From positions 2,666,001 to 2,730,000 of the forward strand of contig MDHJ01000001.1 in assembly GCA_002150995.1 (NCBI GenBank): DNA of 64,000 bases, written 5' to 3'. Below, in pieces: positions 1-64,000 of this stretch. The notes below the pieces were generated by a model. The model made no database searches. It was given only the letters and a program-made list of their open reading frames with translations, and was not told the origin of the DNA. This DNA is from Clavibacter michiganensis (lineage in GTDB: Bacteria > Actinomycetota > Actinomycetes > Actinomycetales > Microbacteriaceae). Position numbers and translations under genes: made by a program. Position 1 is the first letter of the stretch; every line of letters starts with the position of its first letter.

Positions 1-248
1 GCGACGGGGTCGCCGGGCGCGAGGGCCGTTACGGCGGATCCGACCGCGACCACCTCGCCGACGAACTCGCGGCCGGGGACCAGCGCGTGGTCGCGACCCG
101 GCTGGTCGAGGGCGTGCAGGTCGGAGTGGCAGACGCCGACGTGGGTGACGCGGACGTCGACGTCGTCCGGGCGGAGGGCGCGGCGGTCGATCGGCGTCGG
201 GCGGAGGGGCTGGCCGGAGGCCGGGGAGAGGAGGGCTGTGGTGCGCAT
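1..248 (-). CDS. Zinc-type alcohol dehydrogenase, N-terminal part (runs off the window)
   Basis: Only the first 82 codons lie in the window. The protein opens the GroES-like domain of medium-chain zinc alcohol dehydrogenases, with GVCHSDLH around residues 38-45 (Cys40 is the usual first catalytic zinc ligand). The family normally continues with PGHE, whose His is another zinc ligand; here the sequence reads VPGREFVG, with Arg in place of His. The gene is divergent from a TetR regulator and shares its operator region, so it is probably that regulator's target. Assignment to the cinnamyl-alcohol/YahK-like subgroup is a guess. The family call is firm; activity is uncertain because of the His-to-Arg change. 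Confidence 0.85.
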   Translation of the reverse strand, partial: MRTTALLSPASGQPLRPTPIDRRALRPDDVDVRVTHVGVCHSDLHALDQPGRDHALVPGREFVGEVVAVGSAVTALAPGDPV

Positions 249-255
249 GCGTCCA

Positions 256-285
256 CCCTACCTACTAGTTGGTAGATCGGTAGGG
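256..285. promoter_or_regulatory. Nested inverted repeats, probable TetR operator
   Basis: CCCTACC (256-262) and GGTAGGG (279-285) form a perfect inverted repeat. Inside it CTACCTACTAGTTGGTAG (258-275) is palindromic apart from one symmetric mismatched pair. It sits between the alcohol dehydrogenase start (248) and the TetR start (294) and overlaps the TetR -10 hexamer TAGGGT (281-286), the expected place for an autoregulated shared operator. Confidence 0.7.
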
Positions 286-293
286 TCGAGGGC

Positions 294-866
294 ATGACGA
301 CGGCCGACCGCACCCGCCAGCGCATCCTCGACGCCGCCACCGAGGAGTTCGCCGCGCGGGGGATCGCCGGGGCGCGCGTCGACCGCATCGCCGCCGCCTC
401 CGGCATGAGCAAGCCCATGCTGTACGCGCACTTCGGGGCGAAGGACCGCCTGTTCGACGCCGTCTTCGCCGAGCACGTGATCGCGAACGGCGACCGCGTG
501 CCCTTCACGGCCGACGACCTGCCCGGCTACTCGGCGCTGCTGTACGACGACTACCTGGCCGACCCCGCGCTCGCCCGCCTCGTGATGTGGAAGCGCCTCG
601 AGCGCGAGCCGGCCGGCTACCTCTACCCCGGCCTCGAGGAGCACGACGCGGGTCACCGGCGCGACATCGTCGCCGCCCAGGCCGCGGGCCGCATCCGGGC
701 GGACCTCGACCCCGACGACGTCTGGAGCGTGCTCATCGCCACGGCCGCGAGCTGGGCGCAGATCTCGATCACGACGGTGGCGACCGCCGACGAGCCGGAC
801 GGCGTGCACGCCCGCCGCCGCCGGGCGCTCGCGGGGACCGTGCGCGACGGGCTCTGCGGCGGCTGA
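294..866 (+). CDS. TetR/AcrR family transcriptional regulator
   Basis: A 190-residue protein with the usual TetR architecture. The N-terminal helix-turn-helix (about residues 8-54, RQRILDAATEEFAARG...MSKPMLYAHFGAKDRLF) is followed by an all-helical ligand domain (FADDLPGYSALLYDDYLADPALARL...), typical of family members of about 190-210 residues. The ligand is unknown. The gene is divergent from a partial alcohol dehydrogenase and palindromes fill the shared 45-bp spacer, so autoregulation and control of the dehydrogenase are likely. TAGGGT at 281-286 lies 7 nt before the ATG, suggesting a leaderless transcript. Confidence 0.92.
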   Translation: MTTADRTRQRILDAATEEFAARGIAGARVDRIAAASGMSKPMLYAHFGAKDRLFDAVFAEHVIANGDRVPFTADDLPGYSALLYDDYLADPALARLVMWKRLEREPAGYLYPGLEEHDAGHRRDIVAAQAAGRIRADLDPDDVWSVLIATAASWAQISITTVATADEPDGVHARRRRALAGTVRDGLCGG

Positions 867-888
867 CCGCGGCACGTAGGTTCGGTCC

Positions 889-1433
889 ATGAGCGCTCCC
901 GCCGATCCGCCCCGCGACCGACCGGACGACGCCGCCGATGACGCCGCCGGCGACGCCGCCGGGCCGACCGCGCACGCCGCCGTCACCATCCGCCCGCGCG
1001 CCCCGAGGACCTGCCACGCGTCGCCGAGCTGCGCTGGCGGTGGAGCGTCGACGAGTCGGGCACGGACCCCGCAACGGACGCCGCCGGGTACGCCGCCGCG
1101 ACCGTCGCCTTCGCCGAGGCGCACGCCGCCACGCACCGGTGCCTCGTCGCGGAGGCCCGCGGCGAGATCGCGGGCATGGCCTGGATCGCCCTCACGGACC
1201 GGCCGCCGACGCCCGACGACCTCAGCCGCGTCGCCGGCGACGTCCAGTCGGTGTACGTGCTGCCCGCGCTCCGCGGCTCGGGCACGGGCGCACGCCTCCT
1301 CGAGGCGCTGCTCGACGTGGCGCGCGACGCCGGCTGCCGCTACGTGCGCGTGCACTCCAGCACTCGCGCGATCCCGCTCTACGCCCGCGCCGGGTTCGCG
1401 GTCGACGAGACGTACCGCGTCGTCCGCCTCTGA
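889..1433 (+). pseudogene. GNAT family N-acetyltransferase, frameshifted
   Basis: Two frames together encode one acetyltransferase. The ATG at 889 reads ...HAAVTIRPRAP, then must shift by -1 at the C4 run 1001-1004 to continue EDLPRVAELRWRWSVDE...AGMAWIALTDRPP and the acetyl-CoA-binding loop VYVLPALRGSGTGARLLEALL, ending YARAGFAVDETYRVVRL. One extra C restores 181 codons. Residues 1-30 are a low-complexity Asp/Ala/Pro stretch. TAGGTT (877-882) lies 6 nt before the ATG. No alternative in-frame ATG, GTG or TTG exists between the frame's last stop (about 937) and the ATG at 1176, which lies inside the domain. Substrate unknown. The lesion may be a real null allele or a sequencing error. Confidence 0.8.
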
Positions 1434-1456
1434 GGGGCGGCGCCGCTCGGCGGGCT

Positions 1457-1512
1457 GGCATCACGCCCGCCGCGGTTCCCCTCCGAGCGGAAGGGGACGA
1501 CCTCCTCACTCG
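1457..1512 (-). repeat. Decayed copy of the prpB 3' end
   Basis: About 56 bp match 2073-2127, the last codons of prpB, as an imperfect direct repeat with several substitutions and small indels. Both copies start GGCATCACGCC and carry CGCCGCGGTTCCCCTC. The copy overlaps the last codons of the gene ending at 1506. It looks like a remnant of a duplication or insertion event. Confidence 0.7.
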
Positions 1513-1988
1513 GGCGCGAGCACGAGATCGAGTGGCGGCTGGTCCTCGCGGTCGAGGACCACGGCGAGTCGCGCCTCGTGCGCCGCGTCCTCGGGCACGT
1601 CGACCGCGTAGGAGGTGGGGCCGAGGTCCTCGCTGCAGGCCTGCCCGCCCATGCGATCCATCCGGACGCGCAGGCCGCCGTCGGCGGGCAGCACCGCCGT
1701 CGGTGCCTCCGGGCAGGTGGACGAACCGTACGTCGTGACGAGGAATCGCTCCCCGACGTCGAGCCACCGCACCTCGGGATCCGTGTGCGCCGGGCCCTCG
1801 AACCTCACCAGCCCCGCGCCGACGGCGTCGAAGCGCTCCCCCACGATGGTCGGCTCGGGCGGGTGGGACGCCACGAGGACGACCGTGGCCAACGCCGCGG
1901 CGCCGACCGCGAGGGCCGCCACGGAGAGGCGGGTCATCGTCCGCGTGAAGACGGGGTCGTGTCGGAGGTCGTCCTCGCGTCGCCGCAT
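1506..1988 (-). CDS. Hypothetical single-pass membrane or secreted protein
   Basis: A 160-residue protein with a basic N-terminus (MRRREDDLRHD), one hydrophobic segment at about residues 21-41 (LSVAALAVGAAALATVVLVAS) and an extracytoplasmic remainder holding two cysteines (in SSTCPEAPT and GQACSEDLG) that could form a disulfide. I recognise no domain. It lies downstream of prpB on the same strand, 88 bp away, between prpB and a decayed second copy of the prpB 3' end, so it may be a recent insertion into the prp locus. Function unknown. Confidence 0.75.
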   Translation of the reverse strand: MRRREDDLRHDPVFTRTMTRLSVAALAVGAAALATVVLVASHPPEPTIVGERFDAVGAGLVRFEGPAHTDPEVRWLDVGERFLVTTYGSSTCPEAPTAVLPADGGLRVRMDRMGGQACSEDLGPTSYAVDVPEDAAHEARLAVVLDREDQPPLDLVLAPE

Positions 1989-2072
1989 GCCCGCTCCTTC
2001 CGCTGCCCCGAGTCGACCACAGGCCGGGGTCGACGGCCACCCTCCCGATCGGGTGAGCCGCCGACCCCGCCG

Positions 2073-2127
2073 GGCATCACGCCCCGCCGCGGTTCCCCTC
2101 GAGCGTGAAGGTGAAGACGTCCTCGTC
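2073..2127 (-). repeat. Intact prpB 3' end, direct-repeat partner of 1457-1512
   Basis: This stretch encodes the PrpB C-terminus (...DEDVFTFTLEGNRGGA, stop) and is repeated in diverged form at 1457-1512. The two copies bracket the 160-codon gene at 1506-1988. Confidence 0.7.
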
Positions 2128-2991
2128 GAAGGCGCTGTAGCCGGCGTAGTCGAGCAGCTCGTAGAGACGGGCGCGGGTCTGCATCTCGGGCACCTTGCCG
2201 GCGAGCGTGCCCTCCTCGAGGATCGCGTCGAGGCCGCGCTCGGCGGCGCCCATCGCGAGGCGCAGCAGCGAGACCGGGTAGATCACGATGTCCACGCCCA
2301 CGTCGCGCAGCTGGGAGGTGGTGAACAGCTCGCTCTTCCCGAACTCGGTCATGTTGGCGAGGATCGGCACGTCCACCGCGGCGCGCATCGCCGCGAACTC
2401 GGCGAGGTCGGCCATCGCCTCGGGGAAGATCGCGTCGGCGCCCGCGTCGACCAGCGCGCGGGCCCGGTCGACGGCGGCGTCCATGCCGTCGACGCCGCGC
2501 ACGTCGGTGCGGGCCATGATCAGCAGGTCCGGGTCGCGGCGGGCGTGGACCGCCGCACGGATCCGCTTCAGCGCGGTCGACTCGTCGACCACCTGCTTGC
2601 CGTCGAGGTGGCCGCAGCGCTTCGGGTTCACCTGGTCCTCGATGTGGAGGCCCGCGACGCCCGCGTCCTCCAGCATCTGCACCGTACGGGCCACGTTCAT
2701 CGGCTCGCCGAAGCCCGTGTCGGCGTCGACGAGGCACGGCAGGTCGGTGACGCGCGCGATCTGCTGCGAACGGCCGGCGACCTCCGTGAGGGTCGTGAGC
2801 CCGATGTCCGGCAGCCCGAGGTCGGCGGAGAGCACGGCGCCCGAGATGTAGACCCCGTCCATGCCCTTGTCCTGGATGAGCCGGGCCGACAGCGGGTTGA
2901 ACGCGCCCGGCATGCGGATCAGCTCGCCGCTCGCGAGGCGCTCGCGGAACGCGCGGCGCTTGGCGGCGGCGGTGAGGGCGGAGTGCAGCAC
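2077..2991 (-). CDS. prpB: Methylisocitrate lyase
   Basis: Cleaves 2-methylisocitrate to pyruvate and succinate in the methylcitrate cycle for propionate. The 304-residue protein has the ICL/PEP-mutase TIM-barrel hallmarks: MPGAFNPLSARL near the N-terminus, DADTGFGEP (about 89-97) for metal/substrate binding, IEDQ, and the catalytic loop KRCGH with Cys126. Start: GTG at 2991-2989, sharing one base with the prpD stop codon (TAGTG), so the two are translationally coupled. Length fits the family. The usual third gene, prpC, is not adjacent; a hypothetical gene between two copies of the prpB 3' end lies where it might be expected. Confidence 0.95.
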   Translation of the reverse strand: MLHSALTAAAKRRAFRERLASGELIRMPGAFNPLSARLIQDKGMDGVYISGAVLSADLGLPDIGLTTLTEVAGRSQQIARVTDLPCLVDADTGFGEPMNVARTVQMLEDAGVAGLHIEDQVNPKRCGHLDGKQVVDESTALKRIRAAVHARRDPDLLIMARTDVRGVDGMDAAVDRARALVDAGADAIFPEAMADLAEFAAMRAAVDVPILANMTEFGKSELFTTSQLRDVGVDIVIYPVSLLRLAMGAAERGLDAILEEGTLAGKVPEMQTRARLYELLDYAGYSAFDEDVFTFTLEGNRGGA

Positions 2992-4541
2992 TAGAGGAGT
3001 CCCTTCGGGGAGCCGGCGCGCTCGAGGAGGCCGGGTCGGGCGGTGACGGTGAGGCCGGCGAGCTCGACGGCCGTGAGCTCCGGCAGGCGCCCGACGAGCG
3101 CGAGGAAGCGGTCGACCTCGGCCTCCTCGAGCACGCCGTCGGCGAGGGTGCGGAGCTTGGCGACGTAGTCGGCGCGCGCGAACGGCCGGGCGCCGAGCGG
3201 GTGCGCGTCGGCGACGGCGATCTCGTCGACGATGGTCGAGCCGTCCGTCAGGCGGATCTCGACGCGGCCGCCGAACGCCTTCTCCGCCGGGTCCATGGAG
3301 TGGTAGCGGCGCGTCCACTCCGGGTCCTCGGTGGTCGTGACGCGGCGCCACAGGTCGACCGTGTCGGGACGGCCGGCGCGCTCGGGCGCGTACGAGTCGA
3401 CGTGGTGCCAGGCGCCGTCCTGCAGGGCGACCGTGAAGATGTACGGGATCGAGTGGTCGAGGGTCTCGCGGCTGGCCCGCGGGTCGTACTTCTGCGGGTC
3501 GTTGGCGCCGGATCCGATGACCACGTGCGTGTGGTGCGACGAGTGGATGAGGACGCGGTCGACGGCGTCCGCGTCGGCGAGCACCGGGTGCGCGTGGTGC
3601 AGTCGCCGGGCGAGGTCGATCCACGCCTGCGCCTGGTACTCGGCCGAGTGCTCCTTCGTGTACGTGTCGAGGATCGCCCGCTTGGCCTCGCCGGGCCCAG
3701 GCAGCGGCACGTCGTAGCCGGCGCCGGGGCCGTCGAGCAGCCACGCGATCACGCCGTCCTCGCCCTCGTAGATGGGCGTGGGGCTCGTCTGCCCGCGCAT
3801 GGCCCGGTCGATCGCCTCGACCGCCATCTTCCCGGCGAAGGCCGGCGCGTGCGCCTTCCACGTGCTGATGGCGCCCTTGCGCGACTGCCGGGTCGCGGTG
3901 GTCGTGTGCAGGGCCTGGCCGACGGCCTGGAACACCGTCTCGGCGTCGAGGCCGAGGAGCGTGCCGATGCCGGCGGCGGCCGACGGGCCGAGGTGCGCGA
4001 CGTGGTCGATCTTGTGCGCGTGCAGGCTGATGGCCTTCACGAGGTCCACCTGGATCTCGTAGCCGGTCGCGATGCCGCGCACGACGTCCGCGCCGGTGAT
4101 CGGGCGGCCGTCCGGGCGCCCGGCCGCGGCGGCGTGCTGCGCGGCGGCGAGGATCGGCGGGATGTTGTCGCCCGGGTGCGAGTACTCCGCGGCGAGGAAG
4201 GTGTCGTGGTAGTCGAGCTCGCGCACGGCCACGCCGTTCGCCCAGGCCGCCCACTCGGCGCTCACGCGGGTGGCGGGATCCGCTCCCACGACCGTCGCGC
4301 CGGCACCGCCCGTGGACGGCCCGTGCGCGAGGGCCTGCGCACGCGCCGCGACGACGGGCGCCCGCGTGAGCGACGCGGTCGCCACGGCCGCGTTGTCGAT
4401 GATGCGGTTGACGATCATCTCGGTGACGTCGGCGTCGACCTCGACGGGATCCGCGGCGACGGCGGCGATGCGCCCCGCCAGCTGCTCCCCGGGAGGCAGG
4501 GCCTCGTCGCTGCGGTGGACGCGGACGCGGTGGATCTGCAT
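2991..4541 (-). CDS. prpD: 2-methylcitrate dehydratase, MmgE/PrpD family
   Basis: Dehydrates 2-methylcitrate to methylaconitate ahead of PrpB. The protein is 516 residues from the chosen ATG; an in-frame GTG four codons upstream is less likely because AGGA lies 6 nt before the ATG. Family features include the N-terminal [55 protein letters not shown] and [44 protein letters not shown] hexamer on the minus strand (4612-4607) is a plausible -10, giving a leader of about 60 nt. First gene of a two-gene prpDB operon. Confidence 0.94.
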
Positions 4542-4642
4542 GCTGTTCCTCACGGTCGGGCGCCGGACGCGGAGGGCTCGGGGCCTCGTCCGCGCGGCAC
4601 CGGTCCAGCGTATCCACCGCCCGGCCCGTCCTACGCTGGCGT

Positions 4643-5586
4643 GTGCTCATCGTCTCCCCGGAGTCCCCCCGCCGCGACGACGTGCTGCCGCTGCTGCGGC
4701 AGGCCGACGAGTTCGCGCTCGCGCTGTACCCCGCGGAGAGCTACCACTCGCTCGACGTCGCCGCGCTGGAGCGGCCGGGGGTGGCCTTCCTCGTGGCGCG
4801 CGACGACGGCCGCGCGCTCGGCACGGCGGCGGTCGTGGACGGCGGCGACGGATCCGCGGAGCTGAAGCGGGTGTTCGTGACGGACGCGGCGCGCGGCCTC
4901 GGCGTCGGCCGCGCGCTGCTCGCGGCGGCGGAGGCCACCGCCCGGGAGGCGGGCGCCTCGCTCATGCGGCTGGAGACGGGCCTGCCGCAGACCGCCGCGA
5001 TCGCCCTCTACGAGCGCGCCGGCTACCGGCACGTGCCCCGCTTCGGCCCGTACGCCGCCGATCCGACGAGCGTCTGCATGGAGCGGGACCTGCGGCGGGC
5101 GGCAGGGCCCCTCCCCCGCTGGATCCTCCGCCCCGCGCTCCCCGACGACGCCGGCTGGATGGCCGAGCTCCGCGCCGTCGTGCTCCGCCCCGACCTCGAG
5201 CGGCTCGGGCACTTCGATCCGGTGCGGGTCCGCCGCCGCCTCCTCGACGGGTGGGCCGCCGAGCGCACCTCCGTCATCCGCGTCGACGGCCGCGACGCGG
5301 GCCTCGTCGCCTGCCGCGAGGAGCCGGACGCGTGGTGGGTCGAGCACCTCTACCTGGACCCGCGGCGCAGGGCCGCGGCATCGGCGGCGAGGTGCTCGCC
5401 GACCTCATGGACCGGCACGACGACGGCCGGCCGTTCCGCCTCGACGTGCTGCAGGGCAGCCCGGCCCGGCGGCTGTACGAGCGGGCCGGCTTCCGGGTGG
5501 AGCGCGAGGACCCGGTGGACGCGTGGCTCGTGGCGCCCGGTCGCGGCACGACCGCCGGCCCGGTCGCGCCCTCCCCGCGTCGATAG
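4643..5586 (+). pseudogene. Tandem-GNAT acetyltransferase, frameshifted in the second domain
   Basis: From the GTG at 4643 one complete GNAT domain is read (LKRVFVTDAARGLGVGRALLAAAE...YERAGYRHVPRFG, about residues 1-155). A second GNAT domain begins PRWILRPALPDDAGWMAELRAVV... Around 5361-5367 the frame breaks after HLYLDP and resumes one frame over as AQGRGIGGEVLADLMDRHDDGRPFRLDVLQGSPARRLYERAGFRVERED. One missing base restores 314 codons (LDPAAQGRGIG is the natural reading). TACGCT (4632-4637) lies 5 nt before the GTG. Substrate unknown. Confidence 0.8.
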
Positions 5587-5595
5587 CCTCGGGGC

Positions 5596-6699
5596 ATGGT
5601 CACCCATCGCGTCCGGGACGCCGTCGTCGCCGCGTGGCGCGCGGCCACCTCCCCCGGCCGCCTCGTCCTCGCCGCGAAGACCGCGCTCGCGGTCGGCATC
5701 GCCTGGGCCGTGGCGCCCTACGTGCCCGGCGTCGCGAGCGAGTACCCCTACTACGCGCCGCTCGGCGCGCTGGTGAGCATGTACCCGACGCTCATGGGGT
5801 CCGCGCGGACGGGCCTGCAGACGCTCCTGGGCCTCGGGGCGGGGATCCTGCTCGCGACCGCGGTCATCATGACCACGGGCCCGTCGTGGTGGTCGATCCC
5901 GGTGATCGTCGGCATCGGCGTGATCCTCTCGGGCTCCGGCTGGTTCGGCGCCGGCCGCGAGTACGTGCCGATGGCGGCGCTGTTCGTGCTCATCATCGGC
6001 GGGCAGGACGCCGACCAGTACTCGCTCGGCTACGTCGCGCAGATGGCCGTGGGCGTCGTGACCGGGCTCCTCGTCAACGTGCTCGTCGTCCCCCGGCTGT
6101 CGAGCGGGGCGGCGAGCGCCCGCATCAGCGCCTTCCAGCACGAGGTCGCGCAGCGCCTCCGGGAGGTGGGCGACGCGGTGGAGTCCGAGGCGCCGCCCGC
6201 GCACGCCGACTGGATCCGCGCGAGCGAGGGCCTCGCCGACACCGCGCGGGCCGTGCGCGCCGACCTCCGGGAGGCCGACGAGAGCCGGAAGGGCAACCCG
6301 CGGGCGCTCGTGAACAAACGGGACGTGCGCATCGACCACGCCCGGCTCGAGGCGATGGACCAGATCGTCTGGCACGTGCGCGACGTCTCCGCGGCGCTCG
6401 CCGACACCATCTGGCAGCAGCGCGGGGCGTCCGCCCTGGACCGCGACGTCGCCGCTCCCGTCCGCGACGCCTGCCACGCGGTGGCCGACGTGCTCGACCT
6501 CGACGACCCGGACTCCCCCGAGCGGCACCGCGCGATGGGCGAGGCCGCCCGGCGGGTGCGCCTGCTCGTGGAGGCGGTGGACCGCCGGTCGCAGGAGCTC
6601 GGCCGCGCGATGGGCCCCGGCGTGCTCACCGCGATGCACCTCAAGCGCGTGCTGCGGCACCTCGAGCCGGTGGACGCGGCGGAGTCACCGGCCCCGTAG
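5596..6699 (+). CDS. FUSC family integral membrane protein (aromatic acid exporter-like)
   Basis: A 367-residue protein. The N-terminal half (about residues 20-170) carries six hydrophobic segments including YYAPLGALVSMYPTLMGSARTGLQTLLGLGAGILLATAV, the pattern of the FUSC/ArAE family of putative aromatic-acid or fusaric-acid effluxers. The C-terminal half is a soluble, helical, charged domain. TAGCCT (5584-5589) lies 6 nt before the ATG, so it probably has its own leaderless promoter. It converges with the EamA gene, overlapping it by 15 bp at the 3' ends. Substrate unknown. Confidence 0.85.
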   Translation: MVTHRVRDAVVAAWRAATSPGRLVLAAKTALAVGIAWAVAPYVPGVASEYPYYAPLGALVSMYPTLMGSARTGLQTLLGLGAGILLATAVIMTTGPSWWSIPVIVGIGVILSGSGWFGAGREYVPMAALFVLIIGGQDADQYSLGYVAQMAVGVVTGLLVNVLVVPRLSSGAASARISAFQHEVAQRLREVGDAVESEAPPAHADWIRASEGLADTARAVRADLREADESRKGNPRALVNKRDVRIDHARLEAMDQIVWHVRDVSAALADTIWQQRGASALDRDVAAPVRDACHAVADVLDLDDPDSPERHRAMGEAARRVRLLVEAVDRRSQELGRAMGPGVLTAMHLKRVLRHLEPVDAAESPAP

Positions 6700-7695
6700 C
6701 GCGGGCCCGGATCCCGGCGAGGATCCGGACGAGGCGACGGCCGCCGCTGCCGCCGCGGTCCCGGCCTCCGCGCCGCCGGGCAGCGCGTCCGCCCGCGCGT
6801 CGAAGCGCACCGCGACGATGCCCGCCACGATGAGCAGCCCGCCGACCAGCTGGAGCGCCGTGAGCGCCTCGCCGAGCAGCAGCCACGCCCAGGCACCGGC
6901 CGCCGCCACCTCGAGCAGGCCCGTGAACGACGCGAGGCGGGATCCCAGCATCGAGCCCGACGTGATGCCCGCGCCGTACGCGAGGGCGGTGGCGACGACG
7001 CCGACCACGAGCATCGGCACCCACCACGGCGTGACGTCCCCCAGCACCTCGACGTCGGCGGTGGATCCGGTGAAGGGCACGAGGCCCGTCACGCCGACGA
7101 TCCCCAGCAGCACCGCGGCGACCAGGAGGCCCGCGGCGGCGAGCGCCACGGGCGGCAGGCCGTCCGCTCCCCGCGCGGCGATGGCGAAGTAGCCGGCGCA
7201 GCCCACCATGGCGCCGACCGCGAAGAGGAGGCCGACGGGATCCAGCGCCCCGCCCCCGGAGGGCGCGACCACGAGCGCGAGCCCGCCGGCGGCCGCGACG
7301 GATCCGAGGAGCACCGGCAGCGCGGGCCGCCGCCGGGTCACGACCCACGCCACCGCGACGAGCAGCAGCGGCGCCATGAACTCGATGAGGATGGCCGTTC
7401 CCACGGGGATCCGCTCGATCGCCGCGAAGTACAGGACCTGCGCGCCGGCCACGCCCACGACCGCCATGCCGAGCACGCGCCGCCAGGCCCGGAGGACGGG
7501 GCGGAGGTCGCCGCGGAGCTGGACGAGCGCGACGGGGGCGAGGATCAGCCCGCCGATGACCGCCCGCAGCGTGACGGCGGCGACCGGGCTCCAGCCGGCG
7601 GCGAGCAGGGGCTTCACGAAGGCGCCGGACAGCCCGAAGGACGCGGCGGCCACGATCGCGAGGACCAGGCCGGTGGTGAGGTGGCGGCGTTCCAT
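6685..7695 (-). CDS. EamA/DMT family transporter
   Basis: A 336-residue protein with ten predicted membrane helices in two EamA repeats (first MERRHLTTGLVLAIVAAASFGLSGAFVKPLL; second from about residue 155). ERIPVGTAILIEFMAPLLLVAVAW is typical of the RhtA-like threonine/homoserine exporter branch, but the substrate is not established. A low-complexity Ala/Ser/Gly tail follows helix 10. It is divergent from a CGNR zinc-finger gene, a common arrangement suggesting that the regulator controls the transporter. Confidence 0.9.
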   Translation of the reverse strand: MERRHLTTGLVLAIVAAASFGLSGAFVKPLLAAGWSPVAAVTLRAVIGGLILAPVALVQLRGDLRPVLRAWRRVLGMAVVGVAGAQVLYFAAIERIPVGTAILIEFMAPLLLVAVAWVVTRRRPALPVLLGSVAAAGGLALVVAPSGGGALDPVGLLFAVGAMVGCAGYFAIAARGADGLPPVALAAAGLLVAAVLLGIVGVTGLVPFTGSTADVEVLGDVTPWWVPMLVVGVVATALAYGAGITSGSMLGSRLASFTGLLEVAAAGAWAWLLLGEALTALQLVGGLLIVAGIVAVRFDARADALPGGAEAGTAAAAAAVASSGSSPGSGPALRGR

Positions 7696-7768
7696 GGTGT
7701 GCTCGTTCCGTCAGGGGCCAAGCGGCCTACGGTCCTGACGTTAGACTGGGCTCGGATAAGGAGTCAAA

Positions 7769-8329
7769 TTGCTTTTCGCCCCTGACACGGAGGACGTGCT
7801 CACGTTCGACGCCGTCATCCTCAACACGGCCCCGCGCGCCACCCGGACCGGCCTCGACCTGCTGGCCACCCCGGAGCAGCTCGCCGACCTCATGACCCGC
7901 AACGGGTTCTCCGGCCGCTTCGACCGCGATGAGCGCGAGCTCCGAGAGGTGCACGAGGCCCGCGCCCGGCTGCGCGAGATCTGGACCCTCGACCGCGACG
8001 CCATGGTGGATCCCGTCAACGAGCTGCTCGCCCGCCACCGCGCCTCCCCCCGGCTCGTCCGGCACGACGCCCTCGACTGGCACCTGCACGCGACGCCCGA
8101 CGACGCGCCGCTCGCCGACCGCGTGCTCGTGGAGGCCGCGATGGCGCTCGTCGACGTGGTGCGCTCCGACGCGACCGACCGGCTCCGGGTGTGCGCCGCC
8201 GACGACTGCGACGGCGTGCTCGTCGACCTGTCGCGCAACGGCTCGAAGCGGTTCTGCAGCGTGCGCTGCGGCAACCGGATGAACATGGTCGCGTTCCGCG
8301 AGCGCCGCGCGCAGGATCCGACCGGCTAG
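7769..8329 (+). CDS. CGNR zinc finger / ABATE-domain protein
   Basis: A 186-residue putative regulator. The N-terminal ABATE (stress-response) domain is followed by the C-terminal CGNR treble-clef zinc finger RVCAADDCDGVLVDLSRNGSKRFCSVRCGNRMNMVAFRERR, with all four zinc Cys present. Start: TTG at 7769, chosen because AAGGAG (7758-7763) is spaced 5 nt from it and no ATG/GTG precedes the domain; this is one of few genes here with a strong Shine-Dalgarno. Divergent from the EamA transporter across a 73-bp spacer, its likely target. Confidence 0.88.
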   Translation: MLFAPDTEDVLTFDAVILNTAPRATRTGLDLLATPEQLADLMTRNGFSGRFDRDERELREVHEARARLREIWTLDRDAMVDPVNELLARHRASPRLVRHDALDWHLHATPDDAPLADRVLVEAAMALVDVVRSDATDRLRVCAADDCDGVLVDLSRNGSKRFCSVRCGNRMNMVAFRERRAQDPTG

Positions 8330-8363
8330 ACGACGACGCCCGGGCCTGCCGCGACCGCCGGCA

Positions 8364-9179
8364 TCACCTGGCCTGCAGCGCCGCCTGGTAGAGGTCGCGC
8401 TTGCCGAGGCCGGTCGCCTCCGCGATGGTGCCCGCGGCGTCCTTCAGGCGGGCCCCGTCGGCCACGAGCTCCAGCACCTGCGCGACGCCCGTGGCGAGGT
8501 CGATCTCGAGGGCCGCGGCCCCCTCCGCGACGACCACGATCTCCCCGCGCACGCCCTCGGCCGCCCAGGCGGCGAGCTCGGCCGCGGTGCCGCGCCGCAC
8601 CTCCTCGTAGAGCTTCGTGAGCTCGCGGCAGACGACCAGGCGGCGGTCCGGGCCCCACTCGGCGACGACGTCCTCGAGCGACGCCTGCAGCCGGTTCGGC
8701 GACTCGAAGAACACCATCGTGCGGCGCTCGCGCACCAGCTCGCGGAGCACGCGGCGGCGGTCGCCGCCCTTCCGCGGCAGGAAGCCCTCGAACGTGAAGC
8801 GGTCGGTGGGGAGGCCCGAGACGGCGAGCGCGGTGATCACGGCGCTCGGCCCGGGCAGCGCGGTCACGCGGACGCCCGCGGCGGCGGCCGCCTCCACGAG
8901 GTGGAAGCCGGGGTCGGAGATGGCCGGCATGCCGGCGTCCGAGAGGACGAGCACGTCGGTCTCGCGCGCGAGCTCGACGAGGTCGGCGGAGCGCTCCTGC
9001 TCGTTGTGGTCGTGCAGCGCGATGAGGCGCGGCCGGTTCTCGACGCCGAGGGCGCCGAGCAGGCGGATGGTCGTCCGGGTGTCCTCCGCGGCGACGACGG
9101 TGGCGGAGCCGAGGGCCTCCACGAGCCGCCGCGACGCGTCGCCCAGGTTGCCGATGGGGGTCGCGCCGAGGATGATCAC
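8364..9179 (-). CDS. rsmI: 16S rRNA (cytidine(1402)-2'-O)-methyltransferase
   Basis: Methylates the 2'-OH of C1402 in the ribosomal P site, using SAM. The 271-residue protein starts at GTG 9179 (VIILGATPIGNLGDASRRLVEAL) and carries family motifs: the N-terminal GATPIGNLGD, VAAEDTRTTIRLL, LSDAGMPAISDPG, LPGPSAVITALAVSGLPTDRFTFEGFLPRK and FFESPNRL. In many actinobacteria rsmI is immediately divergent from pmt; here pmt begins 4.9 kb away at 14051, with accessory genes between. Confidence 0.95.
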   Translation of the reverse strand: MIILGATPIGNLGDASRRLVEALGSATVVAAEDTRTTIRLLGALGVENRPRLIALHDHNEQERSADLVELARETDVLVLSDAGMPAISDPGFHLVEAAAAAGVRVTALPGPSAVITALAVSGLPTDRFTFEGFLPRKGGDRRRVLRELVRERRTMVFFESPNRLQASLEDVVAEWGPDRRLVVCRELTKLYEEVRRGTAAELAAWAAEGVRGEIVVVAEGAAALEIDLATGVAQVLELVADGARLKDAAGTIAEATGLGKRDLYQAALQAR

Positions 9180-9338
9180 CGGTCGATCATCCCATCCGGT
9201 CCGGGCGCGGACGCGATGGCGGGCTGTGCGGCGGCCGCGCGGCGGTGCGCCCCTGCGCCCTACCGTCTCCTCCCATCCGCGAGCATCCTCGTCGGCACGC
9301 CGACGACCCCGTCGGCCCATCCCCTCCGGAAGGCCACC

Positions 9339-10100
9339 ATGACCACCGTCCGCCCGCTCCCCGCCCCGCTGCCCCCGGTCCCGCCCGGAGCCGCCGCTCC
9401 GACGGGCGCCGCTCCGGCGGCCGACCGCCGCGCCTCGACCGCACGCCGCGCGCCGGCGACCCGCCGGCACCGCCTCCGCGGCCTGGTCCCGAGGGCGGCC
9501 GTCGTCCTCGCCGTCGCCGTGGCCGCCTCCTCCCTGGCCGCGCCGACTCCGGCCTCCGCCGACCCCCTGGGCGACGCCCGGTCGGCGATCTCCGCCTCCG
9601 TGGAGCACCGGACCCTCCCCCAGGACGTCGTGTCGGGCCGCATCACGGTGGACCAGATCGTCGACGTGGTCCTCGCGACGGGGACGGCATCGCCCTCGTC
9701 CCGCGCGGCTCTGACGCGTCAGGCGACGGAGGAGGTCGAGGACCTCCGCGCGGGCATGGCCGCCGACGAGGCGCCGGGGGTCGAGGACGCGCCGGGCCGG
9801 CACGGGGCATCCGATCCGGTCACCGCGGATGCGCACTGGTGGAACAAGGTCTTCCACTGGAAGACCTTCGCCGTCCCGTCGAGGGCGTTCGTGGCGGGCA
9901 CGGCGGCATCCGCCGTCGTCCTCCTGTCGATCGGCGCGACGTGCGCGGGCCACGGCGCGGTCGTGTGCGCGGCCGTGTCCGCGATGGGCGCGGGGTGGAG
10001 CGTGTTCATCGCGACCACGTCCACCTACTGCGTGCATGAGGGCCGGCGCTTCGTGTACGTGCCGGTCCCCGACTTCTGGAACTCGCACTGCGGGGACTGA
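9339..10100 (+). CDS. Putative secreted protein with hydrophobic, Cys-containing C-terminus
   Basis: A 253-residue protein of unknown function. A Pro/Ala-rich N-terminal extension (residues 1-40) precedes a signal peptide (RLRGLVPRAAVVLAVAVAASSLAAPTPASA, probable cleavage after Ala74). The mature region has an acidic helical part, then WWNKVFHWKTF, a glycine/alanine-rich hydrophobic segment and four cysteines near the C-terminus (ATC, VVC, TYC, SHC). This layout recalls bacteriocin-like or membrane-active secreted proteins, but I recognise no family. GGAAGG lies 6 nt before the ATG. No immunity or maturation genes are obvious nearby. Confidence 0.75.
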   Translation: MTTVRPLPAPLPPVPPGAAAPTGAAPAADRRASTARRAPATRRHRLRGLVPRAAVVLAVAVAASSLAAPTPASADPLGDARSAISASVEHRTLPQDVVSGRITVDQIVDVVLATGTASPSSRAALTRQATEEVEDLRAGMAADEAPGVEDAPGRHGASDPVTADAHWWNKVFHWKTFAVPSRAFVAGTAASAVVLLSIGATCAGHGAVVCAAVSAMGAGWSVFIATTSTYCVHEGRRFVYVPVPDFWNSHCGD

Positions 10101-10139
10101 GCATCGGCGTGCACCCGGGGCGGGCCGGCACGCGGGCGA

Positions 10140-10433
10140 TCACCCGCGGGCCGGCCCGCCCCCGTCCGTATCCGCCGCGTCCTCATCCGCGTCGGTGCCG
10201 CCCCGGTCGGTACCGCCCTGGTCTCTCCCGCCGCGGACCGCGTTCACCACCCCCGCACCGATCGCGAAGAGCCCGAGCGGCACGCCGAACAGCACGATCG
10301 TGTCCAGCTTCCCCGCGCTGTCGATCTCGCCGAACGCCCCCGTGAGGCCGATGACCGAGACGACGCTCAGCACGACGCCGATGGCGATGAGCCCCCAGGT
10401 GTCCGGCCACCGCCGCTCCCTCCGCAGGAACAC
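10140..10433 (-). CDS. Small two-helix membrane protein
   Basis: A 97-residue hypothetical protein with two hydrophobic helices (about 14-32, WGLIAIGVVLSVVSVIGLTG, and 44-65, IVLFGVPLGLFAIGAGVVNAV) and an acidic, Gly/Asp-rich tail. It follows the SRPBCC gene on the same strand, starting 3 bp after its stop codon, so they form an operon. No domain recognised. Confidence 0.7.
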   Translation of the reverse strand: MFLRRERRWPDTWGLIAIGVVLSVVSVIGLTGAFGEIDSAGKLDTIVLFGVPLGLFAIGAGVVNAVRGGRDQGGTDRGGTDADEDAADTDGGGPARG

Positions 10434-10436
10434 GCG

Positions 10437-10985
10437 TCAGCTCGTGACGCCGGAGCCCGTGACGCCGGAGCCCGTGCCCGCGCCCGCGCCCGAGCCCGCG
10501 CCGACTCCCGCGCCGACCGCCGCGAGCACCACCGGGTCGGCGCACCCGCGCGCGAACCCGTCGATGCGCCGGTCCATGTCGCGCTGCAGGATCCACGCGC
10601 CGATGCGCTCGGCGACCGGCGCGAGCCAGGCGGGCCGGCAGGCGAAGTCGTAGCGCCAGGTCGCGAGCGTGCGGCCCGGCTCGCCCTCGGCGGCCGCGAA
10701 GCGCCAGCCTCCGCCCATGCGGGCGAAGAACCACGAACCCTGGGTCATGCGCATGCCGACGTTCGTGGGCGGCTGGTGCGAGACGTACTCGCTCACCATG
10801 CTGAGCCCCAGGCGCGAGACCGTGAACGTGCGGACGCCCTTCGCCGGCTCGATCGCGCCGCCCATGAGGTGCTGGTGGGCGATGAACGGATCCCACCGCT
10901 TCCGGACGGCGCCCTGCGTCTGGGAGATCGCGAACGCGACCTCGGGCGCGACGGGGACGATGCGGCGGGACTCGACGACGGGCAC
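10437..10985 (-). CDS. SRPBCC family protein (polyketide cyclase-like)
   Basis: A 182-residue protein with the START-like fold pattern: [32 protein letters not shown] at the N-terminus, central strands ending [25 protein letters not shown], and the long C-terminal helix [28 protein letters not shown]. After residue 155 it turns into a Gly/Ala/Ser/Thr low-complexity tail ([26 protein letters not shown]) encoded by short repeats. Such proteins bind hydrophobic ligands; the ligand here is unknown. Operonic with the small membrane gene downstream. Confidence 0.82.
10444..10473 (-). repeat. 15-bp perfect tandem duplication
   Basis: GTGACGCCGGAGCCC occurs twice in tandem (10444-10458, 10459-10473) and encodes the repeated GSGVT at the very C-terminus of the SRPBCC protein. 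It keeps the frame and looks like replication slippage. Confidence 0.8.
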
Positions 10986-11230
10986 CGCCCCATGCTGGCA
11001 TGCGCGTCGGCGCGGCGGCCTCCCCGCGCCCCCGCGCCCCCGCGTCCACCCGACCGCGACGCCGCTCCGGGCGCCGGCATCCGGGCGCCCCGACCGCCCG
11101 GCCGCGACCGGCGCACCGCGGCGGGCGCACGGCGCTCCCCATCCTGCGTACGCTCGGAGCAGCGGCCCCGCGGGGCCGACGGCGCCCGGACCGGGCGCGA
11201 CGCACCACCACCACCTGCGAGGAGCACCAC

Positions 11231-13501
11231 GTGGACGACGCCATCCCGACGGACGCCATCGAGACGCACGCCGTCCCCGAGCCGGAGCCCACGGAGATCA
11301 CCTACGACGACAACCGCTTCCCGGCGCGCCCCGCGCGCCTGCGCTCCCGGCCGCAGATGCGGGCCAGCGGGATCCGCCGCTCGTCGTCCGACCCGCGTGC
11401 CGCCGACGCGTCGAACCCCTCCTACGTCGAGTGGCTCCGCCGCCAGTCGATGCTCGGCGACGCCGACGTGCTGAGCCGCGGCCTCTCCGGCTCGCCCAGC
11501 ATGTGGTCGAACCCCTACGCCCGCCCGGACGCGCGCCGCGCCATCGACACCGCGTCGGTCTGGTTCACCGCCTACCCGATCTCGCTCATCACCAAGGGCG
11601 GCGAGTCGTACCTGGCCGCCCTCGGCGACCCGCAGCTGTGGGAGATCTTCCAGCGCATCGGGATCGAGGCCGTGCACACCGGCCCCGTGAAGCTCGCCGG
11701 CGGCATCACCGAGTGGTCGCAGACCGCGAGCGTCGACGGCCACTTCGACCGCATCAGCACCCAGATCGACGCGGCCTTCGGCACGGAGGACGAGTTCCGC
11801 CGCCTCACCGAGGTCGCCGACCAGCACGGCGGCAGCGTCATCGACGACATCGTGCCCGGCCACACGGGCAAGGGCGCCGACTTCCGCCTCGCCGAGATGG
11901 GCTACAAGGACTTCCCCGGGATCTACCACATGGTCGAGATCCCCGAGGAGGACTGGCACCTGCTGCCGGACGTGCTCCCCGGCCGCGACGCCGTGAACCT
12001 CGACGTGGCCGCCGAGCAGGCGCTCGCCGACCAGGGCTACATCATCGGCCGCCTGCAGCGCGTCATCTTCTACGCCCCCGGCGTCAAGGAGACCAACTGG
12101 AGCGCCACCGCGCCCGTGCTGGGCGTCGACGGACGCACTCGCCGCTGGGTGTACCTGCACTACTTCAAGCAGGGCCAGCCCTCCATCAACTGGCTGGACC
12201 CCACGTTCGCCGGCATGCGGATGGTCATCGGCGACGCCCTGCACTCCCTCGGCGACCTCGGCGCGAGCGCCCTGCGGCTCGACGCGAACGGCTTCCTGGG
12301 CGTGGAGAAGAGCGTCGAGGGGCCGGCATGGTCCGAGGGCCACCCGCTCTCCGAGGCGGCGAACCACCTCATCGCGAGCATGGTGCGCAAGGTCGGCGGA
12401 TTCTCCTTCCAGGAGCTGAACCTGACGATGGAGGACATCCGCGACACCGGCCGCGTCGGCGCCGACCTCTCCTACGACTTCATCAACCGGCCCGCGTACC
12501 AGCACGCCCTCGCGACCGGCGACACGGAGTTCCTGCGGCTCACGCTCCGCACCTCGCTCGAGGTGGGCGTCGAGCCCGTGACCCTCGTGCACGCGCTGCA
12601 GAACCACGACGAGCTCACGTACGAGCTCGTGCACTGGGCCACCGAGCACTGCGCCGACGTCTTCCCCTTCCGGGGCGCCGAGATGACGGGCGCCGATCTC
12701 GCCGAGACGATCCGCGGCGACCTCCTCGAGGAGCTGACGGGCGACAGCGCCGACTACAACCACGTGTTCACGACCAACGGCATCGCCTGCACCACGACCT
12801 CGGTCATCGCGGCCGCGCAGGGCTTCACGACCCTCGACGCGATCGGGGACGACGACGTGGACGGGATCCGCGCCGCGCACCTCCTGCTGGCGAAGTTCAA
12901 CGCCTGGCAGCCGGGCGTCTTCGCCCTCTCGGCATGGGACCTGCTCGGCGTGCTTCCGCTGCAGGCGTCGCAGGTGGCCGACCTCATCGAGGGCGGCGAC
13001 ACGCGCTGGGTGCACCGGGGCGGCCACGACCTGCTCGACGCGGCGCCCGAGGCGACCGCGTCCGGCGCCGGCATGCCGCGCGGCCGCTCGCTGTACGGAT
13101 CCCTCCCCGCGCAGATCGAGGACCCGGCGTCGTTCGCGTCCGGGCTCCGCAGCGTCCTCGAGGTGCGCGAGCGCTTCGACGTGGCCGTCGGCACCCAGCT
13201 CGACGTGCCGGACGTCGGCCACCCCGGCATGCTCGTGATGGTCCACCGCCTCGACAACGGCGACCCGTCGGGCGACGCGCGCCTGCAGCTCACGGTGCTG
13301 AACTTCACGGGCGAGCCCATCCTCGCGACGGTGCGCTCGGAGCACCTGCCGAGCCGCCGCGCGGTGCGCGACGCCACCACCGACGAGGTCATCGGCCAGG
13401 TCGACGACCTGTCCAGCTTCCCGGTGCAGCTGGAGCCCTACGCGGGCCTCTTCCTGCTGCTCGACGACGAGCCGGACGCCGACGAGGACGACGCCGAGTA
13501 G
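11231..13501 (+). CDS. GH13-family trehalose synthase-like alpha-glucosyltransferase
   Basis: A 756-residue protein from GTG 11231 (GAGGAG 7 nt upstream). An acidic, Pro-rich N-terminal stretch of about 90 residues precedes a GH13 alpha-amylase-type barrel: [30 protein letters not shown] (conserved region I), [11 protein letters not shown] (region II, catalytic Asp), FSFQELNL (probable acid/base Glu) and [15 protein letters not shown] (region IV). The last 100 residues form a beta-sandwich-like domain with an acidic tail. It resembles the maltose/trehalose interconverting branch rather than TreS of the mycobacterial type. Substrate is inferred only. It stands alone, without treYZ or glgE neighbours. 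Confidence 0.75.
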
Positions 13502-13514
13502 CCGCGGCCGGGCG

Positions 13515-13880
13515 TCAGCCCAGGGCGACGAAGCCCAGCACGGCCGCCGCGAGCGCGAGTACGAGGAGCGCGAGCGGTGGCACGACGGGCTCGCGGCCGC
13601 GGGCGTGCACGACGACGGCGCCGGCCATCAGCACCGCGAGGCCGACCGCCGCGACGGGGCTGAGCACCGGCGCGACGCCGGTGGCCAGCGGCAGGACCAG
13701 GCCCACGGCCCCGACGACCTCGAGGGCGGCGATCGCCTTCACGACGCCCGCGGGGAAGCCCTCGGCCCACGTCATGCCGCCGTCGACGAGGGCCTGACGC
13801 GAGCGGACCAGCTTCAGTATCCCGGCGCCGAGCATGGCGACGGCCAGCATGGCGGAGACGGCCCAGAGGGCGATGAGCAC
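13515..13880 (-). CDS. DoxX-like membrane protein
   Basis: A 121-residue protein with four hydrophobic helices (LIALWAVSAMLAVAMLGAGILKLV; VVKAIAALEVVGAVGLVLPL; LSPVAAVGLAVLMAGAVVVH; LALLVLALAAAVLGFVAL), the DoxX-like family pattern including the KLV..R...G...W.EGFP motif after helix 1. GTG at 13880 is chosen over upstream ATGs because AAGGGGGAT precedes it and the upstream residues are not membrane-like. Convergent with the GH13 gene, 13 bp away. Function unknown. Confidence 0.82.
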   Translation of the reverse strand: MLIALWAVSAMLAVAMLGAGILKLVRSRQALVDGGMTWAEGFPAGVVKAIAALEVVGAVGLVLPLATGVAPVLSPVAAVGLAVLMAGAVVVHARGREPVVPPLALLVLALAAAVLGFVALG

Positions 13881-14050
13881 GGGATCCCCCTTCGTGCGCG
13901 GTCGGTCGACATGCCGACCGTAGCGCCGGGCATCCGCCGTGTCGACGGGGAGCGGGGCCGCAGCCGGCCCGTGCTCCCGCTGCCGCGTCACGGCCCGCCG
14001 CGGAGCGTCCGCCGCCCCGGACGCCGTGCACCCGCGTGCGATGATGAGCC

Positions 14051-15754
14051 GTGCCCGACATGCCCCACCGCCCTGCCGGGAACGGAGTCGACGAGCGCAT
14101 GCCCGCGGACGGCCCCGCCCTCGCGGTCGACGTGCCCACGCGCGTGTCCCGCCGCGCCGACGAGCGCGCGCTCACCGCCCGCGGATCCCGCCTCGACGAC
14201 GCCTGGGCGCGCCTCCTCTCGACGCCCGGCCGCCGCCGCGCGTTGCACTGGGGTGCGCCGATCCTCATCACCCTGCTCGCGGCCGTGCTCCGCATCCAGA
14301 GCCTCGGCCACCCGGCGACGCTCGTGTTCGACGAGACGTTCTACGTCAAGGACGCGTGGACGCTCCTCCACCTCGGCTACGAGGGCTCGTGGCCGAACGA
14401 GCCGAACCCGGACTTCATCGCCGGCCGGACGGACGAGTACCTGATCGCGCCCGCGTTCGTGGCGCATCCGCCGCTCGGCAAGTGGGTCATCGCCCTCGGG
14501 CTCGCGGTCTTCGGCGCGGGCGACCCGGTGGGCTGGCGCATCGCCACGGCCGTCGTCGGCACTCTCGCCGTCGCCCTCCTCATGCTCATCGCCCGCCGCC
14601 TGACCGGCTCCGCGGTCGTCGCCGCGATGGCCGGGCTCCTCCTCGCCATCGACGGCCACGCCATCGTGATGAGCCGCATCGCGCTCCTCGACACGCACGT
14701 CATGTTCTTCGGCCTGCTCGGGTTCGGGGCCGTCCTCCTCGACCGCACCTGGCACGAGCGGCGCTTCGAGCGCCTCCTCGCCCTCCGGCGCGACGCCCGG
14801 CCCGAGAGCGCCCGCCCGCTCGAGTGGGGGCCCGTGGTCCTCTGGCGTCCGTGGCTCGTCGCCGCCGGCATCGCGTTCGGCGCGACCGCGTCGGTGAAGT
14901 GGTCGGGGATCTTCTTCCTCGCGGGCTTCGGCCTCTACGCGGTGCTCACCGACATGCTGCTGCGCCGCCGCCACGGCCTCGCCGCGTGGTTCACGGCCGG
15001 CGCGGTGATGCAGGGCCCGGTCTCGGCGCTCCTCCTCGTGCCGCCCGCGGTCGCCGCCTTCCTCGCGTCGTACGCGGGGTGGTTCGCGACCTCGAACGGG
15101 TACTTCCGCGGCTGGGCGGCGGAGGGGCGGAACGCCTGGGAGGGCGGCCTCGGCTGGGTGCCGCTGCCCGTGCAGAGCCTCTGGCACTACCTGTCGCAGC
15201 AGTACGAGTTCAACGTGGGGCTCGACGTGACGCACCCGTACCGAGCGGATCCGCGCCTCTGGCTGCTGCTCTACCGGCCGACGCAGTTCTACTACGAGGC
15301 CTACGGCCCCGGCGAGGCGGGCTGCACGATCGACGCGTGCTCGGCGTCGATCACGTCGATCGCGAACCCGCTCATCTGGTGGCTCTCCGTGGCCGCGATG
15401 CTGTACCTGCTCTACCGCCTCGCCGCCCGGCGCGAGTGGCGCGTGGGCCTCGTGCTCATGGGCATGGTCGTGGGCTACCTGCCGTGGCTGCTGTACGTGA
15501 ACCGCACGGTCTTCCAGTTCTACTCGATCGCCTTCGAGCCGTACCTCATCCTGTGCCTCGCGATGGTGCTCGGCATGGTCCTCGGCGACCGCACGGATCC
15601 CCGGCGGCGGCGCACGCGCGGCCTCGTGATCGTGGGCTCGGTGCTCGCCGCGTGCATCCTCGTGAGCGCCTTCTTCTACCCGCTCTGGACCGGGCAGCTC
15701 ATCCCCACCTGGTTCTGGCGCCTGCACGCCTGGATCCCCTCGGGCTGGATCTGA
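14051..15754 (+). CDS. pmt: Dolichyl-phosphate-mannose--protein O-mannosyltransferase
   Basis: Transfers mannose from polyprenyl-phosphomannose to Ser/Thr of exported proteins at the membrane. The 567-residue protein has the PMT hallmarks: FDETFYVKDAW after the first helix (the catalytic DE pair), HPPLGKWVI, SRIALLDTHVMFF, KWSGIFF, a long periplasmic stretch (ATSNGYFRGWAAE...YEFNVG) and a multi-pass C-terminus. Start: GTG at 14051; downstream ATGs at 14060 and 14101 are also possible because the first 50 residues are not conserved. It ends in TGATG with the next gene. Confidence 0.92.
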   Translation: MPDMPHRPAGNGVDERMPADGPALAVDVPTRVSRRADERALTARGSRLDDAWARLLSTPGRRRALHWGAPILITLLAAVLRIQSLGHPATLVFDETFYVKDAWTLLHLGYEGSWPNEPNPDFIAGRTDEYLIAPAFVAHPPLGKWVIALGLAVFGAGDPVGWRIATAVVGTLAVALLMLIARRLTGSAVVAAMAGLLLAIDGHAIVMSRIALLDTHVMFFGLLGFGAVLLDRTWHERRFERLLALRRDARPESARPLEWGPVVLWRPWLVAAGIAFGATASVKWSGIFFLAGFGLYAVLTDMLLRRRHGLAAWFTAGAVMQGPVSALLLVPPAVAAFLASYAGWFATSNGYFRGWAAEGRNAWEGGLGWVPLPVQSLWHYLSQQYEFNVGLDVTHPYRADPRLWLLLYRPTQFYYEAYGPGEAGCTIDACSASITSIANPLIWWLSVAAMLYLLYRLAARREWRVGLVLMGMVVGYLPWLLYVNRTVFQFYSIAFEPYLILCLAMVLGMVLGDRTDPRRRRTRGLVIVGSVLAACILVSAFFYPLWTGQLIPTWFWRLHAWIPSGWI

Positions 15755-16757
15755 TGCCCGCAACCGCCTCGCGCCTCCACCCCGCGCTCCCCGGCCTCGC
15801 CGCGGCGGCTGCCGCCGCGCTCGCGGCGTGGGGGGTGCACGCCCTCGTCCCGGCGGTCCCGCTGCTCACGGTGGCGGTGGCGCTCGGCATCGTCGCGGCG
15901 CAGGTGCCGGCCGCGCGCCCCGCCCTCACGGGTCCGCTGAAGCCGGGGCTCACGCTGGCGTCGAAGCGGCTCATGCGGATCGGCGTGGTGCTCCTCGGCC
16001 TGCAGCTCGGCCTCTCCGACATCGTCGGCCTCGGCTGGCGCGCGGTGCTGCTCGTGGTCGCCGTGGTGGTGCTGTCGTTCGCCGGCACCTGGGCCATCGC
16101 CCGCGCGCTGCGCATGCCGGGGCAGCAGCCGCTCCTCCTCGCCACCGGCTTCTCCATCTGCGGCGCGAGCGCGATCGGCGCGATGGCGGGCGTCACGCGC
16201 GCGAAGCCGGCCGACCAGGGCGCGCCCGTCGCGCTCGTCACCCTGTGCGGCACCCTGGCGATCGCCGTCCTGCCGCCCCTCGCCGGCCCGCTCGGCCTCG
16301 ACGACGTGGCCTTCGGGCACTGGGTGGGCGCGGGCGTGCACGACGTGGGCCAGGTCGTGGCGACGGCGCAGATCGCCGGATCCGCGGCCCTCACCATCGC
16401 CATCGCCGTGAAGCTCACCCGCGTGCTCCTGCTCGCGCCCGTGGTCGCCGTCGCCGGCGTGGTCATGCGCCGCCGCGAGGGCCGGGTCGAGGGCGCCGCC
16501 CGCCCCCGATCGTGCCGCTGTTCGTCCTCGGCTTCCTCGCCGCCGTGCTGGTGCGCACCTTCGTGCCCCTGCCGGACGGCGTGCTGGAGGCGGCGCAGGT
16601 CGCGCAGACGGCGCTCCTCGCCGTCGCGCTCGTAGCCCTCGGATCCGCGGTGCGCCTCCGCGAGCTCGTCGGCCAGGGCGGCTCCGCGCTGGCCGCGGGC
16701 CTCCTGTCCTGGGCGCTCGTCGCGGGCCTCGCGCTCGCGGCCGTGCGCCTGTCCTGA
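15754..16757 (+). pseudogene. YeiH/UPF0324 family putative sulfate exporter, frameshifted
   Basis: The ATG at 15754 overlaps the pmt stop (TGATG). The reading MPATASRLHPALPG... shows about eight hydrophobic segments and the family signature ATGFSICGASAIGAMAGVTR plus VGAGVHDVGQVVATAQIAG. At the C5 run 16503-16507 the frame must shift by -1 to continue PPIVPLFVLGFLAAVLVRTFVPLP...LSWALVAGLALAAVRLS. One added C gives 334 codons, normal for the family. It precedes metY, and exporters of this family are often linked to sulfur metabolism. The lesion removes the last two or three helices if real. Confidence 0.85.
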
Positions 16758-16832
16758 TCCGGGGCCGGGCCGGATGTCGCCGCATTACGCCGCGGCCGGG
16801 GAACCGTCGGGAGCCCGGGCTAGCGTGACCCC

Positions 16833-18128
16833 ATGGTCGATCGCGAGTACGGGTTCAGGACGAGGGCGATCCACGCGGGCAACATCCCCGACGCCACCAC
16901 GGGCGCGCGCGCCCTCCCCATCTACCAGTCGAGCGCGTTCGTCTTCGACGACACCGCCGACGCCGCCGCGCGCTTCGCGCTGCAGAAGTACGGCAACGTC
17001 TACTCGCGCCTGTCGAACCCCACGGTCGCGTCGTTCGAGGAGCGCGTCGCGAGCCTCGAGGGCGGCCTCGGCGCGGTCGCCACGGCGAGCGGGCTGAGCG
17101 CGCAGTACATCACCTTCGCGTCGCTCGCGGGCGCGGGCGACCACATCGTCGCCTCCGCGAACCTCTACGGCGGATCCATCACGCAGCTCGACGTGACCCT
17201 CCGCCGCTTCGGCGTGGAGACCACGTTCGTGCAGTCGAGCGACCCGGCCGACTACGCCGCCGCCATCACCGACCGCACCAAGCTCGTCTTCGCGGAGACG
17301 GTCGCGAACCCGTCCGGCGAGATCGCCGACATCGAGGGCCTCGCCGCGGTCGCGCACGCGGCCGGCGTCCCGCTCGTCATCGACTCCACCATCGCCACGC
17401 CGTACCTCAACCGGCCCATCGAGTGGGGCGCCGACATCGTCATCCACTCGGCCACGAAGTTCCTCGGCGGGCACGGCACGACGCTCGGCGGCGTGGTCGT
17501 CGAGTCCGGCCTCTTCGACTGGGAGAGCGCGCGCTTCCCGCTGCTCGACCAGCCCGTGCCGAGCTACGGCGGCCTCAACTGGACCGGCAACTTCGGCGAG
17601 TACGCCTTCCTCACCCGCCTCCGCGCCGAGCAGCTGCGGGACATCGGGCCGGCGCTCGCGCCGCACTCCGCGTTCCTCCTCGCGCAGGGCGTCGAGACCC
17701 TCCCGTACCGGATGCAGGCGCACGTCGACAACGCGCGCCGCGTCGCCGAGTGGCTCGACGCGGATCCGCGCATCACCGCCGTCAACTGGGCCGGCCTCCC
17801 CGCGCACCCGCACCACGAGCGCGCGCGCAAGTACCTGCCGACCGGGCCCGGCTCCGTCTTCACCTTCGAGGTCGCCGGCGGCCGCGCCGTCGGCCAGCGC
17901 TTCATCGAGTCGGTCGAGCTCGCGAGCCACCTCGCCAACATCGGCGACGCGAAGACGCTCGTCATCCACCCGGCCTCCACGACCCACGCGCAGCTCAGCG
18001 AGGCGCAGCTCGTGGACGCGGGCGTGCTGCCCGGCATCGTCCGCATCAGCGTCGGCATCGAGGACGTCGACGACATCATCCACGACCTGGACCAGGCGCT
18101 CGCCGCGGCCACGGAGGGAGCGAAGTGA
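16833..18128 (+). CDS. metY: O-acetylhomoserine aminocarboxypropyltransferase (sulfhydrylase)
   Basis: PLP enzyme joining sulfide to O-acetylhomoserine to make homocysteine for methionine synthesis. The 431-residue protein has the Cys/Met-metabolism PLP fold: RAIHAG..PD..TGARALPIYQSSAFVF, YSRLSNPTV, HSATKFLGGHGTTLGGV with Lys209 as Schiff-base lysine, and PASTTHAQLSEAQL...VRISVGIEDVDDII. Length of about 430 and the internal insertion (LNWTGNFGEYAFLTRLRAEQLRDIGP) favour the MetY subgroup over MetB. TAGCGT (16821-16826) lies 6 nt before the ATG. It overlaps the next gene by 4 bp. Confidence 0.93.
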   Translation: MVDREYGFRTRAIHAGNIPDATTGARALPIYQSSAFVFDDTADAAARFALQKYGNVYSRLSNPTVASFEERVASLEGGLGAVATASGLSAQYITFASLAGAGDHIVASANLYGGSITQLDVTLRRFGVETTFVQSSDPADYAAAITDRTKLVFAETVANPSGEIADIEGLAAVAHAAGVPLVIDSTIATPYLNRPIEWGADIVIHSATKFLGGHGTTLGGVVVESGLFDWESARFPLLDQPVPSYGGLNWTGNFGEYAFLTRLRAEQLRDIGPALAPHSAFLLAQGVETLPYRMQAHVDNARRVAEWLDADPRITAVNWAGLPAHPHHERARKYLPTGPGSVFTFEVAGGRAVGQRFIESVELASHLANIGDAKTLVIHPASTTHAQLSEAQLVDAGVLPGIVRISVGIEDVDDIIHDLDQALAAATEGAK

Positions 18129-18898
18129 GCTTCGACACCGGCGGGGTGCCGCCCGAGCGCACCGGATCCACGCCCCACCCGGCCGCGGACGCCGCCGACC
18201 TGGCGCCGCTCGACCCCGCCGAGGAGACCGCCGACCGCGCGGCCGGCGACGCCGCGGAGGCGCAGGCCGCGGAGGCGCGAGTCCCCACGGACGCCCCCGC
18301 CGAGGTCGTCGAGCCGGTGCAGGACCCGGGCGCCGACGGCACCCAGACCACCCAGCTCCAGAACGGGCTCACCTGCGCGATCCCCCGCTCCAGCCCGCTC
18401 GCGGCGCTGCTCCGGTCGGAGCGCACCTGGACGGGCCCGAGCGCCAAGGAGCGGCTGGCGATCCTCCGCCGCGCGAAGAGCGTCGCGATCGTCGGCGCCT
18501 CCCCGAACCCGGCCAGGTCCAGCTACTTCGTCGGCACGTACCTGCAGCAGTCGAGCGGCTACCGGGTCTACTTCGTGAACCCGAACGCCACCGAGATCCT
18601 CGGGCAGAGGGCGTACCCGGACCTGGCGTCGCTCCCCGAGGTGCCCGACATCGTCGACGTCTTCCGCAAGGCGAGCGACATCCCGTCCGTGGTGCACGAC
18701 GTGGTCGCCGTGGGCGCGCCCGTCATCTGGGTGCAGCTCGGCATCTGGAACCAGGAGGCGGCCGAGGACGCCGAGGCGCGCGGCCTCACCGTCGTCATGG
18801 ACCGCTGCATCAAGGTCGAGCACGCGCGCTTCCACGGCGGGCTGCACCTGCTCGGCTTCGACACCGGCGTCATCAGCTCGCGGAAGGCCGCGGTCTAG
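18125..18898 (+). CDS. CoA-binding (YccU-like) protein
   Basis: A 257-residue protein. Residues 1-95 are a low-complexity acidic Ala/Asp extension; the rest is a Rossmann-fold CoA-binding domain (KSVAIVGASPNPARSSYFVGTYLQQ..YRVYFVNPNATEILGQRAYPDLASLPEVPDIVDVFRKASDIPSVV...IWVQLGIWNQEAAEDAEARGLTVVMDRCIKVEHAR). Start: GTG 18125 overlaps the metY stop (GTGA), so translation is coupled. Pairing of such proteins with O-acetylhomoserine sulfhydrylase recurs in actinobacteria, sometimes as a fusion, pointing to a sulfur role not yet defined. Confidence 0.85.
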   Translation: MSFDTGGVPPERTGSTPHPAADAADLAPLDPAEETADRAAGDAAEAQAAEARVPTDAPAEVVEPVQDPGADGTQTTQLQNGLTCAIPRSSPLAALLRSERTWTGPSAKERLAILRRAKSVAIVGASPNPARSSYFVGTYLQQSSGYRVYFVNPNATEILGQRAYPDLASLPEVPDIVDVFRKASDIPSVVHDVVAVGAPVIWVQLGIWNQEAAEDAEARGLTVVMDRCIKVEHARFHGGLHLLGFDTGVISSRKAAV

Positions 18899-18901
18899 CG
18901 G

Positions 18902-18939
18902 CGGGTCCGGGCGGCGCGGTCGCGCGCGGCCCGGACCCG
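18902..18939. terminator. Bidirectional hairpin between convergent genes
   Basis: CGGGTCCGGGC (18902-18912) pairs perfectly with GCCCGGACCCG (18929-18939), 11 bp. It lies between the convergent CoA-binding and DUF427 genes. There is no U-tract, as is common in high-GC actinobacteria. Confidence 0.75.
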
Positions 18940-18943
18940 GGGG

Positions 18944-19453
18944 TCACCAGCCGAGCGTGCCGGGTGCGCCCTTGAACGGGCCCACCACGCGCGGCGTGAT
19001 CCAGCCGCCGTAGAAGTCGCCCTCCTGCGCCTCGACGGTCACGCCGTCGACGGTGCAGCGGTCCATCGCGGAGGGGTACACCGCGATCATGTCGACGAGC
19101 CGCTCGAACCCGCGGGTCGGCGACGGGTACCACCACGCCGACCGCTCCGCCGTGACCCCGCCGGCCGCGAGGGTGAGGTAGGAGGCCTCGCCCTTGTACT
19201 CGCACCACGAGCGACCCGCGGCGGAGGAGAGCACCCCCGCGGCGAAGTCGCCGGAGGGGATGTAGTAGACGGGCGGGTGGCTCGTCTCGAGCACGCGGAC
19301 GGCGGCCCGGGTGTCGGCGACGACCCGGCCGCCGAGCTCGATCACGACGTGCTCGCCGCTCGGGTCGACGCGCGGCGGGCGGGGGTAGTCCCAGACCGAC
19401 TCCTGCCCCTCGCCGGGGATCTCGCGGGGACGGCGGACAGGGGAGATGCGCAT
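18944..19453 (-). CDS. DUF427 family protein
   Basis: A 169-residue protein from ATG 19453. The DUF427 core is clear: HVVIELGGRVVADTRAAVRVLETSHPPVYYIPSGDF, SWCEYKGEASYLTL and the tail FERLVDMIAVYPSAMDRCTVDGVTVEAQEGDFYGGWITPRVVGPFKG. DUF427 proteins are small beta-rich proteins of unknown biochemical function. The gene is divergent from the GlsB-like gene and converges on metY's partner. Confidence 0.88.
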   Translation of the reverse strand: MRISPVRRPREIPGEGQESVWDYPRPPRVDPSGEHVVIELGGRVVADTRAAVRVLETSHPPVYYIPSGDFAAGVLSSAAGRSWCEYKGEASYLTLAAGGVTAERSAWWYPSPTRGFERLVDMIAVYPSAMDRCTVDGVTVEAQEGDFYGGWITPRVVGPFKGAPGTLGW

Positions 19454-19571
19454 GCGCCGACGGTACCCGGGCTCCTGAGCGCCCCGGATCCGGCGCCCGG
19501 ACAGCTCGGAGGACATCGCCGCGCAATGACGTAGCCACTAAACGTTTTTGCACAAATAGTCCTCCGGGTGC

Positions 19572-19603
19572 TTGACTGGGGCACGTCCACCCGCATTCGG
19601 GTG
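19572..19603 (+). promoter_or_regulatory. AT-richer promoter region and small palindrome before the GlsB-like gene
   Basis: The spacer 19517-19635 is markedly AT-richer than its surroundings. TTGACT at 19572-19577 is a candidate -35. CACCCG-CATT-CGGGTG (19588-19603) is a perfect 6-bp inverted repeat where a -10/operator would fall, 33 bp before the ATG. I see no convincing -10, so a sigma-factor assignment is not possible. Confidence 0.4.
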
Positions 19604-19635
19604 TCACACAGCACGACATCTTTGAGGAGCAACAC

Positions 19636-19896
19636 ATGGGCATCATCGGTTTTCTGGTTCTGGGTCTGATCGCCGGAGCGCTCGCCAAGCTGATCCTCCC
19701 GGGCAAGCAGGGTGGCGGAATCATCGTCACGCTGATCCTGGGCGTCGTCGGCGCATTCCTCGGCGGCTTCATCGGCAGCGCCCTCTTCGGCAAGGGCGTC
19801 GACAGCTTCGACCTGGGCTCGCTCGCGCTCGCCATCGTCGGCGCGATCATCGTCCTGCTGGTCTACGGCGCGATCGTCGGCCGCAAGAAGGCCTAG
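19636..19896 (+). CDS. GlsB/YeaQ/YmgE family stress-associated membrane protein
   Basis: An 86-residue, three-helix membrane protein: MGIIGFLVLGLIAGALAKLILPGKQGGGIIVTLILGVVGAFLGGFIGSALFG...LALAIVGAIIVLLVYGAIVGRKKA. The GxxAGxxAKxxxPG..G motif after helix 1 is the family signature (transglycosylase-associated/GlsB). Family members are induced by stress. A strong GAGGAGCAA lies 5-6 nt before the ATG, the start lies about 120 bp from the next divergent gene, and a clear terminator follows, so it is a monocistronic, probably highly expressed unit. Confidence 0.92.
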   Translation: MGIIGFLVLGLIAGALAKLILPGKQGGGIIVTLILGVVGAFLGGFIGSALFGKGVDSFDLGSLALAIVGAIIVLLVYGAIVGRKKA

Positions 19897-19911
19897 TCTT
19901 CCTGCACCACG

Positions 19912-19953
19912 GAGCCCCCGTCGCCCGACCGCATGGTCCGGCGGCGGGGGCTC
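19912..19953 (+). terminator. Rho-independent-type terminator after the GlsB-like gene
   Basis: GAGCCCCCGTCGCC (19912-19925) pairs with GGCGGCGGGGGCTC (19940-19953), a 14-bp stem with one G-U pair and a 14-nt loop, 15 bp after the stop codon. TCTCC follows in place of a U-run. Confidence 0.85.
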
Positions 19954-20040
19954 TCTCCATGCCGGGGTGACGCACCCGGGTTCCTGTCGGGCCCCTGATC
20001 CCGCCCGATGCGTCGCCGCCCGCGTGCCTACGATGACCGC

Positions 20041-20684
20041 ATGCCCGACGTCGCCGCCCCCACCCGCTCGCGCACGGCCGCCGTCCTCGTGGCCGTGGCC
20101 CTGCCCCGCTCGCCCTCGCCGCCGCGGGCCTCAGCCACCCGACCCAGCTGACCGCCGCGACCGCCGTGCAGTGGCGCGACCTGCACATCGCGCTGCTCCC
20201 GCTCTTCCCGCTGCTCGCCATCGCGCCGATCCTCCTGACCCGCCGCCACGACCGCCGCCTCGGCATCCTGGCCGTCGTCCTCGGCTTCGCCTACGCCGTC
20301 TGCTACCAGGCGCTCGACATCCTCGCGGGCATCGCCGCCGGCGCCCTCAAGATCGAGGGCGGCCAGGGGGTGACCACCATGTACGCGCTCGCCGACGGCA
20401 TCGTCGTCACGGGCGTGTGGTCCTACGTCGCCGTCACCGTGCTCGCGAGCGCCCTCGTGATCCGGCACGCCGGCCTCCGGGCCCTGCCCGGCGCGGTGGT
20501 CGCCGTCATCGCGGCCGTCTCGTTCGTCGACAGCCACATCTTCTTCCCGCGGGGCGTGATCACCATGCTGGGCCTCGCGGTCGGGTGGACCTGGCTGGCG
20601 CTCGCCTCCTCCGGGGCCGCCCGGCGCGGCGCCGTCGGACCCGTCGGGGGCCGCCCGGCCGACCGCGCGGAGGCGGCGGCATAG
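20041..20684 (+). pseudogene. Hypothetical multi-pass membrane protein, frameshifted near the N-terminus
   Basis: The ATG at 20041 has TACGAT (20029-20034) 6 nt upstream. It reads MPDVAAPTRSRTAAVLVAVAL, then needs -1 at the C4 run 20104-20107 to give PLALAAAGLSHPTQLTAATAVQWRDLHIALLPLFPLLAIAPILL and four more hydrophobic segments (LGILAVVLGFAYAVCYQALDILAGIAAG; WSYVAVTVLASALVI; ALPGAVVAVIAAVSFVDSHIF; GVITMLGLAVGWTWLAL). One added C makes 214 codons. Without it, translation could restart only at a GTG/ATG after helix 1. No family recognised. sdaA follows 9 bp later with its own promoter. Confidence 0.7.
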
Positions 20685-20693
20685 TCTGACGGG

Positions 20694-22061
20694 ATGACAG
20701 CGTACGTCTCGGCACTCGACCTCTTCTCCATCGGGATCGGGCCGTCCAGCTCGCACACCGTCGGCCCGATGCGCGCGGCCCTGCTGTTCGCCGAGGAGTG
20801 CGCGGCGTCGCCGCGGCTGACGGGGATCACGCGGGTCACGGTGCGGCTGTTCGGCTCGCTCGGCGCCACCGGGCTCGGCCACGGCACGCCCGACGCGGTC
20901 GTCGCGGGCCTCGCCGGGCTCGCGCCGGAGACGTGCGACCCCGACGAGGTGCGCGGCCGCTGGTCCGGTCTCGGCGAGGGCGTGGACGTGCCGCTCGCGG
21001 GCGTCCACCCGGTGCGCATGGTGGGACGCAACCTCACGTTCGAGCCGTTCACGCGCCTCCCCCGGCACCCGAACGCGATGCACCTCGCCGCGCTCGACGC
21101 CGACGGCGGCACCGTGCTCGAGAGCACGTGGTACTCGGTCGGCGGCGGGTTCGTGCTGCGCGAGGACCAGGCGCCCTCGGCCGTGCTGCCCACCGGGCTC
21201 CCCCACTCCTTCTCCAACGCCGATGAGCTCATCGCCCTCGCCGAGTCGACGGGGCGCTCCATCGCCGACGTCGCGCGCGACACGGAGGAGTCGATCCACG
21301 GGTCGCGCCGCGCGGTCGCCGGCCTCGACGCGATCTGGGACGCCATGGCCGCGTGCGTCTCCTCGGGCCTCGACGGCCAGGGCACGCTGCCCGGCGGCCT
21401 GAACGTGCGACGCCGGGCAGCCCGCGTCGCGTCGCAGCTCGCCGCCATCGACGCCGAGAGCGCGCGCGACACCTCGCACGAGTGGCTGCACGCGTTCGCC
21501 CTCGCGGTCAACGAGGAGAACGCGTCCGGTGGGCGCGTGGTGACCGCGCCCACCAACGGCGCCGCGGGCATCATCCCCGCCGTCGGCTCCTACTACCTGC
21601 GGTTCGTGCCCGGCGCGGACCGCGACGGGATCCGCGACTTCCTGCTCACGGCGACCGCCATCGGCTCGCTCGTGAAGGCCAACGCGTCCATCTCGGGCGC
21701 CGAGGCCGGCTGCCAGGGCGAGGTCGGCACGGCGTGCGCGATGGCGGCGGGTGCGCTCTGCGCCGTGCTCGGCGGGACCCCGCGCCAGGTCGAGAACGCG
21801 GCCGAGATCGCCATGGAGCACCACCTCGGCCTCACGTGCGACCCCGTCGGAGGTCTCGTGCAGATCCCGTGCATCGAGCGGAACGCGATCGCCGCCTCGA
21901 CCGCCGTCAACGCCGCCCGCATGGCGCTGCACGGCGACGGCACGCACCTCGTCTCCCTCGACACCGTCATCGAGACGATGCGGCAGACGGGCCTCGACAT
22001 GTCCACCAAGTACAAGGAGACGTCCACGGGCGGCCTCGCGGTCAACGTCATCGAGTGCTGA
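20694..22061 (+). CDS. sdaA: L-serine ammonia-lyase (single-chain, Fe-S)
   Basis: Deaminates L-serine to pyruvate. The 455-residue protein fuses the beta-domain (SALDLFSIGIGPSSSHTVGPMRAALLFAEE at the N-terminus) and the alpha catalytic domain (GGRVVTAPTNGAAGIIPAVGSYYLRF..., KANASISGAEAGCQGEVGTACAMAAGALCAVLGG, MEHHLGLTCDPVGGLVQIPCIERNA). Cys in GCQGEVGTAC and LTCDPVGG...IPC are the [4Fe-4S] ligands. TAGTCT (20682-20687) lies 6 nt before the ATG. Confidence 0.95.
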   Translation: MTAYVSALDLFSIGIGPSSSHTVGPMRAALLFAEECAASPRLTGITRVTVRLFGSLGATGLGHGTPDAVVAGLAGLAPETCDPDEVRGRWSGLGEGVDVPLAGVHPVRMVGRNLTFEPFTRLPRHPNAMHLAALDADGGTVLESTWYSVGGGFVLREDQAPSAVLPTGLPHSFSNADELIALAESTGRSIADVARDTEESIHGSRRAVAGLDAIWDAMAACVSSGLDGQGTLPGGLNVRRRAARVASQLAAIDAESARDTSHEWLHAFALAVNEENASGGRVVTAPTNGAAGIIPAVGSYYLRFVPGADRDGIRDFLLTATAIGSLVKANASISGAEAGCQGEVGTACAMAAGALCAVLGGTPRQVENAAEIAMEHHLGLTCDPVGGLVQIPCIERNAIAASTAVNAARMALHGDGTHLVSLDTVIETMRQTGLDMSTKYKETSTGGLAVNVIEC

Positions 22062-22098
22062 GCGCGCGCGACGGGCCCTCCCGTGTCAGGCTGAGCGC

Positions 22099-22470
22099 AT
22101 GGGTGTCCCCGCGCTGCTGCTCGCCGTCGCGGCGCTGCTGATCCTCGGCACCACCCAGCTGGCCGCGTGGGGCGTGCTCAAGCGCAACGGCTGGATCGGC
22201 ATCCGCACCCGGCCGCTCATGACGAGCGACGCCGCGTGGCGCGCCGGCCACCGGGCGGCGCTCCCGGCGCTGCGCGGGACGTGCCTCCCCGTCGCCATCG
22301 GCGGGGTCATCGGCGGCATCGCGGCGGGCGCCGGCATGAACAGCGTCGCGAGCTGGGGCGCGCTGCTGCTCGTCGGCGGCATCGCCTGGAGCACCTTCCG
22401 CGCGGGACGCGCCGCCAAGGCCGTCATCCGCGGCGAGGCCGAGGCGCCGCGGCGGCCCGTCGCGCGCTGA
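22099..22470 (+). CDS. SdpI family protein
   Basis: A 123-residue, three-helix protein: an N-terminal helix (ALLLAVAALLILGTTQLAAWGVL), then KRNGWIGIRTRPLMTSDAAWRAGHRAALPAL, the SdpI family signature (NGxxGIRT..T..S...W...HR.A), then two further helices. SdpI proteins include the immunity factor for the SDP toxin of Bacillus, but actinobacterial members have no proven partner and no toxin gene is seen here. It follows sdaA by 37 bp on the same strand. Confidence 0.85.
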   Translation: MGVPALLLAVAALLILGTTQLAAWGVLKRNGWIGIRTRPLMTSDAAWRAGHRAALPALRGTCLPVAIGGVIGGIAAGAGMNSVASWGALLLVGGIAWSTFRAGRAAKAVIRGEAEAPRRPVAR

Positions 22471-22500
22471 GAGGTCGGGCGCGCGGCTGCAGCCGCGCGG

Positions 22501-23640
22501 CTAGGACGCGGGCGGCGCGGCCTCGGGGCCTTCCGCACCCGCACCCGCGCCCGCGCGCAGGGCGTCGCCCACCGCTGCCAGCCGCTCCGGTCCGACGAGG
22601 CCCAGGTGGTACGCGTACGCGTCGTCGATGCCGGCGATCGCGCGGGGCCAGCCCGACCGGATCCCCTCGGCCGTGGCCGGCGGCATCGCCCACATCCAGC
22701 CGCCCAGCCGGGTGCCGGGGAGCCGGGAGCGCAGGGCGCGGACGGCGTCCGGGTCGTGCACGACGGCGTCCGCGAGGATGACGCCGTCGACGAGGTCGAC
22801 GTCGTCGAGGAGCGCCGCGAAGGGACCCGTGGCCCAGGGATCGGGATCCGCGTGCACGACGACGCGCGCCACGCCCGCCGCCCGCGCGGCGCCGACGCAC
22901 GCCTCGAGGAGCAGGCGGCGCGCCCGCGCGCGCACGGCGAGCACCGCCTCGAGGCCGTCGGTGGAGCCGTCCGCGTCGACGCGGGCCCGCACCTCGGCGC
23001 GGAGGGCGTCCGGATCGACCCCGTCCGCGGCGAGCGCCGCGACGCAGGCGGTGCAGAAGCAGATCGAGAGGAGCGCCTCCACGTCGGCCGACCAGTCGGC
23101 GCCCGACGTCTTCTCGTGGGCGCTGAGGTGCGCGAGGCCGAGGGGCCCGCAGGCCTCCAGCATCACGCCGTCGAGCGGTGCCGCGGCGGCGACCTCCGCG
23201 ACGAGGGTCGCGGCGTACTCCCGGACCTCGGGGTGCGACGGGCAGAGCGCGTGGACGTGCACGTGCCCCCACGCGTCGACGACCGAGCGCTCCGGGTGCC
23301 GCTCCCCGATCGCGCACGCGTGGGTGAGCACGATCCAGGCCTCGACGCGGAGCCCCGCGTCCCGCGCGACGGCGGCGGCGCGCTCGAACGCGCGCGGCCC
23401 GACCCAGGGCGCGTGGTCGCCCGGCCGGATCTCCCCCCACGCCTCCGGGCGCACGGGCACGTAGAGGGCGGCGTCGCGGGCGTCCACCACGCGGTGCCGC
23501 GGGTGCAGGGGCGTCGCGGCGCGGACGGAGTGGTACGCGGCGGCGATCGCGACCCCGTCGGCGCCGGCGTCCCGCACGCGCGCGGTCGCATCGGGATCGT
23601 CGATGAGGTCCCAGGGGTAGACGCAGAACGCGCGGCTCAT
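22501..23640 (-). CDS. Uncharacterised TIM-barrel-like protein of the uronate locus
   Basis: A 379-residue protein I cannot assign to a named family. The opening (CVYPWDLIDDPDATARVRDAGADGVAIAAAYHSVRAATPLHPRHRVVDARDAALYVP) and repeated beta-alpha pattern (VEAWIVLTHACAIGERHP; HVHALCPSHPEVREYAATLVAEVAA; GVMLEACGPLGLAHL; VVVHADPDPW) suggest a barrel like glycoside-hydrolase-type enzymes. A cysteine cluster (LSICFCTACVAAL) might bind metal. The ATG overlaps the iclR stop by 4 bp (ATGA), so it is the last gene of udh-iclR-this. Context suggests a role in uronate or aldarate handling, for instance lactone hydrolysis or glycoside release; this is inference. Confidence 0.75.
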   Translation of the reverse strand: MSRAFCVYPWDLIDDPDATARVRDAGADGVAIAAAYHSVRAATPLHPRHRVVDARDAALYVPVRPEAWGEIRPGDHAPWVGPRAFERAAAVARDAGLRVEAWIVLTHACAIGERHPERSVVDAWGHVHVHALCPSHPEVREYAATLVAEVAAAAPLDGVMLEACGPLGLAHLSAHEKTSGADWSADVEALLSICFCTACVAALAADGVDPDALRAEVRARVDADGSTDGLEAVLAVRARARRLLLEACVGAARAAGVARVVVHADPDPWATGPFAALLDDVDLVDGVILADAVVHDPDAVRALRSRLPGTRLGGWMWAMPPATAEGIRSGWPRAIAGIDDAYAYHLGLVGPERLAAVGDALRAGAGAGAEGPEAAPPAS

Positions 23641-24464
23641 CGGACGCCCGCCGAGCGCAGCTCCTGGGCGAGCCGCTGCGCGTGCGTGCCGATGACGGCG
23701 GCGACCCGCGCGACCTCCGCGTCGTCGGCCCGGGCGACGGGCATGGAGCAGCTGATCGCGTCGGTGGCGGGGATCCGGTAGCCGACGCTCACGCTCACGC
23801 AGCTCACGCCCGCGAGGTTCTCCTCGCGCTCGTGCGCGTAGCCGCGCTCGTGGAAGCCGTCGAGCTGGGCGTCGAGGGCGGCGCGGTCCGTGACGGTGCG
23901 CGCGGTGAGGGCGGCCAGGGGGCCGTCGCCGAGCGCGTCGCGCCGCTCGGCGGGGCTGAGCTCCGCGAGCAGCGCCTTGCCGAGCGAGGTGGCGTGCGCG
24001 GGCAGCTGGCGGCCGACGCGCGAGGTGGCGCGGCGGGACTCGGTGGTCTCGCGCGTGGCCAGGTAGAGCACCTGGCCACCCTCGCGGCGGGCGTAGTGGG
24101 CGGTGTAGCCGGTGTCGTCGCCGATGCGCTCGAGCGCCCGCACGGCATGCGGGAGCGCCCGGTCGCGGTCGAGGTACGCGGTGCCGACGACGAGGGCGCG
24201 GGATCCGATGGCGACGTGCGTGCCGTCCTGCAGCATCTCGATCCAGCCGCTGGCGGCCATGGTGTGCAGCAGCTGGTGGAGGCTGGAGCGCGGGTATCCG
24301 GACGCCCGGTGCAGCTCGACGACGGAGACGGGCTCGTCCGACGCCGCGAGCCGCTCGAGGAGGGCGAGGGTGCGCTCCGCCGACTTGACGGGCCGGGCGC
24401 CGCCCTCCGCCGCCATCGCGGCAGGCGACGATGCAGGAACCCGCTCCCCGGCGGCGCGGGTCAC
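23637..24464 (-). CDS. IclR family transcriptional regulator
   Basis: A 275-residue regulator. A winged helix (PVKSAERTLALLERLAASDEPVSVVELHRASGYPRSSLHQLLHTMAASGWI, about residues 24-75) is followed by the GAF-like IclR ligand domain (YTAHYARREGGQVLYLATRE...LPAHATSLGKALLAELSP...GYAHEREENLAGVSCVSVSV). Start: GTG 24464 overlaps the udh stop (GTGA); the first 16 residues are not conserved and the ATG at residue 17 is an alternative. Placed between udh and the TIM-barrel gene and opposite gudD, it most likely responds to a uronate or aldarate and controls both operons. Confidence 0.92.
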   Translation of the reverse strand: MTRAAGERVPASSPAAMAAEGGARPVKSAERTLALLERLAASDEPVSVVELHRASGYPRSSLHQLLHTMAASGWIEMLQDGTHVAIGSRALVVGTAYLDRDRALPHAVRALERIGDDTGYTAHYARREGGQVLYLATRETTESRRATSRVGRQLPAHATSLGKALLAELSPAERRDALGDGPLAALTARTVTDRAALDAQLDGFHERGYAHEREENLAGVSCVSVSVGYRIPATDAISCSMPVARADDAEVARVAAVIGTHAQRLAQELRSAGVR

Positions 24465-25267
24465 CACGGCTCCCCCAGCGGATGAGCCGCCGACGCGAAC
24501 TCGCCGCCGATGAGGCCGTTCGCGTCGGGATCCACGCCGTCCACGTCGCGCGGCATCACGTCCGCCGCGTGCTGCTCGGCGTCGTCCTCCGGGTGGTAGC
24601 CGATGGCGTGGCCGGCATCGTGCGCGAACCAGGCGCGGGTGTTGCGGGAGACGCCCCACACGATGCGCGCGCCGGGCTCGTCGAGCACGGCGACCGCCTC
24701 GACGAGCCGCGCGAGGTCGGGGAAGGAGAGCCAGGTGGAGAGCATGCGCGAGGTGGTGGGCCGTGCGAGGGCCGTGCCGATGCGGACGCTCACGACGGCG
24801 AGCCCGTGGCGGTCGGCGTACACGGAGCCGAGCGCCTCCATGGCGGCCTTGCTCGCGCCGTACAGGCCGTCGGGCCGCGGTTCGAGCCGGTCCACGGGCT
24901 GCGCCGGCACGGGGTGGAAGCCGACGGCGTGCGTGCTGCTCGCGAGCAGCACCCGCCGCACGCCCGTGTCGCGGGCGGCCTCGAGCACGCTGCGGGTGCC
25001 CTCGACGTTCGCCTCCGCCAGCGCGGCCCACGACCGCTCCCGGCTGAGGCCGCCGAGGTGCACGACGAGGTCCGCCCCGACGATCGCCGCACGGACGGCG
25101 TCCGTGTCGGTGACGGACACCGTGATCGCCGTCTCGCCCGCGACCGCCTCCGGGTCGACCAGGTCGATGAGGGTCAGCCGGTGGCCGGCGGCGCGCAGGA
25201 GCGGCCGCACCCCGCGGGCGACGAGGCCGGCGGCCCCGGTGATGACGATGCTCCGCGCGTCGGCCAT
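24461..25267 (-). CDS. udh: Uronate dehydrogenase (SDR family)
   Basis: Oxidises galacturonate/glucuronate with NAD+ to the aldarolactone, first step of the oxidative uronate route. The 268-residue extended-SDR protein has VITGAAGLVARGVRPLLRAAGHRLTLIDL at the N-terminus, VVHLGGLSRE, SSTHAVGFHP and the catalytic YGASKAAMEALG (Tyr-x3-Lys), with WFAHDAGHAIGYHPEDDAE near the C-terminus as in characterised Udh proteins (about 265 residues). First gene of the leftward operon udh-iclR-TIM barrel. The pathway fit with gudD, kdgD and KGSADH opposite makes the call strong. Confidence 0.88.
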   Translation of the reverse strand: MADARSIVITGAAGLVARGVRPLLRAAGHRLTLIDLVDPEAVAGETAITVSVTDTDAVRAAIVGADLVVHLGGLSRERSWAALAEANVEGTRSVLEAARDTGVRRVLLASSTHAVGFHPVPAQPVDRLEPRPDGLYGASKAAMEALGSVYADRHGLAVVSVRIGTALARPTTSRMLSTWLSFPDLARLVEAVAVLDEPGARIVWGVSRNTRAWFAHDAGHAIGYHPEDDAEQHAADVMPRDVDGVDPDANGLIGGEFASAAHPLGEPW

Positions 25268-25353
25268 GCCGGCGTCCCCTTCCCGGCCCGTCCGCGTTGA
25301 CGACGTGCCCGATGCCGCCTACGTTAGCAGGCACGTTCACGCTGATGGAAGGC

Positions 25354-25369
25354 ATCCGCATATGCGCAT
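25354..25369. promoter_or_regulatory. Palindrome in the divergent udh/gudD spacer, candidate IclR site
   Basis: CGCATATGCG (25357-25366) is a perfect palindrome within a near-palindromic ATCCGCATATGCGCAT (25354-25369). It lies in the 114-bp spacer between udh and gudD, just ahead of the gudD ribosome binding site (GGAGG at 25371). The encoded IclR protein is the obvious candidate to bind it. A TAACGT hexamer on the minus strand near 25325 could be the udh -10. Confidence 0.45.
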
Positions 25370-25381
25370 GGGAGGGGCTCG

Positions 25382-26613
25382 ATGATCATCCGCGACCTCG
25401 TCGTCACGCCCATCGCGTTCCGCGACCCTCCCCTGCTCAACGCGGACGGCGTGCACGAGCCCCTGGCGATGCGCACCATCGTCGAGCTCGTCGTCGACGG
25501 CGGCGTCATCGGCCTCGGCGAGGGCCAGGGCGGTGCCGCCGCGGCCGAGGCCGTCGCGTCCGTCCGGGACGCCGTCGTCGGGCTCAGCGTGTTCGACCTC
25601 CACGGCATCGAGGCGGCGGTCGGCGCGGCCCTCGGGGCGACGACGGTCCGCTCGACCGCCGTGCCCGCCGTGTCGTGCACTCCATGATCGACGTGGCCGC
25701 GCACGACGCCCAGGGCCGCATCACGGGCCTGCCGGTCAGCGAGCTGCTGGGCGGCCGGGTCCGCGACGCCGTCCCGTACAGCGCGTACCTCTTCTACAAG
25801 TGGGCGGCGCACCCCGGTCAGGAGCCCGACGACTTCGGCGCGGCGCTCGATCCCGCGGGCATCGTCGCGCAGGCCCGCCTCCTCATCGGCCGGTACGGGT
25901 TCGGCTCCATCAAGCTGAAGGCGGGCGTGCTCCCGCCCGACGAGGAGATCGCGGCGATCCGCGCCCTCGCGGAGGCGTTCCCCGACCACCCGCTGCGCAT
26001 CGACCCGAACGGCGCGTGGACGCACGAGACGGCGCTCCGCGTGGCCCGCGAGCTCGACGGGGTGCTCGAGTACCTCGAGGACCCGGTGCTCGGCATCGAC
26101 GGGATGGCCGCCGTGGCCGCCGAGGTGTCCCAGCCGCTCGCCACGAACATGTGCGTCGTGACCTTCGAGCAGATCGCGGAGGGCTTCGCGAAGGACGCCG
26201 TGCAGATCGTGCTCTCCGACCACCACTACTGGGGCGGGCTCGCGCACACCCGCGAGCTGGCGGCGATCTGCGCCACCTGGGGCGTGGGCCTGTCCATGCA
26301 CTCGAACTCGCACCTCGGCATCTCCCTCGCCGCCATGACGCACGTCGCCGCCGCGAGCCCCGAGCTCGGCTACGCCTGCGACACCCACTACCCGTGGAAC
26401 CGCGGCGACGACGTCATCGTCCCCGGCGTCCTCGAGATCGTGGACGGCGCCGTCGCCGTGCCGACCGGCCCCGGCCTCGGCGTCGAGCTCGACCGCGAGG
26501 CGCTCGCCCGCCAGCACCGCGTGTACCGCGAGTCCGGCCGCACCGTGCGCGACGACACCGGCTACATGCGCAGCATCCATCCCGCCTACGACCCCACGCT
26601 CCCGAGGTTCTGA
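25382..26613 (+). pseudogene. gudD: Glucarate/galactarate dehydratase (enolase superfamily), frameshifted
   Basis: Dehydrates the aldarate to 5-keto-4-deoxyglucarate. The ATG at 25382 reads MIIRDLVVTPIAFRDPPLLNADGVHEP..., then at the G4 run 25634-25637 the frame must shift by -1 to give AALGGDDGPLDRRARRVVHSMIDVAAHDAQG and the barrel. The barrel has SIKLKAG (KxK catalytic lysine), DPNGAW, LEDPV and TNMCV for metal and substrate, and MHSNSHLGIS with the catalytic His, all matching glucarate dehydratase. One added G gives 410 codons. TGATG overlaps kdgD. If the lesion is real, the pathway is blocked at this step. Confidence 0.85.
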
Positions 26614-27569
26614 TGACGATCACCGACACCACCGCCACCCCCGCCACCGCTGCGTCCGGCGGGCTCGCCCCGCTCGAGGGCGTGCTCTTCTTCCCCGTGA
26701 CCCCGTTCGACGCCCACGACCGCGTCGACGAGGACCTGCTCGCCGCGCACGTGGCCGACGGGCTCGGCCAGGGCGCCGGCGCCGCCTTCGTCGCGTGCGG
26801 CACGGGCGAGTTCCACGCGCTCGACATCGAGGAGTACGCGCAGGCCGTGCGCGTCGGGGTCGCCGCCGCCGCGGGGCGCCACGTCGTCGTCGCGGGCGTC
26901 GGCGGGCCGCTCGGGCACGCCCGCCGGTGCGCCCGGATCGCCGCCGAGCTGGGGGCGGACGGGATCCTCGTGATGCCGCCCTACCTCGTGCAGGGCCCCC
27001 AGGCCGGCATCGCCGCGTACGTGGAGGCGATCGCGGCCGCCACGCCGCTGCCGCTCATCGCGTACCACCGGGGCACCGCGCAGTTCAGCGAGTCGACGGT
27101 GGAGCGGCTCCTCGCCCTGCCCACCCTCGCCGGCATCAAGGACGGGGCCGGCGACATCGCCCTCATGCAGCGCTTCGTGCTGGCCGCGCGCCGGGCCGGA
27201 CGGGACGACGTGCAGTTCTTCAACGGGCTGCTGACCGCCGAGGCGAGCCAGGCGGCCTACCGCGCCATCGGCGTGCCGCTGTACTCGTCCGCCGTCTTCG
27301 CGATGGCGCCGCGGATCGCGCGGGCGTTCTTCGCCGCGTACGAGGCCGACGACCGGGAGGCGCAGCGCCGGCTCCTCGACGGGTTCTACACGCCGCTCGT
27401 GCGCCTGCGCGACCAGACGCCCGGCTTCGCCGTGTCGCTCATCAAGGCGGGCCTGCGGCTCCGGGGGATGCCGGTGGGGTCCGTCCGGGCGCCGCTGGTG
27501 GATCCGAGCCCGCACCAGCTCGCGGAGCTCGAGCGGATCCTCGCGCACGGCGACGAGGTGGTCTCGTGA
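26613..27569 (+). CDS. kdgD: 5-dehydro-4-deoxyglucarate dehydratase (DapA family)
   Basis: Dehydrates and decarboxylates 5-keto-4-deoxyglucarate to 2-oxoglutarate semialdehyde. The 318-residue class I aldolase-type barrel has FFPVTPFDAHDRVDEDLL, CGTGEFHAL in place of the GTTGE motif, MPPYLVQGPQAG, IAYHRGTAQFS with the conserved Tyr, and LAGIKDGAGD with Schiff-base Lys176. GTGEFHAL and YHRGTA separate KdgD from dihydrodipicolinate synthases. The ATG shares a base with the gudD stop and the gene overlaps the aldehyde dehydrogenase by 4 bp: a tightly coupled operon. Confidence 0.92.
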   Translation: MTITDTTATPATAASGGLAPLEGVLFFPVTPFDAHDRVDEDLLAAHVADGLGQGAGAAFVACGTGEFHALDIEEYAQAVRVGVAAAAGRHVVVAGVGGPLGHARRCARIAAELGADGILVMPPYLVQGPQAGIAAYVEAIAAATPLPLIAYHRGTAQFSESTVERLLALPTLAGIKDGAGDIALMQRFVLAARRAGRDDVQFFNGLLTAEASQAAYRAIGVPLYSSAVFAMAPRIARAFFAAYEADDREAQRRLLDGFYTPLVRLRDQTPGFAVSLIKAGLRLRGMPVGSVRAPLVDPSPHQLAELERILAHGDEVVS

Positions 27570-28996
27570 GCGGCGCGGACACCACGGCGGAGGCCGTCCG
27601 GGACACCGTGGCGCGCGCCGCCGCGGCCGCGCCCGCCGCCGCCCGGGCCACCGAGGCGGAGCGCGCCGGGTGGCTCCGCGCGATCGCCGACGACCTCGAC
27701 GCCGCGCGCGACGCGCTCGTGCCGCTCGCCGCCCGCGAGACCGGGCTCGCCGTGCCGCGCCTCAGGGGCGAGGTCGCCCGCACCACCGGCCAGCTGCGGC
27801 TGTTCGCCGACGCGATCGAGGAGGGCAGCCACCTGGAGGTGGTCGTCGACCACGCCGACCCGTCGAGCGCTCCCCCGCGTCCGGACCTCCGGCGCATGCT
27901 GATCCCGCTCGGCCCCGTCGCCGTGTACGCGGCCTCGAACTTCCCGTTCGCGTTCTCCGTCGCCGGCGGCGACACGGCATCGGCGCTCGCCGTCGGGTGC
28001 CCCGTCGTCGTGAAGGCGCACCCCGGGCACGCGGAGACCTCCCGGGCGACCGCCGCGATCGTCGCCGGCGCGCTCCGGCGGGCCGGGGCTCCCGACGGCG
28101 CGTTCGCGCTCGTCGAGGGCTTCGACGCCGGGCTCGCGCTCGTCGACGCGGCCCCCGTCCGCGCGGCCGCCTTCACGGGCTCGCTCGGCGGGGGACGCGC
28201 GCTCGCCGACCGCGCCGCCGCGCGCGACGAGCCGATCCCGTTCTTCGGCGAGCTCGGCAGCCTCAACCCTGTCGTCGTCACACCTCGGGCCGATGCCGCC
28301 CGCGGGGCCGAGCTGGCCGCGGGCCTCGCCGCGTCGTACACGCTCGGGGCGGGCCAGTTCTGCACCAAGCCGGGGCTCGTGCTCGTCCCCGCGGGCTCGG
28401 CGCTCGAGCGGGAGCTGCCCGGGCAGGTGCCGGGCGGCACGGCGGCCATGCTGACCGGATCCATCGCGGAGGGCTTCGTGACGGGCGCCCGACGGCTCGC
28501 CGGGATCCCGGGGGTCGAGGAGCTGATCGCGCCGACGGTCGCCGGCGCCGCCGCGCTGCTCGCGGTCGACGCCCCCGACTTCGCCGCGTCGGCCGACGAT
28601 CTCACCGCGGAGCTGTTCGGCCCCGCGACCCTGCTGGTGCGGTACCGCAGCGCCGAGGAGCGGGACCTCGCCGTCGCCGCCCTCCCGGGGTCCCTCACGG
28701 CGACCCTGCACGCCGAGCCGGAGGACGAGGTCGACGCGCTCGTCGACCTCCTCGCCGCACGCGCGGGTCGCCTGCTCTTCGCGGGCTGGCCCACGGGCGT
28801 CGCCGTCGCCTGGGCCCAGCACCACGGCGGGCCGTGGCCCGCGACGACGTCCCAGCACACGTCGGTGGGCGTGACGGCGATGCGGCGGTTCCAGCGGCCG
28901 ATCGCGTACCAGGACGCGCCGGAGGAGATCCTGCCGGCCCCGCTCCGGGACGGCTGGTCGGGCCCCCGGCGCGTGGACGGCCGACTGCGCGCCTGA
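27566..28996 (+). CDS. 2,5-dioxovalerate (alpha-ketoglutarate semialdehyde) dehydrogenase
   Basis: Oxidises 2-oxoglutarate semialdehyde to 2-oxoglutarate, closing the oxidative uronate route. The 476-residue aldehyde dehydrogenase starts at GTG 27566 overlapping kdgD (GTGA). It has PLGPVAVYAASNFPFAFSVAGGDTASALAVGCPVVVKAHPGHAETS (cofactor-binding region), FTGSLGGGRALADRAAAR, FFGELGSLNPVVVTP (general-base Glu) and GAGQFCTKPGLVLVP (catalytic Cys). The SNFPFAFSVAGGDTA and TGWP-type signatures are typical of the KGSADH subgroup linked to kdgD. A strong hairpin about 100 bp downstream likely ends the operon. Confidence 0.92.
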   Translation: MSGADTTAEAVRDTVARAAAAAPAAARATEAERAGWLRAIADDLDAARDALVPLAARETGLAVPRLRGEVARTTGQLRLFADAIEEGSHLEVVVDHADPSSAPPRPDLRRMLIPLGPVAVYAASNFPFAFSVAGGDTASALAVGCPVVVKAHPGHAETSRATAAIVAGALRRAGAPDGAFALVEGFDAGLALVDAAPVRAAAFTGSLGGGRALADRAAARDEPIPFFGELGSLNPVVVTPRADAARGAELAAGLAASYTLGAGQFCTKPGLVLVPAGSALERELPGQVPGGTAAMLTGSIAEGFVTGARRLAGIPGVEELIAPTVAGAAALLAVDAPDFAASADDLTAELFGPATLLVRYRSAEERDLAVAALPGSLTATLHAEPEDEVDALVDLLAARAGRLLFAGWPTGVAVAWAQHHGGPWPATTSQHTSVGVTAMRRFQRPIAYQDAPEEILPAPLRDGWSGPRRVDGRLRA

Positions 28997-29099
28997 GCGG
29001 GACGCGCCGGACGCCGTGCGCGCCGCTCGGCATGGGCCGGGCGAGAGGCGGGAGCACGGGAGCCCGGCAGGCGGGAGCCTGGAGCCCGGGCGGAAGTGC

Positions 29100-29125
29100 G
29101 CCCGGCCCCGGTGACGGGGCCGGGC
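29100..29125 (+). terminator. Hairpin terminator after the uronate operon
   Basis: GCCCGGCCCCG (29100-29110) and CGGGGCCGGGC (29115-29125) form a perfect 11-bp stem with a GTGA tetraloop, 104 bp after the aldehyde dehydrogenase stop codon. No U-tract. Confidence 0.7.
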
Positions 29126-29131
29126 CGCCGG

Positions 29132-29206
29132 CGAGCTGTTACCCGCAGCTCGAGCCGACATGTGTCGCGCTCCACCCGAAGGAGCGGCGCACAGATCGAA
29201 GGTAAC
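29132..29206 (+). other. Candidate structured RNA element in a 439-bp intergenic region
   Basis: The 28997-29435 spacer holds no gene I can support. After the terminator stem comes a hairpin CGAGCTG-TTACCCG-CAGCTCG (29132-29152), then an interrupted hairpin at 29161-29193 (TGTG/CACA outer, CGCTCC/GGAGCG inner, 7-nt loop). GGTAAC (29201-29206) can pair with GTTACC (29138-29143), mostly the loop of the first hairpin, forming a pseudoknot that encloses the second. No known riboswitch signature was recognised. It could be a 3' UTR element or a leader of the aldo/keto reductase gene 230 bp downstream. Confidence 0.35.
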
Positions 29207-29366
29207 GCGCCTGCCATCAGCCGTGAACCGGGGCCGCTACTTGTCTTCCGCGCCGCCATGCCAGTAGTGGGTGCGCACCACCGGTGTCCGGCCGCGAGGG
29301 CGAGCGGCGACGTGGACGTCGACGGGCGGACGGGCCTCGCCGGCGAGCGCAGCCGACGGCGCGCAC

Positions 29367-29402
29367 GGCACGCCCGGCACGCCCGGCACGCCCGGCACGC
29401 CG
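29367..29402. repeat. 9-bp tandem repeat, four copies
   Basis: GGCACGCCC is repeated at 29367-29375, 29376-29384, 29385-29393 and 29394-29402 (last copy ends in G). It lies about 33 bp upstream of the aldo/keto reductase start and partly overlaps the region where its promoter is expected. Confidence 0.85.
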
Positions 29403-29435
29403 TAGCCTGGTGGCCGATCGAGGAGGATCACCACA

Positions 29436-30404
29436 ATGGAGCACACCCGTCTCGGCAGCACCGGCCTCAAGGTGAGCCGCCTCGCCCTCGGCTGCATGAC
29501 GTACGGCGACCCCGCACGCGGCATGCACACCTGGACCATGGACGAGGAGGCGTCGGCGCCCTTCTTCCGCCAGGCGGTCGAGCTCGGCATCACGTTCTGG
29601 GACACCGCGAACGTCTACCAGCAGGGCACGAGCGAGGAGTACGTCGGCCGCGCCATCCGCCGCTTCACCCGGCGCGAGGACATCGTCCTCGCCACCAAGG
29701 TCTCGGGGAGGATGCACGACGGGCCCGGCGGATCCGGCCTGTCCCGGGCCGCGATCCTCGAGCAGGTCGACGCGTCCCTCCGCCGGCTCGGCACCGACCA
29801 CATCGACGTGCACTACCTGCACCGCTTCGACCCGGACACCCCGGTCGAGGAGACGATGCAGGCGCTCGACGACGTGGTCCGCGCGGGCAAGGTCCGCTAC
29901 CTCGGCGCCTCGTCCATGCACGCGTGGCAGTTCGCGAAGCTCCAGCGCGCCGCGGCCGTCCACGGCTGGACGGGCTTCGCCGCCATGCAGGACCAGTACA
30001 ACCTGATCAAGCGCGAGGAGGAGCGCGAGATGATCCCCCTCTGCGTCGACACCGGGGTCGGCCTCACCCCGTACTCCCCCAACGGCAAGGGCCGGCTGAC
30101 CCGACCGCGCGGCGCGACCACCGCGCGATCCGAGACCGACGAGGTCGCCGCGGCCTTCGACGCGGACGCCGACGGGCCCGTGATCGACGCGGTCGAGCGG
30201 ATCGCCGCCGAGCGCGACGTGCCCATGGCCCGCGTCGCCCTCGCCTGGGTGCTGCGGAACCCCGCGGTCGCCGCCCCGGTGATCGGGGCCACCAAGCCCC
30301 ACCACCTCACCGACGCCGTCGCCGCGCTCGACCTGGAGCTGACCGACGACGAGGTCACGCGCCTCGAGAGCCCCTACGTGACGCAGCCGCCGTTCTGGTG
30401 GTGA
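29436..30404 (+). CDS. Aldo/keto reductase
   Basis: A 322-residue NADPH-dependent (beta/alpha)8 reductase: MEHTRLGSTGLKVSRLALGCMTYGDP, FWDTANVYQQGTSEEYVGRAI (catalytic Asp and Tyr), IVLATKV (Lys), DVHYLHRFDPDTPVEETMQAL (His), VAAPVIGATKPHHLTDAVAALDLEL at the C-terminus. It resembles the YajO-like/AKR11 branch. The usual WSPLARG segment reads YSPNGKGRLTRP. GAGGA lies 9-10 nt before the ATG (AGGAGGATCACCACAATG). Substrate unknown. Confidence 0.92.
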   Translation: MEHTRLGSTGLKVSRLALGCMTYGDPARGMHTWTMDEEASAPFFRQAVELGITFWDTANVYQQGTSEEYVGRAIRRFTRREDIVLATKVSGRMHDGPGGSGLSRAAILEQVDASLRRLGTDHIDVHYLHRFDPDTPVEETMQALDDVVRAGKVRYLGASSMHAWQFAKLQRAAAVHGWTGFAAMQDQYNLIKREEEREMIPLCVDTGVGLTPYSPNGKGRLTRPRGATTARSETDEVAAAFDADADGPVIDAVERIAAERDVPMARVALAWVLRNPAVAAPVIGATKPHHLTDAVAALDLELTDDEVTRLESPYVTQPPFWW

Positions 30405-30456
30405 CGGCGCCGGGTCGGGGCCAGGGTCCGGGTGCGCCCGCGCCTAGGCTCGCACG

Positions 30457-30924
30457 ATGACCTCCCTCCTCGACCAGCCCGCCTGGCACCACCCGACGAT
30501 GAGGTCCGTGCGCGGCATCGGCCGGCCGGAGGTGCAGCGGTGGCTCGACGCGTACGTGGCCGCGTGGCAGTCGTACGAGCCGGACGAGATCGCCGCGCTG
30601 TGGTCCGAGGGCGCCGTGTGGCACTACCCGTTCGGGATCCGCGCGACGGGCCGCGACGCGATCGTCGCGGAGTGGATGGCCGAGCGCGACGCGTTCGTCG
30701 GGGAGCGGTTCGACGCCCGGTACCACCCGGTGGTCCTCGACGGCGACACGGCCGTCACGCACGGGCGCACCGTCTTCCTCGCGGACGAGGGCGACGAGGT
30801 CGTCACGGCGTACGACAACATCTGGTTCCTCCGCTTCGACGCCGACGGGCGCTGCTCCGAGTTCCACGAGTGGTACGCGGGCCGACCGGAGGACGAGCCG
30901 GACCGGGCGATCCCGCAGCACTGA
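30457..30924 (+). CDS. NTF2/SnoaL-like domain protein
   Basis: A 155-residue protein with the alpha+beta cone fold of NTF2-like proteins: VQRWLDAYVAAWQSYEPDEIAALWSEGAVWHYPFGIRATGRDAIVAEWMAERDAF, then FDARYHPVVLDGDTAVTHGRTVFLADEGDEVVTAYDNIWFLRFDADGRCSEFHEWYAGRP. The pattern fits the SnoaL-like nuclear-transport-factor group, which includes small-molecule isomerases and many uncharacterised proteins. TAGGCT (30445-30450) lies 6 nt before the ATG, so it is probably transcribed independently of the AKR gene. Confidence 0.85.
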   Translation: MTSLLDQPAWHHPTMRSVRGIGRPEVQRWLDAYVAAWQSYEPDEIAALWSEGAVWHYPFGIRATGRDAIVAEWMAERDAFVGERFDARYHPVVLDGDTAVTHGRTVFLADEGDEVVTAYDNIWFLRFDADGRCSEFHEWYAGRPEDEPDRAIPQH

Positions 30925-30998
30925 GCCGAGCGGCCTCGAGGTCGGGCGGAGCCACCGCGAGCGGAGGGCGTGCCGGACGGGGCCGCGGAGCCCCCGCC

Positions 30999-32162
30999 CT
31001 AGCGGCCGCGGACGAGTCGAGCCGAGATCGCCGCGTGCGGACGGGATCCCGCGGCGGAGCCGGTGCGGGTGTGCGTCTCGACGACCTCGAAGCCCGCCGC
31101 GACCAGCTCGTGCGCGAGCAGATCGGTCGGCCACCGGTAGGCGGTGACCACCGCGTGGTCGAACGCCTCCAGACGTGCGCCGCGGAAGAAGCCCACGAGG
31201 AGCCGTCCGTCCGGGCGGAGCACGCGGGCGAACTCGTCGAGGGCGCGTCGGATGGTCGACGGCTCGTGGTGGATGAGGGAGTACCAGGCCAGGACTCCCC
31301 CGTACGCGTCCGCCGCGTCGGGCAGGGCGTCGATGCTGCTGGTAGCGAAGGGCACCGCGGGGTAGGCGGCGCGCGCGTGGTCGACGAAGGCGGCCACCTG
31401 GTCGATCCCGCGGACGTCGATCCCCTGACGCGCGAGGTGGTCGGTCCAGTGCCCGGGACCGCAGCCCGCGTCGAGCACGGGACCCGGGACGCCCGCCGCC
31501 CATGTCGTCACCAGCTCGGCGTCGGACGGGTGCACGGCCGCCATGGATCCGAGCAGCTCCGTGTACTCCGCGGCCCGGTCCGCGTACGAGCCGACCACGT
31601 CGGCTGCCCGGCGAGGTGCCGGGGAGGCGTCGTCCAGGCCGAAGTGCCGCAGCACGCGCCGGGCGACCTCCGCCGGGGTGCTGTCGTCCGCGTCGATGAC
31701 CGCCTCGTCGAGATCCGCCCGCGCCTGCCGGTCCGCGAGCTCCGCGTGCCGCTCCAGGTGCCATGCCAGGTCCTCCGCCCGGTCGGGGTCGTAGCGTCGA
31801 CGCAGCCGCGCCTCGAGGGCCCGTGGCCGGGCCACGAGGCGGACCGACCGGACCGGCATCCCGACGGCGCGCGCGTAGCGGGCCGCGTCGGATGCGCTCG
31901 CGATGACGCCGCTGAGGACCAGCTGCCGCGGGCCGACGGAGCGGTAGGCCGCCCAGACGGCGGCGATGGCCCGCGCCTCGACGAGGGTGTTGTCCGGGTC
32001 GTCGGCGGCGACCGGCCACGACCGGTGGAACCAGTCGACGTCCATGAGGCTCAAGGGGCGCCCGCGGGCGGCGAGGAGGTTCCCGACGTGGTCGAGCACG
32101 GTCGTCTTGCCCACGCCGTACGAGCCGTTGAGGAAGATCGCGTACTCCGGGTGCTCGGCCAC
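30999..32162 (-). CDS. P-loop kinase fused to a class I SAM-dependent methyltransferase
   Basis: A 387-residue two-domain protein. Residues 1-175: P-loop kinase-like domain with Walker A LNGSYGVGKTT, SLMDVDWFHRSWP and LVLSGVIASASDAARYARAVGMPVRSVRLVARPRALEARLRRR. Residues about 187-387: methyltransferase with VVGSYADRAAEYTELL, motif I PVLDAGCGPGHWTDHLARQG, GIDQ, and LARVLRPDGRLLVGFF-like motif III. The joint (VLRHFGLDDASPAPRRAAD) reads smoothly, so the fusion is not an obvious frameshift product. Start: GTG 32162 with TAGGGT (32074... minus strand 32174-32169) 6 nt upstream. Each half is usually a separate protein; the joint function is unknown. Confidence 0.8.
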   Translation of the reverse strand: MAEHPEYAIFLNGSYGVGKTTVLDHVGNLLAARGRPLSLMDVDWFHRSWPVAADDPDNTLVEARAIAAVWAAYRSVGPRQLVLSGVIASASDAARYARAVGMPVRSVRLVARPRALEARLRRRYDPDRAEDLAWHLERHAELADRQARADLDEAVIDADDSTPAEVARRVLRHFGLDDASPAPRRAADVVGSYADRAAEYTELLGSMAAVHPSDAELVTTWAAGVPGPVLDAGCGPGHWTDHLARQGIDVRGIDQVAAFVDHARAAYPAVPFATSSIDALPDAADAYGGVLAWYSLIHHEPSTIRRALDEFARVLRPDGRLLVGFFRGARLEAFDHAVVTAYRWPTDLLAHELVAAGFEVVETHTRTGSAAGSRPHAAISARLVRGR

Positions 32163-32171
32163 CCTCCGACC

Positions 32172-34178
32172 CTAGGCCGCGATGCGCAGCCCGCCGTTCG
32201 GTGCACGTCCCGGCATCGCGGCGTCAGCCGGGGAGCGCCCCGCGAGCTGGGCGCGGAGCGCATCCGCGTCGGTGACGGGGAGGCGGCAGACGAACGCGGC
32301 GCAGAGGTACGCGGTGGGGCCGGCGGCGGCCGTCCGTTCGGCGAGCAGGTCGAAGCCGGCCTCCGCCCACGCGCGCGCGCCGGAGTCCGTCACGACCAGC
32401 GCCACGTCCGGCGGGCGGATGCGGCCGCGCGCGATCGCGGCGAGCGGGCCGGCGGCACCTTCCGCATCGGCGGGACCATCCGCACCGGCCGCGTCGGGCA
32501 GCACCACGACGAGCTGGCGGGCGGCCCGGTCGACGGCGACCGCCTGCTCGAGCGCGCCGCCGAACGCGATCGGCCGCGTCGCACCGGCCGCCGCGACGGT
32601 CGCGAGCGCGGCGCGCGCCGCGTCGTCGTAGCGGGGATCCGCGGTCAGCTGCCCCAGCACGCGCGCGGCCGAGGCGGCCGCGGTGAGCCCGGAGGGGTAC
32701 GCGCCCTCGGACGGATCCGACGCGAGGTCGAGGCCGAATCCGGCGAGCACCGGATCCGCGCCCGTCGGCACCCGGAACCCGGCGCTCCCGCCGCCGCCCG
32801 CGTCCGATCCCGCGTCCGCGCCCGCCGCCGCCGCCGCCGCGATCAGCGCGTCCACGAGATCCCGCGCCCGCACGGCGTAGCCCGCGTCCCCCGTCGCGAG
32901 GGCCAGCGCGAGCAGCCCGTCCGCGAGCATGCCGTGGTCCTCGAGGGTCGCGACCGCGGGCGACACCCGCCCGTCGATGGACGCCCGGACGAGCGACCCG
33001 TCCTCCCGCACGTGCTGGTCGAGCAGCATGTCGGCGGCGGCCCGGGCGGCCTCGATCCACGCGGGGCGGCCGAACGCGCGGCCCGACCGGGCGAGCGCAC
33101 CGATCGCGAGCCCGTTCCAGCCGGTGAGCACCTTGCCGTCGACCGCGGGCGGCTCCTCGGCGGCGCGGCCCGCGGCGTCGAGCGCGTAGTAGCCGCCCTC
33201 GACGCGGCGGCCGGCGACCGTGCTCTCCGAGTCCTGCGCCGACGCGAAGCCGCCCGACGCCCGCCGGAGCGTCCCGATCAGGAACGCGACGATCCCCGCC
33301 GCGACCTCCTCGTCGCCGGCGCGTGCGTACGCGTCGAGGAGGAGCGCGTTGTCGTAGAGCATCCGCTCGTAGTGCGGCTCCGACCAGTCACGGCGCGTCG
33401 AGTAGCGGAAGAAGCCGCCCTCCACCGGGTCGCGCAGGTCGGAGCGGGCCATCGCGTCGAGGGTGCGGCGGACGAGCGCGGCCGTCGCCTCGGCGCGGTC
33501 CGGCGCGAGCGCGCCGGAGGTCGCGAGCGTGTCGAGGAGCAGCACCACGGGGGCGACCGGGAACTTGGGCGCGGATCCGAACCCGCCGTGCTCCGTGTCC
33601 TCGAAGCCGGCGAGCTCGGCGGCCACGCGGTCGAGGGCGGCGGCGTCCGGGAGGGGCGAGGCGGCGGATCCGCGCGCCGAGGCCTCGCGGATCGCCGCGC
33701 TCAGCTGCCCCGCACCCTGCTCCACCTGGTCCCGCCGCGTCGTCCACGCGTCGGCGACCGCGTCCAGCACCTGCCGGAACGACGGGTGGCCGGCCCGCGG
33801 CTCGGGCGGCGAGTACGTGCCCGCGTGGAAGGTGCGCCCCTCGGGCGTCGTGAACACGTTGAGCGGCCAGCCCAGCTGGTCGGTGAAGGCCCCCGCCGCC
33901 GTGATGAGCGCGGCGTCGACCTCCGGGTGCTCCTCGCGATCCACCTTGACCGCGACGAAGCCCGCGTTCAGCCGCTCCGCGAGCACCGGGTCGGAGAACG
34001 TCTCGCGCGCCATGACGTGGCACCAGTGGCAGGTGGAGTAGCCGACGGAGACGAGCACGGGCACGTCGCGCCGGGCGGCCTCCGCGAACGCCTCCGGGCC
34101 CCAGGGACGCCAGTCGACCGGGTTGTCGGCGTGGCTCAGGAGGTACGGGCTGACGGCGTCGGCGAGGCGGTTGGTCAT
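32172..34178 (-). CDS. DUF255/thioredoxin-domain protein (YyaL/SSP411 family)
   Basis: A 668-residue cytosolic protein. The N-terminal thioredoxin-like domain begins [62 protein letters not shown] with the CHWCH motif, followed by [12 protein letters not shown] and [20 protein letters not shown]. The rest is a six-hairpin glycosidase-like alpha/alpha barrel ([51 protein letters not shown]). Length fits the family (about 650-700). Biochemical role unknown. TAGCGT on the minus strand (34190-34185) lies 6 nt before the ATG. Confidence 0.92.
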
Positions 34179-34216
34179 GCGTCCACGCTACGCGCGGGCC
34201 TCCGGGCGACGGCCGG

Positions 34217-35383
34217 TCAGATCCAGTCGCGCTTGCGGAAGATGGTGAACAGGACGCCGCTCACGCCCAGCATGAGCAGGAGCGAGACCGGGTAGCCCCA
34301 GTCCCAGTGCAGCTCCGGCATCAGGTCGAAGTTCATGCCGTACACGCTCGAGACGAGCGTGGGCGCGAAGAGGATGGCCGCCCAGCCGGAGATCTTGCGG
34401 GTCTCGACGCTCTGCCGGTTGCTCGACTCGGACAGCTCCCGCATCTCCTCGTTCTGGCGCTGCCCCACGAGCGTGCTGTTCACGGTGAGGATGTCGCGCA
34501 GCAGCACCCGGAACTCCTCGACGCGCTCGTTGACGACGATGACGTGGTCGGCCACGTCCCGGAGCGCCTGCTGCAGGTCCTCGCTCACGCGGTACTTGCC
34601 GGATCCCGCCTGCAGCTGCTGCAGCATGCCCGTGAGGGGGCGCACGGCCCGCTGGAAGTCGATGACCTCGCGCGACAGCTCGTAGATGCGGCGGGACACG
34701 GCCGGGTCCCCGTCGAAGACCTGGTCCTCGATCTCGTCGATGTCGTTGGCGAGGCCCGTGACCACGGGCGCGTACCCGTCGACGACGGCGTCGAGGATCG
34801 CGTAGAGCACCGACTCGGGCCCCTGCGCCAGGAGCTCCGGCCGCTCCTGCATGCGCGTGCGCACGGCGGAGAGGTCGGGCGACTCGGCGTGCCGGACCGT
34901 GATGACGAAGTTCCGGCCGAGGAACACGTGCAGCTCGCCGAACTCCACCTCCTCGCGGTCGTCCACGTAGCGGGCGGCGCGCAGCACGGTGAAGAGGGTG
35001 GAGCTGTAGCGCTCGGTCTTCGGGCGCTGATGCGCCTGCACCGCGTCCTCGACGGCCAGCTCGTGCAGGTCGAACTCCTCGGCGAGCGCCTGCAGCTCCT
35101 CGACGGTCGGCCGGTAGAGGCCGATCCACGCCATCGCCTCGGGGCGCTCGTCGAGCTCGCGGAAGGTGTCGGCGAGCGTCGCGGGGCTCGCCACGCGGCA
35201 CCCGTCGACGTAGACGCCGTTGTCGACGAGGCTCGGGCGGCGCGGGCCGTCGTCGGGCTCGCGGTGCTCGGGATCCCGCTCGGCCCGCGCCCGCGAGGTG
35301 CCGCCGCCCGCGAGGCTCCCGAGGGGCGCGACGCCTCGGGAGACCACGGACTTGAGGCGCGTGCGGATGCGGTGCTGGGACAT
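34217..35383 (-). CDS. corA: CorA family magnesium/cobalt transporter
   Basis: A 388-residue divalent-cation channel. A large cytoplasmic alpha/beta funnel domain (LADTFRELDERPEAMAWIGLYRP...LHELAVEDAVQAHQRPKTERY) and the long stalk helix lead to two C-terminal membrane helices with the diagnostic pore motif YGMN (VYGMNFDLMPELHWDWGYPVSLLLMLGVSGVLFTIFRKRDWI). Start: ATG 35383 chosen over GTG 35392 because TACGGT (minus strand 35396-35391) would overlap the GTG but sits 7 nt before the ATG, as in other leaderless genes here. The first 45 residues are not conserved. Confidence 0.93.
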   Translation of the reverse strand: MSQHRIRTRLKSVVSRGVAPLGSLAGGGTSRARAERDPEHREPDDGPRRPSLVDNGVYVDGCRVASPATLADTFRELDERPEAMAWIGLYRPTVEELQALAEEFDLHELAVEDAVQAHQRPKTERYSSTLFTVLRAARYVDDREEVEFGELHVFLGRNFVITVRHAESPDLSAVRTRMQERPELLAQGPESVLYAILDAVVDGYAPVVTGLANDIDEIEDQVFDGDPAVSRRIYELSREVIDFQRAVRPLTGMLQQLQAGSGKYRVSEDLQQALRDVADHVIVVNERVEEFRVLLRDILTVNSTLVGQRQNEEMRELSESSNRQSVETRKISGWAAILFAPTLVSSVYGMNFDLMPELHWDWGYPVSLLLMLGVSGVLFTIFRKRDWI

Positions 35384-35425
35384 GGGGCACACCGTACCGG
35401 GCGGAGGTGTCGCGTTCCCCCGCGC

Positions 35426-37261
35426 CTAGCGCGACGCCGCGGCGCCCGCGCCCTCCTCCGCCGCGACGAGCACGTCGGCCATGCCCTCCTCACGCCAGGC
35501 GCGGAGCAGCCGGTGGAACGCGACGGGTCCCGGGCTGTAGGAGGCGCCCCCGATGGAGCGCGTGCCCTCGCCGTTGTAGTACCCGGGCGTGCACGCCTCC
35601 TGGAACGCGCGGGGGTCGGCTGCCGTCTCCCGGATGGTGCGCACCCACGCGTCCTCCGCCTCCGCGGTGGGCTCGATGCGGCGCGCGCCGACCTCGCGGC
35701 CTCGGGCGATCATCGCGGCGATGTGCTCCGCCTGCTCCAGCAGGACGTGCACGAAGTTGACCGAGTTGGCGTTCTGGATGCCGCTCAGGTGGAACAGGTT
35801 CGGGAAGCCGTGCGACGAGAGGCCGTGCAGCGTGCGCGGCCCCTGCGCCCAGGCCTCGAGGAGCGTGCGGCCATCCCGCCCGACGACGGGCAGCGTGCCG
35901 GACAGGACGCCCGAGATCCCCACCTCGAAGCCCGTCGCGAAGACGACGCAGTCGACCTCGTAGGCGGTGTCGCCGACCACGACCGCGGTCTCGGTCATGC
36001 GCGTGATGCCGCCCGTGTCCGCCGTGTCCACGAGCCGCACGTTCGGCCGGTTGAAGGTGGGCAGGTACGTGTCGCTGAAGCCCGGGCGCTTGCACATGTA
36101 GCGGTACCAGGGCTTCAGCGCCTCGGCGGTCGCCGCGTCCTCCACGACCTCGTCGACCCGGGCCCGGATGCGGTCCATGGTGTCGAGGTCGTCGAGCTCG
36201 TCGCGCAGCTCCCGATCCTCGGGCGGCACGCTCGTGTCGACGGCGCCGGAGAGGATCTGGCGCTGCAGGGCGACGGTCCTCGTCCAGCCGTCCTGCACGA
36301 GGCCCTCCGCCGTCGGCTCGCCGGCGAGCACGGCGAGGAAGTCGTCCATCCGCTCGCGCTGCCACCCGGGGCGGAGCGACGCGACCCACGCGGGATCGGT
36401 CGGCCGGTTGTCCCGCACGTCGACCGTGGAGGGCGTGCGCTGGAAGACGATGAGCTCCCGGGCGTCCTCGCCGACGTGCGGGATGACCTGCAGGCCCGTC
36501 GCGCCGGTGCCGACGACCGCCACGCGCTTGTCGGCGAGGCCGGTGAGCCCGCCGTCGGGGGTGCCGCCCGTGTAGCCGTAGTCCCAGCGGCTGGTGTGGA
36601 ACGTGTGGCCGCGGAAGTCCTCCATCCCGGGGATCCCGGGCAGCTTCGGCTGGGTGAGGGTGCCCGAGGAGGTGACCACGAACCGGGCCCGGAAGCGGTC
36701 GCCGCGGTCGGTGTCGACGATCCACTCCTCGGCGCCCTCGTCCCACGCGAGGCCGGTGGCCCGGGTCTGCAGGAGCGCGTCGCGGTACAGGTCGAAGCGC
36801 CGGGCGATCGCGACGGCGTGCTGCCGGATCTCCTCGCCGCGGGCGTACCGCTCGCTGGGCATCCCGCCGACCTCCTCGAGCAGGGGCAGGTAGACGGAGG
36901 CCTCGATGTCGCAGCGGACGCCCGGGTACCGGTTCCAGTACCAGGTGCCGCCCACGTCGCCCGCCTCGTCCATGAGGCGCAGCGACTCCACGCCCGCCTC
37001 GCGGAGGCGCGAGGCGGTGAGCAGGCCGCCGAAGCCGGCGCCGATCACGAGCGCCTCGACCCGGTCGGTCACGGGCTCCCGCTCCTCGCGCGGCGTGTAC
37101 GGGTCCTTCGCGTAGTAGCCGTACTCGCCCCGGGCGCCCCGGTACTGCGTCGCGCCGTCGGGGCGGATGCGGCGATCGCGCTCGGTGCGGTACCGGGCGC
37201 GCGCGGCCTCGAGGCGCCGCGCGTCGGTGGCGGAGATGGCGGAGGGGATGGTGTCGGTCAT
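35426..37261 (-). CDS. Baeyer-Villiger-type flavin monooxygenase
   Basis: A 611-residue NADPH/FAD class B monooxygenase that would insert oxygen next to a ketone carbonyl. Features: N-terminal FAD motif VIGAGFGGLLTASRLREAG, the BVMO fingerprint FRGHTFHTSRWDY (FxGxxxHxxxW), the NADPH motif VAVVGTGATGLQVIPHVG, and the cyclohexanone-monooxygenase-like YPGVRCDIEASVYLPLLEE...YARGEEIRQHA. Residues 1-75 form the extra N-terminal arm seen in the long CHMO/PAMO types. Divergent from a MarR regulator with palindromes in the shared 169-bp spacer; likely regulated by it. Physiological substrate unknown. Confidence 0.92.
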   Translation of the reverse strand: MTDTIPSAISATDARRLEAARARYRTERDRRIRPDGATQYRGARGEYGYYAKDPYTPREEREPVTDRVEALVIGAGFGGLLTASRLREAGVESLRLMDEAGDVGGTWYWNRYPGVRCDIEASVYLPLLEEVGGMPSERYARGEEIRQHAVAIARRFDLYRDALLQTRATGLAWDEGAEEWIVDTDRGDRFRARFVVTSSGTLTQPKLPGIPGMEDFRGHTFHTSRWDYGYTGGTPDGGLTGLADKRVAVVGTGATGLQVIPHVGEDARELIVFQRTPSTVDVRDNRPTDPAWVASLRPGWQRERMDDFLAVLAGEPTAEGLVQDGWTRTVALQRQILSGAVDTSVPPEDRELRDELDDLDTMDRIRARVDEVVEDAATAEALKPWYRYMCKRPGFSDTYLPTFNRPNVRLVDTADTGGITRMTETAVVVGDTAYEVDCVVFATGFEVGISGVLSGTLPVVGRDGRTLLEAWAQGPRTLHGLSSHGFPNLFHLSGIQNANSVNFVHVLLEQAEHIAAMIARGREVGARRIEPTAEAEDAWVRTIRETAADPRAFQEACTPGYYNGEGTRSIGGASYSPGPVAFHRLLRAWREEGMADVLVAAEEGAGAAASR

Positions 37262-37354
37262 GGCGTCTCGCTCTCGTCGGGTGGGCCGGCGCGGACGGCG
37301 ACCCGGGTGGGGCGACGGCGGCGGACCGCGGGCGCCGACACGACTGCGGATCGG

Positions 37355-37390
37355 TTCTGTTGCTGCGACAGAAGGTTAGCCCGGGGCTAA
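37355..37390. promoter_or_regulatory. Two palindromes in the BVMO/MarR spacer, probable MarR operators
   Basis: TTCTGTTGCTGCGACAGAA (37355-37373) is a 19-bp palindrome with a single mismatched pair. TTAGCCC-G-GGGCTAA (37376-37390) is a perfect 7-bp inverted repeat. Both lie between the divergent BVMO and MarR genes and upstream of the MarR -10 TACGGT (37419-37424). Confidence 0.65.
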
Positions 37391-37430
37391 GCATCTGCGC
37401 TGGGGATCGACTGGGACCTACGGTGGGGCC

Positions 37431-37883
37431 ATGGATCCCCGCGCCGACGCCCTCGCCGGCATCGAGGCCCTGACCATCGCGATCACCGTGCGCTCCATCC
37501 CGCGGGTGCTCGCGCCGCTGCTCACCACGGACCTGACGATCCAGCAGCTGAAGTCCCTCACCGTGATCGTGACGACCGAGGAGGGCGCGACGGGCGCCGC
37601 CCTCGCCCAGTCGTTCGGGGTGTCCATGGCCTCGACCTCGAAGCTCGTCGACCGCCTGGCCGCGTCGGGCCTGGTGACCCGCGCGCCGGATCCCGTCGAC
37701 CAGCGGGTGCGCCGGATCCACGCCACCGACCTCGGCCGCGCGGTCGTCCGCGAGCTCATGGCCGCCCGCCCCGAGCTCGGCGAGGACGTGCTCGCGCGCC
37801 TGACGCTCGCGGAGTTGCAGGCGCTCCGGACGGGCCTCGGCGCCATCGCCCGCGAGCTGCGGAACGACCGCCGCATCCCCTGA
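37431..37883 (+). CDS. MarR family transcriptional regulator
   Basis: A 150-residue winged-helix protein: LTIQQLKSLTVIVTTEEGATGAALAQSFGVSMASTSKLVDRLAASGLVTRAPDPVDQRVRRIHATDLGRAVVREL (recognition helix and wing with the conserved D.RVR.I..T..G). Helices at both ends for dimerisation. TACGGT (37419-37424) is 6 nt before the ATG. Divergent from the Baeyer-Villiger monooxygenase; the palindromes between them make autoregulation and control of the monooxygenase likely. Effector unknown. Confidence 0.9.
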   Translation: MDPRADALAGIEALTIAITVRSIPRVLAPLLTTDLTIQQLKSLTVIVTTEEGATGAALAQSFGVSMASTSKLVDRLAASGLVTRAPDPVDQRVRRIHATDLGRAVVRELMAARPELGEDVLARLTLAELQALRTGLGAIARELRNDRRIP

Positions 37884-37904
37884 CCGGCCGCGGGCGTCCG
37901 CCCC

Positions 37905-38804
37905 CTACGACACCGCGTCCGGGTGGCTGCCGACGCGTCCGGCCGCCTCGAGGGCGGTGATCCCGTCCATCTCGTCGTCGGTCAGCGCGAAGTCGAACAC
38001 GTCGGCGTTCTCCACGAGCCGCTCGCGGCGCGTGGTCTTGGGGAACACGATCGTGCCCTGCTGCACGTGCCAGCGGAGCACGACCTGCGCGTCCGTCCGC
38101 CCGTGGGCGCGGGCGGCGGCGCGCACGACGGGCGCGTCGGCGACGGCTCCGCGGGCCAGCGGGCTCCAGGCCTCGACGGCGATGCCGTGCTCCGCGAGGT
38201 ACCGCGTCGTCGCGCGCTGCTGGTGCCGCGGGTGCAGCTCGATCTGGTCGACGGCCGGCAGCGGGAGGCCGGCCGCGGCGAGCGCCTCGAGGTGCGGCAC
38301 GAGGAAGTTGGAGACGCCGATGGAGCGGGTCAGCCCCGCGTCGCGCGCGGCGGCGAGCGCCTCCCAGGTCTCCACGTAGAGGCCGCGCTCGGCGGCCGGC
38401 CAGTGGATGAGGTGGAGGTCCACAGCGGCGAGGTCCAGCCGGTCGAGGCTCCGGCGGATGGCGTCGCGCGCGCGCTCCCGCCCGTGGTCGTCGTTCCAGA
38501 CCTTGGTGGTCACGAACAGCTCGTCGCGCGGGATCCCGGAGGCGCGGATCGCCCGCCCGACGCCCTCCTCGTTGCCGTACATCGCGGCCGTGTCGATGTG
38601 CCGGTACCCGACCTCGAGCGCCTCCGACACGACCCGCTCGGCGTCGTCCGCCGGGACCTTGTAGGTGCCGACGCCGAACTGCGGGATGGGCACGCCGTCG
38701 CCCATCGGCACCGACGGGACGGGCGTGCGGAGGACGGCGGGGCCCGCGTCGCCGGCTCCTGCCGCGCCCGGGCCGCCGCCCTCCGTGCCGTGCCCGTCGC
38801 TCAC
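37905..38804 (-). CDS. Aldo/keto reductase (2,5-diketogluconate reductase type)
   Basis: A 299-residue AKR5-like enzyme: IPQFGVGTYKVPADDAERVVSEALEVGYRHIDTAAMYGNEEGVGRAI (Asp and Tyr), ELFVTTKVWNDDHG (Lys), VDLHLIHWP (His), IGVSNFLVPHLEAL, VDQIELHPRHQQ, VVLRWHVQQGTIVFPKTTRRERLVENADVFDF. Start: GTG 38804 overlaps the upstream ligase stop by 4 bp (GTGA); the first 27 residues are a Gly/Ala-rich extension. Co-transcribed with the acyl-CoA ligase gene. Substrate not predictable. Confidence 0.9.
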   Translation of the reverse strand: MSDGHGTEGGGPGAAGAGDAGPAVLRTPVPSVPMGDGVPIPQFGVGTYKVPADDAERVVSEALEVGYRHIDTAAMYGNEEGVGRAIRASGIPRDELFVTTKVWNDDHGRERARDAIRRSLDRLDLAAVDLHLIHWPAAERGLYVETWEALAAARDAGLTRSIGVSNFLVPHLEALAAAGLPLPAVDQIELHPRHQQRATTRYLAEHGIAVEAWSPLARGAVADAPVVRAAARAHGRTDAQVVLRWHVQQGTIVFPKTTRRERLVENADVFDFALTDDEMDGITALEAAGRVGSHPDAVS

Positions 38805-40393
38805 GCGCCGAACCGGTCGACGAGCGCCCGCTTGAGGATCTTCCCGCTCGGCCCGAGCGGCAGCGCCTCGACCACCTCGACCCGCCGCGGGTACTTGTAC
38901 GACGCGATGCGCTCCCGCATGTAGGCGACGACCTCCTCGGCGTCCACGGCCGCGTCCGCCTGCGCGACGATCGCGGCGACGATCTCCTGCCCGTGCTCCT
39001 CGTGGGGCACCCCGAACACGGCGCACTGCGCGACGGCGGGATGGCGGGCGAGGACCTCCTCGACCTCGCGCGGGTACACGTTGTAGCCGTTGCGCAGGAT
39101 CATGTCCTTCGTCCGGTCGACCACGCGGATGTACCCGTCGTCGTCGATGGTCCCGAGGTCGCCCGTGCGGAACCACCCGTCGACGACCGCGCGCGCCGTG
39201 TCCTCCGGGCGGTTCAGGTAGCCGTTCATGAGGTTGTGGCCGCGGACGACGATCTCGCCCAGGGTGCCGCGCTCCAGGAGCTCGACGCGGTCCTCGTGCT
39301 CGGGGTCGGCGATCTCGACCTGCACGCCCCAGATCGGCTTCCCGACCGTGCCCGGCCGCGCGGCCACGCCCACGTGGTTGAACGACGCGACGGGCGAGGT
39401 CTCCGTGAGGCCGTAGCCCTCGTGGATCTCGGCCTGGAACTGCTCGCGGAACGCGTCGATGACGGCGACGGGGATGGCGGCGCCTCCCGAGATCGCGTAC
39501 CGGAGGGACGGCCGGGCGGGGTTGCGACCGGCGGCGGCGAGGAGCGCGAAGTACATCGTCGGGACGCCCATGAACACCTGCGTGTCGTGCTCGACCATGA
39601 GCGCGAGCGCGGTGTCGCCGTCGAAGCGCGGCACCATCACGATGGTCGCGCCCGTGCGGAACGACGCGTTCATGGTGCAGGTCTGCCCAAAGGTGTGGAA
39701 CAGCGGCAGGCAGCCGAGGATCCGGTCCCCCGTGCGGAGGTCGAACGTGTCGAGCAGCAGCACGTCGACCTGCATGACGAGCGCCAGGTGGCAGCCCTCG
39801 GCGCCCTTGGGCTGGCCCGTGGTGCCCGAGGTGTAGAGGATCGTCGCGGTGTCGGACGGACGGCGCGGCACGTAGGTGCGGATGGGCGTCGCGGCCTGCG
39901 CGAGCTCCTCGAGCCGGTCGGGCCCGCCCTCGGTCGACGCCGGCACGAGCACGCTGATGACGGGCACCCCGGCGAGCCCGGCGCCCTTCCCTCCCTGCTC
40001 GAGCAGGGGTCCGGCGCACACGAGGAGGGCGGATCCGGAGTCGCGCAGCACGTAGGCGATCTCCTCCGCCTTGAGCAGCGCATGCACGGGCACGACCACG
40101 CCGCCGAGCGCGAGCACGGCGTAGTAGACCCGCGGGAAGTCGGCCACGTTCGGGATGAGCATGGCCACGCGCGTGCCCTCCCCCACGCCGCGCTCGGCGA
40201 GCGCCCCGGCGTAGGCGCGCGTCTCGTCCCACAGCTCGCGGTAGGTGGTCGACACGTCGCCGACGACGACGGCGACCCGGTCGGCGTGCCGTTCGGCGGA
40301 CTCGGCGAGGATCGCGGCGACGGACACGGAGGCGAAGCCGGTGTCCGCGTCACCGCGGTCGTGCTCGGGGAGGAGGGGCGTGTCGGAGGTCAT
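38801..40393 (-). CDS. Long-chain acyl-CoA ligase-like AMP-binding enzyme
   Basis: A 530-residue ANL-superfamily ligase activating a carboxylate with ATP and CoA. Motifs in order: ATILYTSGTTGQPKGAEGCHLAL (P-loop), FMGVPTMYFALL, AISGGAAIPVAV, EIHEGYGLTETSPVASFN, GTVGKPIWGVQVEI, GWFRTGDLGTIDDDGYIRVVDRTKDMILRNGYNVYPREVEEVLARHP and the catalytic lysine in LPLGPSGKILKRAL. It most resembles FadD-type fatty acyl-CoA ligases. First gene of a two-gene operon with the AKR. Confidence 0.9.
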   Translation of the reverse strand: MTSDTPLLPEHDRGDADTGFASVSVAAILAESAERHADRVAVVVGDVSTTYRELWDETRAYAGALAERGVGEGTRVAMLIPNVADFPRVYYAVLALGGVVVPVHALLKAEEIAYVLRDSGSALLVCAGPLLEQGGKGAGLAGVPVISVLVPASTEGGPDRLEELAQAATPIRTYVPRRPSDTATILYTSGTTGQPKGAEGCHLALVMQVDVLLLDTFDLRTGDRILGCLPLFHTFGQTCTMNASFRTGATIVMVPRFDGDTALALMVEHDTQVFMGVPTMYFALLAAAGRNPARPSLRYAISGGAAIPVAVIDAFREQFQAEIHEGYGLTETSPVASFNHVGVAARPGTVGKPIWGVQVEIADPEHEDRVELLERGTLGEIVVRGHNLMNGYLNRPEDTARAVVDGWFRTGDLGTIDDDGYIRVVDRTKDMILRNGYNVYPREVEEVLARHPAVAQCAVFGVPHEEHGQEIVAAIVAQADAAVDAEEVVAYMRERIASYKYPRRVEVVEALPLGPSGKILKRALVDRFGA

Positions 40394-40530
40394 GGCGGAT
40401 CCCGTCGGTCGTCGTCGACTCGGGCGGCACAGCCCCCCGCGCGCCGAGCGGATCGGCGCCTTCCCCCGACGATAGCCACCGCGGCCGTCCCGCCGGGGTC
40501 CCGACGGCCCGCGGATAGGATGGGACCAGC

Positions 40531-43500
40531 ATGGAATTCAGCATCGCGTACCCGCCGGAGCTCCCCGTCAGCCGGATGCGGGACAAGATCGCCGAGGCGA
40601 TCCGCGACAACCAGGTGGTCATCGTCGCGGGCGCCACGGGCTCCGGCAAGACCACCCAGCTGCCGAAGATCTGCCTCGAGCTCGGCCGGGAGAGCATCGG
40701 CCACACGCAGCCCCGGCGCCTGGCCGCGCGCACCATCTCGGAGCGCATCGCGGAGGAGCTCGGCGGCGAGGTCGGCCAGCTCGTGGGCTACCAGGTGCGC
40801 TTCACCGACAAGGTCTCCGCCGACACCCGCATCAAGCTCATGACGGACGGCATCCTCCTCAACGAGCTGCAGCGCGACCGGCTCCTCCGGAAGTACGACA
40901 CGATCATCATCGACGAGGCGCACGAGCGCAGCCTCAACATCGACTTCCTGCTCGGCTACCTCAAGCAGCTGCTCCCCCGCCGGCCCGACCTGAAGCTCAT
41001 CATCACGTCGGCCACCATCGACCCGCAGAGCTTCTCGCGGCACTTCGGCGACGCGCCGATCGTCGAGGTCTCGGGGCGGACGTACCCGGTGGAGATCCGC
41101 TACCGCCCGCTGGTCGCGGAGGCGGCGGTCGCGGGCGAGGACGACGACCTCGCCGACGCGCCGATGGAGCGCCCGGCCGACGACCGGGACTACCTGGAGG
41201 GCATCAACGCGGCCCTCGACGAGCTCGCCGGCGAGTCCTCCGGCGACGTGCTCGTGTTCCTCAGCGGGGAGAACGAGATCCGCGACGCCGAGGACGCGAT
41301 CCGCAGCAGGAACCTGCCGCACACCGAGGTGCTGCCGCTCTACGGGCGGCTCTCCTCCGCCGACCAGCACCGCGTGTTCCAGCCCTCGACGCAGGCGGGC
41401 GTGCGCCGCCGCATCGTGCTCGCGACCAACGTCGCCGAGACGAGCCTCACCGTGCCCGGCATCAAGTACGTGATCGACGCCGGCACCGCGCGCATCTCCC
41501 GCTACAGCGTGCGGTCGAAGGTGCAGCGCCTTCCCATCGAGGCCGTGTCGCAGGCGTCGGCGAACCAGCGCTCGGGCCGCTCCGGCCGCACGAGCGACGG
41601 CATCGCGATCCGCCTCTACTCGGAGGAGGACTTCCTCCGCCGTCCCGAGTTCACCGAGCCCGAGATCCTCCGGACGAACCTCGCGGCCGTGATCCTGCAG
41701 ATGGTGTCGCTCGGCCTCGGCGACATCGCCGCGTTCCCGTTCCTCCAGCCGCCGGACTCGCGCGGCATCAAGGACGGCGTCGACCTCCTCACGGAGCTGG
41801 GCGCGGTCGTCCGCTCCCCCGACGGCACCCCCGCGCTCACGAAGGTGGGCCGCGACCTGTCGCGCCTGCCCATCGACCCGCGGTTCGCGCGCATGGTCGT
41901 CGAGTCCCGCAAGCACGGCGTCAGCCGCGAGGTCATGATCATCGTGGCCGGCCTCACCATCCAGGACGTGCGCGAGCGGCCGCTGGAGAAGCGCCCGCAG
42001 GCCGACCAGCAGCACGCGCGGTTCATCGACCCGACCAGCGACTTCATCACCCTCCTCAACCTCTGGAACCACCTGGAGGCCAAGGAGGACGAGCTCTCCT
42101 CGAGCGCGTTCCGACGCATGTGCAAGGCCGAGTTCCTCAACTACGTGCGGGTCCGCGAGTGGAAGGACGTGTTCCGGCAGCTCCGGCAGCTGGCCCGTCC
42201 GCTCGACCTCGCCATGAACGAGCCGAAGGCCGACCCGGACGGGATCCACCGGTCCCTCCTCGCGGGCCTCCTCTCCCACATCGGGCTGAAGGACGCGCAG
42301 AAGAAGGACTACGTGGGCGCCCGGCAGTCGCGGTTCGTCGTGTTCCCCGGATCCGCGCTCGCCAAGAAGCAGCCCGACGCCATCATGAGCGCCGAGCTCG
42401 TGGAGACCAGCCGCCTGTTCGCGCGCACCAACGCCGCCATCGACCCGGCGTGGGCCGAGCCCATCGCGGGCTCGCTGGTGAAGCGCACCCACAGCGAGCC
42501 GCACTGGGAGAAGAAGCAGGGCGCGACCGTCGCCTGGGAGCGCGTGACGCTCTACGGCGTGCCCATCGTGCTGAAGCGCCGGGTGCAGTTCTCCCGCATC
42601 GACCCGGCGTACGCGCGGGAGCTCTTCATCCGGCACGCGCTCGTCGAGGGCGACTGGGAGTCGCAGCAGGCGTTCGACCGCGCCAACCGCCGCCTCCGCG
42701 AGGAGCTCGCCGAGGTGGAGGAGCGCACGCGCCGCCGCGACATCCTCAACGACGACGAGGCCGTGTTCGAGTTCTACGACAAGCGGATCCCGCGCGACGT
42801 CGCCTCCACGCGCGCCTTCGAGGGCTGGTGGAAGAAGGCCCGCCAGGAGACGCCCGACCTCCTCACCATGACCGCCGAGGAGCTCCTCGCCGAGGACGCG
42901 GTGGACGTCGACGAGGCCGCGTTCCCGCCCACCTGGCAGCAGGGCGACCAGCGCCTGTCCCTCACCTACCGCTTCGAGCCGGGCGCGCCCGACGACGGCG
43001 TGACCGTGCAGGTCCCGCTGGCCCTCCTCGCGCGCCTCAGCCCCGCCGGGTTCGACTGGCAGGTGCCCGGCATGCGGCGCGACCTCGTGACCGCCATGAT
43101 CAAGGCGCTCCCGAAGGCGCTGCGGAAGAACGTGGTGCCCGCCGCCGACTGGGCCGACCGGCTCCTCGAGGGGCTGCCGGAGCCCGACCCGCAGCACCCG
43201 GTCGCCTTCACGACCACCATCGCCTCGCTCATCATGCGGAAGGCGCACGTGCGCGTCGCCGACGACGACTTCGACCTCGACCGGATCCCCGCGCACCTCC
43301 GCATGGCCTTCCGCGTGGTCGACGAGCGCGGCCGCGAGGTCGCCGCGGGCCGCGACCTCACCGAGCTGCAGGCGCGCCTCTCCAGCCGCGCCCGGGACAG
43401 CGTGGCCCGTGCGACCGCGCGACCCGTCGAGCGGGTGGCGGGCGCGAAGGGCCCCGCACGCGGGATGGAGCGCACCGGCCTCACGACCTGGGACCTCGAC

Positions 43501-44346
43501 GAGCTGCCCCGCTTCGTCGACACCGCGCAGGGCGGCACGGGAGACAGCCGGCACGTGATCCGCGCCTACCCCGCGCTCGTCGACGAGGGCTCCACCGTCG
43601 CGATCCGCCTCATGGCCACCGCGGAGGACCAGGCCCGCGCGATGCCGGGCGGCGTCCGACGGCTCCTCGTCCTCGCCATCGCGAACCCCTCAGCCTACGT
43701 GAAGCAGCACCTCACGAGCCAGGAGAAGCTGATGCTCGCGACGAGCCCGTACGCGAACGTGCAGGCGCTCTTCGACGACTGCCTGCTCGCCTGCATCGAC
43801 CAGGTGCTCGAGCGCGTCGCGCCCGGCGGCGCGATCTACTCGAAGGAGCTGTTCGAGACGGCGCGCGACCGCGTCTCGGGCGTCGTCATGGACTCGATGT
43901 TCGACACGGTGGCGCTCGTGAACCGGATCCTCACGGGGTCCCGCGACGCCGAGCGCGCCATCAAGCAGGCCACGAGCATGCAGCTCATCGGCGCCCTCAC
44001 CGACGCGCGCGAGCAGCTCGCGGGCCTCGTGCACCCGGGGTTCGTCTCGGCCACCGGGCTCGCGCGGCTGCAGCGCCTGCCCGCGTACCTGTCGGGCCTC
44101 ACGCACCGCGTGCAGCGCCTCCCCGACCAGCCCGCCCGCGACCGCGCCTGGATGACCGAGGTGCAGAAGGCCACCGACCTGTACCGGGAGGCCGGCGGCG
44201 TCATCCCGTCCGCGCCGCACGCGCCCGAGTCGCTCGTGCACGCCCGGTGGATGTTGGAGGAGCTGCGCCTCAGCCTCTTCGCGCAGCACCTGCCCACGGC
44301 GGAGCCCGTGTCGCTGCAGCGGATCCGCAAGGTGCTCGCGAGCTGA
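40531..44346 (+). CDS. hrpA: ATP-dependent RNA helicase HrpA
   Basis: A 1271-residue DEAH-box helicase of the HrpA family. N-terminal RecA domains: GATGSGKTTQLPKICLELG (motif I), TQPRRLAARTISERIAEELGG (Ia), IIIDEAHERSLNIDFLLGYL (II, DEAH), IITSATIDPQSF (III), VFLSGENEI (IV), ATNVAETSLTVPGIKYVIDAG (V), QRSGRSGR (VI). Then a ratchet/winged-helix region, OB fold (GLLSHIGLKDAQKKDYVGARQSRFVVFPGSAL) and the long C-terminal DUF3418 region. TAGGAT (40516-40521) lies 9 nt before the ATG. Length is typical (about 1300). It probably acts on stalled ribosomes or mRNA. Confidence 0.95.
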   Translation: MEFSIAYPPELPVSRMRDKIAEAIRDNQVVIVAGATGSGKTTQLPKICLELGRESIGHTQPRRLAARTISERIAEELGGEVGQLVGYQVRFTDKVSADTRIKLMTDGILLNELQRDRLLRKYDTIIIDEAHERSLNIDFLLGYLKQLLPRRPDLKLIITSATIDPQSFSRHFGDAPIVEVSGRTYPVEIRYRPLVAEAAVAGEDDDLADAPMERPADDRDYLEGINAALDELAGESSGDVLVFLSGENEIRDAEDAIRSRNLPHTEVLPLYGRLSSADQHRVFQPSTQAGVRRRIVLATNVAETSLTVPGIKYVIDAGTARISRYSVRSKVQRLPIEAVSQASANQRSGRSGRTSDGIAIRLYSEEDFLRRPEFTEPEILRTNLAAVILQMVSLGLGDIAAFPFLQPPDSRGIKDGVDLLTELGAVVRSPDGTPALTKVGRDLSRLPIDPRFARMVVESRKHGVSREVMIIVAGLTIQDVRERPLEKRPQADQQHARFIDPTSDFITLLNLWNHLEAKEDELSSSAFRRMCKAEFLNYVRVREWKDVFRQLRQLARPLDLAMNEPKADPDGIHRSLLAGLLSHIGLKDAQKKDYVGARQSRFVVFPGSALAKKQPDAIMSAELVETSRLFARTNAAIDPAWAEPIAGSLVKRTHSEPHWEKKQGATVAWERVTLYGVPIVLKRRVQFSRIDPAYARELFIRHALVEGDWESQQAFDRANRRLREELAEVEERTRRRDILNDDEAVFEFYDKRIPRDVASTRAFEGWWKKARQETPDLLTMTAEELLAEDAVDVDEAAFPPTWQQGDQRLSLTYRFEPGAPDDGVTVQVPLALLARLSPAGFDWQVPGMRRDLVTAMIKALPKALRKNVVPAADWADRLLEGLPEPDPQHPVAFTTTIASLIMRKAHVRVADDDFDLDRIPAHLRMAFRVVDERGREVAAGRDLTELQARLSSRARDSVARATARPVERVAGAKGPARGMERTGLTTWDLDELPRFVDTAQGGTGDSRHVIRAYPALVDEGSTVAIRLMATAEDQARAMPGGVRRLLVLAIANPSAYVKQHLTSQEKLMLATSPYANVQALFDDCLLACIDQVLERVAPGGAIYSKELFETARDRVSGVVMDSMFDTVALVNRILTGSRDAERAIKQATSMQLIGALTDAREQLAGLVHPGFVSATGLARLQRLPAYLSGLTHRVQRLPDQPARDRAWMTEVQKATDLYREAGGVIPSAPHAPESLVHARWMLEELRLSLFAQHLPTAEPVSLQRIRKVLAS

Positions 44347-44465
44347 CCCGGCGCCCCGCATTTCCGCAGGCGCGTAGGATCAGGGCATCGCGCACGACGG
44401 GCCGCCGGGCCGGGTGCGCGACGCGCGGATCGGGGGATCCGCGGGTGACGGCTCAGGGGGACCGC

Positions 44466-45632
44466 GTGGACACCGACCTCCGGGAGCAGCAGCGGCTCGA
44501 GTCGCTCGAGGCCCTGCACGTCTTCGGCACCGCTCCCGAGACGCGGTTCGACCGCATCACGGTCATGATCGCCGAGTTCTACCGCGTGCCGATGGCCGCG
44601 GTCGGCGTCATCGGCGCGCAGTCCATCTGGATGAAGTCCAGCGTCGGCCTGCCCTCCGCCCGCTGGGCGCGGCACGGCACCTTCACCGACGCGGCGCTCG
44701 CGGCCGAGGGCGGCATGCTCGTCGTCGAGGACGCCCTCCGCGATGCCCGGCTCGCCGGCTCCCCCAGCGTCACCGGCCCGCTCGGGGTCCGCTTCTACGC
44801 CGCGCAGCACCTGCGCGCGCCCGACGGCAACGTCATCGGCGTGTTCTTCATCGCCGACACCGCGCCGCGGGCCTTCAGCGCGACCGACCGCGCCCGGCTC
44901 GCCCTCATCGGCGACTTCTTCTCCGAGGAGCTCGCCCGGGAGACCGACAGCCAGCGCGCCGTCGAGGTCGCGCGCGCCCTCTCACCGGTGGCGGCGCCGC
45001 ACCTCGAGGGCTACGAGGTCGCGGGCACGAGCATCCCCGCCCAGGTCGTGGGCGGCGACGTGCACGACTGGTTCCTCGAGGGCGGCGACCTGCGCCTCAC
45101 GCTGGCCGACGTCATGGGCAAGGGCGTGGGCGCGGCGATCCTCGCGGCGGGCGTCCGCGCGACAGTCCGCCTGGCCTCCCGCACGCACGGCGTCCGCAGC
45201 ACCATGGTGCGCGCCGCCGCGGCCCTCGTGGACGACCTCTCGACGGCCGGCTCCTTCTCGACGATGTTCCACGCGCGGCTCGCGCTCGCGACCGGGGTCC
45301 TCACCTACGTCGACGCCGGGCACGGGCTCTCGCTCGTGATCCGCGCGGACGGCGGCATGCAGCGCCTCCGCGGGCGGCACCTGCCCCTCGGGCTCGAGGC
45401 GGAGGACGCCTGGCAGGAGGAGACGGTGCGCCTGGACCCGGGCGACGCGCTCGTGATCTTCAGCGACGGTCTGCTCGACTTCTTCGACGACGAGGAGTCC
45501 GCGTACACCTACCTCACGGGCCTCATGGTCCGGCACGGCGATGCCCAGCGCTTCGTGGATGCCCTCGTCAAGCTCACGCCGACGGGCCAGCCGGACGACT
45601 GCACCGTGATCGCGGTGCGGCGCTCCGCCTGA
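44466..45632 (+). CDS. GAF domain / SpoIIE-type PP2C phosphatase
   Basis: A 388-residue protein. Residues about 15-160 form a GAF domain (LESLEALHVFGTAPETRFDRITVMIAEFYRVPMAAVGVIGAQSIWMKSSVGLP...APDGNVIGVFFIADTAPRAFSATDRARLALIGDFF). Residues about 175-388 form a SpoIIE/RsbU-like PPM phosphatase (GTSIPAQVVGGDVHDWF, LTLADVMGKGVGAAILAAGVRATVR, LTYVDAGHGLSLVI, FSDGLLDFFDDE, DDCTVIAVRR; metal-binding Asp residues present). Such proteins usually control anti-sigma/anti-anti-sigma switches; no partner gene is adjacent. Start: GTG 44466 preceded by AGGGGG. TAGGAT (44375-44380) is a probable -10. Confidence 0.88.
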   Translation: MDTDLREQQRLESLEALHVFGTAPETRFDRITVMIAEFYRVPMAAVGVIGAQSIWMKSSVGLPSARWARHGTFTDAALAAEGGMLVVEDALRDARLAGSPSVTGPLGVRFYAAQHLRAPDGNVIGVFFIADTAPRAFSATDRARLALIGDFFSEELARETDSQRAVEVARALSPVAAPHLEGYEVAGTSIPAQVVGGDVHDWFLEGGDLRLTLADVMGKGVGAAILAAGVRATVRLASRTHGVRSTMVRAAAALVDDLSTAGSFSTMFHARLALATGVLTYVDAGHGLSLVIRADGGMQRLRGRHLPLGLEAEDAWQEETVRLDPGDALVIFSDGLLDFFDDEESAYTYLTGLMVRHGDAQRFVDALVKLTPTGQPDDCTVIAVRRSA

Positions 45633-46481
45633 TCAGCGGCCGCCGTCCGGCTCCGGGCCGGTCGCCGCCGGCAGCTCGGGGCGGCTCGACCAGGCCGACC
45701 AGGATCCGGGGTAGAGCGCCGCGTCGATCCCCGCGATGCGGAGCGCCGCGACCTCGAGGGCCGCGCTGACGCCGGACCCGCAGTACACCGCGACCTCCCC
45801 CGCGTCCACCGCACCGAGCCGCCCGTACCGCGCCCGCAGCTCCTCCGCCGACCGGAACGCGCCGGTCGCCGTCAGCGCGTCGGAGGACGGCGCGCTGCGG
45901 GCGCCCGGGATGTGCCCGGGACGCGGGTCCCACGGCTCGACCTCGCCCCGGTACCGCTCCCCCGCGCGGGCGTCGAGGAGGACGCCCTGCGCCGCGACGC
46001 GGGCGGCGCCGGCCTCGTCGACCACGGCGAGCAGCCCGCTCGACAGCGTCACGTCGCCGGGCGCGGGCACCACCGGCCCGGTCTCGAGCGGCAGGCCGGC
46101 AGCGGTCCAGGCGGGGAGCGCCCCGTCGAGCATCCGCACGTCCGCGACGCCCGCGTCGCGCAGCACCCACCACGCCCGCGCGGCCGCGAGGCCGCCACCG
46201 CCGTCGTACGCGACGACGACGTCCCCCGTGCGGATGCCCCAGCGCCGGGCCGCCTCCTGCAGGTCCGCGGTGTCCGGCAGCGGGTGCCGCCCCTCCTCGG
46301 GAACGCCGTGCCGGGACAGCTCGGCGTCGAGGTCGACGTAGACCGCGCCCGGGATGTGCCCCGCCTCGTGCAGCGGCGCGCCGGGAGGTCCCCCGAGCGA
46401 CCAGCGCACGTCGAGCACGCGGATGTCGTCACGGGTGCGGACGGCGTGGTCCAGCTCGGCGGGCGTGATGAGGATGTCCAT
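45633..46481 (-). CDS. Thiosulfate/3-mercaptopyruvate sulfurtransferase (two rhodanese domains)
   Basis: A 282-residue tandem rhodanese protein. Inactive N-terminal domain: ELDHAVRTRDDIRVLDVRWSLG...HEAGHIPGAVYVDLDAELS...WGIRTGDVVVAYDGGGGLAAARAWWVLRDAGVADVRMLDGALPAW. Catalytic C-terminal domain: VLLDARAGERYRGEVEPWDPRPGHIPGARSAP, AVYCGSGVSAALEVAALRIAGIDAALYPGSWSAWSS. The active-site loop is CGSGVSA, as in SseA/thiosulfate sulfurtransferases. The stop codon abuts that of the phosphatase gene (convergent). Donor preference not predictable. Confidence 0.92.
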   Translation of the reverse strand: MDILITPAELDHAVRTRDDIRVLDVRWSLGGPPGAPLHEAGHIPGAVYVDLDAELSRHGVPEEGRHPLPDTADLQEAARRWGIRTGDVVVAYDGGGGLAAARAWWVLRDAGVADVRMLDGALPAWTAAGLPLETGPVVPAPGDVTLSSGLLAVVDEAGAARVAAQGVLLDARAGERYRGEVEPWDPRPGHIPGARSAPSSDALTATGAFRSAEELRARYGRLGAVDAGEVAVYCGSGVSAALEVAALRIAGIDAALYPGSWSAWSSRPELPAATGPEPDGGR

Positions 46482-46566
46482 CCGCCCATGCTCGCAGGCC
46501 GCGCTCCCCGTGCCACGGCCGAACCGCCGCTCGCCGCCCGCAGCCCGCGCCCGCGGCCCGCGGCAG

Positions 46567-47146
46567 TCAGCGGAGGCGAGGCCGGTAGACGAGGTCGAGC
46601 GTGCCGCCGTCCAGCACGCGGCTCTCCATGAGCTCGAGCTGGAGGTCCTCGACGCCGCGGAGGATCGGGCTGGTGCCCGTGCGCCCCGAGACCACGGGGA
46701 ATACCGTGAGGTGCAGACGGTCGACGAGGCCGGCCGCCAGGAGCGAGTGGTTGAGCGAGAGGCTGCCCGGCGAACGGAGGGGCAGCTCGGACTCCTCCTT
46801 GAGGCGCCGGACGATCCCGACCCCGTCGCCCGCGACGATGGTGGCGTCGGCCCACTCGAGCGTGTCGCGGAGGGTGGAGGAGATGACCGTCGCGGGCATG
46901 CGCATCGACAGGACGTTCCACTCGTCGAGCTCGCCGGCGTCCCGCGCGGCAGCGAGGAGCCGCGCGTTCTCGCGGAAGGTGGTGGCCCCGAACACGAGGC
47001 GCTGCGCGCCAGCGTGGACGTCGATCCGTCGGGCCAGCAGCTCGGGACCCTGCCTCCCCCCAGTACGCGCCCCAGTCCGCGCCGGCGGCGTAGGACCCGT
47101 AGCCGTCCACGGTGGAGAAGACGTCCCAGGTGTACTCGGCGGTCAT
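46567..47146 (-). pseudogene. Dihydrofolate reductase family protein (RibD C-terminal type), frameshifted
   Basis: From ATG 47146 the protein reads MTAEYTWDVFSTVDGYGSYAAGADWGAYWG. At the six-C run 47056-47061 (six G in the gene) it must lose one base to continue RQGPELLARRIDVHAGAQRLVFGATTFRENARLLAAARDAGELDEWNVLSMRMPATVISSTL and on to LLAAGLVDRLHLTVFPVVSGRTGTSPILRGVEDLQLELMESRVLDGGTLDLVYRPR. This is the YyaP/RibD-reductase fold, not a true FolA. Removing one G gives 192 codons. It is the only +1 lesion among the eight broken genes here. Confidence 0.82.
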
Positions 47147-47265
47147 GCGGCCCTCCCGGCCGGGCTGTCCGGGAGCCCTGCCCCAGCATGCGCGCGCCGC
47201 CGTCCCGGCGCCAGCCCCGCACGCCGGCCCACGTCGTCGGGGCGGATCCCAGCGGCGCGACCGCG

Positions 47266-47802
47266 CTAGGCCAGCGGCTTCTCGAAGCAGATCGAGTTCG
47301 TGACCGGCAGGTACGGCGGGTACACGTCGATGGGCAGCCAGCCCGCCGTCTCGTAGAGCCGCACGGCGTCGGGCTGCCGGTCGCCCGTCTGCAGGATCAG
47401 CCGCCGCGCGCCGCGCTCGCGGGCGACCCGCTCGAGCTCCGCCATGAGCACACGCGCGAGGCCCGTGCCGCGGTGCGCCGGATCCACGACGACCTTCTTC
47501 AGCTCCAGCTCGCCGCCGAGCCGCCGGATGGCGCCGTGGGCCGCCGCCTCCCGGTCGTCGCCCTCGGGCACGAGCAGCACGACGGCCTCCACGTCCGCGG
47601 GATCGAGCGCGAACGCCACCGCGGCCTTCGCGGGCCAGTCCGGGTCGTCCGCGTGCCGGCCCTCGTAGCGGACGTCCATCTCGTCCTCCATGGCGCGCCG
47701 GATGCGGGCGCCGCGCGCGTCGTCCCACCCCACGACCCGGGTGACGTAGGCGCGTCCGTCACGGGCGACGTGTCGGCTGGCGGTGTCGTGCGGCTGGTCC
47801 AT
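47266..47802 (-). CDS. GNAT family N-acetyltransferase
   Basis: A 178-residue acetyltransferase from ATG 47802 (GAGAGGG 5-6 nt upstream). The fold is visible in YVTRVVGWDDARGARIRRAMEDEMDVRYEGR, AAVAFALDPADVEAVVLLVPEGD, LELKKVVVDPAHRGTGLARVLMAELERVARERGARRLILQTGDRQPDAVRLYETAGW (acetyl-CoA loop RGTGLA). A tandem-repeat array lies directly upstream in its leader/promoter region. Substrate unknown. Confidence 0.88.
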   Translation of the reverse strand: MDQPHDTASRHVARDGRAYVTRVVGWDDARGARIRRAMEDEMDVRYEGRHADDPDWPAKAAVAFALDPADVEAVVLLVPEGDDREAAAHGAIRRLGGELELKKVVVDPAHRGTGLARVLMAELERVARERGARRLILQTGDRQPDAVRLYETAGWLPIDVYPPYLPVTNSICFEKPLA

Positions 47803-47814
47803 GGGCCCTCTCGA

Positions 47815-47868
47815 TGGTGCGGTGGTGCGGTGGTGCGTCGTGCGGTGGTGCGGTGATGCGTGATGCGG
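47815..47868. repeat. 8-bp tandem repeat array, about seven units
   Basis: Units of TGGTGCGG or close variants run from 47815 to 47868 (perfect at 47815-47822, 47823-47830 and 47846-47853; others have one change or are 7 bp). The array begins 12 bp upstream of the GNAT start codon, so changes in copy number could alter its promoter spacing. Confidence 0.8.
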
Positions 47869-47902
47869 TCGCGCGGGGTGCGCTCCGGTCCGGCGCGTTC
47901 CG

Positions 47903-47937
47903 GCCGGCGCGGGCGGCACGACGCCGCCCGCGCCGGC
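47903..47937. terminator. Strong hairpin after nrdB
   Basis: GCCGGCGCGGGCGGC (47903-47917) pairs perfectly with GCCGCCCGCGCCGGC (47923-47937), a 15-bp stem with a 5-nt loop, about 70 bp after the nrdB stop codon on the minus strand. It separates the ribonucleotide reductase genes from the GNAT gene. Confidence 0.8.
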
Positions 47938-48007
47938 ATCCGGGTGGATGCGCGGCGCGGGCGGCGGCAGGTCGTGCGGTGCTGCGGCGACGCAGCGGCG
48001 GTCGGTC

Positions 48008-49003
48008 CTACTTGGCGCCGACGGTGGCCGACGCGTTGGACTCGTACGACGTGTTGGTCGACTCGAAGAAGTTGACGAGCTGCAGCGTGTCGTTCGCCGT
48101 CGCCATCCACTTCGCCGGGTTGGAGACCTTGTACTCGGCCTCGAAGCCGAGCTCCTCGAGGCGGCGGTCGGCCAGGTACTTGACGTACTGGTTGATGTAG
48201 TTCGCGTTGAGGCCGAGGATGCCGTTGGGCAGGAGGTCGCGGTTGTACTGCTCCTCCATCTCGACGGCGTCGAGGATCATCTGCTTGATCTCGGCGGCGA
48301 ACTCCTCCGTCTGCAGGTCGGGGTTCTCCTCCAGCACCGTGAGGATGAGGTTGATCCCGAACTTGAGGTGCAGCGACTCGTCGCGGACGATCCAGTCCAT
48401 GAGCGAGCCGAAGTTGCGCAGCAGGTTCCGCTGGCGGAACGACAGCGACACCATGAAGCCCGAGTAGAACCAGATGCCCTCGAGGATGACGTTGTACGCG
48501 ACGAGGTTCCGGACGAAGTCCTTCTTGCCCTCGGTGGTGGTGATGTCGAGGGTCTGCTCGGTCATGCGCTTGATGAACTTGACCTCGAACTCCTCCTTGC
48601 GCGCCATCGACGGGATGTCGACGTGGGAGTTGTAGGCGGCCTCGCGGTCGATCGGGAACGTCTCGAGGACGTACTCGAACGACATGCAGTGGTTCGCCTC
48701 CTCCCACATCTGCTTCGCCAGGTAGAGGTGGCACTCCGGCGCGTTGATGTACGGGTACACGCCGAACGCGAGCGCCTTGTTCACGAGGAGCTCGTTCGGG
48801 TTGAAGTAGCTCATGAGGAACGTGATCGCGTGGCGCTCCTCGTCCGTCATCTTCTTGAAGTCCGCGATGTCCTCACCGAGCTGGATCTCGTTGGGGAACC
48901 ACGTGTTCGCGACGGCCTGGTCGTACAGGTCCATGGCCCACTGGTAGTTGACGGGCTTGAGGAGGAGGCCCTCCTGGATTCCCGTGCCGAGGATCTTCGA
49001 CAT
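48008..49003 (-). CDS. nrdB: Ribonucleotide reductase beta subunit, class Ic-like
   Basis: Holds the metal cofactor that starts ribonucleotide reduction with NrdA. In this 331-residue protein the six metal ligands align as Glu71, Glu102, His105, Glu175, Glu209, His212 (MWEEANH, ILEGIW, RDESLH). The residue four after His105, where class Ia/Ib enzymes have the radical Tyr, is Phe109 (EANHCMSF), and the first ligand is Glu rather than Asp. Both features, and the ligand spacing (31, 3, 70, 34, 3), match the Chlamydia class Ic Mn/Fe enzyme. It follows nrdA and a small peptide ORF, 85 bp downstream of the latter. GAGAAGAAG precedes the ATG. Confidence 0.93.
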   Translation of the reverse strand: MSKILGTGIQEGLLLKPVNYQWAMDLYDQAVANTWFPNEIQLGEDIADFKKMTDEERHAITFLMSYFNPNELLVNKALAFGVYPYINAPECHLYLAKQMWEEANHCMSFEYVLETFPIDREAAYNSHVDIPSMARKEEFEVKFIKRMTEQTLDITTTEGKKDFVRNLVAYNVILEGIWFYSGFMVSLSFRQRNLLRNFGSLMDWIVRDESLHLKFGINLILTVLEENPDLQTEEFAAEIKQMILDAVEMEEQYNRDLLPNGILGLNANYINQYVKYLADRRLEELGFEAEYKVSNPAKWMATANDTLQLVNFFESTNTSYESNASATVGAK

Positions 49004-49081
49004 GTGCTTCTTCTCTCCGGGTGACGTGCGTGGTGATGCGGGTGGGAGCGGCCGAGTGCGCCGCGACGATGCTGCTAGGTG

Positions 49082-49101
49082 CTCCTGCCTACTGGCAGGA
49101 G
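49082..49101 (-). terminator. Hairpin spanning the stop codon of the small nrd peptide
   Basis: CTCCTGCC-TACT-GGCAGGAG (49082-49101) is a perfect 8-bp stem with a 4-nt loop, covering the last codons and stop of the 25-codon ORF. It lies between nrdA and nrdB on their strand. It may attenuate, process or stabilise the message rather than end it, since nrdB has no evident promoter of its own. Confidence 0.5.
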
Positions 49102-49166
49102 TCGCACTGGAGCTCGTCCATGGGGTCCATGGGGACGACGTAGTCGCCGAACGTGTCGTCGTTCAT
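49089..49166 (-). CDS. 25-residue peptide with C-terminal CDSCQ, detached NrdA redox tail candidate
   Basis: The ORF encodes MNDDTFGDYVVPMDPMDELQCDSCQ. Its ATG shares one base with the nrdA stop (TGATG), and GGGAGG in the last nrdA codons lies 9 nt upstream as a Shine-Dalgarno. Class I NrdA proteins normally end in a flexible tail with a Cys pair that re-reduces the active site; this NrdA has no Cys in its C-terminal tail, whereas the peptide ends Cys-x2-Cys-Gln. Either the tail is a separate, coupled peptide, or a one-base deletion near the end of nrdA has detached it (the frame offset would fit a -1, the same direction as seven other indels here). Confidence 0.6.
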   Translation of the reverse strand: MNDDTFGDYVVPMDPMDELQCDSCQ

Positions 49167-51667
49167 CAGCGTGCACCTCCCACTCCGCCGAAGCCGAAGC
49201 CCTTGCGGGGCGCGGGAGCGGCCTGCGGGGCCGGAGCCTCCGCGGTCGCGGTGGATGCGGGAGACGACGCGGGCGCGGTCGCGGGGGCGCCGCCGCCGAA
49301 GCCGCCGAAGCCCTTGCGCTTGGTGCCGTCGGCGTCCTGAGACTTGTCGACCTTCACGGTGGACTGCTCGGCCGTGTGGCGCGGCTTCATGTGCAGGTAG
49401 TACGTGGTCTTGACCCCGCGCTCCCAGCCGGCGAAGTAGATGTCCATCATGTCACCGAGGTCGCGCGTCTCGAGGTACATGTTGCGGCTGATGGCCTGGT
49501 CGATCCACTTCTGCGCGCGGGCCGCGACCTCGAGGAACGCGTACGGCGAGAGCTGGAAGCTCGTGCGGTACGTGGCCTTGACCGAGTCCGGGATGGCCGC
49601 GATGCCCTGGATGTCGCCCTGGCTGCGGAGGATGCTCTCGCGCACCGTCTCCCAGAGGCCGAGCTCCTGCAGGTCCTTCACCAGGTTCCGGTTGACCTCG
49701 AGGAACTTGCCCGAGGAGGTGGAGCGGCTGAAGATCTGCGAGAACTGCGGGTCGAGGCCGGGCGTGGTGCCGGCGACGAGGCCGATGGACGCGGTGGGCG
49801 CGATCGCCATGAGCGTCGCGTTGCGCATGCCGCCCTTGACCTTGGCGCGCAGCGCGTCCCAGTCGAGGCGCGTGGTGCGGTTGACCTTCACGGGGACGCC
49901 GCGGTCGGCCTCCATGAGCGCGATGGAGTCGAGCGGCACGAGGCCCTCCGACCAGCGCGAGCCCGCGAAGTTCGGGTACGCGCCGCGGACCTGCGCGAGG
50001 TCGGCCGACTCGTCGATGGCCGCATAGGAGACGTGCTCCATGATCTCGTCGATGAGGTCGTACGACTCCTCCGACTCGTACGAGAAGCCGAGCTTCTCGA
50101 CGATGTCGGTGAAGCCCATGACGCCGAGGCCCACCGCGCGGTTCTGCTGGTTGGAGAAGTCCGCCTCCTTCACGCTGGAGCGCGTGATGTCGATGAGGTT
50201 GTCGAGCTGGCGGACCGCGAGGCGCGCGCTCTGCTCGATCTTGGCGAAGTCGACCTTGCCGTCCTTCAGGTGCTGCGACAGGTTGATCGACGCCAGGTTG
50301 CAGACGGAGACGTTGTCCTCGTCCTGCGGCAGCGTGATCTCGGTGCAGAGGTTCGAGAGGTGGATGGTGCCCGTGTTGTTGTTCAGGGCGCGGTTGTTGA
50401 TCGTGTCCTTCCAGGTCAGCCACGGGTGGCTGGTGGTCTGGAGCGAGATGAGGATCGACTTGAACTGCTCGCGCGCCTTGATCCGCTTGAACATGCGGAT
50501 GCGCCCGGCCTCGGCCTCGCCGACGTAGAACGCGTAGCGCTCCGAGAAGGCCTTGCCGTAGAGCTCGTTGAGGTCGGAGACCTCCAGCGGGTCGAAGAGG
50601 AACCAGTCCTCGTCGTTCTGCACGCGCTTCATGAACTCGTCGCTGATCCACACGGCCGTGTTGGCGGTGCGGGTGCGGCGGTACGGGTCGCCCGAGTTCT
50701 GGCGGAGGTCGAGGAACTCGGGGAAGTCGAGGTGCCAGTTCTCCATGTAGAAGCACAGGGCGCCGAACTTCTTGCCGCCGCGGCTGACGGCGCGGAGCAC
50801 CGAGTCGATGGTGTGCATGAACGGGATCGGGCCCGTGGAGGTGGTGTTGTTCGAGCGGATGGGCGAGCCCTGCGCGCGCAGCTTGGAGACGGAGAGGCCG
50901 ATGCCGCCCGTGCCCTTGGTGAGCCACATGACGTCGCGCGTGGTCTTCGCGATGTGCTCGATGTCGTCCTGCATCTCCATGACGAAGCAGTTCGCGAGCT
51001 GCGGGTAGATGGTGCCCGCGTTGACGAGGGTGGAGCCGGCCGCGAGGTACTCGAGCTTCGACATCTTCTCGTAGAAGGCGATGGCGGTGGAGGTCGGGTC
51101 CTGCTCGTTGAGCGTGAGGCCCATCGCGATGCGCATCCAGAAGTACTGTGGCACCTCGAGGGCGTCGCCGTTGCGGCCCTTGATGCCGTAGCGGTTGTTC
51201 AGCGTCACGACGCCGATGTACTTCAGGAGCTCGTCGTGCGCGGGCTCGAGGGCCTGGGCGAGGCGCTCCAGGTCGAACAGCTGCACGAGGCGCGAGTCGA
51301 GGAGCATCTCGTCGACGCCGCGCTGGATGTTGCGGGCGAAGTGCTCCGCGTGGAGGCGCTTGAGCTCCTCGGGCGAGGAGTAGTCGCCGAGGACGCGCTT
51401 GTAGATGGTCTTGAGGAGCAGGCGGGCGGCGACGGTGTCGAACGCCGGGTCGTCCTTCACGTTCTGGAGCGCGACCTGGATGACGGCCTCATCCAGCTGC
51501 TGCGTGGTGATCCCGTCGAAGAGGGTGATCTCCAGCTCCGACGCGATCTGCGTGACCCAGCCGATGTTCTCGTCGAGGCCCTGCGTGGCGTCCTCGATGG
51601 CCAGGTTGATGCGGTTCGCGTCGTACGGCTCCCGCGTGCCGTCGCGCTTCACTACGGTGATGGACAC
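49166..51667 (-). CDS. nrdA: Ribonucleotide reductase alpha subunit (class I, ATP-cone)
   Basis: Catalytic subunit reducing ribonucleoside diphosphates. The 833-residue protein has an N-terminal ATP-cone (ITVVKRDGTREPYDANRINLAIEDA), the ten-stranded barrel with SNLCTEITLPQ and SVCNLASINL (active-site Cys), FCFYME-like NALCFYMENWHLDFPEFLDL, and the C-terminal TAHRV-type PTASIGLVAGTTPGLDPQFSQIFSRSTSSGKF. The tail after about residue 780 is a Gly/Phe/Ala/Pro linker with two KGFGxGG repeats and contains no cysteine. Start: GTG 51667 with AAGGAG upstream. First gene of an nrdA-peptide-nrdB operon with NrdR and DnaA sites in front. Confidence 0.93.
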   Translation of the reverse strand: MSITVVKRDGTREPYDANRINLAIEDATQGLDENIGWVTQIASELEITLFDGITTQQLDEAVIQVALQNVKDDPAFDTVAARLLLKTIYKRVLGDYSSPEELKRLHAEHFARNIQRGVDEMLLDSRLVQLFDLERLAQALEPAHDELLKYIGVVTLNNRYGIKGRNGDALEVPQYFWMRIAMGLTLNEQDPTSTAIAFYEKMSKLEYLAAGSTLVNAGTIYPQLANCFVMEMQDDIEHIAKTTRDVMWLTKGTGGIGLSVSKLRAQGSPIRSNNTTSTGPIPFMHTIDSVLRAVSRGGKKFGALCFYMENWHLDFPEFLDLRQNSGDPYRRTRTANTAVWISDEFMKRVQNDEDWFLFDPLEVSDLNELYGKAFSERYAFYVGEAEAGRIRMFKRIKAREQFKSILISLQTTSHPWLTWKDTINNRALNNNTGTIHLSNLCTEITLPQDEDNVSVCNLASINLSQHLKDGKVDFAKIEQSARLAVRQLDNLIDITRSSVKEADFSNQQNRAVGLGVMGFTDIVEKLGFSYESEESYDLIDEIMEHVSYAAIDESADLAQVRGAYPNFAGSRWSEGLVPLDSIALMEADRGVPVKVNRTTRLDWDALRAKVKGGMRNATLMAIAPTASIGLVAGTTPGLDPQFSQIFSRSTSSGKFLEVNRNLVKDLQELGLWETVRESILRSQGDIQGIAAIPDSVKATYRTSFQLSPYAFLEVAARAQKWIDQAISRNMYLETRDLGDMMDIYFAGWERGVKTTYYLHMKPRHTAEQSTVKVDKSQDADGTKRKGFGGFGGGAPATAPASSPASTATAEAPAPQAAPAPRKGFGFGGVGGAR

Positions 51668-51859
51668 TTCGCTCCTTGTCGTCTTCGTCGTCCGCCCGGA
51701 TGGGCGCGGACGGTCCTCCGGTCGATGGGGACGCGATGCAGGTGGCACCCGCCGCGCCCCGTGCTGCAGCAGCACTGGTCCTCACCAGGGGAAATGCTCG
51801 GCCGGCCCGCGTCCCCCGCTCCGTGGAGTGGGGATCATCTGGGGCCGTCACCGTCCCCA

Positions 51860-51875
51860 TCACTATATATGCGGG
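51860..51875 (-). promoter_or_regulatory. NrdR box 1
   Basis: TCACTATATATGCGGG matches the NrdR consensus acaCwAtATaTwgwgt in its core. A second box begins exactly 16 bp after its end, the usual NrdR arrangement. Located 193 bp upstream of nrdA. Confidence 0.8.
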
Positions 51876-51891
51876 CGCCCGGCCATGCCCA

Positions 51892-51907
51892 ACCCCATAT
51901 GTAGTGG
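51892..51907 (-). promoter_or_regulatory. NrdR box 2
   Basis: ACCCCATATGTAGTGG matches the NrdR consensus in the reverse orientation. Centre-to-centre distance to box 1 is 32 bp (about three helical turns), as in characterised nrd promoters. Confidence 0.8.
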
Positions 51908-51912
51908 GCGTG

Positions 51913-51951
51913 TCGTCCACAGGTGTGGACAACTCCGCGGACTTATGCACA
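51913..51951. promoter_or_regulatory. Cluster of DnaA boxes upstream of nrdA
   Basis: TTATGCACA (51943-51951) is a perfect DnaA box. TGTGGACAA (51924-51932) is the reverse complement of TTGTCCACA, the form used in high-GC actinobacteria. TCGTCCACA (51913-51921) differs by one base, and the last two form a head-to-head palindrome GTCCACA-GG-TGTGGAC (51915-51930). A weaker TGTTCCACA follows at 51952-51960. The cluster is in the nrdA/MFS spacer, not near dnaA or dnaN, so a regulatory role on nrdA is more likely than an origin. The remaining spacer (51668-52043, 376 bp) shows no other gene. Confidence 0.7.
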
Positions 51952-52043
51952 TGTTCCACAGGCTACGGAGACCTCCTGACATCGCCGCTCACCGGCTCCC
52001 GGACTACGGGCGGACCCCGCACGGCCGGTAGGATCTGACCCTC

Positions 52044-53255
52044 GTGAGCACGTACGGAAGCCTCCTCAAGACCCGCGGCGTGGGCCGGATCATCACCGCC
52101 CAGCTGGTCGCGCGCTTCCCCGGCGGCATGCTCTCGCTGGCCTTCCTCATGCACGTCGAGCGGATCCACGAGTCGTACGGCGCCGCCGGCCTCGTGCTCG
52201 CCGCGACGAGCATCGGCCAGGCCGTCGCCGGCCCGCTCACGAGCCGGTGGATGGGCGTCTGGGGCATGCGCCCCGTCCTCATCCTCACCTCCGCGGTCTG
52301 CACGGTCGCCGTCGTCGCCGTCGCGCTCGGCGACGCGGGCACCTCCGTCCCCGCCTTCATGGGGCTCGGCCTCCTCGCGGGGCTCGCGAACCCGCCCGTG
52401 CAGCCGGCCGTCCGCACCATCTACCCCAAGATGGTCAACTCCAAGCAGCTCACCCCGCTCTTCTCCCTCGACGCGTCGGCGCAGGAGATCATCTGGGTGC
52501 TCGGCCCCGTCATCGCCACGTTCCTCGCCATCCAGGTCGACACGAGCGCCGGCATCCTCGTCGCGGCGGCGTTCCTCGTCGGCGGCGGCGCGTGGTTCAT
52601 CTCCTCGCCCGAGCTCGGCCGCGTCCGCATCCCGCGCAGCAAGCGCCGCTTCGGCGTGGTCCTCGGCCGCCCGCCCGTGCTCCTCAGCACCGTGGTCGGC
52701 TTCCTGCTCATCGCCGCCTGCGCCGCCATCGAGGCCGGCGTCGTCGCGGTGTACGGCCACGGCGGACCGGAGGCCGGCTTCGTCCTCGCGATCTTCGCGG
52801 TCGGCTCGCTCATCGGCGGCCTCGCGCTCGGCCACATCCCCATCAGCCCGTGGGCCATGGCCCGCCGCATGACCATCATCCTCGTCGGCACGGCGCTGGC
52901 CGCGGTGTGGATGCAGTTCGCCTGGCTCTCCGTCTTCCTCTTCCTGGCGGGCGTCGGCATCGCGCCGGCGCTGGCGGTGCTGTTCGCCGTCGTCTCCTCG
53001 TCGGTGCGCTTCAGCGACACGGCCGAGGCGTACGGCTGGGTCGGCACCGGGCAGCTCATCGGCGCGGCGCTCGGCTCGGCCGCGGCCGGCTTCGTCATCG
53101 ACGCGCAGGGCGCACAGGGCGCCTTCGTCGTGGCGGCGGCGCTGCTCGCGGTGGGCGCGGCCATCGCCGCCGTCTTCCACCGGCACAGCCCGGACCTCCG
53201 CGGCCGCGACGCCGGCCCCATCCCGGACACGGAGCCCGTCCCCGTCATGACGTGA
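52044..53255 (+). CDS. MFS transporter
   Basis: A 403-residue protein with twelve hydrophobic segments and MFS features: GRIITAQLVARFPGGMLSLAFLMHVERIHESYGAAGLVLAATSIGQAVAGPLTSRWMGVWGMRPVLIL (helices 1-3 with the R-W-M-G...G.RPV loop), RTIYPKMVNSKQLTPLFSLDASAQEIIWVLGPVIATFLA. No drug-class signature is evident. Start: GTG 52044 with TAGGAT (52029-52034) 9 nt upstream. It lies divergent from nrdA across the NrdR/DnaA region, so its promoter is close to those sites but need not share control. Confidence 0.85.
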   Translation: MSTYGSLLKTRGVGRIITAQLVARFPGGMLSLAFLMHVERIHESYGAAGLVLAATSIGQAVAGPLTSRWMGVWGMRPVLILTSAVCTVAVVAVALGDAGTSVPAFMGLGLLAGLANPPVQPAVRTIYPKMVNSKQLTPLFSLDASAQEIIWVLGPVIATFLAIQVDTSAGILVAAAFLVGGGAWFISSPELGRVRIPRSKRRFGVVLGRPPVLLSTVVGFLLIAACAAIEAGVVAVYGHGGPEAGFVLAIFAVGSLIGGLALGHIPISPWAMARRMTIILVGTALAAVWMQFAWLSVFLFLAGVGIAPALAVLFAVVSSSVRFSDTAEAYGWVGTGQLIGAALGSAAAGFVIDAQGAQGAFVVAAALLAVGAAIAAVFHRHSPDLRGRDAGPIPDTEPVPVMT

Positions 53256-53391
53256 CCGCCGGGTCCGCACGCGGACCCGCATCGGCCGCCCCGCTGCCCC
53301 GCCCCACCGCCGAGGACGTCACCCGGCGAGCGCGCCCCCGAGTTCCCGCCCCCGCGGAAACCGACGCCGTCCGGCTGGATAGTGTGAGGGC

Positions 53392-53862
53392 ATGACCTCT
53401 CCGATCCGCCCGCTTCCCACGCGCCGCCTCCGCGCCGGCATCGCCGGGCTGGGGCTCGTCCTCGGCCTCACGCTCGCCGGGTGCAGCGCCCCCGCCGCCG
53501 ACGACTCCGCGACCCCCACCCCGTCCGCGTCCGCCTCCGCCGAGGCCGCGAGCCCCACGCCCGAGGCGACCACCGAGGGCGATGCCGGCTCCGGCGACGC
53601 CGCCACCGGATCGCGCGAGGCGATCGCCGCGAAGACCCGGGACATCGCGTGCGGCCTCAAGGACAAGTCCACCCTCGAGGAGTCCGACGTGCAGGCGTTC
53701 CGCGACCTCGGCACGGAGATCTCCGCCTCCACCGAGAGCGGCGCGGCCGCCGCCGGCCAGCAGATCACCGCCCTCGCCGACCAGATCGCGCCCGGCGTCG
53801 GCCAGCCCATCAGCGACGAGCTGAAGACGCAGATGTCGAGCGCCTGCGACTCGCTCCAGTAG
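53392..53862 (+). CDS. Putative lipoprotein
   Basis: A 156-residue exported protein. The signal peptide (LRAGIAGLGLVLGLTLAGCSAP) has a lipobox LAGC with the modified Cys at about residue 28. A Thr/Ser/Pro/Ala-rich linker (residues 30-75), typical of surface-anchored and possibly O-mannosylated proteins (a Pmt enzyme is encoded in this window), leads to a helical domain with two cysteines (RDIACGLKD and SSACDSLQ). No domain recognised. TAGTGT (53380-53385) lies 6 nt before the ATG. A strong terminator follows. Confidence 0.8.
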   Translation: MTSPIRPLPTRRLRAGIAGLGLVLGLTLAGCSAPAADDSATPTPSASASAEAASPTPEATTEGDAGSGDAATGSREAIAAKTRDIACGLKDKSTLEESDVQAFRDLGTEISASTESGAAAAGQQITALADQIAPGVGQPISDELKTQMSSACDSLQ

Positions 53863-53877
53863 CGGATCCGCACGCGG

Positions 53878-53912
53878 GACGGCCCCGGTCAGCATCGCTG
53901 ACCGGGGCCGTC
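53878..53912. terminator. Bidirectional terminator
   Basis: GACGGCCCCGGTCAGC (53878-53893) and GCTGACCGGGGCCGTC (53897-53912) form a perfect 16-bp stem with a 3-nt loop between the convergent lipoprotein and aldo/keto reductase genes. Confidence 0.9.
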
Positions 53913-53927
53913 GTCCGTCCGGGGCGG

Positions 53928-54920
53928 CTACCAGCGCGGGTGCACGGCCTCGCGGAAGGAGCGGTCGTAGATGTCGGCCACCTGCCGCTCGAACACCTCG
54001 CCGAGCGCAGGAGCGTCGCCGGCCCGCGCGTTCGCCTGCGCCTGCTCCGCGTTCCGGGCACCGGGGATCACGGTGGAGACGCCGTCGCGCTGCACGATCC
54101 ACGCGAGCGCCACCTGCGCGGGCGTGAGGTCGGGGGCGGCCTCGTGCGCGGCGGCCGCGAACTCGCGGGCGGCGGCCACGCCCTTCTCGTAGTCGACGCC
54201 CGAGAACGTCTCGCCCACGTCGAACGCCTCGCCCGACCGGTTGTAGTTCCGGTGGTCGGTCTCGGCGAAGGTCGTGTCCGCCGTGTAGCGCCCGCTGAGC
54301 AGGCCCGACGCGAGGGGCACGCGCGCGATGACGCCGACGCCGGCCTCCCGCGCGGCCGGCAGCACGCGGTCCAGCGGCTTCAGCCGGAACGCGTTGAGGA
54401 TGATCTGCACGCTCGCGACGCCGGGGCGCGCGATGGCGAGGAGCGCCTCGTCCGTCGTCTCCACGCTCACGCCGTAGGAGGCGATGGCCCCGTCGGCGAC
54501 GAGCTCGTCGAGGGCGTCGTAGACCCGGTCGCTGGAGAACACGGGCGTCGGCGGGCAGTGCAGCTGCACGAGGTCGAGCGTGTCGACACCGAGGTTCCGG
54601 CGCGAGCGGTCGGTCCACTCGCGGAAGCGGTCGAGCGTGAAGTTCGCGGGGTCCTGCGCGTCGCGGCGGCCCATCTTGGTCGCGACGGTCACGCCGGCGT
54701 CCGGGTGCGCGCGGAGCCACGAGCCGATGATGGTCTCGCTGCGCCCGTCGCCGTAGACGTCGGCGGTGTCGAAGAAGGTGATGCCCGCGTCGGCCGCGGC
54801 GTCGAGCACGGCGAGCGCGTCGTCCTCGGCGACGTCACCCCAGTCCCCGCCGAGCTGCCATGTCCCGAGTCCGATGACCGAGACGTTCCGATGGGTCCTG
54901 CCGAGGCTTCTCTGCTCCAT
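53928..54920 (-). CDS. Aldo/keto reductase
   Basis: A 330-residue reductase: MEQRSLGRTHRNVSVIGLGTWQLGGDWGDVAEDDALAVLDAAADAGITFFDTADVYGDGRSETIIGSWL (Asp, Tyr), VTVATKMGRRDAQ (Lys), DTLDLVQLHCPPTPVF (His), GVIARVPLASGLLSGRY, DGVSTVIPGARNAEQAQANARAGD. The family and catalytic tetrad are clear; substrate unknown. TAGGCT on the minus strand lies 6 nt before the ATG. Confidence 0.92.
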   Translation of the reverse strand: MEQRSLGRTHRNVSVIGLGTWQLGGDWGDVAEDDALAVLDAAADAGITFFDTADVYGDGRSETIIGSWLRAHPDAGVTVATKMGRRDAQDPANFTLDRFREWTDRSRRNLGVDTLDLVQLHCPPTPVFSSDRVYDALDELVADGAIASYGVSVETTDEALLAIARPGVASVQIILNAFRLKPLDRVLPAAREAGVGVIARVPLASGLLSGRYTADTTFAETDHRNYNRSGEAFDVGETFSGVDYEKGVAAAREFAAAAHEAAPDLTPAQVALAWIVQRDGVSTVIPGARNAEQAQANARAGDAPALGEVFERQVADIYDRSFREAVHPRW

Positions 54921-54988
54921 GCGTCGAGCCTACGCGGGCGGGGCGGCCGGCCCGGGGTCCGGGCGTCCCGGTGTCCGCCCGGTGCGCG

Positions 54989-55458
54989 TCAGGCCGGTCG
55001 GCGCCGGACCGCGTGGACGGCGAGCGCCGCGATGACGGCCATCGGGCCGCCCGCCACGATCCCCGGCGCCAGGGTGACGAGCAGGGGCACGGCATCGAGG
55101 AGCCACGCCGGGCCGAGCGGATCCCCGAAGCTGGAGTACGGCATCGAGCTCGCGATCGAGGCCCCGAGCGCGCGGAGGCCGAGGCCCGCCGCCGGGAAGG
55201 CGACCGCGAGGACCCAGAGCGCGGGCGCCAGCCAGGCGGCCACGACAGGGCGGGCGGGCGGGACGGGCACGGGCTCCCCCGCCGCTGCGGCGTCCCGCAC
55301 CGGCGCATCGCCGCGTGCCGCGTCGGCTGCGCCCGAGGGCTCGGCCGCATCCCGCCCCGCGTCGGCCGGACGCGGCGCGGGGCGGTACCGCGCTGGAACG
55401 CCGGGTCGAACCGCGGATCCACGGGCGCCGGGCCCTCGTCGTCCGACCTCCGCGTCAT
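54989..55458 (-). pseudogene. Small membrane protein (DUF6264-like), frameshifted
   Basis: ATG 55458 (TACCCT 7 nt upstream on the minus strand) reads MTRRSDDEGPAPVDPRFDPAFQRG. At about 55386 one base is missing (CGCGGTAC for CGCGGGTAC); restoring it gives YRPAPRPADAGRDAAEPSGAADAARGDAPVRDAAAAGEPVPVPPARPVVAAWLAPALWVLAVAFPAAGLGLRAL...AWLLDAVPLLVTLAPGIVAGGPMAVIAALAVHAVRRRPA, three hydrophobic helices after a disordered acidic N-terminus, 156 codons. It resembles small Microbacteriaceae proteins filed under DUF6264; that label is from memory and uncertain. Function unknown. Confidence 0.7.
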
Positions 55459-55595
55459 GCCGCTCAGGGTACGCCGGGGCGAGGCCCAGGATCCATGGGC
55501 AACGCTCGTGCGCGTCATGGGGTGCTCATAGGGTCGAGCGGTGTGATCTCCCCATGGCCTCCCCACCAGGCCACCCGAGACACGAAGGACCCGTC

Positions 55596-57218
55596 ATGAA
55601 CGAGACACCCCAGGAGCCGACCGGACGTCCGGACGAGGCCCCCGTCGACGCCACCCGCTCGCCCGCCGCCGCTGACGCACCGCGCGAGGCCGCCGCAGAC
55701 GCGCCCACCGCGCCCGCGCCCGCCGCGGCCGCGCCCGCCGCGGCCGACGCACCGGCCCCCGCCGCACCCGCACCCGCACCCGCACCCGAGGCCACCGCCT
55801 GGCCCGCCCCGGCCGGCCCCGCGGTCGACGGCCCGGCGGTCCCCGCCGGCGCCGGCGCCCCCGCCCCTTCCTCGGCCACCGCGCCGCAGCCGACGGCCGC
55901 GTACGCGACCGCGACCGCGATGCCCGCGGACGGCCGTCCCGTCGCCGGATCGCCGTGGCCCGCTCCCGCCACCGACGCCTTCGGCCGCCCCCTGCCGTTC
56001 GACGCGGCCGGGAACCCCGTGGCCCCGAAGCGCATGGGCAAGGGCCTCCGCACCGGCCTGATCGCCGGAGCGTCCGCGCTCGCGCTCCTGCTCTCCTTCG
56101 GCGGCGGCACCGCGTTCGGCTACATGGCCGACCTCGGCCGCTCGGCCGCCACCGCGGGCGACACGCGCATCCAGGATCCCGGCGCCTTCACGCCCGGCCA
56201 GGGCTTCGGCCGCGGCACGACGACGCTGCCGGGGCAGGGGTCGGGCACCGGGTCCGGATCGGGCACCGGGTCCGGCCAGCAGTCCGGCACCGGGGCCTCG
56301 GCCACCTCCCCCGCCGCCGACGCGGCGCAGACGGCGGGCGTCGTCACCATCGACTCGGCGCTCACGTACGAGAACGCGGCGGGTGCCGGCACCGGCATCA
56401 TCCTGTCGTCCGACGGCACGATCCTCACCAACAACCACGTCGTCAGCGGCGCCACCAGCATCCGCGTCACGGTCGAGTCGACCGGCAAGGCCTACGTCGC
56501 GAAGGTCGTGGGCACCGACGCCACGAACGACGTGGCCGTGCTGCAGCTCGAGGGCGCGTCGGGCCTCACCCCGGCGGTGATCGACACCGACGGCGTCACG
56601 GTCGGCGAGGCCGTCACGGGCGTCGGCAACGCGGGCGGCACGGGCACGCTCACGGCGGCGGCCGGCCAGGTCACGGCGCTCGGCCAGACCATCACCACGC
56701 AGTCCGAGGGCACGGCGGCCGGCGAGACGCTGACCGACCTCATCCAGACGGACGCGCCCATCGTCTCCGGCGACTCCGGCGGCCCCCTGGTGGACGCGGA
56801 GAACGAGGTCGTCGGCATCGACACGGCCGCCTCCTCCGGCTCCGCGCAGATCGCCGGCTTCGCCATCCCGATCGACAGGGCCCTGAGCATCGCGAAGCAG
56901 ATCGAGAGCGGCGTCGAGTCCGGCACCGTGCAGATCGGCTACCCGGCGTTCCTCGGCGTGCTGCTCGCGAACGGCGCGGGCACGGTCGCGGGCGCTCCCG
57001 TCCAGGGCGTGGTCGACGGGTCGGGAGCCGCCCAGGCGGGCCTCGCCCAGGGCGATGTGGTGACCTCGGTCGACGGGAAGGCCGTCGCGTCGGCCGCCGA
57101 GCTCAGCGCCGCCATCGCCGCGCACGAGCCCGGCGACCAGGTGGCCCTCGGCTGGACCACCGCGGCCGGCGCCGCGCAGAGCGGCACCGTGACCCTCACC
57201 GAGGGCCCCGCCAGCTGA
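55596..57218 (+). CDS. HtrA-like trypsin-type serine protease with PDZ domain
   Basis: A 540-residue membrane-anchored protease. Residues 1-145 form a cytoplasmic Pro/Ala-rich disordered region; one membrane helix at about 148-170 (GLIAGASALALLLSFGGGTAFGYM); a Gly/Ser/Thr-rich linker (GSGTGSGSGTGSG). The S1C catalytic domain carries ILTNNHVVSG (His about 281), ATNDVAVLQL (Asp about 312) and VSGDSGGPLVD (Ser about 394). A C-terminal PDZ domain (LGVLLANGAG...GVVDGSGAAQAGLAQGDVVTSVDGKAVASAAELSAAIAAHEPGDQV) completes it. Envelope protein quality control is the family role. It ends at a strong terminator. Confidence 0.93.
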   Translation: MNETPQEPTGRPDEAPVDATRSPAAADAPREAAADAPTAPAPAAAAPAAADAPAPAAPAPAPAPEATAWPAPAGPAVDGPAVPAGAGAPAPSSATAPQPTAAYATATAMPADGRPVAGSPWPAPATDAFGRPLPFDAAGNPVAPKRMGKGLRTGLIAGASALALLLSFGGGTAFGYMADLGRSAATAGDTRIQDPGAFTPGQGFGRGTTTLPGQGSGTGSGSGTGSGQQSGTGASATSPAADAAQTAGVVTIDSALTYENAAGAGTGIILSSDGTILTNNHVVSGATSIRVTVESTGKAYVAKVVGTDATNDVAVLQLEGASGLTPAVIDTDGVTVGEAVTGVGNAGGTGTLTAAAGQVTALGQTITTQSEGTAAGETLTDLIQTDAPIVSGDSGGPLVDAENEVVGIDTAASSGSAQIAGFAIPIDRALSIAKQIESGVESGTVQIGYPAFLGVLLANGAGTVAGAPVQGVVDGSGAAQAGLAQGDVVTSVDGKAVASAAELSAAIAAHEPGDQVALGWTTAAGAAQSGTVTLTEGPAS

Positions 57219-57232
57219 CGCGCCTCCCCATG

Positions 57233-57271
57233 ACGACGGCCCGCCCTGCGCGATGCAGGGCGGGCCGTCGT
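57233..57271. terminator. Bidirectional terminator between htrA-like and abfA genes
   Basis: ACGACGGCCCGCCCTGC (57233-57249) pairs perfectly with GCAGGGCGGGCCGTCGT (57255-57271), a 17-bp stem with a 5-nt loop, between two convergent genes. Confidence 0.9.
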
Positions 57272-57287
57272 CGTCGTGCGTCCGGGA

Positions 57288-58825
57288 TCAGCTCCGGGTC
57301 ACCTCCAGGACCACGACCGCCCACGAGAGCGCCGGCAGCGTCAGCGTCAGGCGCCCGCCCTCGGCGTGCACGCCCTCGAGCGGCACGAGGCCGACCTGCT
57401 CGCCGGACTCCTCGGTGTTGCTCGTGAAGCGGTCCCCGCCCTCGGGACGCGCAGCACCTCGGCGCGGAGGATCCGGCCGGCGTCGAGCCCGCGGAGCGCG
57501 ACCTCCGTCGACGCTTCGTCCTCCAGGTCGCGGTTCGCGAGGAAGAGGGCCACGGTCCCCGCCTCGTCGTCCCAGGTCGCGCTCACGTCCACCAGGTCGG
57601 CGGTGCCGAAGCGGTCGTTGTCGTAGCGGTCGCTGTCGACCTCGACCTGGAGGATGCGGCCCGTCGCGAGCTGCGCCATCCGCGCGAACGGCCAGAAGAT
57701 CGACTGGCGCCAGGCGGGTCCCGCCTCCTCGCTGCGGATCGGCGCGATCACGTTGACGAGCTGGGCCTGGTTGGCGATCTTCACGCGGTCGCCGTGGCGC
57801 AGCAGCGAGTTGAGGAGCGTGCCGACGACGACCGCGTCGGTCACGTTGTACTCGTCCTCGATGACGCGGGGGTGCTCGCGCCAGCCGGACTTCTCGATGC
57901 GATGCGGCTGGTCCTCGGTGTCGAGGCCGCGCTGGTACCAGACGTTCCACTCGTCGAACGAGAGGTCGATGCGCTTGCGGTTCTTCAGTCGAGCGCCCGT
58001 GGCGTCGGCCGTGGCCACGACCGACTCGATGAAGAAGTCCATGTCGACGCTGCTGGCGAGGAAGCTCCGCACGTCGCCCTCGTGCTCCTGGTAGTAGGCG
58101 TGCAGCGAGATGTAGTCGACGACGTCGTACGTGTGGCCGAGCACGGTCTGCTCCCACTGCCCGAAGGTCGGCATGCCCGAGTTGGAGCTGCCGCACGCGA
58201 CCAGCTCGATGCTCGGGTCCACCAGGCGCATGGCCTTGCCGGCCTCCTGCGCGAGGCGGCCGTACTCGTCGGGCGTCTTGTGCCCGATCTGCCACGGGCC
58301 GTCGAGCTCGTTGCCGAGGCACCAGAGCTTGATGTCGAAGGGCTCCTCGGCCCCGTTCCGCCGCCGCATGTCGGAGTACTTGGATCCGCCCGGGTGGTTG
58401 GCGTACTCGACGAGCGAGCGGGCGGCGTCGACGCCCCGCGTGCCGAGGTTGATGGCCTCCATCACCTCGACGCCCGCGGCCTTCGACCAGCCCATGAACT
58501 CGTGCAGGCCGAACGCGTTGGTCTCGACGGTGTGCCAGGCGCCGTCGAGGCGGCGGGGCCGGTCCTCGACGGGGCCGACGCCGTCCTCCCAGTCGTAGCC
58601 GGAGACGAAGTTGCCGCCGGGGTACCGGACGACGGTCGCGCCGAGCTCCTTGGTGAGGTCGAGCACGTCCTGCCGGTAGCCCTCGGGCGTGGCCGTGGGG
58701 TGGCCCGGCTCGTAGATGCCGGTGTAGACGCAGCGTCCCATGTGCTCGACGAACGAGCCGAAGAGCCGGCGGGGCACGTCGCCGATGGTGAAGTCGCGGT
58801 CGATGGTGATGCGGGCGCGGGTCAT
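57288..58825 (-). pseudogene. abfA: GH51 alpha-L-arabinofuranosidase, frameshifted near the C-terminus
   Basis: Releases arabinose from arabino-oligosaccharides of plant cell walls; no signal peptide, so intracellular. From ATG 58825: ITIDRDFTIGDVPRRLFGSFVEHMGRCVYTGIYEPGHP, VVRYPGGNFVSGYDW, LWCLGNELDGPWQIGH (acid/base Glu173), LSFDEWNVWYQ (nucleophile Glu292). At the G3 run 57444-57446 one base is missing (RVPEGGDRFTSNTEE is the natural continuation); restoring it gives 512 codons ending GGRLTLTLPALSWAVVVLEVTRS. Only the last 50 or so residues of the beta-sandwich are affected, so some activity might survive. Last gene of the LacI-controlled ABC operon. Confidence 0.88.
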
Positions 58826-58907
58826 GTGGCGTCCTCCTGGACGTCGGGCCCGGGAGCGTGCGTCCCGGACGGGATGGGTGGACCGGTGGTGGGCACGGGG
58901 CGGCGGA

Positions 58908-59828
58908 TCACTGCCCGCCGAACCCGGTGGTCGAGATGCCCTTGATGATCTGGCGCTGGAAGAAGAGGAACACGAGGATCAGCGGCAGCGCGGCGAGCAC
59001 GGCCGAGGCCATGTTCTGCGCGTACTGGATCCCGTAGGCGTTCTTCACGGTCTGCAGCCCCACGGGCAGGGTCATGAGCGTGGCGTCGTTCGTGGCGATG
59101 AACGGCCAGAGGAAGTTGTTCCACGCGCCGATGAAGACGAAGATCGCGACCGCCGAGAGGATGGGGCGCGACAGCGGCATGACGATCTGCAGGAACACCC
59201 GCACGCGCCCGGCGCCGTCGACGCGCGCGGCGTCCTCCAGCTCGATCGGGATCTGGTCGAAGAAGGCCTTCAGGATGAAGACCATGGCCGGCTGCACGAT
59301 CTGGGGCAGGATCACGGCCCAGAGGGTGTCCACCAGGTCGAAGGACAGCATCTGGTAGAAGAGCGGGACGATGAGGATCTGCGGCGGGATGATGATCGAC
59401 GCGACGATCGCCCCCATCAGGACCTTGCGGCCGCGGAAGTCGATGCGGCTGAGCGCGTAGCCGGCGAGCGCCGAGAACACGACCGCGACGACCGTGATCA
59501 CGGTGCTGGTGAGCAGGCTGTTCCAGGTCCAGAGCGGGATCGTGCCGCCGTTCAGCACGGAGGCGTAGGCGTCGAGCGTGAACCCGCCCGCGGGGAACAG
59601 CGTCACGGGGAACGCGGCCGCGTCGGTCTCGGACTTGAACGAGGTCAGCACCGCCCAGAGGAACGGCAGCAGCCACGCGGCGGCGAGGACGATGAGGATC
59701 AGCAGCGCCGCGACGCGCGACGGCGCGAACCGGGGTGTTCCGGTGCGCCCCTGGCGGGCGGTGGCGCTGGTGGCGGGCTTCCGCGCCAGCGTGCCGGAGG
59801 AGAAGGCGGGTCGGGTGGTGGTGGTCAT
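58908..59828 (-). CDS. Carbohydrate ABC transporter permease (MalG/AraQ type)
   Basis: A 306-residue inner-membrane permease with six hydrophobic helices (first LLILIVLAAAWLLPFLWAVLTSFK) and the EAA loop ELEDAARVDGAGRVRVFLQIVMPLSRPILSAVAIFVFIGAWNNF that contacts the ATPase. Start: ATG 59828 overlaps the upstream permease stop by 4 bp (ATGA). No ATPase gene is present; as with many such systems a shared MsiK-type ATPase encoded elsewhere is likely. Linked to abfA, so the substrate is probably an arabino-oligosaccharide. Confidence 0.92.
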   Translation of the reverse strand: MTTTTRPAFSSGTLARKPATSATARQGRTGTPRFAPSRVAALLILIVLAAAWLLPFLWAVLTSFKSETDAAAFPVTLFPAGGFTLDAYASVLNGGTIPLWTWNSLLTSTVITVVAVVFSALAGYALSRIDFRGRKVLMGAIVASIIIPPQILIVPLFYQMLSFDLVDTLWAVILPQIVQPAMVFILKAFFDQIPIELEDAARVDGAGRVRVFLQIVMPLSRPILSAVAIFVFIGAWNNFLWPFIATNDATLMTLPVGLQTVKNAYGIQYAQNMASAVLAALPLILVFLFFQRQIIKGISTTGFGGQ

Positions 59829-60769
59829 GACTTCCTCCGGGTCGCGGTGAACTGGATGACCGAGATGACCACGATCAGGGCGAAGAAGATGTAGGAGATG
59901 GCGGCCGAGTAGCCGAAGCGGAAGCCGGTGAACCCGGTCTCGAAGACGTACTGCACGATGGGCCGGGTCGCACCGCCGGGGCCGCCCGCGGTCATCTGGT
60001 AGATCTGGTCGAAGACCTTCAGGCTGGCGAGCACCTGCAGGATCGCGAGGAGCGCGGTGGTCGGGGCCAGCTGCGGGATCGTGATGGAGAACAGCTGCCG
60101 CCACTTGCCGGCGCCGTCGAGCGCGGCCGCCTCGTACTGCTGGTCGGGGATGTTCTGCAGCGCCGCGAGGTAGATGAGGAAGTTGAAGCCGACCGTCCAC
60201 CACACGGTGGTGATGACGACGCTCGTCATGGCGAGGTTCGAGTCCTGCAGCCACGCGGGCTGCGGGAGGCCGAGGCCTCCGGCGATGGCGTTCACGACGC
60301 CGAGCTGCGGGTTGTACATCCAGAGCCAGAACAGCGACACGACGGTGGAGGCGAGGAGGAACGGCAGGAAGAACGCGAGCCGCCAGAGCCACTGGCCGGG
60401 GAGGCCGAGGTTCACCAGGAGCGCGAGCACGAGGCCGACGACCAGCAGCGGGATGGTGCTCGCGATCGTGAACACCACGGTGTTGCCGAGCGAGCGCCAC
60501 ATCTGGCTGTCGCCGAACGCCTCGAAGTAGTTGGCGAAGCCGATGAGCTCGCTGTTCGCGCCCGTGAGGCTCTGCCCGGTGAGGCTCTGGTAGAAGCCGT
60601 AGAGGACCGGCCACACCAGGAACAGCAGGAAGGTGATGAGGAAGGGGGCGATGAAGAGCATCCCCTGCGTCTGCTCCTTGGCCCGGACCTTGGGCTGCCC
60701 CGCGGTGTGCCGCGGGGGGCGGGTCCCGGTCGCGGGTGCGACCGGGGTGGGTGGTGCTGCTGTCGTCAC
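59825..60769 (-). CDS. Carbohydrate ABC transporter permease (MalF/AraP type)
   Basis: A 314-residue permease: a Pro/Thr-rich cytoplasmic N-terminus, then six helices starting MLFIAPFLITFLLFLVWPVLYGFYQSLTGQSLTGANSELIGFANYFEAF and the EAA loop QYEAAALDGAGKWRQLFSITIPQLAPTTALLAILQ. LKVFDQIYQMTAGGPGGATRPIVQYVFETGFTGFRFGYSAAISYI is typical of the sugar type. Sits between the binding-protein gene (78 bp spacer) and the second permease (4-bp overlap). Confidence 0.92.
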   Translation of the reverse strand: MTTAAPPTPVAPATGTRPPRHTAGQPKVRAKEQTQGMLFIAPFLITFLLFLVWPVLYGFYQSLTGQSLTGANSELIGFANYFEAFGDSQMWRSLGNTVVFTIASTIPLLVVGLVLALLVNLGLPGQWLWRLAFFLPFLLASTVVSLFWLWMYNPQLGVVNAIAGGLGLPQPAWLQDSNLAMTSVVITTVWWTVGFNFLIYLAALQNIPDQQYEAAALDGAGKWRQLFSITIPQLAPTTALLAILQVLASLKVFDQIYQMTAGGPGGATRPIVQYVFETGFTGFRFGYSAAISYIFFALIVVISVIQFTATRRKS

Positions 60770-60847
60770 GAGTGGACTCCTTCGTCGTATCGCAGGAAGA
60801 GGGGTGCGGGGCCGCCGGCGGAGGTCGCGGAGCCCCGGGGTCGGGCG

Positions 60848-62197
60848 CTACAGGGGGTTGGGCTTGGCGAGGAGCGCGTTGATCTGCCGGATGAAGGCGT
60901 CGAGGCCGGCACCCGCGTCCTGGCGGCCGAGGAACACGTTCTGCACGTTCTCGGCGAAGAAGGACTGGAAGTCGGATCCGGAGCCGGTGAAGTAGGCCAC
61001 CGGGTCGTAGTTGATCTGCTCGGCCGCGTTCGCGTAGTGCGCCTGCGGGAGGAGCTCGGCGTACTCGGGGCTGTCGATCACGGGCTTGTACGCCGGGATG
61101 TGGCCGGCGCCCGCCCACTGCAGCGAGTTCTTCAGGAGGTCCGCGACGAAGGCGTACGTCTTGTCGCGCTTGACCGGGTCCGGCGAGCTCTGGTGCGGGA
61201 GCACGAACGCGTGCGAGTCGGCGTAGGTGGCCGGCGTGCCGAACAGGTTCGGGATGGGCATGGCGTCGAACGGGAGCTCCGCGGCCTGGAACGTGGGCAG
61301 CTCCCACACTCCGGTGACGACGGCGCCGCTCTTGCCGCCCGCGAACTCGGCGATGGCGGTGCCGCCGTCGCCGCTCGGGGTGGCGATGGTGCCGTCGAGG
61401 AGGCTCTGGATGAACTCGAGCGAGGCGACTGCCTTGTCGCGGTCGTAGACGACCTCGCCGCCCGTGGGCAGCTCCATCTCGCCGCCCATCTGCTTGTAGA
61501 ACGTGTAGAAGAAGCGCCACATCTGGGCGCCGTCGCCGAGGTAGCCGTAGCTGAGGCCGTGCACCCCGGTGACCTCCTGCATCTTCCGCATGACGTCGAC
61601 GAACTGCTCGGGCGAGGTGATCTCGGCCAGCTGGCCGTCGTCCCCCAGCACGCCCGCCTGGCCGGCGACGTCCGTGTTGTACATGAGGATGAACGGGTGG
61701 CTGTCGAGGGCGATGGAGTACAGCTCGCCGTCGACCACGCCCTTGTCCCACACGCGCGGCTCGAAGTCGGCCTGCGTGACGCCGAGCTCCGCGAGCTTGT
61801 CGGTGTCCCACGGGTCGAGCAGGCCCCCGGGCGCGAAGCCGGGCACGCGCGCGGCGTGCATGACCGCGACGTCGGGAGCACGACCGCCCACCGATGCCAT
61901 GGCGAGCTTCGTGTAGTACGGCTGGCCCCAGGCGAGGACGGTGGCGGTGACGTCGAACCCCTCGCCCGACTCGTTCGCCTCGGTGACCATCTCCGTCATG
62001 CGGATGCCGTCGCCGCCGGACAGCAGGTGCCAGTACTTCAGGTCGACGATGCCGCCGGCCGCCGCCACCTGGGGCGCGCAGCCGGACAGTCCGCCGACGA
62101 GGAACGCGCCGCCCAGGGCCGCAGCGCCGCCCATGAGGATCTGACGCCTCGACCATGCCGAGGGACGTCCCCCGGCCTTTCCCGTAACAGGATCCAT
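60848..62197 (-). CDS. Sugar ABC transporter substrate-binding lipoprotein
   Basis: A 449-residue extracellular solute-binding protein (family 1). The signal WSRRQILMGGAAALGGAFLVGGLSGCAPQ has a twin-arginine (SRRQI) and a lipobox LSGC, so it is probably Tat-exported and lipidated. The mature part has IVDLKYWHLLSGGDGIRMTEMVTEANES, DVAVMHAARVPGFAPGGLLDPWD, HPFILMYNTDVAGQAG and ELPFDAMPIPNLFGTPATYADSHAFVLPHQ. ATG 62197 is chosen over earlier codons because AAGGAG lies 7 nt upstream. First transported-substrate gene after lacI; an operator lies just upstream. Confidence 0.93.
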   Translation of the reverse strand: MDPVTGKAGGRPSAWSRRQILMGGAAALGGAFLVGGLSGCAPQVAAAGGIVDLKYWHLLSGGDGIRMTEMVTEANESGEGFDVTATVLAWGQPYYTKLAMASVGGRAPDVAVMHAARVPGFAPGGLLDPWDTDKLAELGVTQADFEPRVWDKGVVDGELYSIALDSHPFILMYNTDVAGQAGVLGDDGQLAEITSPEQFVDVMRKMQEVTGVHGLSYGYLGDGAQMWRFFYTFYKQMGGEMELPTGGEVVYDRDKAVASLEFIQSLLDGTIATPSGDGGTAIAEFAGGKSGAVVTGVWELPTFQAAELPFDAMPIPNLFGTPATYADSHAFVLPHQSSPDPVKRDKTYAFVADLLKNSLQWAGAGHIPAYKPVIDSPEYAELLPQAHYANAAEQINYDPVAYFTGSGSDFQSFFAENVQNVFLGRQDAGAGLDAFIRQINALLAKPNPL

Positions 62198-62223
62198 TGA
62201 CCACTCCTTCGTGATGGCCACAT

Positions 62224-62241
62224 CATTACATCGTTGTAATG
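62224..62241. promoter_or_regulatory. LacI-type operator before the ABC operon
   Basis: CATTACA-TCGT-TGTAATG is a perfect 7-bp inverted repeat with a 4-nt centre, 27 bp upstream of the binding-protein start and 62 bp after the lacI stop codon. AACGTT (62249-62254), a common LacI-family half-site core, lies close by. Confidence 0.75.
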
Positions 62242-62303
62242 CGGAACGCAACGTTTCGGCTCGACGATCTGCCGGAGGATCCGCAGCGGACGGCGGATCC
62301 GGG

Positions 62304-63305
62304 TCAGAGGAGTGCGCGCGTGCTGTCGCGGACGACGATGCGGTGCGGGATGACGACCTGCACGGGAGGGCCCTCGCGCTCCTCGATGCGCCGGACGAGC
62401 TGGCCGACCGCCGCCTCGGCGTAGGCGCGGATGTCGAAGTGCACGGTGGTGAGGGTGGGGATCGAGAACCGCGACTGGTCGACGTCGTCGAAGCCGGCCA
62501 CCTGGATGTCCTCCGGCACGCGCAGCCCGTGGTCGGCGAGGGCGCGCAGCGCGCCGAAGGCGAGGCCGTCGGTGAAGCAGAACAGGGCGTCGGGCGCCGG
62601 GTTGCCGCCGGCCAGCCAGGAGTCCACGGCCTCCGCGCCGGACGCGCTGTTCCAGCCGGTGCGGTCGATCTCGACGGGCGCCTCGCCTGCCTCCTCCATC
62701 GCGCGGCGGTAGCCGATGCGCCGCAGGTCCCCCGCGGCCGACTCCTCGCGCGTCGCCGTGCCCACCGCGGCGATGCGCCGCGCTCCCGTCGCGAGGAGGT
62801 GCCGGGTCATGTCGTACGCGGCGCCGACGCTGTCGACCCCGACCCGGTCGGCGACCTCCTGCTCGACCTCGCCGATGACGACCACGGGCGGCAGCGACTC
62901 GGCCCGCCCGATCGCGCTCTGGGAGAGCAGGACGGGATTGAGGATCAGCCCGTCCACGAGGTGCTCGCGTGCCCGGGACATGAGGTCGCGCTCGCGGTCG
63001 GGCCGGGAGCCCGTCTCCTCCATCTGGATGCTGTAGCCGGCCTCGTGCGCCACCTCCACCAGATGGTGGGCGAGCTCGGCCGAGTACGCGGTGCCGAGGT
63101 CGGGCAGGGCGACCGCGATGACGCCGGTGCGCCCGTTGCGCAGGCCCCGCGCGGAGAGGTTCGGCACGTAGTCGAGCTCCGCGACGGCCAGCTCGACGCG
63201 CTCCCGCGTGCCGGGACTCACCTGCACGCGGCCCGTGATCACGTTCGAGACGGTCTTGGGCGACACCCCGGCGCGCGCGGCGACGTCCTTCACTGTCGCG
63301 CGCAT
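62304..63305 (-). CDS. LacI family transcriptional regulator
   Basis: A 333-residue repressor. The N-terminal HTH and hinge (MRATVKDVAARAGVSPKTVSNVITGRVQVSPGTRERVELAVAELDYVPNLSARGLRNGRTGVIAVALPD) are canonical; the periplasmic-binding-like effector domain has VDGLILNPVLLSQ, VGVDSVGAAYDMTRHLLATGARRIAAVGT, DALFCFTDGLAFGALRALADHGLRVPEDIQVAGFDDVDQSRFSIPTLTTV. It lies upstream of and co-directional with the ABC/abfA genes; the palindrome between them is its likely operator. The effector is probably arabinose or a derived oligosaccharide (inference). Confidence 0.95.
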   Translation of the reverse strand: MRATVKDVAARAGVSPKTVSNVITGRVQVSPGTRERVELAVAELDYVPNLSARGLRNGRTGVIAVALPDLGTAYSAELAHHLVEVAHEAGYSIQMEETGSRPDRERDLMSRAREHLVDGLILNPVLLSQSAIGRAESLPPVVVIGEVEQEVADRVGVDSVGAAYDMTRHLLATGARRIAAVGTATREESAAGDLRRIGYRRAMEEAGEAPVEIDRTGWNSASGAEAVDSWLAGGNPAPDALFCFTDGLAFGALRALADHGLRVPEDIQVAGFDDVDQSRFSIPTLTTVHFDIRAYAEAAVGQLVRRIEEREGPPVQVVIPHRIVVRDSTRALL

Positions 63306-63423
63306 GGTCCTCCCCGGACGACCGGCGGCGGGCGTCTGCCGCAGGCGGTGCCCCCGAATCTAATGCACGCGCTCTCCCTGGGCCGCGGAGGCGATGCCCG
63401 GGAGCGCCGGGCATACTGCGGGG

Positions 63424-63861
63424 ATGATCTCCACCGCGCACGCCACGACCCTCCTGGAGCTCGGCCTCGAGTGGAGCCCCGAGCCCGGCGACCGGTTCCG
63501 GATCCGCGGCCAGGGCTTCGAGTCCGACGTCTTCACCATCAGCGAGCTCACCATCGAGGCGCACGAGCACGCCACGGGCACGGTCCTCGGCTTCAACGGC
63601 ACCACGGAGTGGGCGCTCGACTCGGTCGCGCTCGAGGACAGCCTGTGGCTGCCGCGCGAGGACCAGCTCCGGCAGCTCCTCGGCGGGGCGTTCCGCTCCC
63701 TGCGGCGCGAGATCGGCGGGGCGGAGGACGGCGCCCACGTGGTGCTCGTCGTCCTCGACGGCCGGGAGGTCGAGCACCGCGACCTCGAGGCCGAGGAGGC
63801 CTACGCGAAGGCGCTCATCGCCGTGATGGAGGCCGCCGCGCCGACCCCGCCCGCCGCCTGA
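63424..63861 (+). CDS. Hypothetical protein (CpaE-like annotation in relatives)
   Basis: A 145-residue soluble protein: MISTAHATTLLELGLEWSPEPGDRFRIRGQGFESDVFTISELTIEAHEHATGTVLGFNGTTEWALDSVALEDSLWLPREDQLRQLLGGAFRSLRREIGGAEDGAHVVLVVLDGREVEHRDLEAEEAYAKALIAVMEA. It is conserved-looking and well composed, with alternating strands and helices, but has no motif I recognise. In actinobacteria similar small proteins are sometimes labelled pilus assembly protein CpaE without support. A TACTGC near 63414 is a weak -10. Confidence 0.7.
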   Translation: MISTAHATTLLELGLEWSPEPGDRFRIRGQGFESDVFTISELTIEAHEHATGTVLGFNGTTEWALDSVALEDSLWLPREDQLRQLLGGAFRSLRREIGGAEDGAHVVLVVLDGREVEHRDLEAEEAYAKALIAVMEAAAPTPPAA

Positions 63862-63869
63862 GGCGGGCG
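63848..63869. terminator. Short hairpin between convergent genes
   Basis: CGCCCGCC (63848-63855) pairs with GGCGGGCG (63862-63869), 8 bp with a 6-nt loop, overlapping the 3' end of the small hypothetical gene and preceding the stop of the convergent partial gene. Confidence 0.55.
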
Positions 63870-63882
63870 CGGCGTCCTGGCC

Positions 63883-64000
63883 TCAGGCCCGGGCGCGGCG
63901 GCGCACGACGAGCGCGGAGACCGCGCGCCACCCGAGCAGCAGGACGGCCAGGATGATCGCCGTCGTGATGACGAAGGGCACCACCACGCCCTCGCCGCTG
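63883..64000 (-). CDS. Membrane protein, C-terminal part only
   Basis: On the minus strand the last 38 codons read ...SGEGVVVPFVITTAIILAVLLLGWRAVSALVVRRRARA, stop. This is a single hydrophobic helix followed by a basic cytoplasmic tail, the end of a membrane protein whose start lies beyond the window. Family cannot be told from this fragment. Confidence 0.6.
   Translation of the reverse strand, partial: SGEGVVVPFVITTAIILAVLLLGWRAVSALVVRRRARA

What the first reader, a model, noticed from the sequence alone, without database searches (positions are those of the whole stretch)
49089..51667. NrdA lacks its C-terminal cysteine pair; an overlapping 25-codon ORF ends in CDSCQ
Class I ribonucleotide reductase alpha subunits end in a mobile tail whose Cys pair shuttles electrons into the active site. 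This NrdA ends ...KGFGFGGVGGAR with no Cys in its tail. The next ORF starts inside the NrdA stop codon (TGATG), has a Shine-Dalgarno (GGGAGG) in the last nrdA codons, and encodes a 25-mer ending CDSCQ, like an NrdA tail. Two readings: a genuinely split, trans-acting redox tail (a minimal glutaredoxin-like peptide I do not know from the literature), or a one-base deletion near the nrdA 3' end that cut the tail off.
Basis: partly seen in the sequence, partly recalled or inferred. Interest (0 to 1): 0.8.

Follow-up and report, generated by a model that had tools for sequence, protein, structure and literature searches.

The report
Detached redox tail of ribonucleotide reductase
In this bacterium and its relatives the enzyme that makes DNA building blocks seems to have lost its own electron-carrying tail, which is instead encoded as a separate peptide of about 25 amino acids by its own tiny gene, and phages and plasmids of these bacteria carry copies of that gene.

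Summary
NrdA (833 aa) has no cysteine in its tail; a 25-codon ORF overlapping its stop encodes MNDDTFGDYVVPMDPMDELQCDSCQ. In 76 of 79 relatives with a complete 3' end a separate mini-ORF with the same ending follows nrdA, in all three relative frames; in the other three it lies elsewhere in the genome. Other families of the order carry the same tail fused to the same NrdA, so the split is probably derived. In 398 family genomes all 166 with NrdA have the peptide. The window's genome shows one class I/II reductase and no class III, plus a second, unlinked peptide gene behind two NrdR-like boxes. Free-standing copies occur on Clavibacter and Leifsonia plasmids, in phages CMP1, CN1A and phiPsal1, in which no reductase was found, and in at least 120 stretches of viral contigs. 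Most likely it is a trans-acting dithiol tail that re-reduces the NrdA active site. Closest precedent: P. aeruginosa NrdJa/NrdJb. My paper searches found no description. Function is inferred, not assayed.

The parts
49166..51667 (-). nrdA, catalytic subunit, 833 aa, GTG start; no Cys after the barrel; tail ends RKGFGFGGVGGAR
   Evidence: NF005101 full length, PF02867; Cys positions; 79 of 79 relatives with a complete tail have no Cys after TYYL and keep [RK][RKT]GF[AG] in the last 35 aa
49089..49166 (-). mini-ORF for the detached redox tail, 25 aa, ends CDSCQ; ATG overlaps the nrdA stop (TGATG)
   Evidence: conserved in 76 of 79 relatives next to nrdA
49175..49180 (-). Shine-Dalgarno GGAGGT of the mini-ORF, inside the last nrdA codons
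   Evidence: sequence; same motif in all five other Clavibacter loci L002-L006
48008..49003 (-). nrdB, radical subunit, 331 aa, class Ic type (Phe in place of the radical Tyr, Glu in place of the first metal-ligand Asp)
   Evidence: alignment to Chlamydia R2 1SYY / 4D8F; meaning of the two columns recalled
51892..51907 (-). NrdR-box-like site 1 upstream of nrdA (CCACTACATATGGGGT)
   Evidence: pair score 23 of 32, spacing 32; recalled consensus
51860..51875 (-). NrdR-box-like site 2 upstream of nrdA (CCCGCATATATAGTGA)

Best explanation
The 25-mer is the C-terminal redox tail of NrdA, made as a separate polypeptide. After each turnover NrdA is left with a disulfide between its two active-site cysteines; the free peptide (YxVPxDPMDxLqC[DE]SCQ), perhaps held by the retained [RK][RK]GFG(F)G end of NrdA, enters the active site as the fused tail does in other reductases, takes over the disulfide through its CxxC pair, leaves, and is re-reduced by thioredoxin, a mycoredoxin or an NrdH-type redoxin. 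Translation of the operon copy is probably coupled to nrdA; a second unlinked copy behind two NrdR-like boxes would let the cell set the amount of tail apart from the amount of NrdA. Phages and plasmids bring their own tail gene, most simply to raise or secure dNTP synthesis by the host reductase while their DNA replicates. Shown by sequence: split, homology to fused tails, conservation, co-occurrence, unlinked, plasmid and viral copies. Inferred: translation, the disulfide exchange, docking, the reductant, the benefit to phages.
For: Conserved split and motif. Same tail in cis at the end of the same NrdA subfamily in other families; in a tree of 71 partial NrdA a branch of 100/97 support parts the 40 bacterial split rows from the 29 fused rows plus one frame-broken row. 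Co-occurrence: peptide (E <= 1e-4) in 177 of 398 family genomes, NrdA (E <= 1e-200) in 166, all 166 inside the 177 (lists compared); the 11 peptide-only genomes are drafts in 40-420 contigs and 7 of the 11 show NrdA fragments, one of them only 22 residues. Window genome: 1 class I/II large subunit, 0 class III, so this tailless NrdA must be reduced somehow. Unlinked copies in the three genomes without an adjacent one. NrdR-like box pair before 40 of 47 copies away from nrdA, 0 of 16 next to nrdA, 2 of 940 mononucleotide shuffles. One viral contig has its own NrdA, also ending ...APRKGFGFKSAN without Cys, with the peptide gene UPSTREAM of it. A NrdH-like redoxin (NF007657 E 2e-8, TIGR02194 4e-7, both below their cut-offs) ends in VDPEDGLDCDSCQ, i.e. 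tail fused to its likely reductant. Four phage records with the peptide gave no PF02867 hit.
Against: No protein or activity data: that the ORFs are translated is inferred. SD-like sequence is weak or absent before some copies (present before 24 of 91 distinct viral leaders, and 46 of 91 have neither SD nor -10-like signal). The tblastn E-values of the isolate-phage copies are weak (6e-3, 0.3, 0.4, 10), as are most plasmid ones (4e-4 to 0.3); they rest on the motif, a start and a stop. The commonest number of copies per genome is two, so one may be dispensable. How a free 25-mer would reach the local concentration that a tethered tail has is unexplained. No NrdH was found in the window's genome: one PF00462 hit at E <= 0.001, mycoredoxin-like by eye. 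Four of the 11 peptide-only genomes show no NrdA at E <= 1e-3.
Confidence: 0.87

Rival explanations
1. Frameshift or stop read-through: the ribosome slips at the nrdA stop and makes a continuous NrdA with the tail in cis; the ORF is no separate gene.
For: In 68 of 77 operonic copies the frame offset is the same, and the six in-frame cases could be read-through.
Against: Offsets 0 and 1 also occur (6 and 3 of 77); a start codon lies at -1 to +8 of the nrdA stop in 74 of 77. Unlinked copies, plasmid and viral copies and a viral contig with the peptide before NrdA cannot be made this way.
Confidence: 0.04
2. The peptide genes on phages and plasmids are not helpers but decoys: they bind NrdA or the redoxin and block the host reductase.
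For: Their N-terminal parts vary, some are tails of ~93-aa proteins without a Pfam hit at E <= 0.001, and the benefit to the element is untested.
Against: They keep both Cys and nearly the same PxDPM[DE]xLxC core as the host peptide (the viral-contig search required that core); an inhibitor would not need the dithiol. Against this: CN1A and phiPsal1 vary between the Cys, CMP1 has Phe for Leu, Pan2 lacks the Met.
Confidence: 0.08
3. Leader or coupling peptide: the mini-ORF only sets translation of nrdB; its amino-acid sequence is incidental.
For: It lies between nrdA and nrdB and overlaps the nrdA stop.
Against: Amino acids are conserved while third bases vary; same peptide far from nrdB and homologous to fused NrdA tails.
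Confidence: 0.01
4. Sequencing error or recent indel that cut the tail off.
For: One fused-clade genome (G369, L110) looks like this: tail motif in another frame within a 109-codon open frame, alone among the rows of its clade.
Against: The window's arrangement is shared by 76 of 79 relatives from other assemblies.
Confidence: 0.005

Closest known systems
NrdJa/NrdJb, split class II reductase of Pseudomonas aeruginosa (PMC4520616; abstract and passages seen)
   Same: The part with the C-terminal redox cysteines is a separate polypeptide from the same operon; it mediates dithiol exchange and is needed in vivo.
   Different: Class II, B12-dependent; NrdJb is 229 residues against 25 here; linked in one operon; no unlinked, plasmid or phage copies in the passages seen. 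The paper calls this NrdJ the only split RNR found in a non-viral organism (2015).
Split NrdA of Aeromonas phage Aeh1 (PMC2988022, PMC3653736; passages seen)
   Same: Class I NrdA in two polypeptides, active.
   Different: Split by a homing endonuclease insertion in a functionally critical region in one phage (one of the two papers says intein); not described as a detached redox tail or a host-wide arrangement.
Class Ic reductase of Chlamydia (R2 1SYY / 4D8F)
   Same: NrdB is closest to it among solved chains and shares Phe at the radical-Tyr column and the Glu column.
   Different: That the Chlamydia NrdA carries its tail in cis is recalled, not checked here.
Glutaredoxin fused to NrdB in Facklamia ignava (PMC6187632; start of abstract in search listing only)
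   Same: Small or added redox module serving a class I reductase.
   Different: That is a redoxin fold that reduces the tail; here the tail itself is the separate molecule.

Membership tests
Class I NrdA, NCBIfam NF005101 (PRK06539) | Profile match over the whole length | tested here: met
   1-821 to 1-822/822, 1720.9 bits against cut-off 988
Class I NrdA, general | Cys pair in its own C-terminal tail | tested here: not met
   No Cys after residue 456; 0 of 79 relatives with a complete tail have one after TYYL
Class Ic reductase | Phe at the radical-Tyr position and Glu for the first Asp ligand in NrdB | tested here: met
   Alignment to 1SYY: EEANHCMSF/EEAVHTHTF and FNPNE/FSTAE
Class Ic reductase | Mn/Fe cofactor | not testable with these tools
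   needs purified protein
Split RNR with a trans dithiol subunit (NrdJab type) | Separate polypeptide homologous to the C-terminal redox tail of an unsplit enzyme | tested here: met
   Fused tails ...CPVDPMERLQCESCQ in the same NrdA subfamily against VPxDPMDxLxC[DE]SCQ
Split RNR with a trans dithiol subunit (NrdJab type) | Class II, AdoCbl-dependent catalytic subunit | tested here: not met
   Class I NrdA with an adjacent ferritin-type NrdB
Split RNR with a trans dithiol subunit (NrdJab type) | Small subunit needed for activity in vivo | not testable with these tools
   needs deletion or assay
Glutaredoxin / NrdH | Redoxin domain | tested here: not met
   25 aa; no Pfam or NCBIfam hit for the window peptide, none in NCBIfam for two further copies, none in PHROGs for the own second copy and the four phage peptides
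NrdR regulon | Tandem NrdR boxes about three helix turns apart upstream | tested here: met
   40 of 47 non-adjacent copies examined, and the window's nrdA, by a recalled consensus; binding not tested

The most novel reading that the evidence does not exclude
Free-standing reductase-tail peptides of about 20-30 residues are a shared currency between Microbacteriaceae and their phages and plasmids: the host controls its only ribonucleotide reductase through the supply of a diffusible redox peptide, and mobile elements bring what may be one of the smallest auxiliary metabolic genes to take over that control during their own DNA replication.
Probability: 0.55. Interest if true: 0.93.

Novelty: new variant of a known kind. 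Interest (0 to 1): 0.88.

Why it matters
The class I reductase tail is textbook as a tethered, swinging arm (recalled). Here it appears to have been cut off in a large part of a bacterial family (166 of 398 genomes) and kept as a gene of about 25 codons, so the redox step can be titrated, mutated and dosed apart from the enzyme. It gives a simple test of whether the tail must be tethered, suggests dNTP supply can be set by a peptide, and puts a likely function on an overlooked micro-gene matched in at least 120 viral stretches, three phages of Microbacteriaceae and 19 plasmid records. Annotation misses it in the phages opened, and one 33-aa plasmid copy is named as the beta subunit.

Tried and rejected
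Indel artefact, frameshift and leader-peptide readings were tested and rejected (see rivals). Absence of the peptide in L025, L055 and L062 looked like counter-evidence; a genome search showed unlinked copies instead. The ~1000-aa open frames were first suspected to be class II enzymes; 28 of the 29 loci read are fused NrdA of the same subfamily and one is frame-broken (L110); a further long-frame hit (G266) and the hits weaker than E 1e-3 were not read. Phylum-wide search (396 genomes) found no free tail beyond the window's own genome: one fused NrdA (G982) and one weak partial hit (G1044, not followed). A weak hit in a family genome (G230, 16-codon open frame, E 1.9e-4) was not followed. Shine-Dalgarno sites alone do not explain the viral copies: 17 of 91 distinct viral leaders have TANNNT exactly 15 nt before the start (1.7 expected), which hints at leaderless transcripts in a subset, but 46 of 91 have neither signal. 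No structure was predicted: two chains cannot be folded together here. In 'next to nrdA' was decided by a GFG-type motif in any frame within 260 nt before the peptide stop, so a few labels may be wrong (L171 is on a 66-kb contig away from nrdA); the 63 copies scored are from the best-scoring loci, not a random draw. Of the 18 extra-copy regions fetched my motif found no copy in two (L198, L200). In one search only even-numbered loci of L002-L080 were used, and L110 is labelled split only because its frame is broken. In one search I gave the annotated Pan2 CDS, which is in another frame than the peptide; the right frame was searched, with no hit.
Full report
What is there. The window is a stretch of a single-contig genome (G000:C1:2666001-2730000, listed completeness 92.3), most likely Clavibacter (nearest named NrdA 98% identical). 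On its minus strand lie nrdA (49166-51667), a 25-codon ORF (49089-49166) and nrdB (48008-49003). NrdA is a full match to NF005101, nearest solved relative 5IM3; its only four Cys are 227, 305, 441 and 456. NrdB is of class Ic type: nearest solved relatives are the Chlamydia R2 chains 1SYY/4D8F, with Phe at the radical-Tyr column and Glu at the first Asp-ligand column (what the columns mean is recalled).

Is it an artefact? No. Eighty relatives were fetched, the best 80 of 477 candidates; one (L045) is cut off before the end. In 76 of the other 79 a separate mini-ORF ending ...P-x-D-P-M-[D/E]-x-L-x-C-[D/E]-S-C-Q-stop follows nrdA. With the window that makes 77: 68 in the same offset as here, 6 in frame after a stop, 3 in the third offset; a start codon lies between -1 and +8 of the nrdA stop in 74 of 77. 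The three exceptions (L025, L055, L062) each have a stand-alone copy elsewhere: on another contig in L025 and L062, and on the same contig in L055, 1.87 Mb from nrdA (about 0.2 Mb if that contig is a circle). All 79 complete NrdA tails lack Cys after the barrel and keep a [RK][RKT]GF[AG] motif in the last 35 residues.

Where it came from. A profile of 21 peptides (A1) was run over 396 genomes of the order; 69 matched at E <= 1, many of them chance. Of the 29 loci outside the family that I read (L089-L117), 28 are NrdA of the same subfamily with the tail in cis...CPVDPMERLQCESCQ or close, after RRGFGG-type linkers, and one (L110) is frame-broken. In a maximum-likelihood tree of 71 partial NrdA (350 columns) 40 bacterial split rows lie on one side of a 100/97 branch and the 29 fused rows plus L110 on the other; the root is not fixed and the one viral row is very long, so direction (fused first) is the simplest reading, not proven.

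Co-occurrence. In the same 398 family genomes the peptide (A2, E <= 1e-4) is in 177 and NrdA (E <= 1e-200) in 166; all 166 are among the 177. The 11 peptide-only genomes are drafts of 40-420 contigs; 7 of 11 show NrdA fragments at E <= 1e-3, one of only 22 residues, and 4 show none. At these thresholds neither is found in the other 221. In the window's genome PF02867 gives one hit, this NrdA, and class III (PF13597) none. A tailless enzyme is thus the only reductase found.

A second, unlinked gene. The window's genome has a second copy, MDYDNNDSVGGYAIPVDPMELLQCDSCQ, ATG at C1:3089098 on the minus strand. Upstream are ACACTAGATGTAGTGG and GGTTATATAGTGG, a tandem like NrdR boxes. Scored by a recalled consensus (sum of matches at least 21 of 32, spacing 30-33), a box pair is found before 40 of 47 copies away from nrdA, 0 of 16 next to nrdA and 2 of 940 mononucleotide shuffles. 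The seven without are third or further copies: L153 and L155, which match plasmids NC_010399 and NZ_CP012575 in contig length and position; L175, L179, L180, L181 on 45-66 kb contigs; and L182 on a 4.2-Mb contig. The window's nrdA also has a pair. This ties the stand-alone gene to the reductase regulon by sequence alone.

Mobile copies. Twelve genomes picked for many copies hold 3-6 each. Neighbours tested by Pfam include ArdC N-terminal and SSB (L190), SSB (L184, L207), SRAP (L186) and relaxase (L187); the rest of the 18 regions were judged by eye only. Plasmid records: 19 of 72,556 match by tblastn at E 4e-4 to 0.3 (15 Clavibacter, 3 Leifsonia, 1 Gryllotalpicola); I opened three. On pCM2 and pCS1 the peptide sits between an ArdC-like gene and an SSB gene; a 33-aa copy on a Leifsonia plasmid is annotated as reductase subunit beta.

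Phages. Six of 50,697 phage records match (four distinct phages; E 6e-3, 0.3, 0.4 and 10). Pontimonas phage phiPsal1 and Clavibacter phages CMP1 and CN1A carry short, unannotated ORFs: MSDPFDAIDRVDGIDVPIDPMDLLQCTSCQ, MGDGEYTVPQDPMDEFQCDSCQ and MNNDNEYTVPIDPMDELICEGCQ. Pseudanabaena phage Pan2 has a more divergent one, MDDFDTIDGFACPNDPADLVSCESCQ, overlapping an annotated 27-aa CDS in another frame. None of the four records gives a PF02867 hit. An NrdA profile found a reductase in 1 of 124 partial viral loci searched: L256, where the NrdA ends APRKGFGFKSAN, again without Cys, and the peptide gene lies before it. That gene order excludes a read-through origin there. Viral contigs may hold some host DNA; the isolate phages do not share that doubt.

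A telling fusion. In Naasia lichenicola a redoxin-like ORF (NF007657 NrdH E 2.2e-8; PF00462 0.0099; both below cut-off) ends RAPVDPEDGLDCDSCQ: the tail joined to what is most likely its reductant. A relaxase-like ORF nearby was recognised by eye only.

Mechanism. From established reductase biochemistry (recalled) the tail dithiol reduces the active-site disulfide and is itself reduced by a redoxin. The sequence evidence says that here the tail is a separate molecule. NrdJb of P. aeruginosa shows that a separate dithiol subunit can do this and is needed in vivo (PMC4520616, passages). Not shown: translation, binding, rate, the reductant, and what phages gain.

Novelty. Searches of the held papers, judged from listings and abstract starts, returned no description of a detached class I tail, of split NrdA in Microbacteriaceae, or of such phage peptides; the motif strings occur in 0 papers. 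PMC9669993 and PMC9531940 do not mention it in the passages shown. Subscription papers and preprints were not searched. No NCBIfam, Pfam or PHROGs model matches the peptides tried.

Noticed in passing
L087:967-1542 (+), L122: Naasia lichenicola NrdH-like redoxin with a C-terminal VDPEDGLDCDSCQ tail: natural fusion of tail and likely reductant; a relaxase-like ORF lies nearby (by eye).
   Followed up: partly
L256:9822-13314 (+): Viral contig with its own class I NrdA (1120 aa, with an insertion, possibly an intein, untested), tailless, and the peptide gene just upstream.
   Followed up: partly
L185:6139-6420, L188:5646-5927, L196:2816-3097: 93-aa proteins (MSTLIT...) among the extra copies of multi-copy genomes whose last ~20 residues are the tail motif; no Pfam hit above cut-off for the N-terminal part.
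   Followed up: partly
L206 (pCM2), L207 (pCS1): Peptide gene sits between ArdC-like and SSB genes, the kind of early-entry region seen on conjugative plasmids (that label is recalled).
   Followed up: partly
L205:4977-5078: A 33-aa peptide WP_223361114.1 is annotated 'ribonucleotide-diphosphate reductase subunit beta': misnamed.
   Followed up: yes
L204:3998-4085: Phage Pan2: the annotated 27-aa CDS Pan2_27 is in another frame than the overlapping tail-like ORF; the host named in the record is a cyanobacterium, unlike the other phages.
   Followed up: partly
L110 (G369): One fused-clade genome has its NrdA tail motif in another frame: looks like a true indel or sequencing error, unlike the window's case.
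   Followed up: partly
L208-L327 viral leaders: 17 of 91 distinct viral leaders have TANNNT exactly 15 nt before the start codon (1.7 expected): possible leaderless transcription.
   Followed up: partly
L331 (G000:C1:2372053-2372217): The only glutaredoxin-family hit in the window's genome looks mycoredoxin-like by eye; no NrdH seen, so the reductant of the peptide is open.
   Followed up: no
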